Positions 1-64,000 of a stretch of DNA of 64,000 nucleotides are shown one piece after another. Source of the DNA: Utricularia gibba (lineage: Eukaryota > Streptophyta > Magnoliopsida > Lamiales > Lentibulariaceae); contig NEEC01000007.1 in NCBI GenBank assembly GCA_002189035.1, positions 2,790,001-2,854,000 of the forward strand. The letters run 5' to 3'. The position numbers and the translations under genes were made by a program. Position 1 is the first letter of the stretch. Each line of letters opens with the position of its first letter. The notes beneath the pieces are model-generated. The model was not told the DNA's origin. It ran no database searches and saw only the letters and a list, made by a program, of their open reading frames with translations.

Positions 1-1640
1 TAACAAACGTATGATTAATATATAATATTGAACATAAAATAATATTTCATATTCTAATTATTACAAATTAGAAGAAATTGTATGTAACTTTAAAAAATCA
101 TTTATATTCATTACACAGAATATATATAGATTTATAAGATAGAGAACAAAAAAAGTATAAATATATTATTTTACAATTTTAATTTGTAAAATACATATTT
201 TTTATTTGAGTTGATAAAATACGAAAAAAATTATAAAATACATCAATTGATGTTTTTAATTTGTAAAATATATTCTTTTGCTTTTAGTTTGTATAATATA
301 TAATTTTATATTTTTTTGTTTACAAAATACATTTTAACATATTAAGTTTATTAATAAATGTAATTAACAATCAAAAATATATGAACACTTTTACAAAAAT
401 ATTTTTTATGAATGATATACCTTGTGGATTATTTGAACAGTACTATATGGTTGGTTGAATAAAAAATTCTTTCTATATTTTATTTTGATTAAACTATTAG
501 AAATGTATGAACATAACATATGAATGACTAATTCAAATATACTTAGATGATTAAATATTAAATGATGTCTCAATTTCTCTTTGATTAAATTGACTTCTTC
601 TTCATTTCCACACTTTCCAACTATATCCTATGTTTAGTTTACTCCAAGAATTTATTGCACGCAATTACCATGTCGAATGTTTCAATCAGTACATTCTCTG
701 ACGGAAATATCATGAGAAATCAATATTTCAATTCTATTATATATGATTGTGAAGGCATAAAGGTGGTTCTAATGAAATCTACAATATCACTAGAATGGTT
801 TATCAAGATTTATGAGCATGAGATAAATATAATTTTAAATTTTCATTTTATTCATATGAAAATAATATTTTATGATTTCAACACTCACAACTTCAATTTC
901 TTATTGATTTAGGATGAAGCCGAGCTACGGTACAACTTCAATCCATTAAACTCACAATACGATGTATACTTGTATATTATTGACGATAGCATGGATCAAA
1001 ATGTTTCTTCTAGTTTTGTCATAAGTACAATATTTTAAGAATATGATTTTATTTTGATTTTTAACGCATTAAAACTGCAAATTTATATTATATTATATTA
1101 TATATATATATATTAAATTTTTAATATATAATGATATAAATACTTATTATAGGATTATGTAATATTTTATTAATACACACGATTCATTAAATTCACAGTT
1201 ACATTATCAATATACTAGCATGTCATGTTAATATGATGATAATATTTCTTTTTTTCATTAATGATTAACTTAAAATACTTAGATAATTGATTTTAAAAAC
1301 TAATTTATTATTAATATCAAGTTAATTTGCATAAACGAAGAATAATTTCCATGAAAATAATAATTATGAAAATAAAATTTGTAAAAAGATTTGAGGATTT
1401 TAGTAATAAAATATTGATATAAAAGTATAAACTATTTTAGATAATTAAAAAAATTAATAACTATTTAGATTAAAAAAAAATTATTAATTTACAATAGGAA
1501 AATTATTAATTTTGAGAATTGTTCCTAATTATTCATTTTTCTAATAATTTTTCATGAATAACAATTACTTAATTGATTCGATACCAATAATATTTCAATG
1601 AAAAATACTATCAAAATTTGTACAACTCGCTTTCATCGTT
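1..1640. other. AT-rich intergenic DNA, no gene seen
   Basis: Very AT-rich sequence with many short homopolymer and TA runs. The only open frame of note, near 655-912 on the plus strand, is low-complexity and resembles no family I know. I see no RNA gene or clear repeat structure. It is probably decayed transposon or ordinary plant intergenic DNA. Confidence 0.6.
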
Positions 1641-1659
1641 TTACACACAATGAGATTTA

Positions 1660-3560
1660 GGCTCGTTTGAGTTTCCACATCCTTAACCATTCGAGCTACA
1701 TGACGAAAACACTCCTTTCGTCAATGACCCCATGGAGGAGGATTAGGAATTTTAGAGTACAACGACGATAAAAATTTAGATTATACTGTAGATACTACCA
1801 AGAGTGACTCCAATAATGAATTCAACTTGATATCAAAGGAGGTGGCTATGGCAATAGGCGCATTGCACGACGGAGACATAGGTGATGCACTCCTTGTTTG
1901 GGTAAATGACAATGAAGCAATTTTTTATGACTTGGAAGAAAGTCTCTCCATAGATTATTACAATCGAATCCCACTTAAAGATATACAACAAGCAAAGGGT
2001 ATGTATCTACATGAGGATATCCATTTTAATTATAAACAAGGTCTCATGGATGAAGTGGTGAGATATTATGTCTCAGTGGCACAACGAGAGTTCAAGATAT
2101 ATAAGAGTGACTCAAAAAATTATTCTATCTTCTATTGACAAATAGCAAATGGAAACAGTAATTGCTCATTTGCACTGTAAGGGGGACCCCAGCCAAAAGA
2201 CGAATACTTGGAAGATTACAACGTTGATGGAGTCACATACCTGCTTGAAACCGTACTTGAAAGCCACACTGACTGTAAAATGGGTGCATTTGATTATAAA
2301 AAACAAGTGGGGGTACGAGATTAGCAAGTGGCAGGGTTGTGCTTGACGCTACGATCTTGGGGAGAAGTCTATGATAGAGCTACCACGGTATATGGAAGAG
2401 GTTTGTTATAGAATTCTAGACACTATGGTCGACTGAGGTGATGATGCACAACCTAGCTAAGACCCACATTATCAAAGGTCGATTTTTCCATGTATTTGGC
2501 TTTTCGATAAGAGCCTTCGCCTATGCCCATCCTATGTTGTGTGTCGATGGCACACATCTTTACGATTGCTATGACTACAAGATATTTGTTGCGGTTCCTG
2601 TTGATAGGAGCAACAAGATCTATCATGTCACTTACACCTTCATTAGAAGCGAGAGCGAGGAGGATTGGACGTGGTTTTTTAGACTGCTGGGAATGCATAA
2701 TGTTCAAGACAGAAAAGGAGTGTGTATCGTAAGTGATTGAGTAACAAGCATATTGGGGGCATATAGGAACTACAAGGAACGGTTTCTCCATTACAGTGTA
2801 TGCCATTTTTTACAATTGGTACCTCTGCAAAAATGTTCAGATACATATTGGAAGTCGATCGAAGGGTGTGTCCAATATCGTGCATAAGATTTCTTTTGTC
2901 AAGAATGACGTAGATTTTCAAAATGCATGGAACCACTTGAAGTAGACTACATTTTTTGGAGGATTCCATTTAATAAATGGACATTGTTATATGATAGAGG
3001 ACGCATGTTAGTATTTGTTAGATTATTTTTTAAAATTATGAATTTGATATTGCATCACAAATTATATTGTTTACAAACATAATGTGCAGCCATAGCATAA
3101 TGACTACCAATCCCATAGAAGTTCTGAACGGTGCCTTTAGGAAAGCTTGAAGCTTACCTCCAACCCAAATTCCCAAGGTATCACGACATAGGATAGTGTT
3201 TGATCCTCTATACTATCAACCTTTTATCTTCGAAAAAGGAAGAGAGTATTTTGAGAAATACCGAGCAGTAAAAGTGAGGAGACATAGAGAGGACATACGT
3301 TTTGAGAGATTGGTAGAGGAAGTGGATTGAGAGGAAGCGATTATGATGCAATTCATACAATACATTGTGTATGATGCTAAAAACTAGGTGGCATACATCA
3401 TAGAAGACACATCATACTCATCTCAATCCCAAAGGGTGCACATTGTCGAGAAAGAGTGTGCATGTGGGATTTGGAACATAGACCGTTACCCTTGTCGTTA
3501 TGAGCATAAGGTGAAAGTACATTATTCATTATATCGTTTTTTCCTATGGTCTAAATGTAT
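1660..3560 (+). mobile_element. Decayed Mutator-like (MULE/MuDR) transposase
   Basis: Broken open frames on the plus strand line up, in order, with a plant MULE transposase. An acidic N-terminal part lies at about 1780-2130. The DDE-type core at 2438-2740 reads CVDGTHLY, then VAVPVDRSNKIYHVTY, then EEDWTWFFRLLG and CIVSD, which is the usual MULE block around the first catalytic Asp and the following Trp and Asp residues. A SWIM-type zinc-binding remnant near 3445-3510 reads ECACGIWNIDRYPCRYEH. Several in-frame stops and frameshifts separate the pieces, so it cannot encode an active enzyme. I could not identify terminal inverted repeats or a target-site duplication. The family call is secure; the outer borders are guesses. 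Confidence 0.8.
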
Positions 3561-3609
3561 TTATTACGTGCAGTTCCTTCATAAATTTTGTATCAATCCA
3601 AGGACTTGA

Positions 3610-5390
3610 ACCTCAATATACTACCTTGTAACCATAATGGTTAATATGTGTCAAGGTAGCATTAATCCGGTAAGAGATGAGAGTGAATGGGGGATCCACA
3701 ACCTTTCAGCTCCTAGTTGACCTAGCACATTACTGAGTCATCGTTAACCGAACACAATCAATGTGGGACAAGGGACCATGGGATTTTGAGCAAAGAGCAC
3801 CAAGATTTGAGGTGACACCAGAAAGGAATGAAGCCTCACCTAACGTCATTCGCAACCAATCAATGCAACAACATGAACTAATAGATTCACATAACAACGC
3901 ACCGAGGCATTCGAGGAGACACTGAGATGCAAGTCAAGGACCGAGTTCGATTGATTTTAATGCTCATCCTCCAAGCCAGGACTATGGATATACACCTTTG
4001 TTCAAAGAGTCTTTCGTATATCCAATCATTTCTTACAGTGAGGTGCCACATTCTAGGCAAAATAGCACATTACTGTCACGGGATACAACAAATCGGAAGG
4101 CTCATCATTCAGACATGCATCGTACGAGGGTCTCAAATTGGGCCTTGCTCTACAACCCACCTTGACAGCACCATGTGATTTAATATCACATCTCTTCTAG
4201 GCTCCGCAATTAGTGGGCATCACAGCTTCTAGGAATTCGATATCATATCTTTTAGGGCATCTGCAACTAGAGAGCGGCACTAGTACTAACATTGGCACCA
4301 GAGGAAGAAGGGCCTCGTGAAACTTATTGAAAATAAAATAAGTAATACGTTCAAAAATAAATAAATATTTTCAATCTATCTAAAATATATAGTTGAATGC
4401 TAGATACAGTTTTTAAAATATTGATTTAGAGTCGACCAATAAAAAATACTATTTTATATTGATCGAAAACAAAATAAAAATTAAAAAAATAGAAATACAT
4501 GAAAATGTATTTTTCAAATAAAAAACGTAAAAATATGTATATCACCAACTCAAACGGCACAGAACATCGGGCTCCAACTGAAAATGTAGTCAACTGACTG
4601 ATGATCCCACTTGAATTGCGGCAAGTGAACGGGTGTTAGGAGGTTCATGCGGTAGTGACAAGTAAAGTGGATTCATTTATAAATTTGATTATTCTATTTT
4701 TTTATATCTTAAGATAAAAATTTCATATTATTATATGATAAATATATAATAAAATGGTCATATTTTTAAAAACCCCACTCGAGACTATGCAATGCTAGTA
4801 AATATTGTAATTCAACGATCGACGGACAACTATGGAATTAAAATGTTGAAAAGGACATTTAAGTCTTTTTCGGTACAAGACTGAGTTTACCATGTGTCGC
4901 CGACGTATGATCCAAAAACTGGAATTTTGCAAAAATTATTTTATTTTATTTTATCATATATCGCCCTAGATGAAATTTTGTCCGTTAGGTGCCCATACAA
5001 AAATAATATGCTCTGAGTTAGTTGTTTTATTTTGGTGCGAAAGTTGGTACACAGGATGTGGGGCCCGCCCTCTACCCCCTTAAATGTCACACAGAATAAA
5101 AAAAATTTAATTAATCATTTTAATGCAGTCCAACAATTAGATAATTAGGTTTTTTGAATAAAAAATTATATTTGATGGTTTTCGGAAAAAAACTAAAACT
5201 GATCCAAGTTTACGTTCGTTCGTTCGGCAGCCGTGTGGTATATATATACATATATTGTTAATTTGTTTTGTTTTCAAAAATGGAATTACGTGAACTTGTT
5301 CATGTCATTTAACCCACGCAACTCGTTTCTTCTTGTTTCATGTACAAGAGTCGCTCACATCACAATACAGTACACCAAGTCACAAGTCTT
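3610..5390. other. Intergenic DNA after the MULE remnant
   Basis: The first 700 bases have a more even base composition and may still be 3' sequence of the decayed MULE, for which I see no coding match. From about 4310 the DNA is AT-rich and featureless. The last 300 bases are probably the 3' flank of the minus-strand ENOD93-like gene that ends at 5394. Confidence 0.5.
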
Positions 5391-5393
5391 CTC

Positions 5394-5939
5394 TCAGCCC
5401 GACTCGCGGCTGCGCTTCGCATTCTCCTTTGCACAGGCCATGATGTTCTTGTCTGCCGCGATGAAGTACGCCGCCATCGACGCTGCACGTGCAATTGAAA
5501 ATACGATCGGAGTCACAAACAAGATGAAACGATGATAACGAGGTTCGCAACCGAACAAACTCGATTACCAGACGAGACAATGAGCGCTTGCGCCGCGTAG
5601 TTGAGATTAGCCCTAGCCCAGGGGATTTGCCTCACAGATATCACCTAAAATTATACACCAAATTGTCAAGATCAGGATCGAGTGAAGCCAGATTGTTTCG
5701 TTTATTTACCGTGGGTACAGCGCTGGCTACGAACGCCGCCGCAGCGGCCTTTGCTCCGACACGAACACTCTCTACAAAAACACATCAAAAAAAAAAAAAA
5801 ATCAAACGAGAACCAAGGAGAGACAGAATCGCGAGTTGGACAGACCTATGCCGCACTTCCTGGACAGCAGAAGCTTCTCGTCTTCGATCGGAGAAGGGAG
5901 AGAGAATGAGCGTCTGGCATTTGCGAAAAACTCCTGCAT
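5394..5939 (-). CDS. Early nodulin-93 (ENOD93)-like small protein
   Basis: Four short exons on the minus strand, 5846-5939, 5710-5771, 5569-5644 and 5394-5482, join with GT-AG introns in matching phases to give 106 residues. The ENOD93 family is a set of small plant proteins with two hydrophobic segments; reported roles are in nodules, mitochondria and nitrogen use. The family signature is clear: a VRVGAKAAAAAFVASAVPT segment (about residues 34-52), then VRQIPWARANLNYAAQAL (about 56-73), then a second hydrophobic stretch with AAYFIAADK (about 81-89). The start ATG is the first in frame and the N-terminal 31 residues are variable, as usual. The last exon ends in a charged tail. The individual exons are too short to stand out as open frames, so the gene is easily missed. 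Single-copy in the window, flanked by transposon debris and AT-rich DNA. Confidence 0.9.
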
Positions 5940-8900
5940 TCTGAAATTGGGATGCGAAAAACGAAAGTTACCGATTAGTGTTTCTGGTGTGGACTGTGGA
6001 GAAATGAATGACATTTATAGAGGGGTTAGAGGTACGGATATCGAGATTTGGTGGGAGGCAGCTCATGGTAAAGATGTAATCCGCGGCGCACACAACGTCG
6101 CCTGTCCTTGTTTCGTAGGGAACGGTGTGGGCTGTTTTAGTGGTCACACCATTAAATCACTTCATTTTCTCGTGTTATATCTCACATTTTCCTCGCGTGG
6201 ATCCCCAGATTTTGGAATTTTTTATTTAATATACATTGCAAAATATCGATGGCAGATTTCATTTTTTCGTTTTAAAATATTCATTTATTTTATTTTTCAC
6301 AATTTTTACAAGAGGATTTATTTACACCATAAAAGTGGCCTTTATGTGTCATTCTCCAATCTACCAAGAGCGGCCAACCTGTTACTATATTTTCATATTG
6401 TTTATGACAGGTCAACATTGGAGCTGTAAATGCTACTTTGAAATGGCAAAAGTACTGGTTTTTGAAAAAATCAACGAATAACCGACTTGGAGTTGGTAAA
6501 CTAATTTAATTAATTATATATTTAAAACTATATTATATTTGATATATAAACATATATATATTTAGAATAAATCTAACAAAAAATAAACTTCATTTAATTA
6601 AGAAAACTGATGTGGGAGAAGAATAGCTTCAAAATTGTTGACAGTATTCTGCAATTATTCGATATATCACTTGTTTAGTAGGAAACACAAATATTAAATA
6701 AACATGATCTCACACGTATGTATGTTTAGAATCAAACAAATCTAACAAATATGTCCTTAATTTTTAATTTGATCTGAAATTAAGATGATTTTCTACACGT
6801 CTTTTTTGAATTATTTTTTTTTTTAAATCATAAGAATGTGTGTGTCATTAGAACAATAAATACTTATCTTTTTTTAAAAAAAAATTTCTCACTTATTCTT
6901 CATTCATTCCCGGGAATGAGATCGATACGGCTTTGTATATTCTTATTATAACTTCTTCCTAAAAATAGTAAATAAATTTAGAAGCATTAAATAAACTATG
7001 GAAATAGAAGCGTTAAATATCAAATATAATTGATTTGATATTTAGAAGCGTTAAACATATAATATAATACCATATATTATAGTTAATGCCAAATGAATCT
7101 TAAACTCAAAGATTTCTAATTTTTAAGTCATCAAAGTCTAACATGGGCGTTTATAATTATTTAATAAATTGATTTTAATCGATATTTAGATTATGATGAT
7201 TGAATTATTATTAATAAACTTTAATATAGAAAATAAATATATCATTTTATGTATTCTTTAATATAGTGGGGATGATATGGACTCAGAATCTTGATGACAT
7301 CACCATACTCAATGGCAACAAATATTTTATGAATAATTTTAAAAAATAAAAAAAAAAAGTGAATTGCTTGTGGAACCAATGGTTAATTACCTAGAAGCTA
7401 TTACCCTATGCCTAGGGCACATAGATGATGGACCCCATATCTTTTACTTAGGCCTGCATTAATTGATCCATTATGTAGTAATAATTAATTCCATAGACTA
7501 TGGTGTTTTGCTTGGAGAGTAAAGTTAAGTTGATATCAATTTTTTTGGTGCCACATGTTTAATAATAACATCGCATTATACTTTTTTTATTCTAACAAAA
7601 AAGGAAAACAATAAACATTTGGGCCGGGATGGCCCACCCAACCTTGTTATTGTCTGTTAACTGATGAGTCTCTGTTAATGGGCCCATGGGAACGGACACA
7701 TGAAGCTCTGATTCAGAAATCTCTGTCGTGGGCTGGGGAGGCTGCAACTTGAGCTTCCCCTCTGGTTGGGCGACGACTCGCGCCGCCCAATTCAGGATCT
7801 TGTTTTCGGTAACTCATCAGTGAATGGTTGGACATTTTCTTAAGTGCAAAATTTCAAATAAGAATAGTAATAATAAAGTTTTAAAATTCCGGATTTAATG
7901 CGAGAAATTCTTTTACTTTTATATAAAAAAATACTTCAATCTGATTATCATGACATTTGATTGAGTTGAACGTACTTGTAATTTCTCTTGAGTAATGAAT
8001 TTTATACTTTATTTTTGTTATACACAAAAATTTAGTGTATGATTTGTCGCCAATGTATTTTTTTTTAATAATGAGAAGGTAAAAAATTTTGATATTTATA
8101 CTTTTATTAGTAGAAATGTATAAACACGCGTTCTTAATAGTTAAAACTATTCATTATTATGTTATTAGTATTGATGTTGATAATGGATATTTTAGTAAGA
8201 TTCAATATAATTTTTTTAAAAAATATATTTTTATTAATTTTGGAATTCACTAGTAAAACATGGTTGTGAAATGAATCGATTTTATACTGATCCTGTTTTA
8301 CATCTCAAGTTGAAAACATAGATCTCAACATTCAAATAGTCCAATAGAAAAGAACAGAAGAACACCATGATTATAAATTAAATCTCAAATAGTCCATTTA
8401 ATCTCTCTAAAATCCAATGCTTTGTCCATGAAAAAAATGTGCATACATATTCATGCCCAATCTTTATCATAATTAGAGATGTTCATGGGTCGAATTCAAT
8501 CCAGTATCGAAAGGGTCAAAGACCCAACACAATCAAACATATGGATAATCAATTGTGATCCAATTTCAGAATGGAAACATCAGTGACTTTAATCTCAATT
8601 ATTTTTCTTTTGTTAGAATTCAAATGATAAATGAGCGTTGTCAACTTTAAATAATATATGTATTATTTCATAAAAACACATTTTTTATATAAATTACATA
8701 ATTGATCTTATATAAATTTTCTTACATAATAATTAAAAATTATTTTATGGGTTGGTATAACAGGGTTCCTAAGAAATTAAATTTGAGTTTGAACCATAAC
8801 TTTGTTCTAGTGATTGTTAAAAAGTTTCGTTTCAAATTTGAAAATGAGAGCACTCTTTAAAAAAAGTAATCATTGAATTGGATACCATATTAAGATACTT

Positions 8901-11900
8901 TTCAATTATTAGAAGAAAAGCAACAATATTGAATGAAAAAAAGAGGAATTAAAACCAAAAGGAAAGAAGAATATGAATAATTTTTTAAAATGCAACTCCG
9001 TGCTTCTCATAAAACTAGAAAAATTAGTTAGTTGTGTGATAAATGAAAACTTTGATATCATTGTAAAAAATTAATTTTTATATCAAATAAATTAATATAC
9101 TCTAATTCTCACAAATTACACATTAAACATAAAATTTATAGTACATTTTGAGATCAAATACAATTAACTAATGATTGTAGTATAAAAATAGAATATAGAG
9201 TTATAGAATGATTGCACTTTAAGCTCTAAACTTAACTAAAAATTGTGTACAAAATTAGTAAACAAAATTAGAGAAAGCAATACTGTGATTAATTAAATGT
9301 AAATTAACTGAACTAAGAATGCAGATGCCTCAATGGTTTTAGGGAACATCATCGCTCGGTTTTTGGAATATAAACTTTAAAGTGTTGTCTAATATCTAGA
9401 TGGTGATATAACCCTCTAATAGATAGAGATTAGCAATCCTTGAATATCATGAAATTTAATGTTTAAAAAGAAACTCATTCAAGTCTACATTTCAAAGAAT
9501 GAATCTTTTATAACGAATTAAAACGGAAAATAATGAGCCGCATTTAAGATAAAGAATTGGAATTAATAAGTCTTGCATACCACAAATTCAAAAACTTGTA
9601 AGTAAACATTATTCAAATACATAAAGAAAAAGAAATTTCTCATAATACTCATGAAGTAAGTTAAAAGTTTCTCAAATAGTATATCTCTAAAGTATTTATA
9701 TTCTAGAATTGCATTTTAACATTACAAAATTCAAACCAAATAAAAAAAAAAACTATCAAGTCCAATAATAAATATCAATGATGGTAACATGTTTTAGATT
9801 CTAAGGTAAATCTACTTTAAATTAGTTGATCATTTTTTGTAACAATATTTTAAAATCAACTTCTAACTTAATATGGTTAAGTAGATTCTTGAATATAGTT
9901 TTAATCTTATTATTATTATTATAATAATTAATCTAAATGGAATTATCTTACTATCCAAAATATCCATTTACGTAATATCTTAAACAATTTTTAAATGTTC
10001 ATCATCAGGATTCATTAAGTGGTATATATTTACTTGGATCAATTTTTATGATCTTTTAATTTTCATTTTCCCAAGTTTCGTAAACCATTTTACATTTGGG
10101 TCTAACATGTAAGATAAACAAAAGTAGATCTATTCAATCCAATTGATCTCTATTTAAGAAAATCTAATTATATACCTATATCCAAACTTTTTCAATTACA
10201 TCTACTTGGAATCATCTAGGTTCGATATTATTCCTCTTTTACTCCAATTGAATCTTCCTTGCAATATTGAGAAAACTACGAATAAGCACGTTCAAGTTTT
10301 GATTTCTACTTTAAACTAACATACACCTCATATTTTTCTAAGACACCACACTAAAATTCAACCACTCATAAATAAATTAAACAAGACAGATTCATAAACT
10401 GAAAGTAAAAAAATATCTATAGTTACAACTTCAAAATTAGAAAAGAAAACATAAAATTTCATTATGCATAATAAAATATAATTTAATTCTAAATTTTCCA
10501 TCAGCTAGATTTAGGGGTGAAAGAGTTCAAATAGAAGTCTCCTCGTGAATCGTTTTCTTTCCTCTTCTTGGGATTCTCGTCTAGTTGTATGATCCCCTTG
10601 TAAAAGATACTTTCAACCTATTTAATTTCTTTTATTTTTCAAAATATGTTATTGTCACTTAGATTCATAGTACTTTTGGCATGAATCTTGAGATTATGCA
10701 CGGCTAAAATGACCTTTTATATCCTTTCTCGTGTGACATGCTCCATCGACTTGATACATATAAGCAAGGTCTGATTTGTTATCCAATTCTATTTCTAATA
10801 CTAAACCATATATTAATAAAAACAAGGTAAACTAAATTAATAAACTCAGTCCATTTTTATGAATAAAATTACAAATAATATTAATTTCACTAAAATAGTT
10901 AAAATCATATATAAAACACATAAATTACAACAAAAAATAGTATTTTTATGTTATAAAGACACTAATAAAATGTGTGTTATCAACTTATAATAAAATAAGT
11001 ATTAAACTAGATCAAATAGAAGTTAAAGCAAAAGAATATCCTAAAATTATTTCTAATAACTTCTTTGATATTCTAATTTCATGATTGAAGTAATCCATTA
11101 CAAAAGAGAAGTAACAATTTCCAAGAAATGCATCTTCCCTAATTCTTTTAAGTCCACATAAATCCATTTGATAGTTACAAAGTATGTTTTGGATTGGTTC
11201 ATGTTCAAATTCAAGAAAATTAGTTTGGTGATTAGAGCTTTCAAGAAATGCAAGTACCCCCTGCTCTATGAAATCCAATTTTTGTTAATTAAAAAGGAAC
11301 TTTCATGCATACAAGTTCATTCTATATGGAGTCACTTGGAGATGAGTGATCATAGATACCACTCAAAAAAAGTTACTATATAAATGCAAATGAGGCCATT
11401 GACTCCAAATTTCTGGCATTGCAACTAATCACAACAACCACTAATTGTCCATTTGGGCAAGTTTATATGGGAATAATTTTGAGGTTTTTAAAAGCAATTT
11501 TAGATGTTTGAACTTCTTTTAGATAACAAAAACTCCAATATTTATGCCTTTATGTGGACCAAAATGAATTTTGGAGGAGATGGCGTTTGGATGATCATGA
11601 AATTGATTTCACACTCACATGATGTTTATGTTACTTTTAGCTTTTCTAAATGTATATTGGTTTACACAATTCCTTCTGATACAAATTATATTTGAAAAAA
11701 TATTTCAGAAATGATTATAATAAAATTTTAAATTTAAAATAAAAAATTAATATATATTTAAAAGTGTTTTTTAAAAATGAATATTATTGTATAAATTCAT
11801 GTAATATAAAAAAATAAAGGTAATCTTTATAAGTAAAGACATAGTTACTAATATCTATTAGTAATTATATATTATAAATTTATAAATAATATAAATTATG

Positions 11901-12650
11901 CATATTATATAAATATTTTTACAAATTTATAAATCATATTTTATATTATGACTATAATTGAAATATGTTTGTATTAAAATTATACTACTAAAATTCAAAT
12001 AATAAATATAAAAATGAAGTGAATTTATTACATTATTACAAATATAATAAATAATTTATTTAAAAATAAATATTAATGTAATTTTTATATAAAATATAAT
12101 TGTAAATTCATATATCAAAATAATTTTTTTAAATCAATTCTTATAGAGAATATACTTCAACAATTGTAGTAGATAGAAAACTGAAGTTATTATCAAAAAT
12201 CATTTATTGTAAGAGATAATTTGGTATAAATTTGAAAAGTAGAATCAATTCAATGACAATAATGTTGATTTTGTGATAATTAAATTGATTTTCAATGTAT
12301 ACTACTCATTTACACAATTCCCCCTAATGCATTTGTCCGTACGAGAGGGCGGTATAGCTCCCTTGATATTCATTTTTGGCGGGCATTGTATGATGGCCTA
12401 CGCTATTACACCATCCAATCTGTCTAAGAAGTCACAAGATGGTGTATTTATTTCAAGTCATTTACAAAAATGACCATTGTCACGTCTTGTTTCACATAAT
12501 TAGACAAAAAATATATATATATATACTTAAGGTGATCATTTTTTTCATACAATATTTGACACTATTATACATTAAATATTTTTTAAAATGGGTTTTCCGC
12601 AATTGATGCAAGGGAAGAATATTTAGGTTTTAAAGGTATCATCACTAGAT
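5940..12650. other. Long AT-rich intergenic stretch
   Basis: Nearly 7 kb of AT-rich sequence with no recognisable gene, apart from a GC-richer island at about 7600-7812 listed separately. Short open frames here, such as 11012-11278 minus and 11504-11695 plus, are low-complexity and match nothing I know. The first few hundred bases should hold the ENOD93 promoter. Transposon debris is likely, but I could not assign a family. Confidence 0.5.
7585..7812 (-). other. GC-richer island with an open frame, possible exon relic
   Basis: This island stands out from the AT-rich surroundings. On the minus strand one frame stays open for about 70 codons (beginning near ENKILNWAARVV and running past VSVPMGPLTETH) between two stops. 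There is no upstream ATG in that frame. I do not recognise the peptide. It could be an internal exon of a lost gene, a piece of captured coding DNA, or chance in a GC-rich patch. Confidence 0.25.
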
Positions 12651-13420
12651 AATCTTTGTCTGGAAACATAAGTCAAAGAAGCATAGAACACACACACACG
12701 TACATATGCAAGAGACCGGTGCACCTTTACCGATCTGATAAAGGAGACAACAACACCATCTGCGGATTTCAAAAGCCTCCAATGGGCATGCAATGTAGTC
12801 TTTCTATTTCAATAGAGAGAGCAGTTTCGGCTTTGACAAAGCTGGCTATTTCCTTGGCCAGGGCTCTATTAACCTGTTGCAGCTGCAAGTGTTCTTAGAT
12901 TGGCGTGCTGCAAATGGCAGCATCAAATGTTTTGGAGGAGATTTTGGTGCTTTGCCAAAGCTGAAGTTTAGTGAATCAGCTCAAATAGAGCTGAAAAAGC
13001 CAGACACAACGCCATCATCCAGCACATGAAGGGGGATGAACACCCAGTACCTCTTCAGCTCTTGAGCTCAACTCCTCCATCCACTTCTTCTCAAGGCTAG
13101 AATGCTGGATGAATGCAGCAGAACAGGGTGCCAGAGAATGCAAATTCTACTTCTTCTTCCCATCTGCCTACCGGGAAATCACCTTTTCGTGGGGCGACAT
13201 CAAAAGCACCTGCATTGCACACCACACACACACACTTGTGTGAGTCATCATCATGCATCAGTTTTTCCCAGGAGGGTACTGCGAAAGGCGTCAAAGGGAC
13301 CCGCTCTGTGAAACCCTATTCTCTTTAAGGGAATCGGAAACCCAGCGAACATGCAATAGATTTCAAGGAAGTAGATGGGCGCCATGGAAGAATTCATGTT
13401 CAAGCTCATGGTAATGGCGG
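12650..13420 (-). other. Possible minus-strand gene, coiled-coil C-terminal exons
   Basis: Two stretches on the minus strand look like real exons. One, near 13031-13089, reads KKWMEELSSRAEE and ends at a good GT donor. The other, near 12730-12865, follows a strong AG acceptor, reads LQQVNRALAKEIASF, continues through an acidic helix-like segment and stops after PIGGF. They join in frame into a charged, probably coiled-coil C-terminus. Upstream I see a possible small exon (VLLMSPHEK, near 13175-13201) and a possible start exon near 13300-13420, but phases and splice sites there are uncertain. I do not recognise the family and cannot give a full model. A CA-dinucleotide tract lies at about 13222-13236. 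Confidence 0.35.
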
Positions 13421-13940
13421 TCATTGGTCAACATCCAATAGATTTCTTCTCTTTTTGCAATTGAATATTCTTCTCTGGTCTTTTGTCGTTTCTGAGAGAT
13501 TCGTTGGAATATTCGGTGGCGTGCCGGCATGCGTATTTGAAAATATCATACGCCACTGGATCGCTTCAAAAGTAAAGAAAACGACACCAATCGAAATTCC
13601 ACTATTTTCATCAAGCAATCACAGAGGCGCATCAGTCCGAAAGTGATGGAAAATCACACCCATTGATGAGCTACCGCCAGGACCCCAAACCAGCAGCGCG
13701 CCACAGTCCCCGGACCCCATGGTTAGTTGGCGTCGCGCCACTTGTTTCCTCCTCTGTGGATCCACCAATAAATACTCTTTCCTTTCTTCCTTTCTTTGCG
13801 TACCGTTTTTTCATTTCATGGCATGCGCTTTTTCCTTGCAATTCTCGAAGAAAATCCTCTGAGCCAGGAATCGGATTCGCCCGACTTCAGTTTTCCTCTG
13901 AGGAATCCGCCTTTTTTGTCCTCGGAGCGACACCGCAGGT

Positions 13941-16900
13941 ATGGCGTCTGAGAAAAAGAGAAACGGCGAGAAGGATACGGGTATTTTTATGAAGGAAGTC
14001 ACCGGGGAGTTTGGATATGTTCTTCAGGATGTCCTCATTTCACCGATTACATCGATAATCTTACTGTACGTTCTGGGATCAACCGATCATCTTTCTTCTG
14101 ATATTATGTTTTTGGTGTGTAGAGTGTTGTGGTCCTGATCCTTATGACACGATTGGATAATGAATTTGCGGAATATTTTTCCATGTTTTTACATCCTGGT
14201 TTTTCTTCCTGTTTTGGCAGACGTATCCAAATCCTATTCGCTCGAACCCTGCATATTCCGTTGTCCAGTGAGTTGTTTGTCCCTTTCCTTTTCTTTTTGA
14301 TGTTCTCTTCCTTGTATGAATCATTCAAAGGTCTCTTTTTGTTTAGGCAGTACTTCGTGGAGATGGATGATACAATCCCCCTAAAGGTGTTTTCTGATAC
14401 CCTTTCGTCTACATTTTTCTGTCGGCATTGAGGCTTTGAAACCCTTATTTGTGACAAAATTAACAGTTATCAGCATGTGTCGTCGCGCCTTCTAATGAAC
14501 TTAAAGGTTTCATTTTTTGGCTTCTGGTTTTACAGATTGTAGTTCACAAGGATACACCCAGAGGAGTACATTTTCGGCGGGCTGGTCCTCGTCAAAAGGT
14601 GCACATACTAGTTTTTTGTTACTTGAGCAATGTTAAAGCTGCCGTGGCTGACTTCGCGTATTTTGAGCAGGTCTACTTTGCTCCAGATGATGTCGTTGCT
14701 TGCATTGTGACATGTGGTGGCCTCTGCCCTGGCTTAAACACTGTGATCAGAGAGATCGTGTATAGTCTTGATTATATGTATGGGGTCAAGAGAGTCCTTG
14801 GTATTGATGTAAGTTCACACTAAATGCTTTCTCGCCTCAAGTTTAAGTTCGCGTGACGATATTTATTTATGAGTATTCTCTGGTATACAATGTCTGTCTT
14901 CCAGATTGATCCATCACTAAATATCTGAGCAATGGTTTTTTGTTGCGTTGCTTCCTACTGATGTTTATGTTTACGCGAACAATGAGTGTCTAGAAAGAAA
15001 TTTTTTAACCTTAAAGAGTTCAATGTAGGATACCTTTCCGGAAGTTTTCATGACTCCATCTGAGATGATGGAATCTCAAAGATTTGAGCCTTTGCCGGTA
15101 TTAGAACCAGAATTTTAACAAAAAAAGTCTTGTGGTTTTTTTGAATTGTTTTTTCATTGACGCGTAATGTTTCATCTTTTGTGACATTCTTTTCATGCAA
15201 ACTACCTTTTTTTAGGGAGGCTACCGGGGTTTTTATGCAAAGAATACGATTGAATTGACCCCAAAACTTGTGAATGATATACATAAGCGTGGTGGGACAA
15301 TACTGGGAACATCTCGAGGTGGGCATGATACCAAAAAGATTGCTAACAGCATTCAAGACCGTGGAATCAATCAGGTACATGTTCATTATTGTAAATTCCT
15401 GAGCAATTTGATCTTTTTGAACTGTCTCCCTCTTGCATACACCATTTTTTTTCTGTTGACCTGGCTTCTAAGAAATCTCTGATTGGCACTGATTACTGGA
15501 GCTGTGGTTTCAGGTATATATTATTGGAGGAGATGGCACTCAAAAAGGAGCTGCTGCAATCTATGAGGTCTGAGAATTTGGAGTGTCGTCACTTGCTGAA
15601 TTCTATATTTACCTGAGTTCCCTTGAAGAGTTCTTTGAAATTTATTGTTTTCCAAACCTGCTATATGATGTTCTCTGGATTTAATAATCTCTTGTTTCCT
15701 CTTGCATTGAAATTGCTTTGTCTGCTATCACTATATGAATGCATCTGAAAGGACGTTTCCTAATTGTAGTTCTATGCTTGAAATGATGTGTGCTGATATG
15801 GGGCTTTCCCATGCTATCTTTAAAATTATCTGGTTAGCTGTGATGATTGTTCCTGCTAATTTTAGTACGCTGAGAAATAAGAATTGCTTTCATTTTGATC
15901 TTCAGGAAATCAGGAAGCGGGGTCTGAAGGTTGCTGTTGTAGGCATTCCCAAGACAATTGACAATGACATTCCGGTATTCACCACCTTTCCTTTCCTTTA
16001 ACTTCCTGAAATAGTCATGGTATCACGGTATGGTCTTTTTTTTCCTTAAATTGAAACCACTTGTGGTTGGTTCTGATGCGCAGATTATTGATAAGTCATT
16101 TGGTTTTGACACTGCGGTTGAGGAAGCGCAACGTGCCATCAATGCCGCACACGTTGAAGCTCAAAGTGCAGAAAATGGCCTTGGTTTGGTGAAGCTGATG
16201 GGTCGCTACAGTGGTAAGTGAATGCACTTTGTATCTACAAAATTGTGTGGGTGGGTACATCGCTTCTGTGACTGAGTCATCCTTTTTTATCTGTAGTTTC
16301 CAAAATATTGAGTGTGAGTAGTAATTCATACTCCAGAGCTGTAATGCATTTACAGTTCAAGCATTGCTCCTTGTTTGACTATAACTCCACAATGAAGCTT
16401 TATCCCTGCAGGCTTCATTGCCATGTACGCCACACTGGCTAGCCGAGACGTGGACTGTTGCTTAATTCCTGAGTCACCATTCTACCTCGAAGGGAAGGGT
16501 GGACTCTTCGAATATATAGAGAAGAAGATGAAAGAAAATGGGCATATGGTCATTGTTGTTGCTGAAGGAGCAGGACAGGAGCTACTAGCAGAAAAATCTG
16601 AAAAAGATGCTTCAGGGAACAAGCTACTTCAGGATGTCGGGCTATGGCTTTCCCAGCAAATTAAGGTATTGCACAGCATACGTTTGTTAATCAGTCTTCA
16701 CATTTTGCGAACGCTCAACAATTTTATCTTCCTCTTCCACAGGAACATTTTGCGAAGACAAACAAAATGCCTTTAACTCTCAAGTACATAGGTAAGCATG
16801 CCTGCCTAAGTGCATCTCCTTGTCTTTCAACCTAAATTTTGAGCAGCCAAACGATTCTTTAACCTGCAGACCCAACTTACATGATCCGAGCTATTCCCAG

Positions 16901-17297
16901 CAACGCATCCGACAACGTGTACTGCACACTGCTTGCTCAAAGCGCTGTCCATGGTGCAATGGCTGGTTTCACTGGATTCACATCCGGCCTAGTGCACGGA
17001 CGCCAATCATACATACCCTTCAACGTGAGAATCCAAAATTCTGATGCCTTTTCCCATATGATCTAACCAGGACCTCTGTGGACTTACTGAACCATTTTCG
17101 TGCAGCGTATCAACGAGCATCGAAACAGCGTCGTGATAACGGACAGGATGTGGGCGAGGCTGCTGTCTTCCACCAATCAACCGAGCTTCCTATCACCGCG
17201 AGGCCGTGAAGAAGCCAACGGCCCGATCCCCACTTCAAATGAAACCAGCGAGGAGGTGCCTGATCTTGACTTATCACACAAGTTCAACTACGCATAA
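13941..17297 (+). CDS. PFK: ATP-dependent 6-phosphofructokinase (frame break in exon 1)
   Basis: Phosphorylates fructose 6-phosphate to fructose 1,6-bisphosphate with ATP in glycolysis; closest by eye to the cytosolic plant PFK3-type proteins. I can follow about a dozen exons: N-terminal [29 protein letters not shown]; the nucleotide-binding [33 protein letters not shown]; the catalytic [42 protein letters not shown]; the ribose/phosphate-binding [16 protein letters not shown]; and a C-terminal [13 protein letters not shown] ending at 17297. All introns I traced are GT-AG in correct phase. In exon 1 (13941-14065) the conserved stretch after QDV is one base short at 14031-14036: the codons for [11 protein letters not shown] are all present but shifted by one. 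Upstream of the break in the shifted frame there is a stop and no ATG, so no other start rescues it. Either a sequence error or a recent inactivating deletion. Confidence 0.93.
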
Positions 17298-17724
17298 CAT
17301 AAGACGGAGGTATGTGCAATAACAATAGCCAATAAGACAGGCGTGCCCCCCTGCCTACGATCTCATGTTTACTGCCATGGATTCATTCCTTTGACTGCGG
17401 CCTAGAGGCACTTATTTTTCCTCTACCCTTTTGTGATCCCATTTGTGTTGTGATGATGCAATTGCAAACACCGTCAGTATGTAATCCTTTTAACTTATTT
17501 GTTGCTCGCACACCTTTGTGTAAATAAATCCTGGCCTTTCTTAAGGAGGAGAAACAGAGACAAGCACCATCATCGGATAAAGGTATTCAACCAGTTCAAT
17601 ACAAGAGAATGCCTCCAATTTTATACGGTACAAACTTTTGTAAAAACAGAAATAGATACCGAGAAGTTTGCAACTTAAGCATCAGCTCAAAGGAAAAGGG
17701 GTGCTCGCTGCAAAATAAGTGAAG
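17298..17724. other. Shared 3' region between convergent PFK and eIF3g genes
   Basis: A 427-base gap between the stop codons of two convergent genes. It must hold both 3' UTRs. An AATAAA-like signal near 17522-17528 suits the plus-strand PFK transcript. No other feature seen. Confidence 0.6.
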
Positions 17725-18955
17725 CTAGTTTGACCTTGGTGCAGCCCACTCGACTCTGAGAATGAGATTGTCGTAACCGTATCCGTTGAGTTTGTTGATG
17801 GCTCTCTCCCCATCCTCCTTGTTGCGGAAGTCGACGAACCCGAAGCCTCTGCTCGACTCCGTCTTGTGATCCCAGACCACACGAGCCCTCACCATCGAAC
17901 CAAAAGGGCGGAAGAGCTCCTCCAGGTCAGGATCCCTTGTGTCTTCAGAAAGGTTGGTGACCCTAACTGTGTATTTGTCATCAAGCCTCCGTCTCATGTC
18001 GGCACCAGGCCTTTCAATGTTACCTCCTCTTAGATTGGGGGGGACATAAGCTCCGTCCTTGGTGGGAACGCCTGTCACAGTTGTGTCTGTAGGTGGCTTA
18101 TCGATGAAGCCATCGGTGGGTTGAGTTAGGTCCTTGTAAGGGCATCGTGAGGTCCAGTGATCACCCTTCTTTCCACATGTTCTGCATACCATAAGCACAG
18201 CGCCAGCCTTGGACAACTGGGCCAAGGCATCCCAGTAGCTGGAGTCTCCTCTTGTTTAGTACCTGAGTTGTGGGTTGGAAAACACCAAGAAAAACTAAGA
18301 ACAAGGCTTCATAACCCATAAAAGGATGCAAAGAGATCAAAATGACTAGGGAATTCCACGCATTCAAGATCGAATAAAATGGAATCGCCCCCAGACCACA
18401 ACCACTTGTTCAACGGAAATCGTGATTAGAAGATGGAAAACCTACACACGACGCTGCAGGAATCAAATAGGAGTGAACAATCACAGGAAAAGCCGCTAAT
18501 TAGTTCTATTATCCGACGTCAAGATTGACTATTGATTGCCCTAGACCCCCAAAATGGCAAAATAATTGTTCAACGGAAATCGTGGAACACAAGATGGGAA
18601 TGGGTGTAATACCAGGAGCCCGGGGGCGTTCGAGAAGAATTTCCTCAGTGGAGACCATAGTCAGGCGACTCCCAACTTCTTCGCGCACAGCATCCCCGAA
18701 TTTCGACCAGGAGCGGCGTTCGATGGCCCGTTTGCTGAGCCGAGCGTTGGCCAACTTCCGGATACGCGTCGTGGTGGTGATCTTCACCTTGTTTCCCTCA
18801 TCGTTAAACTTGTACTCAATAACCTTCTTGATTCCGTTGTCGTCGGGCCCGATTACCTGCTTCGGCGGCAAAAGGAAATCCAAATCCTCCGTGTCGTCCT
18901 CCTCCAATTCTCCCCATCGCAGCTTGCTCGGTGGCGCCGCCCCTTCTACCGCCAT
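17725..18955 (-). CDS. EIF3G: Eukaryotic translation initiation factor 3 subunit G
   Basis: eIF3g is the RNA-binding subunit of the eIF3 complex, acting on 40S subunits in scanning and reinitiation. Two exons, 18613-18955 and 17725-18248, joined in phase, give 288 residues, the usual length for plant eIF3g. Exon 1 has the acidic start (ELEEDDTEDLDFLLPP) and the conserved YKFNDEGNKVKITTTTR and ERRSWSKFGDA segments. Exon 2 has a CCHC zinc knuckle (CRTCGKKGDHWTSRC) and a C-terminal RRM with RNP2-like YTVRVTNLSED and RNP1 SRGFGFVDF. The ATG at 18955 is the first true start in frame; two codons further upstream is a GTG. A telo-box lies about 65 bases upstream. Confidence 0.96.
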
Positions 18956-19020
18956 ATTCACCTCCCCTTCCCAAACAAGATCGCGAATGCAAGTGTGAGG
19001 AGGGAGCGCTTCCCCAACGA

Positions 19021-19029
19021 AAACCCTAA
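19021..19029. promoter_or_regulatory. Telo-box upstream of eIF3g
   Basis: AAACCCTAA about 65 bases upstream of the eIF3g start codon. Telo-boxes are common near transcription starts of plant translation-machinery genes. The motif is short and the assignment rests on position and gene class. Confidence 0.5.
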
Positions 19030-19039
19030 TTCACAATAA

Positions 19040-20220
19040 ATACCTCAAACAGAATTCCGCTTTCCTTTTACTGGGTCTAAAGCCCAATCAATAAACACCA
19101 CCCGACCGTCATCAACCTTTAAGCCCGCCCGGCAGGCCCAAAAACCCATACTGGGCCGGGCCTATCCCTCTTTAATTTCCATTCGTCTTCGATGATATAT
19201 TAAAAATATATAATTATTAAAAGAGAATCGCAATGGTTGGTGCACGTGAAATTGATGGTGACATGGCGACCAATGGGAGCCCCCGCTTCCCGATATGCTA
19301 AATATCCACCTGTCAATTGTTATTGATGTTGACGTAATCGTGATTAGCATGTCCAATTAGGGGCTTAATCCCATGAAAACAGACTGCTGATGCCAAATGT
19401 CAGTCATTATCCCCCAAACTCGTGACTCGACCGATTCATTAAACACCCTGCAAATAGAAGACTACGTTTATAAAAGCCTACATTTTCAAACTCTCTCTTA
19501 CACACTCAGTCAAAAAATTTTAATAGAAAATGATCATTTGTTTCACACACTTGATTAAGGATGGCCGAATTTGTAATATGCATCATTGATAAAATGTGTA
19601 AGAAAATTTTTGTTGAATGTGTTAGAGAGAATAGAATTATGACCATTTTTGTAAATCACCCTTCAAATCCTTCCATTGAGGGAAATGTGGAATTGGATTG
19701 ACATGGATTAAATGATAATCCTTTTAAAATAGGAAAAAAAAATGAATGAATCAAAATTTGATGTTTATTTTTAAAGGAAAATATAAAAAAATGTTTTTTA
19801 AAAGAGGAATTAACTCCTAATTTCTTTTAAGGGATTAAATGCTAGGAATAAAAGAGGAAATAGCATCAATTAGTCAGTCACGCCTTTGATGCTACCTACC
19901 TACGCAACAAGGGAGGGAATGGGGAAGTCAAGGCGCGTGCTTTGGGGTGGACCCACATCTTAACCCTCTCTAATTCATAAAATTTAATTATCTCAAGTTA
20001 AACAAACATTTTCTCCTCTTTTCGTTATTTATTTATTGGTGTGTTTGACTTTGGGGTAAAGCTGCTGCATTCGATTACTTATTTTTAACATTCATATGGG
20101 TAATACATAACTAAGTCACGCACTTTAAAATATTTTGAAAACTACTTTTGTATTCAATAATTAATTATATTATTTCCAAAAAATAATAAATTTAGAAGGG
20201 TTTTTACAGTCTTTTTAGAA
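19040..20220. other. Intergenic DNA upstream of eIF3g
   Basis: The first few hundred bases are the probable eIF3g promoter. Beyond that the sequence becomes AT-rich and I see no gene, RNA or repeat. Confidence 0.5.
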
Positions 20221-20437
20221 TCACTAAATCGAGAGGAGAGCGTAACTTCGAGTGGGGGTGCTGCTGCTGCTGCTCACCCTAATAATAATAGGGGCATAAT
20301 TAATTTCTTTGGGGGTGGGGGAGGGGGGCCGGGGGGCGAGGGGGCTGTTCCCCAAGGTGGTTGCAGTTGCAGGGCGGGGAGGTAGCAGACTAAGAGACAA
20401 AAGAGAGGGAATGAATGGATAAGGGTGAAGGGGGCGG

Positions 20438-20466
20438 CTTCTTCTTCTTCTTCTTCTTCTTCTTCT
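20438..20466. repeat. CTT/GAA trinucleotide microsatellite
   Basis: A near-perfect CTT repeat of about ten units. On the minus strand it reads as a poly-Arg or poly-Glu run and creates spurious open frames across 20224-20556. Confidence 0.9.
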
Positions 20467-20509
20467 ACTTGTGCATATCCAAAACTCCTCCCGCGTGAGG
20501 ATGCCAGCC

Positions 20510-20572
20510 GTACACGTGTACCCTTGGGGAGGGGGACCACCTATCACGTGATCCACCCGCCACGTGGCGATG
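20510..20572. promoter_or_regulatory. Cluster of three extended palindromic G-boxes
   Basis: Three CACGTG cores at 20513-20518, 20545-20550 and 20561-20566 sit within 54 bases. Each is embedded in a longer perfect palindrome: GTACACGTGTAC, ATCACGTGAT and CGCCACGTGGCG. CACGTG is the core site for plant bHLH (PIF-type) and bZIP (HY5, ABF, GBF) factors. The surrounding 20.25-20.95 kb is GC-richer than its flanks and has CT-rich stretches like plant 5' UTRs on both sides, but no coding sequence I recognise follows directly. The nearest starts are eIF3g (18955, minus) and the CCCH gene (23407, plus). The target gene is unknown. Confidence 0.6.
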
Positions 20573-21039
20573 CCGTACGCATTTTCAATTTATTCAAGGT
20601 AAATGCGTGGGACCCACTCCCCTCAGCCTTTTTTTTTCTCCTTTTCCCTTCTCTCTCTCGCATTCTTTTTTGAAATTCCACTGGAATTCCGAAAAACCCC
20701 TCGTGGGGTCACTGTCCGCCCCCTCGTAAAAAGGAAGCACATACATACGCATTGGTGGGTAGTCTGGTCTTTTTGTTCATTGAATCCCACCACCCAATTC
20801 AATTCCAGTATGCTTTAATGCATTGGGTTGCGATGAAGTTATGACAGATTCCACCCACTTGAACCCCGGCCCGGCGTCAGTCAGTTCTCGCCGGCCGCAT
20901 CAATTCCCAGTCCAATAATTTTAGCCCTACCGAGGGGCTCCTCCTCCCTCAACTGGTGCCTGCCTGCAAAAACAAAACACCCATCTTCCAGTTCCATCAT
21001 TGTGTGTGTTTGAAAAATGATCTTTAGGAGTCTAATTTT

Positions 21040-21430
21040 ACAAAGTGAATCGTCAAATTGTAGTTGATTTGGACACCTAACCTCATAGTTTTACTTTCAT
21101 GATTTCATAGAAAAAGATCTAATACATGATTAAGAGAATTCATACATTTAATCATACCCTATTTTCATCCATAATCAATATGAGATATTATTAGAGTATT
21201 CTAAACAGATAATATTGTACAAGATGAATGTGAATTATGACATTTGATAGCAGAGTTAAACCTAAGTTCGTGTCAATAGTGGAATGAGATGTGACATTTG
21301 GTATCAGAGGTAAACATCATTAGGTAGATGGATTCACATGAAAACTTTTTCCTAAAATGAGATAACATAAAATCATAAGGATTGAATGATCGAAATAGAT
21401 AATATCGTGAAAGACAAGTATGACTGACTA
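21040..21430 (+). repeat. Dispersed repeat with GGTATCAGA motif
   Basis: Two imperfect copies of a roughly 190-base unit, each with a T(A/T)GCAGAG or GGTATCAGAG core followed by GTTAAACC- or GTAAACATC-like sequence and an AGATAATAT(C/T)GT box. Related sequence occurs at 58170-58630. The TGGTATCAGAG string resembles a tRNA-Met primer-binding site, so the family may derive from a small LTR element. That origin is inference. Confidence 0.45.
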
Positions 21431-21439
21431 CTAATTTCA

Positions 21440-23406
21440 CATTATTCTTTTGATGTTGTGTTGGGAGGGTTTCTTGCTCCATGCTCGAGTGTTAAGAGTC
21501 TTATGGTCACTATTGACTGGTCCACCCTCATCAACACAAGCAAGCTTGGCCACGCACAAAACACATCTCACCGTAAAAGTGAAAGCGGAGAGGGTAAATC
21601 CTTCTGGGTCACTCCTGTCGTACACCTACAGTCAAAAATCCAGGACGAGATGGATAATGCCCCAGCTTACTACTCTTGGAGAATATTTTACTAATTCCTG
21701 CATGAATGAATAATACCCTAATGAATTTTAACTATATTCAAATTAATCAAAGATTTTTGTATCCTAATCTAAAGAATCATTTGGTAGCATATGTAACAAT
21801 GCTTTATGTTAAATAAAATGGGTTTTTCAAGTAGTGATATTAATTACCAAGGTTAAATATTACTGTGATTTTCAACTATCTATTATAAATATAAACGTAA
21901 ATATAAAATTTTATGTCAAATGTATGATAAATGATAGTTTTTTTCGAATTTATGTAGAAATTAATATGACTCATTTTAATTGCATGCGTTTTGATGAGAA
22001 TTGAACCAACGGTGAACTTGATGGCTCATAAAATCGTCTGTTGGTGCAGCAGACGACCATGGGACACGTCGAAAATAAGACACCGCCGTTGAATTACTTT
22101 ATTGTTTCATTTTATTATAAATAATAACGACCACTGTTACCACAACGAAAAAAAATCAACCTCGATTTTCGATGACGTCATTCCACGTACGGATACAAAA
22201 TAAAAAAAATCTATTCCAGTGTAGTAATTCAATGTGAATAGGGTTCGGTCACTGGAGGGAGGGATCGCATCGCAGTCTTTAGGTTAACGTGCAGGGCCAC
22301 GGCGGCGCACGCATAGAATACGCCGCCGGAAGCGGAATTCTGCTGCACGGGAGAAGAGAAAGGAACTTGTCCGATCGCCCGCCATTGGATCACCAGATTC
22401 CTTACTAATGCCTCTGTGTTTGATCGATTTTGATCAAATAGAATTTGAGTTTTTGCATTTTCGATTTTGTAATGTTTTTTTTTTTTTTTGGAATCGAAAA
22501 TTATTGCAAACACGTTCTAGTAGTGATGAATCCTAATGGACCCTCCAAAGGAAAGATGCTTTTTTAGGGTTTAGGGGTTTGAGGGGGGTTTTAGGGTTTA
22601 GGGTTTTGTGTTGGTTGGTTAGGGGTAGAAGTTGAGGGTTGATGGGAACCAACCAACAACATTATGGAGGCCTACTTGTTCTTATTTATTCGTTCAGCTC
22701 ATCCCTATTCTACTACATTCATTGTGTGAGCTGCGTGGTCGCTTCGGGTTGGGGCATCCGTGTCCGTGTCTCGCCACATCGTATAAATGTCACGTTATTA
22801 TGCGTTCGGACGCGCGGACACCGCGTCCAATATTGCACACTATGTTCTCTATGTCTCCTCCTTTCACCTCTTACATTCAAACGCTTCCAAGTTGTAGGAA
22901 ATCACCATCAAGCTACCCCCATTAGCAATTGTATGTCGATATTATTCGAATTTATACTCATAAGTTTTATTTGGAATAATTTTGCTTCTAAAAAAAAATA
23001 AAAGTGATTTTCATTTTTAAGAAGTTAAAATTGCATATTCTAATTTTTCGTAATTATTATTCAAAAAATAATTGAAAAGAATTAAAAAGGGTGTTGACGG
23101 TAAAAAAATGGGGTAAAAACCGAGTGGGTAAAAAGGAGAGGAGAGAAAGGAGGTTGATTTGTGCGGATAAGTAACCAAAATTAGATGATTTGAAGTAAAT
23201 GTGAAGGTAAAGTTTTAGGTATTTGCCATTATTATTATTATTATATACCTGCCTGTAACTGGGTGTACAGGGATGCATTAACCATGGTTAGGTTAAAGGG
23301 GTCTGACCCTGGTTAAGCGAACAGTTTATAATTCCACCTTCCCCTTACAAATCTGCGGAGATCATGACGCCCATTTCCCACACTTGAGACACCGGGCAAG
23401 AAGAGC
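21440..23406. other. Intergenic DNA upstream of the CCCH gene
   Basis: Mixed-composition sequence. A GC-richer patch at 21440-21700 and another at 22230-22420 have short open frames on both strands that I do not recognise. A telomere-like stretch lies at 22563-22607. The last few hundred bases should be the promoter and 5' UTR of the zinc-finger gene. I cannot support a gene here. Confidence 0.45.
22563..22607. repeat. Interstitial telomere-like repeat
   Basis: Degenerate TTTAGGG units in tandem (TTTAGGGTTTAGGGG, then a G-rich spacer, then TTTTAGGGTTTAGGG). This is the plant telomere motif. Such short internal tracts mark old repair events or telo-box promoter elements. Confidence 0.7.
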
Positions 23407-24477
23407 ATGAAGATGATGACCGGGAATCACCCTCTGCCGTCGAGTCTCTATGTGGAGGATCCGACGGCCCTGATTCACTCCCCCGTTTCTCGGACCTTTT
23501 CCTCCGGTAGCCACAGCCCCGACGGTGGTAACTATGAGCGAGCCCTCCTCGCGCTGCAGCGCTTTCTGCCCTCCAACGCTGCGGAAGACGTGTACGGCGA
23601 CGGGGAGGATTTTGATGTTCCGTTGGATGCTTTTTCGTGCGACGATTTTCGGATGTTTGAGTTCAAGGTGAGGAACTGCGCTCTGGCGAGGTCCCATGAC
23701 TGGACGACGTGTCCCTTCGCGCACCCCGGCGAGAAGGCGCGTCGTAGGGATCCCAGGAAGTATCACTATTCCGGCAGCGCGTGTCCCGATTTCCGTAAAG
23801 GCGGTTGCCGGAAGGGGGACGGTTGCGAGTACGCGCACGGCGTGTTCGAGTGCTGGCTGCATCCCGCGCGTTACCGCACGCAGCCTTGCAAGGATGGGAC
23901 CCACTGCCGACGGCGCGTGTGCTTCTTCGCCCACACGCAGGAGCAGCTCCGCGTGCTTCCGTACTCCTCCGCGCCTAGTCCCGAAGCGTCCCCGGGTCGG
24001 TTCGGGCATGATCTGTTCTTCTCGGCCCTGTACTCTCCTCCCCCATCGCCGCCCACGCCCTGCTCGCCGCCGGTTTCGCCCACGAATCTCACTTCCGTGA
24101 GTCAACTCGCCGGATCCATGCGGTGCCTTCAGATCAACAGAATGAAACTGAACCTAGGGCTGAGTGGAAGCAGCCCACCCGCCTGGGGCCTCGGATACGC
24201 CTCCCCTCCGATTCGGCCCGGATTCCTCAGCCTCCCCACCACTCCGATTCGCGGCAGGAAAGGTCATCAAAGCCCGACGAAACTCGCCACCTTGGATTCA
24301 TGGGCGGCGGCCCCGCCGTCGGAGGAGGAACCAGCGGTGGAAAGGGTAGAATCCGGGAGAGAACTCCGTGAGAAAATCTACGCCAAGCTTGGGAAAGAGA
24401 ACTCCCTGGAACGAACGGGTCGGGACGACCCGAACGGAGGATTCGTTCAGGATCTCGGGTGGGTCGGGAACTCCTGA
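23407..24477 (+). CDS. Arginine-rich tandem CCCH zinc-finger protein (RR-TZF)
   Basis: Intronless gene of 356 residues. RR-TZF proteins (AtTZF1-6 type, including C3H20 and C3H49) bind mRNA, shuttle to P-bodies and stress granules, and act in ABA, GA and stress responses. Residues 1-75 are a Ser/Pro-rich leader with [13 protein letters not shown]. The conserved RR region (about 90-125) holds a C-x5-H-x4-C-x3-H finger-like motif ([16 protein letters not shown]) and [11 protein letters not shown]. The two CCCH fingers follow, C-x7-C-x5-C-x3-H ([19 protein letters not shown]) and C-x5-C-x4-C-x3-H ([16 protein letters not shown]), at about 128-180. The C-terminal half is low-complexity Pro/Ser-rich. 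The reading frame is complete and GC-rich at third positions. The start is the first ATG; a second, three codons on, is also possible. A large antisense open frame over this gene is a shadow of its codon bias. Confidence 0.96.
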
Positions 24478-25146
24478 ATTAAAAAAAAAAAAAGAAAGAA
24501 AAAAATATTTTTCGATGGCGATGTGTAGTGGGGGCAGCAACAGCAGCATTTTTCTTTGTGAATACGCGGGTTTGACTCATGACTACTTTGCCCCACTTCG
24601 GGTCACCGTCCGGCCTAACGGGTCGGGCATCCGAATTGACGGAAACCCTATGTCCATTATTTATGGTTTGTTTGTTTTTTTCTTTTTTAATGATTGTAAG
24701 CCATTTTGTACATTAAGAATTATCGAGTGGCAGTCGTTTTTATTAGATAAACACCAAATGAGTCATGAGTGATGCCCCCACTACTACGCACTATTATTAT
24801 TTGGTAACGAAGTCCAAATAATATTATGATGGTGGGCGTATTTTATTAATTTCTTTTTTAGGACTTGGTTTGCGTTTGTTGATATTCCTGAACAGCGTGA
24901 CAACTGATGACGTGGACATGTGGTTGTGGTACTACTAATTTGGTGTCTATTCTTATCCAAAACTGCCAAGGATATGTATTTGGAATCAACTGCTTTTTAT
25001 CTCTTAGCAGAGGCAAGCAAAAAAAGGCTTTGAATTTGCTTGTTCTCCTGCCGGGTACAAACACCAACAGCTTGTCGTGAACTCTGAACCTGCTTCTGAT
25101 GGATCAGAAGCAGCGGGGGAGGGGGGCGTGCTGCCCGTTTCCCTTG
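24478..25146. other. 3' flank of the CCCH gene
   Basis: Begins with a poly-A run just after the stop codon and holds the probable 3' UTR of the zinc-finger gene. The rest has no gene I can support. Confidence 0.45.
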
Positions 25147-27390
25147 TCATTCATCTGCGATGCCCAAAATCCTGTAGGGAGGAGGATAACCTTCGTGGGA
25201 TGGCAAACTGGGGTGTGAATGAACCAGCACGCCCAAGAAGCTCGCATTTGCGTTGCAGGGCTGAGCACACAAGCTCGTTACTAGCTTCAGAGTTTTGGAC
25301 TGGACAGACTTCAGGGGGAAAATGATTTGAGCAAACGACGGCTGATCCCATGAGGTAATTCAGTGATGGGAGATGAGGGCCACATGAGAGATCAGGGAGG
25401 ATCCCGGGAATGAATTCGAAGGCGTACTTACGTGGTTCAACAGTCTGTTATTATTTCTGGCACCATGGGATCCACAGTGGCGGGATTTCAAGGTGTCGTT
25501 CTTGGAATCCGACGGCTCCAACAGCCTGCATGGAATTGCACTTGGAGAGTTGGCAGCTCCCGCAATATGACAGCGTAGCTGTGCACATCAGATCTGCTTG
25601 TGACAAACCAAAAAAGTATACAAGATCGACAACCATGGTGGAAAACTAAACATATAGGCTCACCAGTCACTTCTCATGTGAAGGTTCGTTTGTTAGAACC
25701 TCTGGAGCCATCCACTCTGCCTACACATGGGACAACAAGAACCTAGTAACAATCAGAGTTCACAGCTTAGCAGGAAAACCCACAACTATATAATTCACAA
25801 GAAGCCATAGAAGTTGCAAAGGAACTCGACGAAGGAAGAAACTGCCAACTTAATTTGAACGTAGTCTTAAAACGAATTCAACAGAGGAACAAGGATTAGA
25901 AACTCAAATTATGACCTACAGAGCCATTCCATTCAGCTCTGTAGACCTCATAATATGACATGAAAAGCGCAGAATTTATGACAAGTTGGTACCCACAGGT
26001 AAAATTTTTTTTGTGAAAGCAATGCAATATACATCCGCGAAGATTGTAGGCTGAAGAAAATTGGCAAAGAAAACATGCAATTTTACAAGTAATAGGTAAA
26101 GAATTCAAATCACTAAAATGAACTTCCACAATTCTTACATATGCCGATCCCTTCACCAATCCGAAGATCCTCCCAGCCACCCCCATCAATCCTGGAATCA
26201 ATTTGAAAATTTTGAACTCTCCCAGTACTGCGATCAGCTGACGATAAGATAAGATAAGATACTGCGCATTCTCAGATGGATCCGCAAATCTTTAGCCAGC
26301 AGCATTGATATCATTTGATGTCAGTTCATTTTTAGATGTTACAGGCACACTTTGTTCTCTCAAAATACTGGACAATGGTACATCCCCAAAACTCCGCAAG
26401 TCAAACAGGTTTTCTCTGAAGGTTCATCTGAGAACGCACATTTATCCAAAAGAGCAGCATGAGAATCTTCATTTAAAACTGGTCCCTTAGCAGTAAAGCA
26501 GGAATTTTATTCCAACCATTTTCGCTTGCCACCACTAATCGAAACTTCCCACTCATGACTCAAATGCTCAATCTGGGTGTACAGTGCTTAAAGGTATATA
26601 CTCATCATCCGATTTCACCAAGTTTGCAGCACCTTCATCGGTTCCGATACAGCAACTCGCCTTCACTAGCTTACACGAAAGGTTGATTCGGTCAGGAAGA
26701 ACCTAGAAGCCAAGATTTACAATACAAGTTGAGGAAGCTGGTCCATGCATCAAGATTCGGTGAGCAAGGACCTAGGAAACCATGTATTCGATGCATTATC
26801 CAAAATGTAGCATTCCAAGGACATGCGAATGATTCACATCAGCTGGACGAATGACTAAGACGACCTCCTCTCCAACATCATCCAATATCGCAGGTTCCTC
26901 AAGTTCTTGCAGCGATGGAATTCTTGATCGGGAATCCGATTTTGAGTCCATCATAAAAACGTCACAAAATCCATCTATTACTTTCTCATCATCACAATTT
27001 ACAACATCATGCCACTGAATGAAAAAATCAAGCCATGAAACTAGATCAGAGCAACGACATCAAAATTGAATACTGAAAAATACCCAGTATCGCAGAGAAG
27101 GAAATTCCTCGAGATTTTGGGAATGCGAGCGGTCGAGGCTAATCGTTTTGGCAGCGTCAATTTGAGCTGTTGCCGAGTCAACCCCGGCCTTCATCGGAAA
27201 CACCAACTGCCAGCGCCAATTGCAATTCGAACTCTTCCTCAAAGAAACTAAAACGTCCATCACATATCGAATTCTCGTTCTCCGACGACACCAATGTTTG
27301 GGGCAAATCAGTGGCTGCAATCACGAACTTTGAGAGGACGCATCCAGCGCAGGATGACGCCGACGGTGGTCATGGTTCCCGATAACAAGT
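25147..27390 (-). pseudogene. EDR1-like Raf-type MAPKKK pseudogene
   Basis: Minus-strand fragments follow the order of an EDR1/CTR1-type MAPKKK. From the 5' side: EEEFELQLALAV (about 27210-27250); after a frame break, SATAQIDAAKTISL and EFPSLRYW; WHDVVNCDDEKVIDGF (near 27000); the EDR1-domain block LPDRINLSCKLVKASCC and GTDEGAANLVK (about 26600-26700); the start of the kinase domain WEDLRIGEGIGI (near 26150) and EVYRAEWNGS (near 25930); then EWMAPEVLTNEPSHEK (near 25690), DVHSYAVILRELPTL, AVGAVGFQERHLEIP, DPMVPEIITDC and finally PSFAQIIFPLKS (near 25330). Between WNGS and EWMAPEV there is no VAVKKF, HRDLK or DFG block, so the catalytic Lys and Asp residues are absent. A Trp codon after IITDC is a stop, the glycine loop reads SYYEV, and at least two frameshifts occur. 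It cannot make a kinase. Transcription is possible but unknown. Confidence 0.85.
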
Positions 27391-28196
27391 TTGCGCAAAA
27401 AATGACACGTTTCATGGATCAAAAAAACGGCACCGAATCAGACACGATGGATTAATCACTCACTCCCCGACGATGATAGGGAAATTTGCAACCGCCAACA
27501 CGGTTTCAACCAGCCGCTTCGAAGCAAATCCGGTCCGCCCCACCCGGTTCAAAATCCAGTGGTCTTCGCAACCAAATCTCCGGCACATCTGACTATCAGA
27601 TATTCCCATACCCTCCAATCATAACCATATAATTAACACCATATAGTTTCAAGTTACTTATTCGGTTCTCTACTTCTTATATATCTTATTCTTTGACATT
27701 TCGACGTTTACTTCGAATGTATTAGAAAATTCACCACCATCCTTCAAGTGTAAACATCACATGTGTAAAAAAATTAGTCATAGTGTGTAAGATAGAAATG
27801 TAGGATAGTACAATTTCTTTATTTGAATGTGCGGACACCTACAATCAATCAAAACTTGTTCAACAATAATATTTTGTATTTAACTCAAGTAAATGAAAGC
27901 TACATTATAAGCATATCTTATGATGTTGTAATGGTATACACTTTCTCTTGTCATAGTGTATGATGAAAAAAGATAAAATAGTCCAATTTGCTTATTTAAA
28001 TGTGTCGACACCTACAATCAATTGAGCCTTTCAACAATAATATACGAGTTTGACACAAAGTTTATTTAAATACTATAGCATTTAACTCAAGTGAATGTAA
28101 GTTGCATTAGAAGTGTATCTTGTAATACTGTTAGAATTCCAAGGAGTCAAATAATTTCTCATACTTAAATCATCTTTCCCAGATTTTTCTCCAACC
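27391..28196. other. Intergenic DNA between the kinase relic and the exostosin gene
   Basis: About 800 bases, AT-rich after 27600. A roughly 150-200-base sequence recurs loosely (TGTGTAAG or TAGTGTATGATG, then ATTTGAATGTG(C/T)GGACACCTACAATCAAT(C/T)) at about 27780-27900 and 27950-28110, a local direct duplication. No gene seen. Confidence 0.5.
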
Positions 28197-30537
28197 ATGG
28201 CCAAAAGAGCCCGGAATCCTCCAGTTCTGTGCGCCTCCTCCCTCCTCCTCCTCTTCCTCATCTTCTGCTGGTTGAACACTCGGCTCACCATCTTCTCCCC
28301 CTCCACGATCTCCCCCGGCGGAGACCTCGCTGTATGATCACGAATGAATACATTTGATATGTTCAGAAGAGTAGACGCTAACAGTGCATTTCATGCAGAT
28401 CATCCGAAGAACGGGGATTGAGGAGGGTTTAGGGAGAGCCCGCACTGCGATCCGTGAAGCAGCGAGGGCGCAGTCCTACAACGCGTATGGCAAGAACCAG
28501 ACGTTCGTTCCCAGAGGCGCCGTTTACAGAAACGCCTTCGCCTTTCATCAGTTAAGAATCTCTTCCTGACTTCATCTTCAATGGCGGCTCACAGATAATA
28601 TCATCAGTGCGTGTGTAAAGTACAAGGGTTACCATTTTTTGATTGTGATGGAAATAGGGAGAATTTAAAAATAATAAAGGAGTAGTATAATAGAATAATA
28701 ATATTATTATTATAACAAGATTTCGATATTATGCATCAAAAAGTAGGTCAAAGATGGATTTGAAATTTTGCATTAGTGGCATAATTCCAAATTTTAAAGA
28801 TATCCAATTTTAGGGTTTAGGGTTTGTTGGTTAAACCCTATCAACTTAGATACTTGGGTTGAATCAAATTTTGCATTAGTTGTGTAATTCCCAATTTAAA
28901 GATGTCTAGTTTTAATATTTAGTGTTTAGGGTTTGTTGGTTAAATCCTATCAAATTCGATACTCAAATCAAATCAAATTTTGCATGAGTGGTATAATTCC
29001 AAATTTTAAAGATATCCAATTTTAGGGTTTAGGGTTTGTTGGTTAAACCCTATCAACTTAGATACTTGGGTTGAATCAAATTTTGCATTAGTTGTGTAAT
29101 TCCCAATTTAAAGATGTCTAGTTTTAATATTTAGTGTTTAGGGTTTGTTGGTTAAATCCTATCAAATTCGATACTCAAATCAAATCAAATTTTGCATGAG
29201 TGGTATAATTCCCAATTTTAAAGATGTCTAATTTTCGGATTTCAAGTTTAGGGTTTGTTGGTTAAATCTGATCAAATTCAATACTCGGATCGAATCAATG
29301 GATTAGTTAACAATTGTTAATTAAAAATATGGGAAATAATGAGTAGATGTGTGTTTTTTTAATTGGTTAAATAAGAATATTGCAATTGGACTGACTATTT
29401 TACCGCTAAACCTCTTATTATTTGATTTGCAATATTTTTCAGAAGTTATATTGAGATGGAGAAGAGATTCAAAATCTGGGTGTACGAACATGGAGAGCCC
29501 CCGTTGTTTCATGGGGGGCCTATGAAAGAGATTTACTCCATTGAAGGCCACCTCATCGACCACCTCGAGTCGCCGGAGAGTCCGTTTGCCGCCGCGAGCC
29601 CCGACGAAGCTCATGTCTTCTTCCTTCCAATCAGCATTGCTAAGATCGTGCATTTTCTCTATCTCCCCCGCAGTGACTACCACCGGGGTCGTCTCCACCG
29701 GGTCGCCGATGATTATCTCTTCGTTGCATCCCAGAAATACCTGTACTGGAACCGGAGCGACGGGGCTGATCATTTCTTCGCTTCGTGTCATGATTGGGTG
29801 AGTATGAAAAAATGATTTTCTTTTTTTTTTTTTTCATTCTGGTCTTTGATTACTTGAATTTTGTGTAGGCACCGGAGATTTCTCTTTCAAGGCCACAATT
29901 CAAGAATCTAATTCGAGTACTCTGCAATGCTAACACCTCCGAAGGGTTTGACCCGAGAAGGGACGCCACGTTGCCGGAAATCAAAATAGGGTATAACCTC
30001 ACGCCTTTGGGTCTCAAGAAAATTCCTGGCGGTGAACGTCCAATTCTCGCTTCCTTCGCGGGAGGCATCCACGGTGATGTGAGAAAGAGACTATTCGAGT
30101 ACTGGAGAGACAAAGACAAGGACATCCAAGTACACGAATATCTCCCTAGGAACATGAATTACGCAAAAATGCTATCGAAATCCAAGTTCTGCATCTGCCC
30201 AAGCGGATATGAAGTTGCGAGCCCGAGGTTGGTTGAATCTTTTCACGCTGGGTGTGTGCCCGTGATTGTCTCCGATGGTTATTCGTTGCCGTTCAGCGAC
30301 GTTCTTGACTGGACCCAATTTTCGGTGTATGTTCCGGTGGAAAAGATACCTGAGATGAAGAAGATCTTGCTGGGGATTGGGGAAGATGAATACAGGGAGA
30401 AGCAAGAACAAGTTTTTAAGGTGAAAATGCACTTTGAGTTTCATCGTCCTCCGCAGCCTTATGATCTGCTGAATATGGTGATTCATTCTGTTTGGCTTAG
30501 GAGGCTTAATTTGAGGTTAAGTCATGGGATTCAGTAG
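28197..30537 (+). CDS. Exostosin-family glycosyltransferase (GT47)
   Basis: Type II Golgi membrane protein of the exostosin family; plant members add sugars to cell-wall polysaccharides, but substrate cannot be read from sequence. Exons 28197-28331, 28399-28550, 29443-29797 and 29869-30537 join in phase (GT-AG) to 436 residues. Residues about 11-26 are a single hydrophobic signal-anchor (CASSLLLLFLIFCWL). The catalytic region starts with FKIWVYEHGEPPLFH and has DEAHVFFLP, a HFFASCHDW site, and the nucleotide-sugar-binding block SKFCICPSGYEVASPRLVE, FHAGCVPVIVSD and LPFSDVLDW. It ends in a basic tail. Length and domain order are normal for the At5g25310/At3g07620 type. Intron 2 (about 890 bases) is enlarged by a tandem repeat. 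Convergent with PLD alpha, stop codons 142 bases apart. Confidence 0.94.
28750..29300. repeat. Tandem repeat with 212-base higher-order unit in an intron
   Basis: Monomers of about 102 and 110 bases alternate to make a 212-base dimer. The first full dimer starts at 28801 and the second at 29013; they are almost identical. Partial monomers flank both ends. Each monomer holds one or two TTTAGGG units followed by TTTGTTGGTTAAA. It lies inside intron 2 of the exostosin-type gene. The near identity of the two dimers implies recent duplication; the divergence between the two monomer types implies an older one. Confidence 0.92.
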
Positions 30538-30679
30538 CTTTTTTTTTTTTTTTTCTTTCTGTATAGAATCCTCGAAGGCCTTCGACTGTTTTAGTAGAAA
30601 ATGCACTTTTGATGCAGCAAAGAAATGGAAAGATTTGATTCGTATAGCCATCTTCTAGAGTTGAATGTTACAGTTTGCT

Positions 30680-33398
30680 TTAGGTGGTGAGAATGGGAGG
30701 AAGATAATCCGACTTCGTCCCAAGAACACGAGCTTTTGTATCAGGGAAGCATTCGAGTCCCGGAATGGCACTGATCTCTCCATCGGCGGAGATCCTCACT
30801 GGGTAGCTAAGGAGATGCCCTGGAAGATCATCATGAAGCGTTTGGATTGAGTACAAATTCCAATTTTGATCAGCCACATCCCTCACATTTCTAACACATT
30901 CCATGCTTTCGGGCTGAAGAAACGTGTCGCTTTCACGCAGAAGATGCTCCGACCAAAGGGCCATCCTGAAGCCAAATATTTGGCCTCTTGCTGATCCCTT
31001 AGAGGCAATGTGTCGTGGTTGAAAGCCTCCCATTGCAATTTCAGTATCTCTTGCCCCATCCATTGATCTTTGGTTTATGTTGGCTGATCCAATGATTATG
31101 TATTCATCGTCAACTGTTGAATGAAAAGAAAGAAAGAGCAGAAACAGTCGTAGGTGAATGGATCTTGATTGAAAATAGTCTGCAAGATGGTTTATTGAAA
31201 TGTTACCTATCATCATTTTTGAGTGAACGTAGATCATGAATCGTCTGGCGTCTTGTGCTCGTTTGTAATCAGTATCAGGCTCTGGGTATTCCTGAGGATT
31301 ATGTTCTTCAGGGGTCTTGATCTCTCTGTTGCCTAAGCAGAAAAACATTAGATAGTCTCTCAAGTCTGCATTCTGGATCCCCTTGGTCTTCAAGGCATTA
31401 GCGATATCTGTGTACATCATTTCGATTGTTCTTCTCTGCCAGTCTAAAATTGCTTGAACTGAATTGCTATCAGGGATGCCTTCTGGCCACATTGGAAGTA
31501 CAACATAGACGGCAAATCGTTCTCCATCTTGAATCTTGCTCACTATCTTCAATGAAAGTTCCTTCGGTATGAGGTTTAGTGCATTGATCTCTTCAAGCTT
31601 GATGCCATCTTTCTGCTTCCATTCATATGAGCTTCCTATGAAGTATTGGTTTTCAATATATATGAAGTTTTTTGCTCTGCGGATGGCATTGATGTAGGCA
31701 TCTTGGATGCTTCTGTCTATCACTTTATCCTTCCCCATGATGAGACCTAACTCTGCTGCTTTACTTGGGCTATCTGGGAAATCAAAAGCTGCTGCACCAT
31801 CTATTGATCTGAATATTTGTATGTTCCATGCTTCAGGATCTTGAGAAAATGTGACTTCCGTGGGACGAGCGATGTATCTGTTGTCAAGGTCATTGATTGT
31901 GAAAAGATATTGGCTACCAACCTGTTTCTTCCACCTCTGCTCAAAGTTGTACAGCACGTCCCAAGCAGCCGATCCTTCAATACGGCAGTGGATATCATGC
32001 CATGGCTCCCTCGGGCCGCCTTTCGTGATTGAAGCTCCGGGGAAGTTTGGCTGATGAAAGTCATCCCGGTGGACATTCTCCAGAGTCCTGAAAAGCGAGT
32101 GATCCTTGGTATCATATCTTCCATCACAGAGATCAATTCCTCCAAGGAAACTAACGATGGTTCTCTTTCTTGACTGTCCTCCGGGGAGCTCACTGTCCAC
32201 CACCACTGTCTTTTGGTGATGAGTGAACATGGTGGAAACCTGAATCCCTTGGAAAATGCTTGCTTCCCTGTCAGGATTCCTAGGACATAAAACACAGTGC
32301 ACGTTGGTGTTCTGAAAGTAGTCTTTCGTCTCTTGATCGTGGGTTGCCATCAGCCCATCTTTCTTGAAGTCCGCAACAGAAGTTCTGTCATCCCACACGA
32401 GCATCAGTACATTCACACCCTCATCTGCCTTCCTGGTCAGCAGCTCTCCCAGAGTCATCTCCCCGCCCGGTCTCCGTGCTTCCCTGTCACGGATCAGCGT
32501 GATCTTTGTGTAAATGGACCATCCAGCGATATATATCAAGTGTTTCGCGTTTGCAATGGCATCAAATATGTCCTCCCAGCAACACTGAGGCTTGAAGTAT
32601 CCCTTGGACATAAGAAACTGAGTCACATCATCATTTATCATGTGAGCATCAGGGTAAAGTGTAACTCTGCATCCTTGTCTCTGCTTGAAGAATGTGTTGG
32701 GCACCCCACCGAAAGTTGGTGTTTTGATCCCCTGAGACCAGTTACCATCCTCATGAGCATGAAAAAACTGCAGCTTTACATGGAGTTTTGAACCCCCATG
32801 TACAGGATTCATGTCTTCATCCAGTATCTGAAGCCATCTGTCGACGGCTCGTTGCCCTCGCAGCATCTCTTCAACAGGCAAGTAAGCTCTCCCAATCACC
32901 CTTGCTCCCACAGGATCATTGTACTTTACAGTGAAAATCACATTAGAAACTGTGTGAGCGCAGTAGATATGAAAACTTTCATTCCACTGTGGATTTGAAC
33001 CTGCCATCATTCGAGTCCGCCCCACCCTCGCCTTGTCTAAATCAATGGTAGCATAGATCCTCGACTCTCCAAGCTGCCAAAGTTTGCTCTTTCATCAGCA
33101 GGAAAGCTGGAAAACTCTTGTCTCAAAGACTCTATGGACATACCTCAGACCAGCAAGACATAATCTTCCTTACTTGTGACCAGAGCCCTTCATTTATCTT
33201 TTGTGAACTCTTATCCTTTATCATGATCAGAACACAGGATCACAGCAACAGTTTGAGACAAAGAATGGAGAAAAGAGGTTATAAACTGAAATTTGGGCGT
33301 ACCCTGCCACAGAGATCCGAGGTAAATAGCCTTCTTTTCAATCTATCAACTTCAAAAATGGTTGCATGGATTGTACCATGGATCACAGAAGCAGCCAT
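30680..33398 (-). CDS. PLDALPHA1: Phospholipase D alpha
   Basis: Hydrolyses membrane phospholipids such as phosphatidylcholine to phosphatidic acid; C2-type plant PLD, active at millimolar calcium, central in ABA and stress signalling. Exons 33303-33398, 31207-33073 and 30680-31113 join in phase to 798 residues. A C2 domain (about 1-140) starts [15 protein letters not shown]. The two HKD motifs are [11 protein letters not shown] and [13 protein letters not shown], the second split by an 93-base intron that happens to have no stop and gives a long read-through frame. [10 protein letters not shown] and a C-terminal [13 protein letters not shown] match PLD alpha1. The C2 segment between EVDRL and YATIDL is about ten residues shorter than in typical PLD alpha, which accounts for 798 rather than about 808. 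Start is the ATG before AASVIHGT. Confidence 0.96.
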
Positions 33399-35011
33399 TG
33401 CATGAAACCTTCTTTCTTCTGCATCTGCGTACGTATGTATATATACGTACATACATGTTTTAGGAAAGGAGTACACAAAAAGGTAAGCATAGCGTTTGTC
33501 TTTGAGGTGAAGAAATGGATGATTGGTGAAGTTGGGTAAGCTGGAAAATTGCGAGGGAGGGAATCTCAAGCATAGAATGCAAGTTTCCTGAGTTTGAGGA
33601 GCTGAGATGCTTGCAGATTCCTCCAAAAATACTTATGCGATCCATTGTCGATTCTGTGTTTGAACATCCAGCCTTTTTCGTTCATTGCCATGTCGCAGCT
33701 GATTTTTTCTCTTTGTATTCTATGTTTAATGAATTATTAATCCACCTATAAATGGAATGCAACTAGAGATTTAGGATTGATGGATGATTGCATGTGTTAC
33801 ATTTTAACCCCTTCTCTTATTTATTTAAAATTCTTAATATTATCATTATTTTCTATCTTTCAATTTATTCTTTAATTTCAATACAAAATTTTTTAAATGT
33901 ACATTTATTTTTAAGTACTAATATTTATCAGTCACCACAATCCAAAACTAAAATCCTGTATCAGTTTTAAATTTAATGTATTTAATTTACATAAATATTA
34001 AAATAAAGAATATTAAAAATACTCTCTCACTAATCAAAAAAATAAAAAATATTAAAATTAATAAAATAATTTTTATAGTTCATCAAAAAGACATAATGTT
34101 GATGGGGTAAGAATCTGATGAGGATAATCGATCTCTGAAAAGCTGTCAAAAGGTGCACTAACGGGAAATTGTCGGCCGACAGATCGATATGTGTCAGAGA
34201 TACAGTTTGAAAACCGGCTGAATTACGGCAGAGCAGATGATGATTTGTTGAAAAGCCGGATTATAGTACAAGCATGGAAAGCAACCGGTAACCACATGAG
34301 TCATGATTCGGTCAGATCGATTTCTTTTATAAGTAGGAGAAATCTTGAATGAAAACGGGTTCGGTCCTGGACTTTCCAACTTGTATTTCCTCTACTCACC
34401 TTCGTCTAATGAAGATTTTCTCTGATGAGCTCTGATAGTTTTGTAGTTTTTCCGCCCTTTGACGGTTTCCACGTAAAAAATCTTCACCTCTCTTTATTTC
34501 GGTGAACCACGTCAAACCACGCATCCAAACCATACCCGGATCCAGCCCACTCGACCATTTTCATGAACTAACAATCGATTCTAATTTCAGTATCAATTTT
34601 CACGCTTAACAAATGTAAAAGAGTATAAATGAAAAATAAGAATTAGTATAAATGTATAATTAATAACAGTATAATTTAAAAGACATAGTATTAATAAAAT
34701 TAGTATAATTTTGCATTTATACTAATTCATCAAAAAGACATTATTATATCTAGGTTGTATAAAGAGCATCTGGAATGATTATATTTTGCAGTAACAACAT
34801 AGAAGAGGTCATTGGAAAGAGCATGCAGCTGGGTGCCAGGTTAATGTGTTGAGTCTGAATGCTTAACTACTGTGGAAATGTGCAGTTTTTTTGGCTAGGT
34901 GTCAATGGGGTTGCTTCCTTTTATCTGCAGAAGACTTCATCTTTTGAACTTGCTGTTCCATCCTAACTTTACTTCTTCCAAACAATCTGAAAGTAGTGTG
35001 ATCTTGAACTT
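33399..35011. other. Intergenic DNA, PLD promoter side and repeats
   Basis: Upstream of PLD alpha the first few hundred bases are its probable promoter and 5' UTR. From 33750 the DNA is AT-rich. A copia-LTR-like stretch lies at about 34100-34610. The last 200 bases are the 3' flank of the AFG1-like gene. Confidence 0.5.
34100..34610 (+). mobile_element. Copia-like LTR fragment
   Basis: Contains a TATA-like TTTTATAAGTAGG at about 34327, then the motif GGTTTCCACGTAAAA at 34465-34479 typical of the R-U5 part of plant Ty1/copia LTRs. The same order (TATAAATAG, CT-rich stretch, TTTTTCC, GGTTTCCACGTAAAA) occurs at 59739-59888. No internal coding sequence is next to it, so it looks like a solo or truncated LTR. 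Borders are not resolved. Confidence 0.45.
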
Positions 35012-37907
35012 CTAACTGGACTGGAAGACGCCCTGAGTGTCACCCAGTTGCTGGAAATATGGATGGATGCGAGCAACTTCCTGGAGGTATAGCGGTGTCT
35101 GCATTTCAACCAACCTGGAAACCTGCACCACGCATCACAAGTTGACAGCCCACATTTTTGGATTCCTCCCATTGTCTGGTTTCTGGGATTTCGAGAAGGA
35201 AAGCAAACTCACCGCTCTCCGGAAGGCGAACATCTCCTCTTGACCGGAAAGCAGTGAAACGATCGTGGATGGTGCACCTCCGGAACTCACACTGCCTTGC
35301 GACAATACGTCGCGTCTCAGCTTCGTGTCCTCCGTTTCTGTTTCGAACTGGAAGCTGAAAGCATGAGAGGTTTAAGGTTAAATGCGGAGAGGCATCATTG
35401 ATCATCCATCATGGTGGACTTGCCTCTCAAGGTCAAACAGTGTTCCCTCTTCAGTTCCTTGAAATAGGTCATCGATGGAAGCCGCGGCGGAGCAAATCAG
35501 ACGGCAATGATGGTTGTACAGTTCATCTATAAGGGTGATGAATCTCCTCGCCTGAAACAATCCCAGTTCCTTTCTACTTAAAAGAGAAGCACTTGGATCA
35601 CAAGGCAGAAGAGAAGTGCTGTCCTGTTACCTTGTCCCTGATGCGCATGCTCATGACTGGAATGTCTGATATGAACACTGTGTGGAAGGCTTTAGCAATG
35701 GCAATATAATCAGCTGCACCAGTCTGTAAATTGTGGTATATGAATGCTTTCCTTGAACACAAATGCAACGAGAAAAAGCATACCGGCTGACCGCACAGAT
35801 ATTCAAATGTGAACCTTGCTATCCCGGCACAGCTCTGCTTGGCTTCTAATGTTCTGAAGAACATGCAGAAACCCCTTGTAAAGTGAGCGGTTTACTGTGA
35901 AAAAAAGATGGCATGCAGCTCTTACCTCCCGAACATCACTTCGAGAGACCGAGGAGCCACCATCCCACCTGCCTCTCTTGCAACCTTCTCCCACATGTTG
36001 TCGAATTCCATTGTTGTGTTCTGGTCTAGGGGCCAAAAATAATGAATCTGAAAGATACCCAGATACTTTATCAGCCATGGGGTTTGCAATGAAAACACTG
36101 GAATTGTGGTGTTGGTCCGGAAAAGCTTGCCTGATCAGTTGAACTTCCTGCTATAAGCCGACGGTAATCAATTTCATTTCCAATTAGGATATTGTCACAA
36201 TGCTGCTCCAATCTTGCCAAGAACTCCTGAAATATTTCCTTTTGCATCCCATCCTGGAGGACATGCAGAAGGATGTAGAAGAGGAAGGAGAAGTGAGTGC
36301 TTTGACAGAAAATGAGACAAGTTCGAAAAAGGATGCCTGGTTCAAGTCTGTTGGTGCACGGTTGCTGGTGGCCACAAGTACTGTCCCAGTATCCAGAAGT
36401 CTGCTTATGATCCCCGATAAAGCCACAACAGCAAAAACATCAACCGTCTGCAAAAGGGAGATCCAAGAATGACCATCTCTTGCAATTTGCTAAAACCGAG
36501 ATGATGATACTGATCTAAACCTGTATTTCATCAAAGCAGAGGATACTCGCCCCTTTTCTACGGCCTTGTCCATTGACAAGAAACTTATCAGCAACTGCTG
36601 GAAGGATGTTTTTCATGCTCATCTCTTGTTTGTATCTTTCTTCCTCAACTAACCATTCTTTGATCCTAGTGTCAAAAGGAAGGCTCATGACCCACTTCAG
36701 AATGTTAGATTGCGGGGAGGTTTCAGCTTCCTGACTCTTCCATACTTTATGCATCAGATCATGAATTTGAAGCATAGCCTAACCAAGTTAAATAAAGCTA
36801 GCACACTGAGTACATTTCCTGACATGATGAACAGCTTTTTCTCAAGCACTTGCCTCATGAAAGTGGAGCCTTCTCCGGTGTTGAACAATACCTTCCGTGG
36901 CTGCATAGAATATATCCATCAGCATCGTCTTCCCTGCATCCACAAAAAAGGAGATACTTTGTACATGACCTTATTCAATATCAAAGGAATTCCAGCAGCA
37001 AATTGTAGGATTGATGTTGCAGCAGACCACTTCCAACATGGCCATGAATATATAGTCCCCGGGGAGCTGGAGGTGCAATTGGACGCCTCCCAACAAGTGA
37101 ATCTAGTTTCCTTTCTCTGTTAAGATAGGACACCCATTTTCCGACACCGGGTTCGACAGTAACTGATTTTCTGCAGAATCCCAAAAAATGCAGTAACCAT
37201 AGGAGCAGAAACAAGCTCAAGAATCACTCATTGGTTAAGGCTCACCGTGCAGGCATCAATCTTCGGAAGAAGCTCAGCCGTTTCTTTGCATTTGCTAGTT
37301 CGCCTCCTTCATGTTTTGTCTGTGCTTCTTCCAACAGTAGTCTTCGTCGCTCTATTTCTCGAGCCTCTTCCCATTTAGCAAGGTTGACCTTCAGAACACA
37401 AACAGACAGATAACAGACGATGGAGCTTAAAGATAACAACGTTCATCCATTAGAAGTCCCTACATGGTATTGCTCCATATCCTCCTCATACTGTACCAGC
37501 CTCCCATGTAGATTATCCAATTCCAGAGCAATTTTCTCCTGATAAGAATCATGTTTCAACTTCCCTTGATCAATCAAGCATTTATAGTACCACAGCGGAC
37601 CTGGAAAACATTACAGAAAACAATTACTTCATGTTTCTATCAAGTGCAAAAACACAGATCCCCCAGAATTTCATAACAGAGGCCCAAAAAACAAGAACAC
37701 AATAATCGCCCATGGTAACAAATCCAAAAAATGATCACATTACAGAATGGTGAGTCAAGTACAAGCAGCGGATGAATTTACAAACCAACCTTGCCGCACG
37801 GAGAGAGTGGAATTTCGCCGATGATAGCAAAGCTGGAATTGGGCTGAGCCAAGTTCTTGGGTCCGGGTGATGAATCGTGAACACAGAAATGAATACAAAT
37901 TCCTCAT
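35012..37907 (-). CDS. AFG1-like mitochondrial AAA-type ATPase
   Basis: AFG1 (LACE1 in animals) is a mitochondrial inner-membrane ATPase that helps turnover of oxidative-phosphorylation subunits. Fourteen exons give about 592 residues with all junctions in phase. The N-terminus (MRNLYSFLCSRFITR) is basic and Ser-rich, as for a mitochondrial presequence. Then KWVSYLNRERKLDSLVG, Walker A GHVGSGKTMLMDIFY (about 180), FHEAMLQIHD, Walker B SILCFDEIQTVDVF (about 290), sensor-like VATSNRAPTDLNQ, HYFWPLDQ, FTFEYLCGQP, FISDIPVMSMRIRDKARRFITLIDELYN, DLESFQFETE and a C-terminal HPYFQQL. Order and motifs fit the plant AFG1-like family. Three introns, and probably a fourth, use GC donors: 36779-36853, 36048-36130, 35355-35423 and, less surely, 36254-36336. 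Start is the ATG at 37907. Head-to-head with the PPR gene. Confidence 0.94.
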
Positions 37908-38228
37908 TTTCTTTCGGAAAAATTACTCCCCAACCCAGTTACCGGCAAGATCAAAGCCGATTCTTCTTCAACGGATGAAATCACGACGAAGTTAGGTTCT
38001 GTAAGAAAAGGCGATCTTAGTCGTATGTTTAGCAACCTAATTGGAATTTTTTCGTACTTTGCCCCTGATCGACGTAGCCATGGAATTGGCCACCCAATTG
38101 GAATTTGAAACCGCACTATTCGTTACCTTGTCTAATGCGCTCCATTGATCAACTGGGTTCGGTTCTTCCTTTGGTTACAGTCGTTCTTGGGTCTGATTCT
38201 AACGACACGAAGGTGTGATCTTTATGGA
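37908..38228. promoter_or_regulatory. Shared promoter region of AFG1-like and PPR genes
   Basis: Only 321 bases separate the start codons of two divergent genes, both expected to act in organelles. Both promoters must fit here or overlap transcribed DNA. I see no clear TATA box for either direction. The PPR frame stays open upstream to 38145 but the first ATG in that frame is at 38229. Confidence 0.5.
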
Positions 38229-39608
38229 ATGTACAGAAAAGCAACGGCAGATCAGAGCTTCCTCACCCTCCTTCAGCTCTCCGACACTTTCTCCAAACTC
38301 ACGCAGGTCCAGGGGAAGATTATCAAGATGGGTTTCCAGAATAACCAGTTTATCCTCACTAAGTTCGTCTCTGCTTCCTCGGAACTGGACAACGTCCACT
38401 ACGGTTGTTCTTTCGTCTTCTCCAAAGATTCAAGGCCCCATCGTTATGACACGTTTCTGTACAACACTGTCATAAGAGCTTATGCTCAGACGACTCGTTT
38501 CAAGCTCAGGGCTATAAGGTATTACAACGAAATGCTCGTTCATGGAGTTGAACCCACCAGATACACATACCCTTTTGTTTTCATGGCGTGCTCCGGCATT
38601 GGGGAACTTAGTTTGAGCAAAAGCGTTCATGGTTCAGTAGTGAAGCTTGGATTTTGTGGGGATAGATACGTTCTGAACGTGATGCTTCATGTGTATTGCA
38701 GCTGTGAAGGAGGGATCACATCAGGGGAGAAGGTGTTCGATGAAATGCTGAAGACAGATTCAGTTCCTTGGAGCACAATGATGGGTGGATACCGTAATCT
38801 GGGGTTGTCAAATGAAGTCATCGAACTGTTCCGAAAAATGCAGATTGCCGGAGTGAGGCCCGATGAGATCACCATGGTGATGCTACTTTCTGCTTGCGCT
38901 GACTTGGGATCCCTGAAACTTGGAATCTGGGTGGAAAGCTATATCAAGAAGGAGAACCTGAAGATGAACTCGGCATTATGCAATGCTCTGATAGACATGT
39001 TCTCCAAGTGTGGCGATGTTGATAAAGCATTGATCTTGCTGCAGAGAATGCCGGCAAGTATGCGGAACATTGTATCCTGGACTAGTGTAATCTTCGGAAT
39101 GTCGCTATACGGCCGCGGAAATGAAGCGATCTCGCTATTTGAAGAGATGAAGCAATGGGGAGAATCTCCAGATGATGTGACGTTCATGGCTCTGCTGTCT
39201 GCGTGCAGCCATTCTGGTCTAGTTGAAGAAGGAAGACGATTTTTCAAGTCGATGGTGAATGAGTACAGAATTGAACCAAGAATAGAGCATTATGGATGCA
39301 TGGTAGATTTGCTGAGCAGGGCCGGACTTGTCAAGGAGGCGATCGAGTTCATCGACCGAATGCCGATGGCACCAAATCCGGTAATATGCCGGACATTGAT
39401 AGCTGCCTGCCATGAACAAGACGAACTCAGACTGATAAGTCAAGGAATGAATGAACATCTACTGAAAGAGGCAATGCAGCCGTCCAACTATGTTCTACTT
39501 TCCAATTTGTATGTAAAAATGGCGGAATGGGACAAGAAGAAGACCATCAGAGATGTAATGGAGAAGAAGGGGGCGAGAAAGATGCCTGGGCACACCATGG
39601 TCGAGTGA
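38229..39608 (+). CDS. PLS-class pentatricopeptide repeat protein, E type
   Basis: Intronless, 459 residues from the first in-frame ATG (MYRKATADQ); the open frame runs 28 codons further up without an ATG. PPR proteins bind organelle RNA one base per repeat, and E-type members usually take part in C-to-U editing. About ten PPR-like units are visible, for example LYNTVIRAYAQT, TYPFVFMACSGIGEL, VPWSTMMGGYRNLGL, ITMVMLLSACADLGSL, NALIDMFSKCGDVDKA, VSWTSVIFGMSLYGRG, VTFMALLSACSHSGLVEEG and YGCMVDLLSRAGLVKEA. The C-terminus (YVLLSNLYVKMAEWDK, RDVMEKKGARKMPGHTMVE) is the E/E+ region; there is no DYW domain. No strong targeting peptide is obvious at this start. Convergent with CESA, 340 bases between stops. 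Confidence 0.93.
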   Translation: MYRKATADQSFLTLLQLSDTFSKLTQVQGKIIKMGFQNNQFILTKFVSASSELDNVHYGCSFVFSKDSRPHRYDTFLYNTVIRAYAQTTRFKLRAIRYYNEMLVHGVEPTRYTYPFVFMACSGIGELSLSKSVHGSVVKLGFCGDRYVLNVMLHVYCSCEGGITSGEKVFDEMLKTDSVPWSTMMGGYRNLGLSNEVIELFRKMQIAGVRPDEITMVMLLSACADLGSLKLGIWVESYIKKENLKMNSALCNALIDMFSKCGDVDKALILLQRMPASMRNIVSWTSVIFGMSLYGRGNEAISLFEEMKQWGESPDDVTFMALLSACSHSGLVEEGRRFFKSMVNEYRIEPRIEHYGCMVDLLSRAGLVKEAIEFIDRMPMAPNPVICRTLIAACHEQDELRLISQGMNEHLLKEAMQPSNYVLLSNLYVKMAEWDKKKTIRDVMEKKGARKMPGHTMVE

Positions 39609-39948
39609 AAAGCAGGTGTTCTTACACAGCCTTATCGTAGTTTCAACTGCTTTCTGAAGAAACAAGGTTTTGACAGGTTGATTAAGCATTGTAACATATT
39701 TCAAGAATGCAACAAAAGGGTATGATGTTTCTGGCGTGGATTCATGGAATCACACAGCAGCACATACACAAATACATCCATAAATGACAACAAAAAGCTT
39801 CAAAGAACCAGCAAGAGCCATTGCTCCCCTCCCAGTCCAGAAGTTGTGGAGCATTTATCAGTATAAAAACCTTCTACATGAACGTTGTCCTTTGGAGGCT
39901 CTTGGTTTCTTCATGCCCTCATATATGCAATAAAATAACAAGATGCGG
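39609..39948. other. Shared 3' region of PPR and CESA genes
   Basis: Short gap between the stop codons of convergent genes; it holds both 3' UTRs. No other feature seen. Confidence 0.6.
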
Positions 39949-42900
39949 CTAGCAGTTGACACCACATTGGCCTTGGGCAGCTCGTGTTGTTGCGTTGGAA
40001 GTGAAAGGATCGATCCTGACCCAGAGAAGTGAGAAAATAGAGGCAAGGAGGATCGACCAGACGATGACAATGGTTGGAGTGCGGTTTTGCCTGCCCAGCA
40101 AACCTTTCAGGAATGGATAAAGATGGACGATCACCCAAATGGAGAAGAAGAGCTTTCCAAATAAAGGTCCCCAGGACTGGTAACCACTGTTGATCGCATA
40201 TGAGACACCGGCAACGATTCCTACCAAGTTGAGGATGAGGACTGTGGTCGGAGGTATGAGGAGGGATGTCCATTTGAAGACATAGAGCTCCACAAATTCG
40301 CCATCATCATCAGATGCCTTTGAAGTGACTGTAAAATTAGTGTCGATTCCAGCAAGCACTTTCAAAAGACCTTGGAAGACAGCAAAGAGATGAGCTGATG
40401 TTCCACCAATGACCCAAAATTGCTCATTTCTCCACCAATCCTCAACAGTGACTCCACTCCATCTCATTTCCAGGATGCCCGTGGCAAAAATTGAGATGAA
40501 GAGAAGAATGAACCACATACTAGCGAAGTTACTTATCTGCATAAGAAGCAAAAGCAGAGTTATAGTTCTAAGTAAAATCCCAGCAAGCTTGCCAAACAGT
40601 GAGAAATTCATCAACCAACCTCTGGTATAATGAATTTGTTCGTGAGAAGACAGATAGCAGGGAGAATGCAATAAGCAAGCAAGGGGATGGAGGTTAGAGG
40701 ATACACGATGGTATTGATATATGCAAGTCTCTCCAAGAGTTGCAGCCGCCCACTGTAACCATACCATATTGGACAGTGCCGACTAAGAAGAATTTCGATG
40801 GATCCCAAAGCCCACCGGAGCACCTGGTTCAACCGATCTGACAGATTGATAGGAGCAGATCCCTTAAAAGCAGGGCGAGGTGGCATGCAGTAGATTGAAA
40901 TCCATCCACGTGCATGCATTTTGAATCCTGTTAGAATATCTTCTGTGACAGAACCATAGATCCATCCAATCTGAAAAATTTCAAGGAAACGAACTCATAC
41001 AACTGAAAAAGATACTGTCTTGAAAAACAGACAAATGCCACGAATAAGCAGAAGGAGATAGTGAGAGAGTGAACTGATTATGAGGAGGGTGTTAACATTA
41101 CCTCTTTTCCCCACTCCGTTTTGTCTTCAAATCCACAACTGATAACATGGATGGCCTCTTTCAAAAGAGAAGCAGGACTAGTTGTGGGAGGAATGCCTCC
41201 ATTTTCCATGAATGTGGCTGCAATGAAGACCGGAGACTGGCCAAATCGCTTTTCCAAGCTCTTTTGGCTCATAAGAAGAGATTTCTCTTCTTCGTATCCT
41301 GCAAAAAAAGCTTAACGATGTAAATTATCAATTCGAAAAGAAACGCATAACCATGTCTTGAGTGCTATGTCTACCTTCAACACCCTCCTCTATGTCATCC
41401 ACGTTAAACATAGGCACGGAAGATTCACTTCTCTTAACTGCTGGCTTTATGTCACTGTTCTTCTTGTAGGAATTTCTTCCTTTCTTCCTAGAGCCACAGC
41501 AGCTTCTAACAAGGATATTGGGCTGCAAATCTTCTTCTGTTAGGACAGGATCATATCCATAGAGCGCTTGCCTGTTGAAGCAACAACCAGTTCCAACATA
41601 AACAGGACCCTGAAGGCCATCCAACCCTTTCAAGTTGATCTGCATAGAAATAGGTACTTCAAAATCAGTAAGAGTTTCCTCAAGAGAAGTTCACATATAA
41701 TGCTAAAGATCTCACGTACATCAAAAAACACAATATTGCGGTTAGCGTATCTGTCGTGCAAATCAATGCCATCGAAACGTTGCGGGAACTGAACATAACA
41801 AGTTTTCTTCCCATAACCAGGATCCATCATAAAACACATGGCTTCTTTCAAAGCTTTGCTGTTGTTGAAGTAGTGATCACAATCAACATTCAGAAGATAT
41901 GCTCCATTTGTGAGAACCGCAGATACACGAATCTGAAAAAAAAAGTAATTATGCATTATACCAATGAGGAATACATGAACTGCAGGCCAAACAAAATGAA
42001 AGAAAACTGTATAACGAATATGTGGATCAATAATCACATACCAAAGCATTCATGGCACCAGCTTTCTTGTGATGCTGGAATCCTGGACGCTTTTCACGAG
42101 AAACATAGACCAGCCTAGGAAGTTCATTTCCATCTGTATCAAGACCACCACTGTGCCCAAGAAAGACCTGCCATGTGAAGAAGCATTAGAACAAGTGCAA
42201 ACAGAAAAGGAATCACCAAATAAGCTGAAAAATGATACCTGGATCATTCCAGGATGGTCACGAGTGTTATTCCCCGGCCAAGGTGTTCCATCTTGCATCG
42301 ACCATCCTTCTTCAGGCATCTTTTGAGCTTTTGCAACAAGGGCATTGATACGTACTTTAAACTCTTCATACTCTCTCTGCAATTAAAGGCTAACATTATG
42401 CCATGCACAAAAGCTTTCTCACAGAAATACAAACTAGACACTGAAATATACCTTCATTGCCCGCCGCTCTTTTACAAAAGAAGGTTTAATCTTGTCTTTA
42501 AGGTAGTCTATCTTCTGAACAAAATAAAACTCTGGGGCTCTAGGCTCAATATTATGTTTCTTGCAGAAAGGGACCCATTTACGAGCAAACTCAGCTGTCT
42601 CAGAAAGGGCCTCAAACGTCAGCATTGCAGCACCATCATCAGAAACATAACAGGATACCTTATCAACAGGGTAATCCACAGCAAGGATGGACAACACAGT
42701 ATTGGCAGTTACAAGAGGAGGCTCTTTCATTGGGTCCACCGTACTAACAAACACATCAACAGGTGCCAACTGCGATGGCTCACCTTCTCTATCATATCTG
42801 AGAATAAGTTACATTTTCTCAGAATGTTAATATGCAAAGAATTGATCCCACCAAAAAATAGACCATAACTCATTGAGTTCTTCCCATGTCCTGAAAATGG

Positions 42901-44902
42901 CATATATGGGAAGAAAAACTATACCAGCAAAGGGAGAAAGTACAGATTACAGGAAGAAAAAGTACTTAAAACATCTTGTGAACAGAGTAAGTGACACTCA
43001 CCTCAGAGCTAATCTATCAAGGTATGTCTCACGGTTGACAGGATACCATTTCGGAAATTGGTCAAGTAGCCAAGATAAGGCGAACCATATCTCACAAATA
43101 ACTGATGTCAGCCATAATGGATAAGCATCACGTACAGGATGTGTGCACCGGTATTGCAAGAAAAAGCCCAAGATAATCAGTCGAAGAATGATTATAATGC
43201 GATACGGTGTAAGATGAGAAGAATCAATGGACACAACACGGCTCATTGGTTGGCGAGCATCATCAGCCCTGTTTCAAATAGGAAAAAAAGGCAAACTATC
43301 AAAATCAGCAAAGTTCTCTCAACAAAAATAATGGCACGTGAAAGTGAATTGAAGCAAAATGCAAGGCTCAAAACAGTATAGATCTATTTCAAACAACAAT
43401 CAACACAAGTCATAACCAAATTGTGTCAAATTTTGGGAAACCAATATGCTTTGAAGCTCACATCAGAAGTTCTTCACCATTCGACCCAGTGCCTTCAATA
43501 TCTCCTTTCCCTTCGCTGTATCTGTTTGTAGAATGTACCATGCTTTTCTCCTGCTTAAGCCTCCATCCCTCTACTCTCTCTTTCCAGTCCACATTTCCGA
43601 GGCCATATGAATTCAAATCTTTTGAGGGATCAACAATTCTTACAGGTACTGCAAGCATTTGTGGAAAAATCAGTTGTCTTAGGTGTATCTCATTGCTTTA
43701 CTCTCATATCATCACGTAGCATATACTAGTTGGTACGCACCTGGTTGCCTCGGATCAACATATGGAAGGGAGTGGACACGGTCTGCTGGTCCCAATGGCC
43801 CCGAGGTACTTCTTATAGAATTGGTGTCCTGCATAGAAGGAGGCGGCATCTCACTGGAAACCTGTCATAAGCAGACAACAGAAGAGAAAACTGCAACATT
43901 ATTCATGTATTCTTGAACATAACCCATTAGAAGAATGGTTAAAACTTACAGGCTGTCCATTGGTGAGAAGAGGAATTGGTTGCTGAGATTCACGTCTAGA
44001 AGATCCAGATAGCTCAACATCGTCTCCACGCCACTGGTTTTTCGTCTTTCTTATGGCCTGGGAATAACTAAACTCATTGTCCAAATCATCTACATCATCT
44101 TCTTCATCATCACCATCAACTCTTTGACTCCCTAGGGTTGAGATCATGATACATGTGGAAAAACGTAAGCAACATAACAAAAGGAAGAAAAAAACACCGA
44201 ATCAGCTCACCTTTTTGCCGCTTGTACCGAGTCTTGCATTGGGGACAAGACTGGTTTCCCTCTTTACGCTCATATTCGTAGCAAGCTCGGCAAACTGGAA
44301 ATGCACATTCGTTGCAAGCAACAAATGTATCACCATTTGCAGCAACTCCCACGGTGTCTCCACATATCTGGCATATCTGGCCATTCAAGTTCTTCGGAGG
44401 CTTTGGCTGCATTATCAAGAACATCCAAGTCATTGGTCGCCACCCAATACAATGGAAACTGAAAAATCTACACTCACTATGTGAAAGTCAAAAGGTTCAA
44501 TCAGAAATAAGGGACTCAAAATCTACATCCAGTTGCTCATGAGTAATGGGGAAATAATAAAAACGCACGGCTTAAACCCAAAAACAGACCAACGCATTGG
44601 ACTCAAGTCAAGCGAGCTCAGCTGCAGCATTTTGTACAACAAGCTCATATTCCACAGAAATCGTACCTGACCCATTCCTCCATCCACACCAAGATCAAAA
44701 ATTTCAACTCAAAAATCACTTCATCACCAAAAGAAGTAGATCCAATCCCAACAAAAACCCGTACAGGAGGACAATCAACAAGCCCTCCCATAATTTCAAC
44801 CAAATGACGAAACAAGCATACCGCACTATCGGAATCATGCCGAATCCTCACAATCTCGTTTCTCTTGTGCGATCCAGCCACCATTCCCTTGTTCACCTCC
44901 AT
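39949..44902 (-). CDS. CESA1: Cellulose synthase catalytic subunit, CESA1 class
   Basis: Plasma-membrane processive GT2 enzyme that polymerises UDP-glucose into cellulose within the rosette complex. Fourteen exons give about 1,080 residues, the exon count usual for CESA1-clade genes. Exon 1 (44822-44902) reads [16 protein letters not shown]. Then the RING-type zinc finger ([23 protein letters not shown]), the acidic variable region, [25 protein letters not shown] before the first two membrane helices, and the catalytic parts: [19 protein letters not shown] and QVLRW (D, D, D, QxxRW). The plant-conserved region has [19 protein letters not shown], the class-specific region KKGRNSYKK. Six C-terminal helices follow, ending GQCGVNC. 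The variable regions match primary-wall CESA1 better than secondary-wall CESAs. All conserved residues are present. The gene looks intact. Confidence 0.95.
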
Positions 44903-46100
44903 ACCTCGACACAGGATGATGGGACACAAGTAACCGCAGAAGGAAGAAGGGCGACTCTAGGCCTCCATTACTGAATCCCTGCCTCCCTCCGCTTCTAACA
45001 TCATTATATTCGCTCAAAGAGAGAGATCAAGTGATCTTGTCCGGATGCATTAAAATAATACAATTTTTTAAGCTCTCGGCCAGTAGCCGGTCAACAGCGT
45101 TGCTATTCATGCTTGTACCCGCCGCTGAAAACATTGCACATGGCGTAACTGAATCAAGATTCGGTGGTTGCATACCCTCCAAGTCACTGTCGTCAAGTAT
45201 TACTGTGGACAGCCTGTGATACTGCAGTGACCGCCTGTAGCCGGTTCCAGCTGTCGGTGTCGGTGGCTATGAAATGAACTCTGGTTTCAAATAGCCCCCC
45301 AATAATTTGCAAGTAATTGCAAAACAGCCCCACAAAACTAAACTAATCAAAGCAGCTTTTGGACCTTGATTTCACGGTCTAACAACCACGATGGTTGAGC
45401 CATTTTCGTCAGGCCACTGCCCTTAGAGCTGCTGCCACGTGTCTTTGCATTCCCAATAATCCATGAAAAGCACAACCCAAGCGTGTGACACTAGCAAATT
45501 TGTAGTAAAATAAATAAATAAAATAATATATACTTTTTAGATTTTAAAAATCAATTATTATATTTATATATTAGCTATGCTTGTGTTTAAAAACTATCAA
45601 TTCGAATTTAAATATTATAAACTAAATTATATGAATTATTTATTTAGTTACAATATTTATTATTATATTAATATCATTTCTTAATTTTTTTTAAATCTAG
45701 AATTATTTATCATTTTTTAAATTCTTTTATTTTTATATTTCATTGATTTTACTTTGATGTTTCTAGACAATTAGGTTTGTACTTTTCAATGTGTCCTAAA
45801 TAATTAGACACATACTTTACAATATACTTAAAGAGTAGTTCTTGGTTACCCATAACATCAGTTACCACTTTGTATTTAAAATATTATTACTAATATTAAA
45901 ATTCTAAAACTACTAAAATAAAATTTTATTTGTTTACAATTGACTGTTACAATTTTATTATTTAAACAAATATTAATCTTTTTTTTTTCATTACTAATTG
46001 TCAATTGTTGACCACCATCCAATGCTAGTCACCCCACCACACTCACAATGTAATGACTCATTCGTATTGTCTAAAACAAGTATTTTTCACCATCGCAATG
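44903..46100. other. CESA promoter side, then AT-rich DNA
   Basis: The first 550 bases upstream of the CESA start are of mixed composition and should include its 5' UTR and promoter. From about 45500 the DNA is AT-rich and featureless. Confidence 0.5.
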
Positions 46101-47400
46101 TATATTGATGTCACGTGAACTTTGGCCTATTCATCTTTTCACAAATGCATTCGGGCCACCCTTGGAATGTTATGTCATATTTAAAAAACAATATAATTCA
46201 ATATTTTGATATTTATAGTTGTCACCTGAATTTTGACATATTCACCATTTATAAAGAGAAAGGTGCTCTCCATCGGGATGTGTGCCATGATTGTGTGGCT
46301 CGTTGAGATTCCAAATACGATCATGAGATTTTTAACAAAGGAGGTTGGATTAATGTATTACAAAAGTTCATACATGCACGATCTACAGGAGCTTCCTAGT
46401 TATCCAACCCCTAGTAGTGTAATGACCAAAGCCAAGACAACCTCAAAATGTAGCTTTTTTCAACCGATTGATGTCCAGTGACATCACTCAATTTTGGCAT
46501 GCTCAATATTCATTCATAGGGGGGAGGGGCATGGGTGAGGTGCTCTCATAGGTGATAGGCCCCACCCTAGGGTGCCTTGCATCTCTAATGAAACACCATA
46601 AAGTTTTTCGATGTTGAGATATCTAGCATTGTCGCCTTCGTTTTGGCATATTCAACATATATATGTCATGACATGAGGTGAAGTAGCCCAAGTTGGTCGA
46701 AACCTCCTTGTGTGGTGACAAATGTCAATTAGGAGGTTGGTGAAGGTATTGCTTGAGGAGGGGTGACAACTAGTGTAGGTTGAGAGGTTTATTAGGAGTT
46801 GTGCAGAGCTAGCAAAAACTAGCTAAAGCTGGCGGGAGCTAGTGAGAAGTTTGTTGGCACTGACGGAAGTCGACACTCACGGGTAGTAGCTGGTGAGAGC
46901 TGGTGGGAATTGTTGGCCGCTTGGATGAGTATTGCATGTTGCATGACAGGACACATGGCATGGGTTGAGCAAGGCATGGGTAATGCATGTGATAGGAAGG
47001 TGGATTGTTTGAGCGAGTGTAATGGATGGGAGTTATGGTTAGGGGTGCGATTGTTCATGAAATGGCACAACCACCTAAAATGGCACCAAGAAGTATAAAA
47101 GGAGAAGGAAGGGGCATGCCAAGAGAGGAGGAGAACGACATGCTAAATTCATGCAGAATGTTCCATTTTGAAGGTTGATCGCACTAGAAGGGAATGGTAA
47201 AGAGTTATGGAAGTATACAATAGTGTAGACTTAGCTTTTGAGTCTTTCAAGATGAGGTTTGGATTGTAGCCAAGCACTCTGACGACAACCCTTAGGGGTG
47301 TGAGTGTGTAGAGAAGCTTATGTGAGCCTTCAGGTAGAATGAAAAAGAGTCTCCTTGGTCAAAACCCTTATCAACATTCAATGTGCATTCTACATCAATT
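46100..47400 (+). mobile_element. Probable 5' LTR of the gypsy element
   Basis: This stretch lies directly upstream of a gypsy internal region. It has a good TATA box (TATAAAA, 47094-47100) and ends at about 47395 just before a degenerate tRNA-Met-type primer-binding site (TTTGGTACCAGAAGG). Around 46800-46910 it holds short reiterated GAGCTGGTG(A/G)-like units, as in LTR U3 regions. I found no second copy, so LTR status rests on position, TATA box and primer site only. The 5' border is a guess. Confidence 0.45.
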
Positions 47401-50400
47401 TGGTACCAGAAGGAGGGCAAGGCTGTTGGCAATGACAGGAAATAGTGGAAGAGGTTTTTCTCATCATGTGCATTCTAGAAATTGAGATTTTTACTTATTG
47501 GAGCAGCATTGTGATACTTTAGAAGCACAACTCAATCAAATGATCACGAACATGAAACAATTGGTATTGCAACAAGCTCGTATTCTAGTAGTCCCTCATT
47601 GGGTACCATCTTTGAGTGAATAAGAACACTTTTCATCTAGTAAATTTGAAGCCAAGAGAGATCATTGGTGGGGTATTCAATCTCACAGTATCAACAATGA
47701 TGTGGATTGTCAATGGAAGAATAGTTTTAAAATTGAAATTCTTGAATTTTCTGGAACATTATAGAACGAGGAGTTTTTTGATTGGTTAGCCACTGTTGAA
47801 GAAGCCCTTAATTTTAAGAACATACCGAACAATCACATGATAGCCTTTGTTGCTACAAAATTTCAAGAACCAGCTTCAAGATGGGCAAATGAAAACTACA
47901 AAGTTGAGAGAAGATTAAGAAGTCTCTCAAAAAGCAATTTCTTTTCTAAAATATCAAAGAATTTTATTTCAACAATCCCAGAGTTTAAGACAATGTCCGA
48001 CGCTATGGAAGAGCATGTCAGAGATTTCTATCAATTAATTGCTCGAGTTGATCTTCAGGAGACCGACGATCAACTTCTAGAGTGATACATTTCCAACCTT
48101 TCCCCTCTTATTTAAGATGTTCTGAATTTGTTTGATCCCTTGTTAATTGAAAAGCTTACCAATGTGTTTTAGTGGTAAAAATACGATGGAAAAAGGAGGA
48201 CTCACATTCAAGCAGTCCTACCGTTAGTACTCCCTCACCAACCAAAGAACCATTTTCCTTTTCTATGGTAAATCCATCGGTGACCCATCCAATCGTAAAT
48301 GAACTCCTAGTTTAAAGTGCTATACATGTCAGTTTGACCATAAACAAGTAGAGTGTAAGAAGTTTGGAAAACTAACTATGAAGGTTGAGAATGTTGAGGG
48401 ATTTGAGGATGATGACGAGGATGTTCGCTTTTCCAATTTATTTGAAGAAGCTATTGAGGAAGAATTTGTGAGTGGCGATGTGGTGGTGGGTGAAGTGGCA
48501 ACTTTGTTTAGCTTCAATTGCTTATAGTAACAACTTATAGTTGAAAAATAATATGGTTCAAATTACTTGTACAATAAAGAGAAAGATTTGTAGAGTAGTG
48601 ATTGATTTCAAATTGGAAGATGCTGTTTCGAAATTGGCATTAGAGTGTGAGTTTCATACGAAGTCGTACCATATTGCTTGGTTAGAAAAGCGAGAAGTTC
48701 TCAAGGTAGATAAGTGGACTCATGTTACATTCTCTATTGAAAAGGTCTTTAAGGATGAAATTTGGTGTGATATGATCAAGATGGATCTATGTCATTTACT
48801 CTTGAGCCGACCTTGGAAGTATGATCGCAATATAATGCTTACTGGGCAAGCAAATACTTATTCATTCTCATTTCGGGGCACCAAAGTGGTATTGTTACCA
48901 AACCGACCAAATTCAAATGACATTATTGTTTCTGTGAACTTGTTCCTTGGCAGGCAACTTATTGAGGAGATTGGAGGCTCTATAGCTGTGTTACTAATGA
49001 CTAAGTAGTTGAAATCGCCACAAACAAAATATCCAGATGATACAAAAGAGATATTAGATACCTTTTTTAAGGTCTTCTCGACTAAACTCCTTGATGTTTA
49101 TCCCTCTTGCATGATATTTAACACCATATTGATCTTGTCTCAGGTTTATCTTTACCCAATAGAACCCATTATCGTATGAGTCTTAGGGAACATCAAGAAC
49201 TTCGAAAGCAAGTTAAAGTCTTGTTAAGGGCTACATTCGAGAAAGTTTGAGTCTATGTGTTATCTTTGCCATCTTGATATCCAAGAAAGATGACACTTGG
49301 AGGATGTGTGTTGATATTCGAATTATCAACAAGATCACTATCAAATATCATTTTTTCTATTTTGACGTTAAATGATCTTTTGGACCAAATTCATGGAATC
49401 AAGGTTATTATACACACTAGGTTTAAAGAGTAGATATAATTGGATAAGAATCTGCCTGGGGACAAATACAAGTACTTTCATGCGTGCAATGAATCAGCTA
49501 TTTCTTCTTTTTATTGGTTGTTTCTAAATTGTTTATTTCGATGACATGCTAATCTTTAGTTGATAGTGATTCTTTCAAACACCATGTTCAAGAGGTTCAT
49601 AGAGTTCTCAAATAAGGATAGTTTTTTGGTTCTCCTCACAAGTGTATCTTCATTGTTCCCAAGGTGATATTCTTAGGATATATCATTTATGGTTATGCAT
49701 TGAAAATGGTTCTCACAAAGGTGTGTGCATTCTAGGCATGACTATCACCCTCAACACTTATGAAAATTTGATGTTTTCATGATCTAGCATCTTTTCATTG
49801 ATGGTTTTTTCCTCATTTTAGCTCTCTTATGGCGTCGATGACTGATTGCATAAAAGGAAGCTCCTTTATTTGAACCATAGTAGTTGAAGATGCATTTCAA
49901 TGACTAAAGAATATTCTTATGACACCTCATGTGCTCATCTTTCCAAACTTTCTCAATCATTCGAGCTGCACTGTGATGCATCAATGTCTGGAGTTGGCAC
50001 TATCCCAAGTCAGGCAGGCTGTTGAATTGCATATTTTAGTGAGAAGGTGGGCATCGAAAAGTCTAATTACTCCACCTATGATCTAGAGTTGTTTTCGTTG
50101 GATCAAACTATCAAACATTGGTGACATTATTTGTTACAACAAGATTTCATCTTATGGACTGATCATGATTCACTAAAGCATTTGAAGTCATAGGATAAGG
50201 TTTCACCTCATCATGTTAAGTGATTTTCGTACCTACAACAGTTTACGTGGTCTATCAAGCACAAGAATGAGTGTCAAAATCGAGCAACTGATGCACTAAG
50301 TCGTAAACAATCTTGTTTGTTCATATTGAAGATAACTGTTGTTGGCTTCGAGATCCTAACATCTCTCAATGCTATGGATCCTTACTCTCCTTTGTGATGG

Positions 50401-52010
50401 AAGGCCTAACCGGTGGATTTCCTACTGATTATACCTTGTTGAATGAGAATTTATTCAAGGGCTATCGATTTTGTATACTAGACTCTAGCCTATGTCTTCA
50501 TCTAATTCATGAGGTACATAGTGAGAGGCATGTAGGTTGATACCGTACACTATTCTCACTAAGAATCTGTTAAGTGTCAATTAAGTGTTTATTATATGTT
50601 ATTACGTGTTGGATTAGGATAAATCACCCAAATTAGGAGTCATATTAATAAGTATTTGATTTTATTAAAAAATTCTATTTTTGTATTATGAATATATTTT
50701 TATTGTCTTTTTTATGCACTTTGTTGTTAACAGTTAGTCATAGAGTGTTGCAAATGACTTGTAAGAAATCAGACACTGATGTTTCATGACTTGTACGCGA
50801 AGTAGATCAATTATAGGTAGAAGACTGATATTATTCAAGGCTCTTGACTTATGGCATGTCAAAATCTATAATAATGATTGAGCGTTTACTTGCATGCATG
50901 GGAAACCTGGTTGTGCACACAAGACAGAAAGAATGATGAAATGAGAGTTAAAAAAGTTAATGAACATGGGGAGTGACTTAAAAAAAACTTGTAACACTTA
51001 TTTTCAATTTTTTTTTCTGCACTTTGTTCTCGTACTTGAACTTTGAGTTCTTCCTCTCCACCAAGGGAGGAAGAACACTTTACCTTTTAGTTTTGTTTTT
51101 TGTTTTCATGATTATTGGTGGCTGAACCTTTTTAGTTTTTACGAAGAGATGAAATTTCATTCCATGTCTTAAGCATTAATATTGATTCTTTATTGAATTT
51201 CTTCCGAATATCACATATTTCCACGCGTTCTTTTAAATTAAAATTAAAATACCCTGAGATCAATACTCATATTACGTTTATTTGTGTTTTACGTTCTTTT
51301 AAATTAAAATTTATTGAAAAAACGACACACAACCGAATCTCTATTATTGGCTTGGGGCACGACATGTGATGAAGCTTAATCAACGGTGTCATATTTGTCA
51401 ATGTGCTAAGGGTGACTCTTCGAATGTAGGATTATATTTGACTTTACCGATTCCAGCCAATCATGGATAGACTTGAGTATGGATTTTGTGTTGGGTTTAC
51501 CACATACAGTTCACGACTTTGACTCTATTTTTATCGTGTTGGATCATTTTTTATAAAATGGTGCATTTTATCCCTTACAAGAAAACCACAGACCCAAGCA
51601 GATGACTTTGTTAAGGCTCTACAATTTGTCCATCTCTAGGTTATTGGGAACTTACATGCCATTAATGAATTTTATAAGGGTGCTGCTAATTATTCTTGTT
51701 ACCTTGTGGATTTGAAGGTTGTGATTTAGTGTGGATTTTGATAACCAAGAATAGGTATCCAACACATGATTATTATAAGCTTGCATTCAAGAAGGTGGAA
51801 CCGGTTGAAATTGTTGCCAAGATCAACGCTAATACTTACCAAGTGAAATTACCACCAAGTTTTAAGATGTCAAATATCTTCAATGTTCAACATATGTTCC
51901 CATATCACCCCCTCCATCGAGAGTCGGATGCCTCTTCACCCAAGGAGAATGATGCGGCATATATTGAGCCTCCTTGGCAGCCCAACACCATGACATCATG
52001 AACCAATTAG
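47401..52010 (+). mobile_element. Decayed Ty3/gypsy LTR retrotransposon, internal region
   Basis: Remnants follow gypsy order on the plus strand. A gag-like part at 47690-48085 (FFDWLATVEEALNF, FVATKFQEPASRWANEN). A CCHC knuckle CYTCQFDHKQVEC at 48318-48356. A protease-like part at 48541-49008 with CHLLLSRPWKYDRN. Reverse transcriptase pieces from 49130 ([31 protein letters not shown]). RNase H pieces at 49960-50310 (ELHCDASMSGVGT, then ATDALSRKQS). An integrase HHCC piece at 51340-51420 (CHICQCAKG) and the C-terminal part at 51700-51950 (YQVKLPPSFKMSNIFNVQHMFPYHP). Many stops and frameshifts break every domain, so it is inactive. A foreign stretch interrupts it at about 50567-51340. A recognisable 3' LTR is missing; the element stops about 850 bases before eIF4A. 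Confidence 0.88.
50567..51340. mobile_element. Nested LTR-like insertion in the gypsy element
   Basis: The gypsy frame stops after HEVHSERHVG (about 50540) and resumes at YYWLGARHV (about 51335), so about 780 bases are foreign. The insert begins near TGTTAAGTGTCAATTAAG and ends near AAACGACACACAACC. The pentamer GAATC flanks both ends, at 50562-50566 and again just after the insert, and may be the target-site duplication. A diverged relative occupies about 62664-63712, sharing TATTAAAAAATT-like and AAATTAAAATTTATTGA...AAACGAC(A/G)CACA sequence. It is probably a solo LTR. The exact ends are uncertain. Confidence 0.5.
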
Positions 52011-52856
52011 CAGCTCACGAGAGAGTCGATGGTAGACTCTTATAACATTATCTTATTAGAAAATTAGGGGTTGCATTTCTCAAAATATGGGGAAAAAGGG
52101 ATAAGGAAAATGGGCCCGGGTTATGTGAACAAGAACCGTTTGGGCCAACGTGGAGAGCACCATTTGGCCCAATTTCATGCAGATATGGATACGGCGCCGT
52201 TTCGTGAACATGAGAACGAAGAATTCCGCGGAATGAGACAGTGGGCAGGGCCTCAACCCTAGCCGCTGAAAGTGCTTAGCAAATATCCGTAACTCTCTCT
52301 TCAACTCCGCGGCGTAGATCCGGGGAGTCGTGGCAAAACTTCATTTCGGAAGCTTTCTCGTCGATTGCTTCCTCATTTCACTACATTCTTCAACAAGATC
52401 TTTCTCTCGGTTTGTGCTTTTATCTGGTTTGTCGAATCCTCATTTCTCCTGATGTGCCTGCATCTGTCTGTTGATGTTTGATCGGCCAATCGTAATGGGT
52501 TTCTTTTTTTCAAGATCTTTTCGTTAATCGAATCGTGATACCGCTTCCTTTCGTAATCATGTCGGTCTTTTTTCAGTTTGAGCGCCTGAGGCGTCTTTTC
52601 TTTGCTTAGGAAAGTATGTTTGCTTTCGTTGTTCTACGTTTGTATGCCCTCTCCTTGTGTAATTGCTACATGGAGTGAGATGAAATCCATAATGTTTTAG
52701 TGATATTATTTGAAATACTATTTCACTGGAATAACCACAGTAGTTATCACGCTTGTTTTTATGTTCTGTAGTTAGAAGGGGCGAACTTTTTTTTTTCTCC
52801 GTGGAATTGGATACTTTGCTAGTGTATTTGTATTAATATATGATACTTTTTCAGTC
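52011..52856 (+). promoter_or_regulatory. eIF4A promoter and 5' leader region
   Basis: Between the end of the gypsy remnant and the eIF4A start codon. A CAACCCTAGC telo-box-like motif lies at 52255-52264. The ATG follows directly after TTTTCAG, so the first coding exon begins with an acceptor site and there must be at least one upstream non-coding exon, probably at about 52270-52420, with a long leader intron. Such leader introns are usual for plant eIF4A genes. Confidence 0.55.
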
Positions 52857-54423
52857 ATGGCTGGACTGGCACCGGAAGGCTCCCAATTTGATGCTCGGCA
52901 GTTTGATGCGAAAATGAATGAATTGTTAGTTACTTTCTGTTATGGCCGTAAGCAAGCTTGGCCACATACGGCAGGTGTTTGTTGTTGATCTGAATTTTTA
53001 AATTTTTACTGTAGACTCGGCAGCGATGCAGATGATTTTTTTACAAGTTATGATGAGGTTTATGATAGTTTTGATGCAATGGGTCTGCAAGAAAACCTTC
53101 TCAGGGGAATTTATGCTTACGGTACATCAATCTGCATCTATTCTTACAATTACGGTTACTGCTTGACCACCATTTCTATATTTGATAGCCAACATTTGAT
53201 CTTTGAAAACTATTTTGGTAAGGTTTTGAGAAGCCTTCTGCAATTCAGCAGAGAGGTATTGTGCCCTTCTGCAAGGGCCTTGATGTGATTCAGCAGGCTC
53301 AATCTGGAACTGGGAAGACTGCAACGTTTTGTTCTGGAATTTTACAGCAGCTGGACTATAGTCTTGTGGAGTGCCAGGCGTTGGTTTTGGCCCCTACTCG
53401 TGAGCTCGCCCAACAGATCGAGAAGGTCATGCGTGCTCTTGGTGATTACCTTGGTGTCAAAGTCCATGCGTGTGTTGGAGGAACTAGTGTTCGTGAAGAT
53501 CAGCGCATTCTTTCAAGCGGTGTTCATGTTGTTGTTGGTACCCCGGTCGTGTTTTTGACATGTTGAGAAGGCAATCACTGCGTCCAGATTACATTAAGAT
53601 GTTTGTGTTGGATGAGGCTGACGAAATGCTCTCCAGGGGTTTCAAGGACCAGGTAAATATGTTTCATTAATTTTTCCTTTGTGCTGGTGTGTCTCCCATG
53701 CATCAAGCTTCAACTAATTCGTATTTGGCCTCGGAACTGATTGTATCTCTTGGATGATTAATGTTTTTCTTTATTTTTTTGTCTCAGATCTATGATATCT
53801 TCCAGTTGTTGCCACCGAAGATCCAAGTTGGTGTGTTTTCTGCAACTATGCCACCTGAGGCGCTTGAAATCACCAGGAAATTTATGAATAAGCCTGTCCG
53901 CATTCTCGTCAAACGTGATGAGCTGACCCTTGAAGGTATCAAGCAGTTTTATGTGAATGTTGATCAAGATCAGTGGAAGCTGGAGACCCTGTGCGATCTC
54001 TACGAGACTCTGGCGATCACTCAGAGTGTCATCTTTGTGAACACCAGGCGCAAGGTGGACTGGCTCACCGACAACATGCGCAGCCGTGACCACACCGTCT
54101 CAGCCACTCACGGAGACATGGACCAGAACACCAGAGACATTATCATGAGAGAATTCAGATCCGGTTCGTCTCGTGTTCTCATCACAACCGATCTCCTGGC
54201 CCGTGGTATCGATGTTCAGCAGGTGTCGCTTGTCATCAACTATGATCTTCCCACCCAACCTGAGAACTATCTTCACCGCATTGGAAGAAGTGGAAGGTTT
54301 GGAAGGAAGGGCGTGGCAATCAACTTTGTGACCAAGGATGACGAGCGCATGCTTTTCGACATCCAAAAGTTCTACAACGTCGTCATTGAAGAGCTTCCAG
54401 CCAATGTTGCAGATCTCCTGTGA
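52857..54423 (+). CDS. EIF4A: Eukaryotic initiation factor 4A (frame break in exon 3)
   Basis: DEAD-box RNA helicase that unwinds mRNA leaders as part of eIF4F. Exons 52857-52924, 53015-53121, 53223-53652 and 53788-54423. All family motifs are there: [12 protein letters not shown] (Q motif), AQSGTGKT (I), PTRELAQQ (Ia), DEADEM (II), SAT (III), VIFVNTRRK (IV), ARGIDVQQ (V) and HRIGRSGR (VI), ending [10 protein letters not shown]. Within exon 3 the frame breaks at the C-run 53541-53544: the codons for GTP are followed by those for [10 protein letters not shown] in the next frame, one base being missing. The exons sum to 1,241 bases; with the missing base the length is 413 residues, exactly the standard for plant eIF4A. 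As read, the product would stop soon after motif Ib. A sequence error is the likelier cause; a recent pseudogene is the alternative. Confidence 0.94.
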
Positions 54424-57400
54424 TGCATTAGCATTCGGCACTTGCTTGTTTTGTTTTCCAGTAAATCATTGGGTTTTTGTTTGTGAATTCCCAGGTTCCC
54501 ATTAAACATCTTTTTGTTTGGGTTCTGTTGTATGTGTCACTTATTAGAAATAACCTTCTTTTAAATGCGTAAAGCACTAGTGCTCAATGAGGTCCTGTCC
54601 AATACTAGCACAGGATCTGGAACAAACAAGTAGATCCAACGAATGTGACGGGTATATTTTGGATTGGTTCGAGTAGATCAAGTAAAACATGAGTTTTGAC
54701 GAGACTTTAATGATGTCATTATATAATATTTATATAATATAAATACAATAGTATGACCACTTAACAAATATATACATAAAAATTAATATTAATATATATG
54801 CACTCTTTTTAAATTAATTATATAATTAAACCCTCATAAATAAATTTAAATATACACTCAATATTCAATATAATATAATTAAATATGATTAATATAACTA
54901 ATATACATAATAAATTGGAGTATTTATATCATTTTATGAAAAAAAAATTAAATATTCTTTGAAATTCATTTTTCTTACGTTCTTGTTGATTCAATGATAC
55001 AGAGGAGTCGAAATTCAATTATTGTGGATGTTCTTGTTAGAGCATCTATACTCATTTCTAAAAATGCCGATATGGCATTTTTGAAAATGGTATAAAAAAT
55101 TATGAAAATAAGTAAATTTGTTTTTACTTTCTTCAGGAAACGTAAATGAAAAATGTTCATTTACTTTTGGAAATGGTTTAAAAACAAGACATCACATGTT
55201 ATTCTAAATCTTTATTTTAATATTATTTAATATTATACTTTAGAAATGGATACAAATGTAAAGTAAACTTAATAAATGAAACTCAATTTTTTAAAAATGA
55301 TATTGGTAAAGATGATTTTAGAAGCATATGGTGAAGTGGAATTGGTTTGAAGTTATGTCCTTACGTTACATCCATCGATGATCTATATGGTTGTGAATCA
55401 CTTAAAGTTATGTATTCTTCCATATGATGAATTCTATGTTCATATATTTTCTTCTTCCTTTATTCGTATTCCTGAAAAATTATTTAGTACAATAAAGTCC
55501 ATCGAAAGCATGTTTAACATATTGTGGATCAACACGAAAAACCACTAGTGATAAAAGGCCAATGTTTTTTAGTTGTGATTGATATAATTGGCTTGAATAT
55601 GTATTTAATAAACAACATAGAATATGCATTGGATTGACTAATATTAGTTGTTTTATATCAATATACTTGCAAATCTATTCATACAAAATAATTTGTATAT
55701 CATTAATATTGTATTTAAAATAATAAAAAAAAGTTTTAATTTGAGAAATTATTTTTTATATATGATAACATAGTATATTGTGATTTTGTCATTTGGTACA
55801 AGCACAATTATGTTCTCCAATTCTAATAAAACACATTTTCCAAGCCATTCTTACAAAAGGGTTGTGACATGAAGTACTTTTATCGACGATCATAAATTTT
55901 GACGTTTGTATCTATCATTGTTCTGTCTTATCGTTTTAATAAAATTTCAATTTTTTTGCTACGTAATTTGTTTTGGCTCTATATATTAAAAATCTTTTCA
56001 ACACTTTAAATAGATGATGTTGACTACATGTGATACACAAATTTTTAGTTTAAAATCTTTCATTTAAAATAATATTGATATAATACTTAAGTTAGTATTA
56101 ATGACATACATCTAAAAATACATAATGTATTAGTTATATTTAATTTGTTATCAAAATATCATATCTATCATTTTACTTGATTTCTTGTACAAAGTCTATT
56201 TTTATACAAGAATTGCTTGTAAATATTTCATGCCCGAAAATTAAGATTTTTAATGTTGGTTATATATTTATCAAATTTGTCAATATAACTTGTATACACC
56301 ATCTTATTGAATCAATCTTTAACTCTAGAAGTTTTAAATTTATCTATGAGGTTTACTCGTAAATATCGAATACAATATCGATGATATACAAGTCGTGCTC
56401 CTTTTATTATTGATTTACATTAATCACATATTAGCCAGTTTAACTTATTCAATGCAATATAAATATTGATGTGCTGCATTAATCAATGTCATGATTCATC
56501 TGTTTCCTAATCTATAACAGCGAGATAAGGGGTAAAAACTTTCAAAGTGGTGTAAGTGTCATTGCAATAAGAAATTTATGTTTGTAACAAGAATATATTT
56601 GTGTTGCATCAATAGAGATAACAATGAGTGTATGTTGTTATGTACATATACATGTTCCAAATGTCCAAAATACATAATGCAATGTTTCAATATCTTGTTG
56701 ATGTCAATCATTATTCCTTAATTTTGAAACATTACTTTCTACAAAATAAAATGGAGACTCATAACTAACCCATTCAAAGTACCATAGAGTAATTAATTAA
56801 TGTAATTATATAATCAATTTCTTATTTAATTGATGTAATTATTGTAGATATTTTCGTTTCAAATCGACTTAAACATATGACTTAGCATTTTCTAAAATGT
56901 ATGTTACATTGATATTCTTGTAATTAAAAAATCTTCCCTCAAGACAATGACAACTATACGACTTAATAAGTTTATTCATCTTGTATCTAGTAATTTTTTG
57001 TATTGTACTACACGAATTCTCCATCTACATTGTTGTACTCCAAACATGTGATAACAAAGGTTTATAACTCTTGGGTCATTATCATGCATACCATATTTCT
57101 TGTCAAGTATGATTATATGATTATGTGTAGTATTGAAAAAAATTTCTTTATGTATATATAGTTGATTAATAGTAAATGTAGATTTATATTTTTTTTTCAT
57201 GTTTTTCTTCTTTTGGTTAAATAATATTTTTAATATTTGTATCATTTTACTAATCGAATTCATTTGTTCAAGTTCTGCTCTATGCACTTGATATTCATTA
57301 TCATAATTCTAATAAGTATCATCACCAAGATTTGAAGCTGTTCCAAACTCGTAATCTGCATATTTTCCTAATATACGAAATTTTAATTAGATTCATAGTA

Positions 57401-58160
57401 AATATTATAAATTAAAAGTATAATACATATCATATAATAGTAAAATTTTAAAAAATAATTATGTAATATACCTTCTTCACTTTATATTAAATATATTATA
57501 TCATCATTATATATAATATTAATATAGTTACTTGAAAAATTATTAAAATATCTTGAGGACTGTCCAAAATGATAAGGTGTAATTGATTTATTACAACTAA
57601 AATACAATTCCACAAGTAGAGTGATATAACTGGAAAAAAAACATAAGAAAGTTCTATTTGTAAATAATTAATATATATTATGTGGTATTAATTTTCTAAT
57701 AATAATATTGAACGGACATATTAAATATGTATGCATTAGAGTAGATTTCATAAAATGCAGATAATTCATTAATAATATCTTGTATTTCAATATTTATATC
57801 AAATTACTCAAATTATTCGGATATTGTATTGTAATTAGTAAAATTTCGTAATTAATATATCCTTAGATATATCAAGAAGAATTTGATAAATGAGAATAAT
57901 ATTTTGAATGAAACTATATTTATTTTATATTTTTTAAATGAATAATAATTGATATTATAATAATCGATCATGTATAATGAATATCTATGAAATAGAAATA
58001 ATAAATAATAAAAAATCATGTAAGTCGATAAAAACAATCTTTATATGGAAATTTCAAACACATCATATGAAAATCAAATAATTCACTTAAATAAATTTAA
58101 TTCAACATAATAAAATTTATTATTATATATTTCAAATTTTTTACAATAAATATATTGTCA
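54424..58160. other. AT-rich intergenic DNA
   Basis: The first 150 bases are the eIF4A 3' flank. The rest is AT-rich with no gene I can support. A minus-strand open frame at 56976-57287 is Lys/Ile/Asn-rich and of unknown meaning; decayed DNA-transposon sequence is possible but I could not match a family. Confidence 0.5.
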
Positions 58161-58169
58161 ACCAAAAAG

Positions 58170-58630
58170 ATTATTAACGATATTTCACATTGGTTATGGG
58201 TGGAGAAGAGGGACATCATTAAATAATACTCTCATAATCTTATATGAGACTCCAAAAAGAGAGAACATAAAACCGTGAGTGTTTGGTGCCCAAAGCAGAC
58301 AATATTATATAAAATAAGATATGCAGTAATATATGGTATTAAAATCAAATCCGAGTTAATGTTAATCGTGGAATGAGGAGATACTCAATAAGGATGCTGA
58401 GTGTCTAAAATAGATAGAATGTTAGATTAGAAGTGTGCTAGCAATATTTCATATTGATTACGAACGAGAAGGTGAACATATTTAAATAGAAAAATATTTT
58501 GTAATCTTGTATGAGAAACTTTTTCTGGAATGAAAGGATGTAAAACCATATGGATTTAGTGTTTGAAGCAAATAATATCATGTAATATAAGAATAAATCG
58601 TGATATATATTATTAAAATCAATCTAATGA
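58170..58630 (+). repeat. Dispersed repeat, two diverged tandem copies
   Basis: Two copies with starts about 262 bases apart (GATATTTCACATTGGTTA at 58179 and CAATATTTCATATTGATTA at 58442). Each continues through TAATCTT(A/G)TATGAGA, AAACC(G/A)T and AA(A/G)CA(G/A)A(C/T)AATAT. The same family appears at 21040-21430. Non-coding. Confidence 0.6.
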
Positions 58631-58999
58631 GAAATTATATTTAATTACATATATATATTGACTATAGATACAATCAATTTAAATAAAATGCATATATTAT
58701 TTTAATATTTATATAATCATTTGTTAAATAATTATATTTTTTTATCTATATTATATAAATATTATATAAGAGTGGTTGCATTCAAGCTTCATTAAAACTC
58801 ATATTTTACGCAACAATTGATCTACTCAATTTAAAATGTATCTAATGATCGAATGACACAATCAATAGTTAGCAATCATTCAAGTTATATATTATATTTT
58901 GATTAAATAATTATTATTTTTCAATTTTAAATTTGTATTACATTTTCATTCAATCTAAATAACATGTAGTATTCGAACGTTTTTTTTCTAGTATTGTGG

Positions 59000-60020
59000 C
59001 GAGATTTTTGGAGTACTAAATCAATATGTGCCACGTGGGGATGAAATCGGTTGGAGAGAGTATTTGGACGGTTATGACAATATTTAACAGGTCAATAGAC
59101 CATCAAGAATCAAAACTAGGCAACGATGGCCGTTTTTGACATAATCTAAAAAAGTAGGCGAATTAAAGGAATATCAAAACAATCAGTGGTTATCTATTAG
59201 TTGGATCACAGTATTGTTGTGTGCACTTTATATCAAACAATAAATTTGATCGTAAAAATCAAGAAATTAGATATTAAGATTTAATGTAGTTCACTTCAAA
59301 ATAAGTGCTACGCCCATATCCAAATCCGAGAAAAATTAATTATTTACCATAATGAATATAAAGAGATTTATCCTAGTAACTATCGAATTTTACCCTCTTT
59401 TTCTATCCTCTTCTCGAAAACTCTATTAGACAAGAAAACATGAATAAGAAAGAATAATATCTTTCTTCTTTATCTATTATACTCTCAGAAATTGAAAAAC
59501 TCACTCAAAACAACTCAAATGCTATGAACTCTTGTTGGTATTGAATCTCATCTCGTATGAGAAATTGAGTATTGACCTCAATTTATAAAAGTTAACCACC
59601 AACTCCCATGCCAATACTACTCACCAATCGTTTTTTTTTTTTTTTTATATGGGCCCCACATGGAGAGACCCATCAAGTATATTTACTGGACATAGAAAGT
59701 AGACGACACCAACAAAGTTTGATCGGATCGGCTCCACTTATAAATAGCAGTAAGTATGAGGAAAATAGGATTGTATTCTACACATTTAACTTGTATACTT
59801 CTCTTATTCTCTTAGTGAAATTTATTTTTTTCTGACGAGTTCCAACAACTCCGTAATTTTTCCCATTCTAGTGGTTTCCACGTAAAAGCTTATCTCCCTT
59901 TTTCCATATTTCGTATAAATCGATTGGCTCACAATCAATACAGACCGACACCATATCTGCACTCATCACCCGAAATTGATTCCTTTTATGATAGTGATTG
60001 CTAATTACAACATGGAAGTA
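59000..60020 (+). mobile_element. Copia-like LTR fragment
   Basis: A TATA box (TATAAATA, 59739-59746) in a context typical of plant copia LTRs is followed by a CT-rich leader and TTTTTCCCATTCTAGTGG leading into GGTTTCCACGTAAAA (59874-59888). The same order is seen at 34100-34610. No pol sequence is adjacent. Probably a solo LTR; borders unresolved. Confidence 0.45.
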
Positions 60021-60602
60021 TTTTACAACAAAAAGTGATTTGTCAATTTTGAATAATAAAATTAATTTTATTTGATTTTTTAAATAATAGATATAAATAG
60101 TAAAAAAATTAGGAATCAATTATATCATTTAAGTAAATAGTAAATATTATTTTTTCAGTTATTTCCAAAATAATATTAGTCGACCTTGCCATTAAAAATC
60201 GGAATTAGAAACCCAACTGACAAACAAGTTCAACCAGCATGAAACAATCAAAAACACCGCAGGAATCACGCAGGTGGATCTCCCACACGGGCCGTTTTCA
60301 GGCCTAATAAACAGGGTCCACATACTTACCGGGCCATAAGTCCGAGTTAAGATCATGTGTCAGCCCAATTAGTCAGTCACTCACATGAACCCTAAGTCGA
60401 TGAACATTTCATTAATTATTTTGTACACAATCACCATAACTTTTGATAGTTGCTTTCCTTTAGATCATCATAATCATAATCGTGGATAGTCGTGTGTCTG
60501 AGGAAAATGGTGGGCCCCGTTATTGCTTACCGAACATACAAAATCCACCATACACACACGAAAAGCACATCCATGTTACAGTGTTGCACAAAAAAATCCG
60601 CC

Positions 60603-61457
60603 CTACTTTCTTCCTCCTGAACCCGCAGTGGTGTTCTTCAGTATCTGCAATGGCGGAGAACCAAGTTACATGTTGTAGTTCAGTGACAGAAAAAGGCCCA
60701 AACTGAAACCAATTTGAAAAGGTGGGAGCCTTTATGATGCATCACGTCAAGAGGATGTTCACAGTTGGGGTTGGGGCCGGAGAAGAAGAAGAATCATGTT
60801 AGTTTTCGGGGTTTTTTCGTTTCGTTTACCTGACGAAGCATTTGGTTTTCATTCTGCAAGGTTGAGAGCCTCTCATCGAGCTCTGCATTCTTCGTCTCTA
60901 GATCCTTAACCCTCGCTTCTAACTCCGTTAAATAGGCCTTCTTCCTCTCCCTTGCTTGCTGTGCAGATACTCTGTTCCGCAGCAACCTTCATCCACATAG
61001 AACAAAAAACCTCGATTTTGAGGAGAAGCTTTGGTGACGAATCGAATTCTTGATTTAGGGCAAAATGAAAATAATAAAAAAAACACTCACCGCTTTAATC
61101 TTTTGCTTTCCTTATCAGCAGGACTTCTGCCTCTCTTCTTCGAACTCGCCGCTGTCGGCTGCGCCTGACCGGCTCTTCTAGAGCCTTCGCCGCCGGAGAT
61201 AGCCGAAGCACCGCCAGGCTCTCCTCCAATCTCCGGCACTCTTCTGATCTCATCATCACTTTCCATTCCTTCACGTTCCACAAATCAAATGCGCGAAGAA
61301 TTAACAAATTCGTCACCGAATTAGAGATTTGAAGTCTCAAATTCTTAACAAAAGTGAAACCTTCTTTGACTTCGATATGGAGCGCAGAGCTAGACGACCT
61401 TTCGCTACTCGAATGCAAAGATCCAGCGGCCAGGGAGCTAGAAGCCTGCTCTTGCAT
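60603..61457 (-). CDS. HY5: bZIP transcription factor HY5
   Basis: HY5 is the nuclear bZIP factor that promotes photomorphogenesis by binding G-box and ACGT sites and is degraded through COP1 in the dark. Exons 61361-61457, 61091-61268, 60830-60986 and a final short exon ending at 60603 join in phase to about 159 residues. The N-terminus [20 protein letters not shown] is typical. [14 protein letters not shown] (about 35-48) is the COP1-interaction VP motif with its casein-kinase acidic context. The basic region [20 protein letters not shown] and RERKKAYL lead into a leucine zipper ([19 protein letters not shown]). The last exon encodes [13 protein letters not shown] and stop, a somewhat shorter tail than in Arabidopsis. 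The open frame that reads past the donor at 60830 into VNETKK is intron. Confidence 0.96.
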
Positions 61458-61648
61458 TTTCCTTCACGCGAGCAAAACAAAAATTGGAATACGATGCGCG
61501 AAGAACAGAAGAAGGAACAGCAGAAAGTGAAAATGGTAAACACTTATGTATCGCGCCACACACACACTTTCATTTGCCGTACATTTCCGAGAAACCGGAA
61601 AGAGAAAGGCACGACAGGATATCCGTTGGATTAACCTTGATCGGACGT

Positions 61649-61816
61649 ATATAAAGCAATGAACGTGGTCATCCTAATATCCACAACGTGTTGTGTTAAT
61701 CAAAGGCGGATGGGTGTGAAGCGTGGAGCGTTTTGGAACGTTGGATATTCAACGATTCGACGGCTACCAGCAGCGATTAGGGAGGTTCACTGGACCGGGA
61801 CCATATTCTTCACGTG
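61649..61816 (-). promoter_or_regulatory. HY5 promoter: TATA-like site and G-box
   Basis: TATATA at 61649-61654 lies about 190 bases upstream of the HY5 start codon and could be its TATA box. A CACGTG G-box lies at 61811-61816, about 355 bases upstream. HY5 is known to bind its own promoter in Arabidopsis, so the G-box is a candidate autoregulatory site; that is inference here. Confidence 0.4.
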
Positions 61817-61859
61817 CTCGATCAGCTTGCCGTCAGGGTTAATGGCGATATTATCATAA

Positions 61860-64000
61860 ATAGTGGCTTTTATAATTAATAAACCAGTTTAGCGGATAAT
61901 GTTATTACGAAATAAAGTTCATGTTTGTAATTGGGTAGGCGTCACGATAGGTGCATTGTGATTGTATAATCACAATAGAATAGTGTCATAAAACAATGAA
62001 CAAAAAGTAAATCATTCATCCTAGTATTTCTTTAGTTCAATTATGTTAAATTTCGGAGTTCTCGCAAAATCCAAAGCATTCGTATTGCTAAGATTGCACC
62101 CAAGTAGTGTCACACGAGCAAACGACACATATGTTATACTTTTGGATTCGATCATTATATCTTCCAAATCATTTTGATTTACAATATTTATATTACATTA
62201 TTTTGAAGCTCTTTTTAAATCCATCACGTTGGATGACCTTCTACTCAAAAAGTGACTATATGGCAAGCAATTGGCAAAGGCATCTGAGCCATTGATATGA
62301 ATTAAACGTTATGATTCTAGATCTCTAGATTAATGTAGAAGACACATATGGTTCTCACAAAATATAATATTAATAAATAGATCAGCATGCCATATTTTGG
62401 TTCCCATGTTATCGTGTAATGCAGATGGTAGGCAGTGGTACATTGCTACTTATATAATTGTAATCAATGGTATCACATGAACAACGGACAAAAAAAAGGA
62501 TGCAGTACGAATACTTCTCACAATCATCTATTTTAATATTATTCTCTCACAAACATGTTTAGTTTTGAAGTTTTGATGGGATATAATGCATTGACACTGG
62601 TATCATCGCATATGAGTGGTTATTAAATGTCATTTTTTAATATATTTTACTATATATTTTTAAGTGTTAATATAGGATTAAATTATCCAATAGAAATTAA
62701 ATTAAGTGCTATTAGATATTTATTAAAAAATATAATTATCTTATTATTATTATTATTTTCATTATATATTTTATATTATTATATATAAATGTAAGATCAT
62801 CAACAGGTGAAATGTGACACAGGTTTACAAACAAAAAAAATGGCCGAAACGTGACTTCTACTAAAGCTGCAATTATGGTGGGATTAAATAATGATACTAT
62901 CCATGGCCCATGTATGAAGATGCATGGGAAATAAACGGAGGGGAAAAGGAGAATGTTTTCACACTTTAACTTTATCATGAATTTTGTTCTTACTGTCTAC
63001 CATAAAAAAAGAAGATGACCTGTAATTTCTATTTTTGCTTTTTATTTGTAATGACCATTGATAGCTGTTTTTAATTTCTAAAATTGATGAAGTTTCTTTC
63101 AATGTTTTTAGCATATTTTCTTTATTATTCATTGTATTTCTTATATATTTTGCATATTTTCACATGTATTATTACAATTCTTATGTACCTCTTAATCATG
63201 GTCTATAAATAGTTAACTACTATTCTTAAATTATATCACATTCTATCCTTCTAAGTTGGGGAGAGATAATGAATTATCTATGATCAAAATATTTCATTAA
63301 TTAATGAATACTGACCTCATAAGCAAGGTTATGTAGAAAATTCAATTTTGAGAGCAATCAATAATAATTTTCTTGTTTTCTTAATCATCTAAAAGAAAAT
63401 AATATAAAGTTATTTTTGTACCTCTTTACAAAAGAGTGTAATAAAATATATGATATTTCTTATTTCTATAACTAATTATTATGAAGAAATTTGAGGCAAT
63501 GAGAGATAAATAAGAAAACAAATTCTTAGTCAATTATTTAAATGTTATTTTCTATTTTAAACATTTTCAATCCCTCTTACATAACTTGTATTTTGTAATA
63601 GGTTAACATATAACATTTTTTTTATAGAAACTTAGTTCCCAATGATTGACACATTAATATATTAAATATGTTTTATGTTTTACTAATTAAAATTTATTGA
63701 GTAAACGACGCACATCAATGATATCAAATGAGTGAAAAATACATATATTGCACCCTTCAATACAAATACCATAGAATGAAAATTGTTGGGTTTATGACAA
63801 GATTATTCATTTGGGCCAATGAATAATCATGTCCAACTATAAGCTAAGCTAGGGAGCTTAACGTAATTTTAATTTTTAAGGTTCATTATCATTTTGCATA
63901 AAACAAGAAAAAGTTCAAGTTTATAGCCAATGGATTCCGTATTCTCTTGGATCACATCATAATCCTTCATTTGATATGATCTCATCCATTTTAGTAGATA
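61860..64000. other. AT-rich intergenic DNA with an LTR-like repeat
   Basis: AT-rich throughout, with no gene. From about 62664 to 63712 the sequence is distantly related to the insertion nested in the gypsy element at 50567-51340, especially at its start (TGTTAATATAGGATTAAATT) and end (AAATTAAAATTTATTGAGTA then AACGACGCACA). It may be a second, older LTR of the same family. Confidence 0.4.

Follow-up and report, generated by a model that had tools for sequence, protein, structure and literature searches.

GC-AG Introns and the AFG1 Family

Introns that begin with GC and end with AG are a known minor class, and their mean share in plants is 1.488% (PMC7072748). The U2-type members of this class in plants have GC at +1/+2, an AG acceptor, AG before the donor, A at +3, and an otherwise near-consensus donor that offsets the base at +2; such compensation by stronger flanks is known for GC donors (PMC2490688). 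Homologous plant sites frequently switch between GT and GC (PMC7072748), and for mammals, one proposed explanation is that GC becomes fixed neutrally where the context is strong (PMC2490688). A regulated case is intron 10 of let-2 in C. elegans, where the C at +2 was found experimentally to be needed for developmental regulation (PMC2490688). In papers on Genlisea and Utricularia vulgaris, GC-AG introns go unmentioned.

The AFG1-like ATPase gene of Utricularia gibba considered here has all of the U2-type features listed above but differs in density, with 4 GC donors in 13 introns as against 2.3% in other genes sampled from the same genome and 1.488% plant-wide. The cluster is notable but ordinary, being made up of introns of a known class. 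The gene resembles let-2 in that GC donors lie beside exons whose inclusion could matter, whereas any such regulation in AFG1 would be hypothetical. A gene with three or four such introns is a useful test case both for the build-up of GC donors and for gene prediction and, were these donors conserved or regulated, would serve as a compact model of how GC donors function in plants.

With the AFG1/LACE1-ZapE family (PF03969), the gene shares the GHVGSGKT, CFDE, and VATSN motifs and a C-terminal GAADY/FHTVF block. An inserted stretch of about 45 residues ahead of FAFRRAVSRLVEMQTP has no counterpart in the bacterial members, and the gene differs from the LACE1-type paralogue at C1:8055757.

An Intact Gene of 14 Exons

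The window, which is the whole 64,000-nucleotide stretch of contig NEEC01000007.1 that was analysed, contains this gene on the minus strand at 37907-35012, with 14 exons, 13 introns, and 593 codons including the stop. Exons 1 to 14 lie at 37907-37790, 37600-37464, 37388-37246, 37170-37028, 36933-36854, 36778-36521, 36447-36337, 36253-36131, 36047-35926, 35853-35784, 35723-35631, 35551-35424, 35354-35213, and 35122-35012. Their join gives a single open frame, and the joined protein, which also aligns with a bacterial AFG1 profile, matches Pfam PF03969 (AFG1_ATPase) at 2e-69 with 234.7 bits (cut-off 27) over profile positions 46-337. Walker A (GHVGSGKT), Walker B (CFDE), and sensor 1 (VATSN) are intact; the 5' part of the Walker A region (GLYIHGHVGSG) is encoded at 37058-37028 on the minus strand, and the KT is added by the exon after intron 4. 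The pseudogene reading was dropped in view of the open frame and these intact motifs. A search of the PDB with the protein found no relative. Judged by its frame and motifs, the gene is an intact, complete nuclear AFG1-like ATPase of the mitochondrial type in a small-genome flowering plant.

The introns are 60-189 nt long. The acceptor is AG in all 13, and the donor is GT in nine and GC in four. The GC dinucleotides that the earlier note had placed in this gene are all present on the minus strand: at 36853-36852 (intron 5, GAG/GCAAGT), 36336-36335 (intron 7, CAG/GCATCC), 36130-36129 (intron 8, CAG/GCAAGC), and 35423-35422 (intron 12, GAG/GCAAGT). Intron 5 (36853-36779; 75 nt, phase 0) reads CATGAG/GCAAGTGC...TTGGTTAG/GCT and is GC-AG, as are intron 7 (36336-36254; 83 nt, phase 0), which reads AACCAG/GCATCCTT...TCCTCCAG/GAT, and intron 8 (36130-36048; 83 nt, phase 0), which reads GATCAG/GCAAGCTT...ATCTTTCAG/ATT. 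Intron 12 (35423-35355; 69 nt, phase 2), likely GC-AG, reads TGAGAG/GCAAGTCC...GCTTTCAG/CTT.

The Need for GC Donors

The need for these donors was examined with a spliced protein-to-DNA dynamic-programming aligner in which the +2 position of the donor is unscored, so that GA, GG, GC, and GT are equal. The matrix that scored the flanking bases was derived from this genome's own GT introns, and a profile of 36 bacterial AFG1/ZapE proteins served as the reference. With +2 free, the aligner picked GC at introns 5, 7, and 8, which agrees with the earlier claim that GC is required for the frame at introns 5 (after FHE) and 8 (after GSSTDQ). The alignment score was 677 when GT or GC was allowed and 569-588 when only GT was; the GT-only models thus cost about 90-108 half-bits as well as the protein around the junctions of introns 5, 7, and 8. 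These models were ruled out on the loss of core protein, and a search for a usable GT alternative at intron 5 gave none. A gene predictor confined to GT would lose or misplace the ATPase core exons. The free-donor run also produced some GA and GG junctions, mostly at the ends of the gene, where the bacterial proteins align badly, so only junctions well aligned on both sides were counted.

At intron 7, the earlier note had pointed to an in-frame GT that adds six residues. This option exists, but the doubt that it cast on the GC donor does not survive: PF03969 gives the GC model 234.7 bits and the GT model 223.1 (a difference of 11.6), and the donor context scores 10.6 at the GC site versus -8.0 at the GT, so the six-residue alternative was ruled out on both counts.

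At intron 12, GC is likely, with a donor context of 11.6, but it is not obligatory as had been claimed, since an in-frame GT at 35419, 4 bases downstream, had been missed. The bacterial profile cannot judge this intron because its stretch is absent from bacterial AFG1. A GT-AG intron at 35419-35348, which would leave three GC-AG introns in the gene, keeps the frame (DLERQ-FETE versus DLES-FQFETE); however, it has a donor context of only -2.9 and would pass over the acceptor region's first AG, and we regard it as unlikely. With the GC donor, the cDNA junction would read GAGAGCTTCCAG. On the alignments and donor contexts, at least three introns (5, 7, and 8) are read as GC-AG, and intron 12 probably is as well.

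GC Donors in the Rest of the Genome

The background was estimated in the same genome (100.09 Mb, 516 contigs) from 26 other gene loci, using E. coli proteins and fragments of a single plant-type cellulose synthase chain (PDB 8vhz_A) as references and removing poorly aligned loci. Six of nine Cpn60/TCP1-family loci, which aligned poorly to GroEL, were left out, as were two loci fetched as gyrase A (L038 and L039), which are probably of the eukaryotic topoisomerase II type. The sample, with a median intron length of 88 nt, contains 255 GT and 6 GC introns, and no locus has more than one GC donor. The GC rate is therefore 6/261 or 2.3% (95% interval 0.8-4.9%), a figure that carries some judgement because the GA and GG calls, mostly at places where the plant protein and its bacterial reference are of unequal length, were sorted out by inspection, the six GC donors being accepted after each non-GT call had been viewed individually.

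Against this background, the concentration in AFG1 is real and unusual, as the earlier note had held, at about 10-13 times the rate of its own genome. The Fisher p values are 5.6e-4 (4/13) and 0.006 (3/13), and the binomial values at the upper limit of the background are 0.003 (4/13) and 0.024 (3/13); these are not clean probabilities because the gene was chosen post hoc by a reader seeking oddities. At about 13 times the background, 4/13 could be put down to pure chance only with the excuse of multiple genes. A high genome-wide rate was rejected as the cause, about 2.3% being too low for 4/13, and so was a regional effect, with 0 GC donors in 6 well-aligned introns of the adjacent cellulose synthase gene.

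Donor Strength and the Origin of the Cluster

The four GC donors of AFG1 have flanking-context scores of 10.6-13.2 and the nine GT donors 0.6-10.3, so that the GC donors occupy ranks 1-4 among the 13 (exact probability 1/715). The 26 other loci show the same tendency, with a median context of 10.2 for GC and 6.3 for GT (Mann-Whitney p=0.001). The earlier note had supposed that GC donors are weak and thus open to a splicing switch; since the GC sites have the four best contexts, this premise of weak, competing sites fails in AFG1.

It is probable that the ordinary U2 spliceosome splices these introns constitutively and that drift from GT to GC was tolerated in strong contexts; in other words, we infer constitutive splicing and a neutral origin. 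A T-to-C change at +2 would cost one pair with U1 snRNA, and this loss would be tolerated because each donor otherwise comes close to consensus (with AG preceding it, A at +3, and mostly AAG following), which is why constitutive splicing is expected. Slow GT/GC turnover would then have happened to build up, or have been inherited, in one gene. The somewhat GC-rich introns perhaps helped: their GC content is 41%, compared to 34-40% in 18 sampled genes, and this might favour T-to-C changes, though as evidence it is weak. Such turnover, judged from aconitase paralogues, is visible within this genome. At one and the same 90-nt intron, the copies at C480:428500-434500 (L022) and C375:2156000-2162500 (L021) differ as GC versus GT, with CTTCAG/GTCCACAT in one and CTTCAG/GCACACAT in the other. 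The constitutive view has to face the report that alternatively spliced genes are enriched in GC donors (PMC2490688, PMC1769492).

The cluster may also have been inherited rather than built in this lineage, the donors being old and common to the AFG1 genes of many flowering plants. We consider this possible but doubtful. It is suggested by analogy with the GC-AG sites of Arabidopsis: of the homologous plant sequences, 9830 have GC-AG and 13045 have GT-AG, a GC share far beyond the expected 1.5% (PMC7072748). However, the sole other AFG1 gene found in the genome is of a different subtype, and its one probable GC donor, read by eye, appears elsewhere in the gene. Alternatively, selection could keep the GC donors for regulable splicing, such that skipping of exons 6-8 or intron retention would disable the ATPase. 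The lengths of exons 6, 7, and 8 (258, 111, and 123 nt) are each divisible by three, and the GC donors of introns 5, 7, and 8 border these exons; skipping them would preserve the frame at the cost of Walker B or sensor 1. Moreover, the alternative donors of rice and Arabidopsis are enriched in GC sites (PMC1769492). Symmetrical exons are nevertheless expected here because most introns are in phase 0, and the GC sites hold the strongest contexts of the gene. The GT dinucleotides within 45 bases of them are poor competitors with one exception, 38 bases upstream of intron 5, which is out of frame. Selection of this kind thus seems improbable, and a splicing switch arising from weak donors is neither supported nor favoured by the donor contexts.

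Intron 7 raises the further question of the minor spliceosome. The intron starts with GCATCCTTT, and its positions +3 to +9 (ATCCTTT) match the U12 donor (RTATCCTTT) exactly except at +2, which gives it a U12-donor score of 25.1, the highest of 225 introns (the next being 11.9), on approximate matrices and in a post hoc search; the genome also contains U12 and U6atac snRNA genes. It could therefore be a present or recent U12-type intron with a GC start, or a relic of conversion from U12 to U2. Against this, no U12 branch point resembling TTCCTTAAC was found near its 3' end (best score 1.0, rank 125 of 225, with no branch A), its pyrimidine tract is strong, as is typical of U2 introns, and U12 introns are almost never GC-AG (0% in Arabidopsis; PMC7367187), so that a U12 history has little to recommend it. 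Intron 7 is read here as U2-type, and the donor match may be coincidental or may reflect conversion from a minor intron. The bolder proposals, namely, selection for GC donors flanking exons 6-8 as a coordinated switch to a dead ATPase, or a functional GC-AG minor-class intron 7, appear very improbable. The reading that we prefer remains constitutive U2 splicing of donors that arose neutrally.

Other Sites and Neighbouring Genes

An apparent GC donor, GGGAG/GCAAGTTT, lies around base 2171 of the second AFG1 gene (L005), which is of the LACE1 type; it was read by eye, and the alignment to the bacterial profile did not choose it. A biotin carboxylase (accC) copy (L031, C375:2203500-2209500) has TACACAGGCATCC near the intron at reference position 325, and the other copy (L030) has ACACGCAG/GCATGC at the matching site. 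A GC junction in the former would shift the frame, so this copy may be in decay or may rely on a poor GT further downstream; because the site looks damaged, the copy was counted with its GT introns only.

In the window, genes for cellulose synthase, phospholipase D, and eIF4A were recognised from their open reading frames, along with a PPR gene whose long frame is unbroken; these neighbours mark the DNA as that of a flowering plant. AFG1 (minus strand) and the PPR gene (plus strand) are divergent and lie a few hundred bases apart, and the interval between them (37907-38230) is perhaps a shared promoter region.
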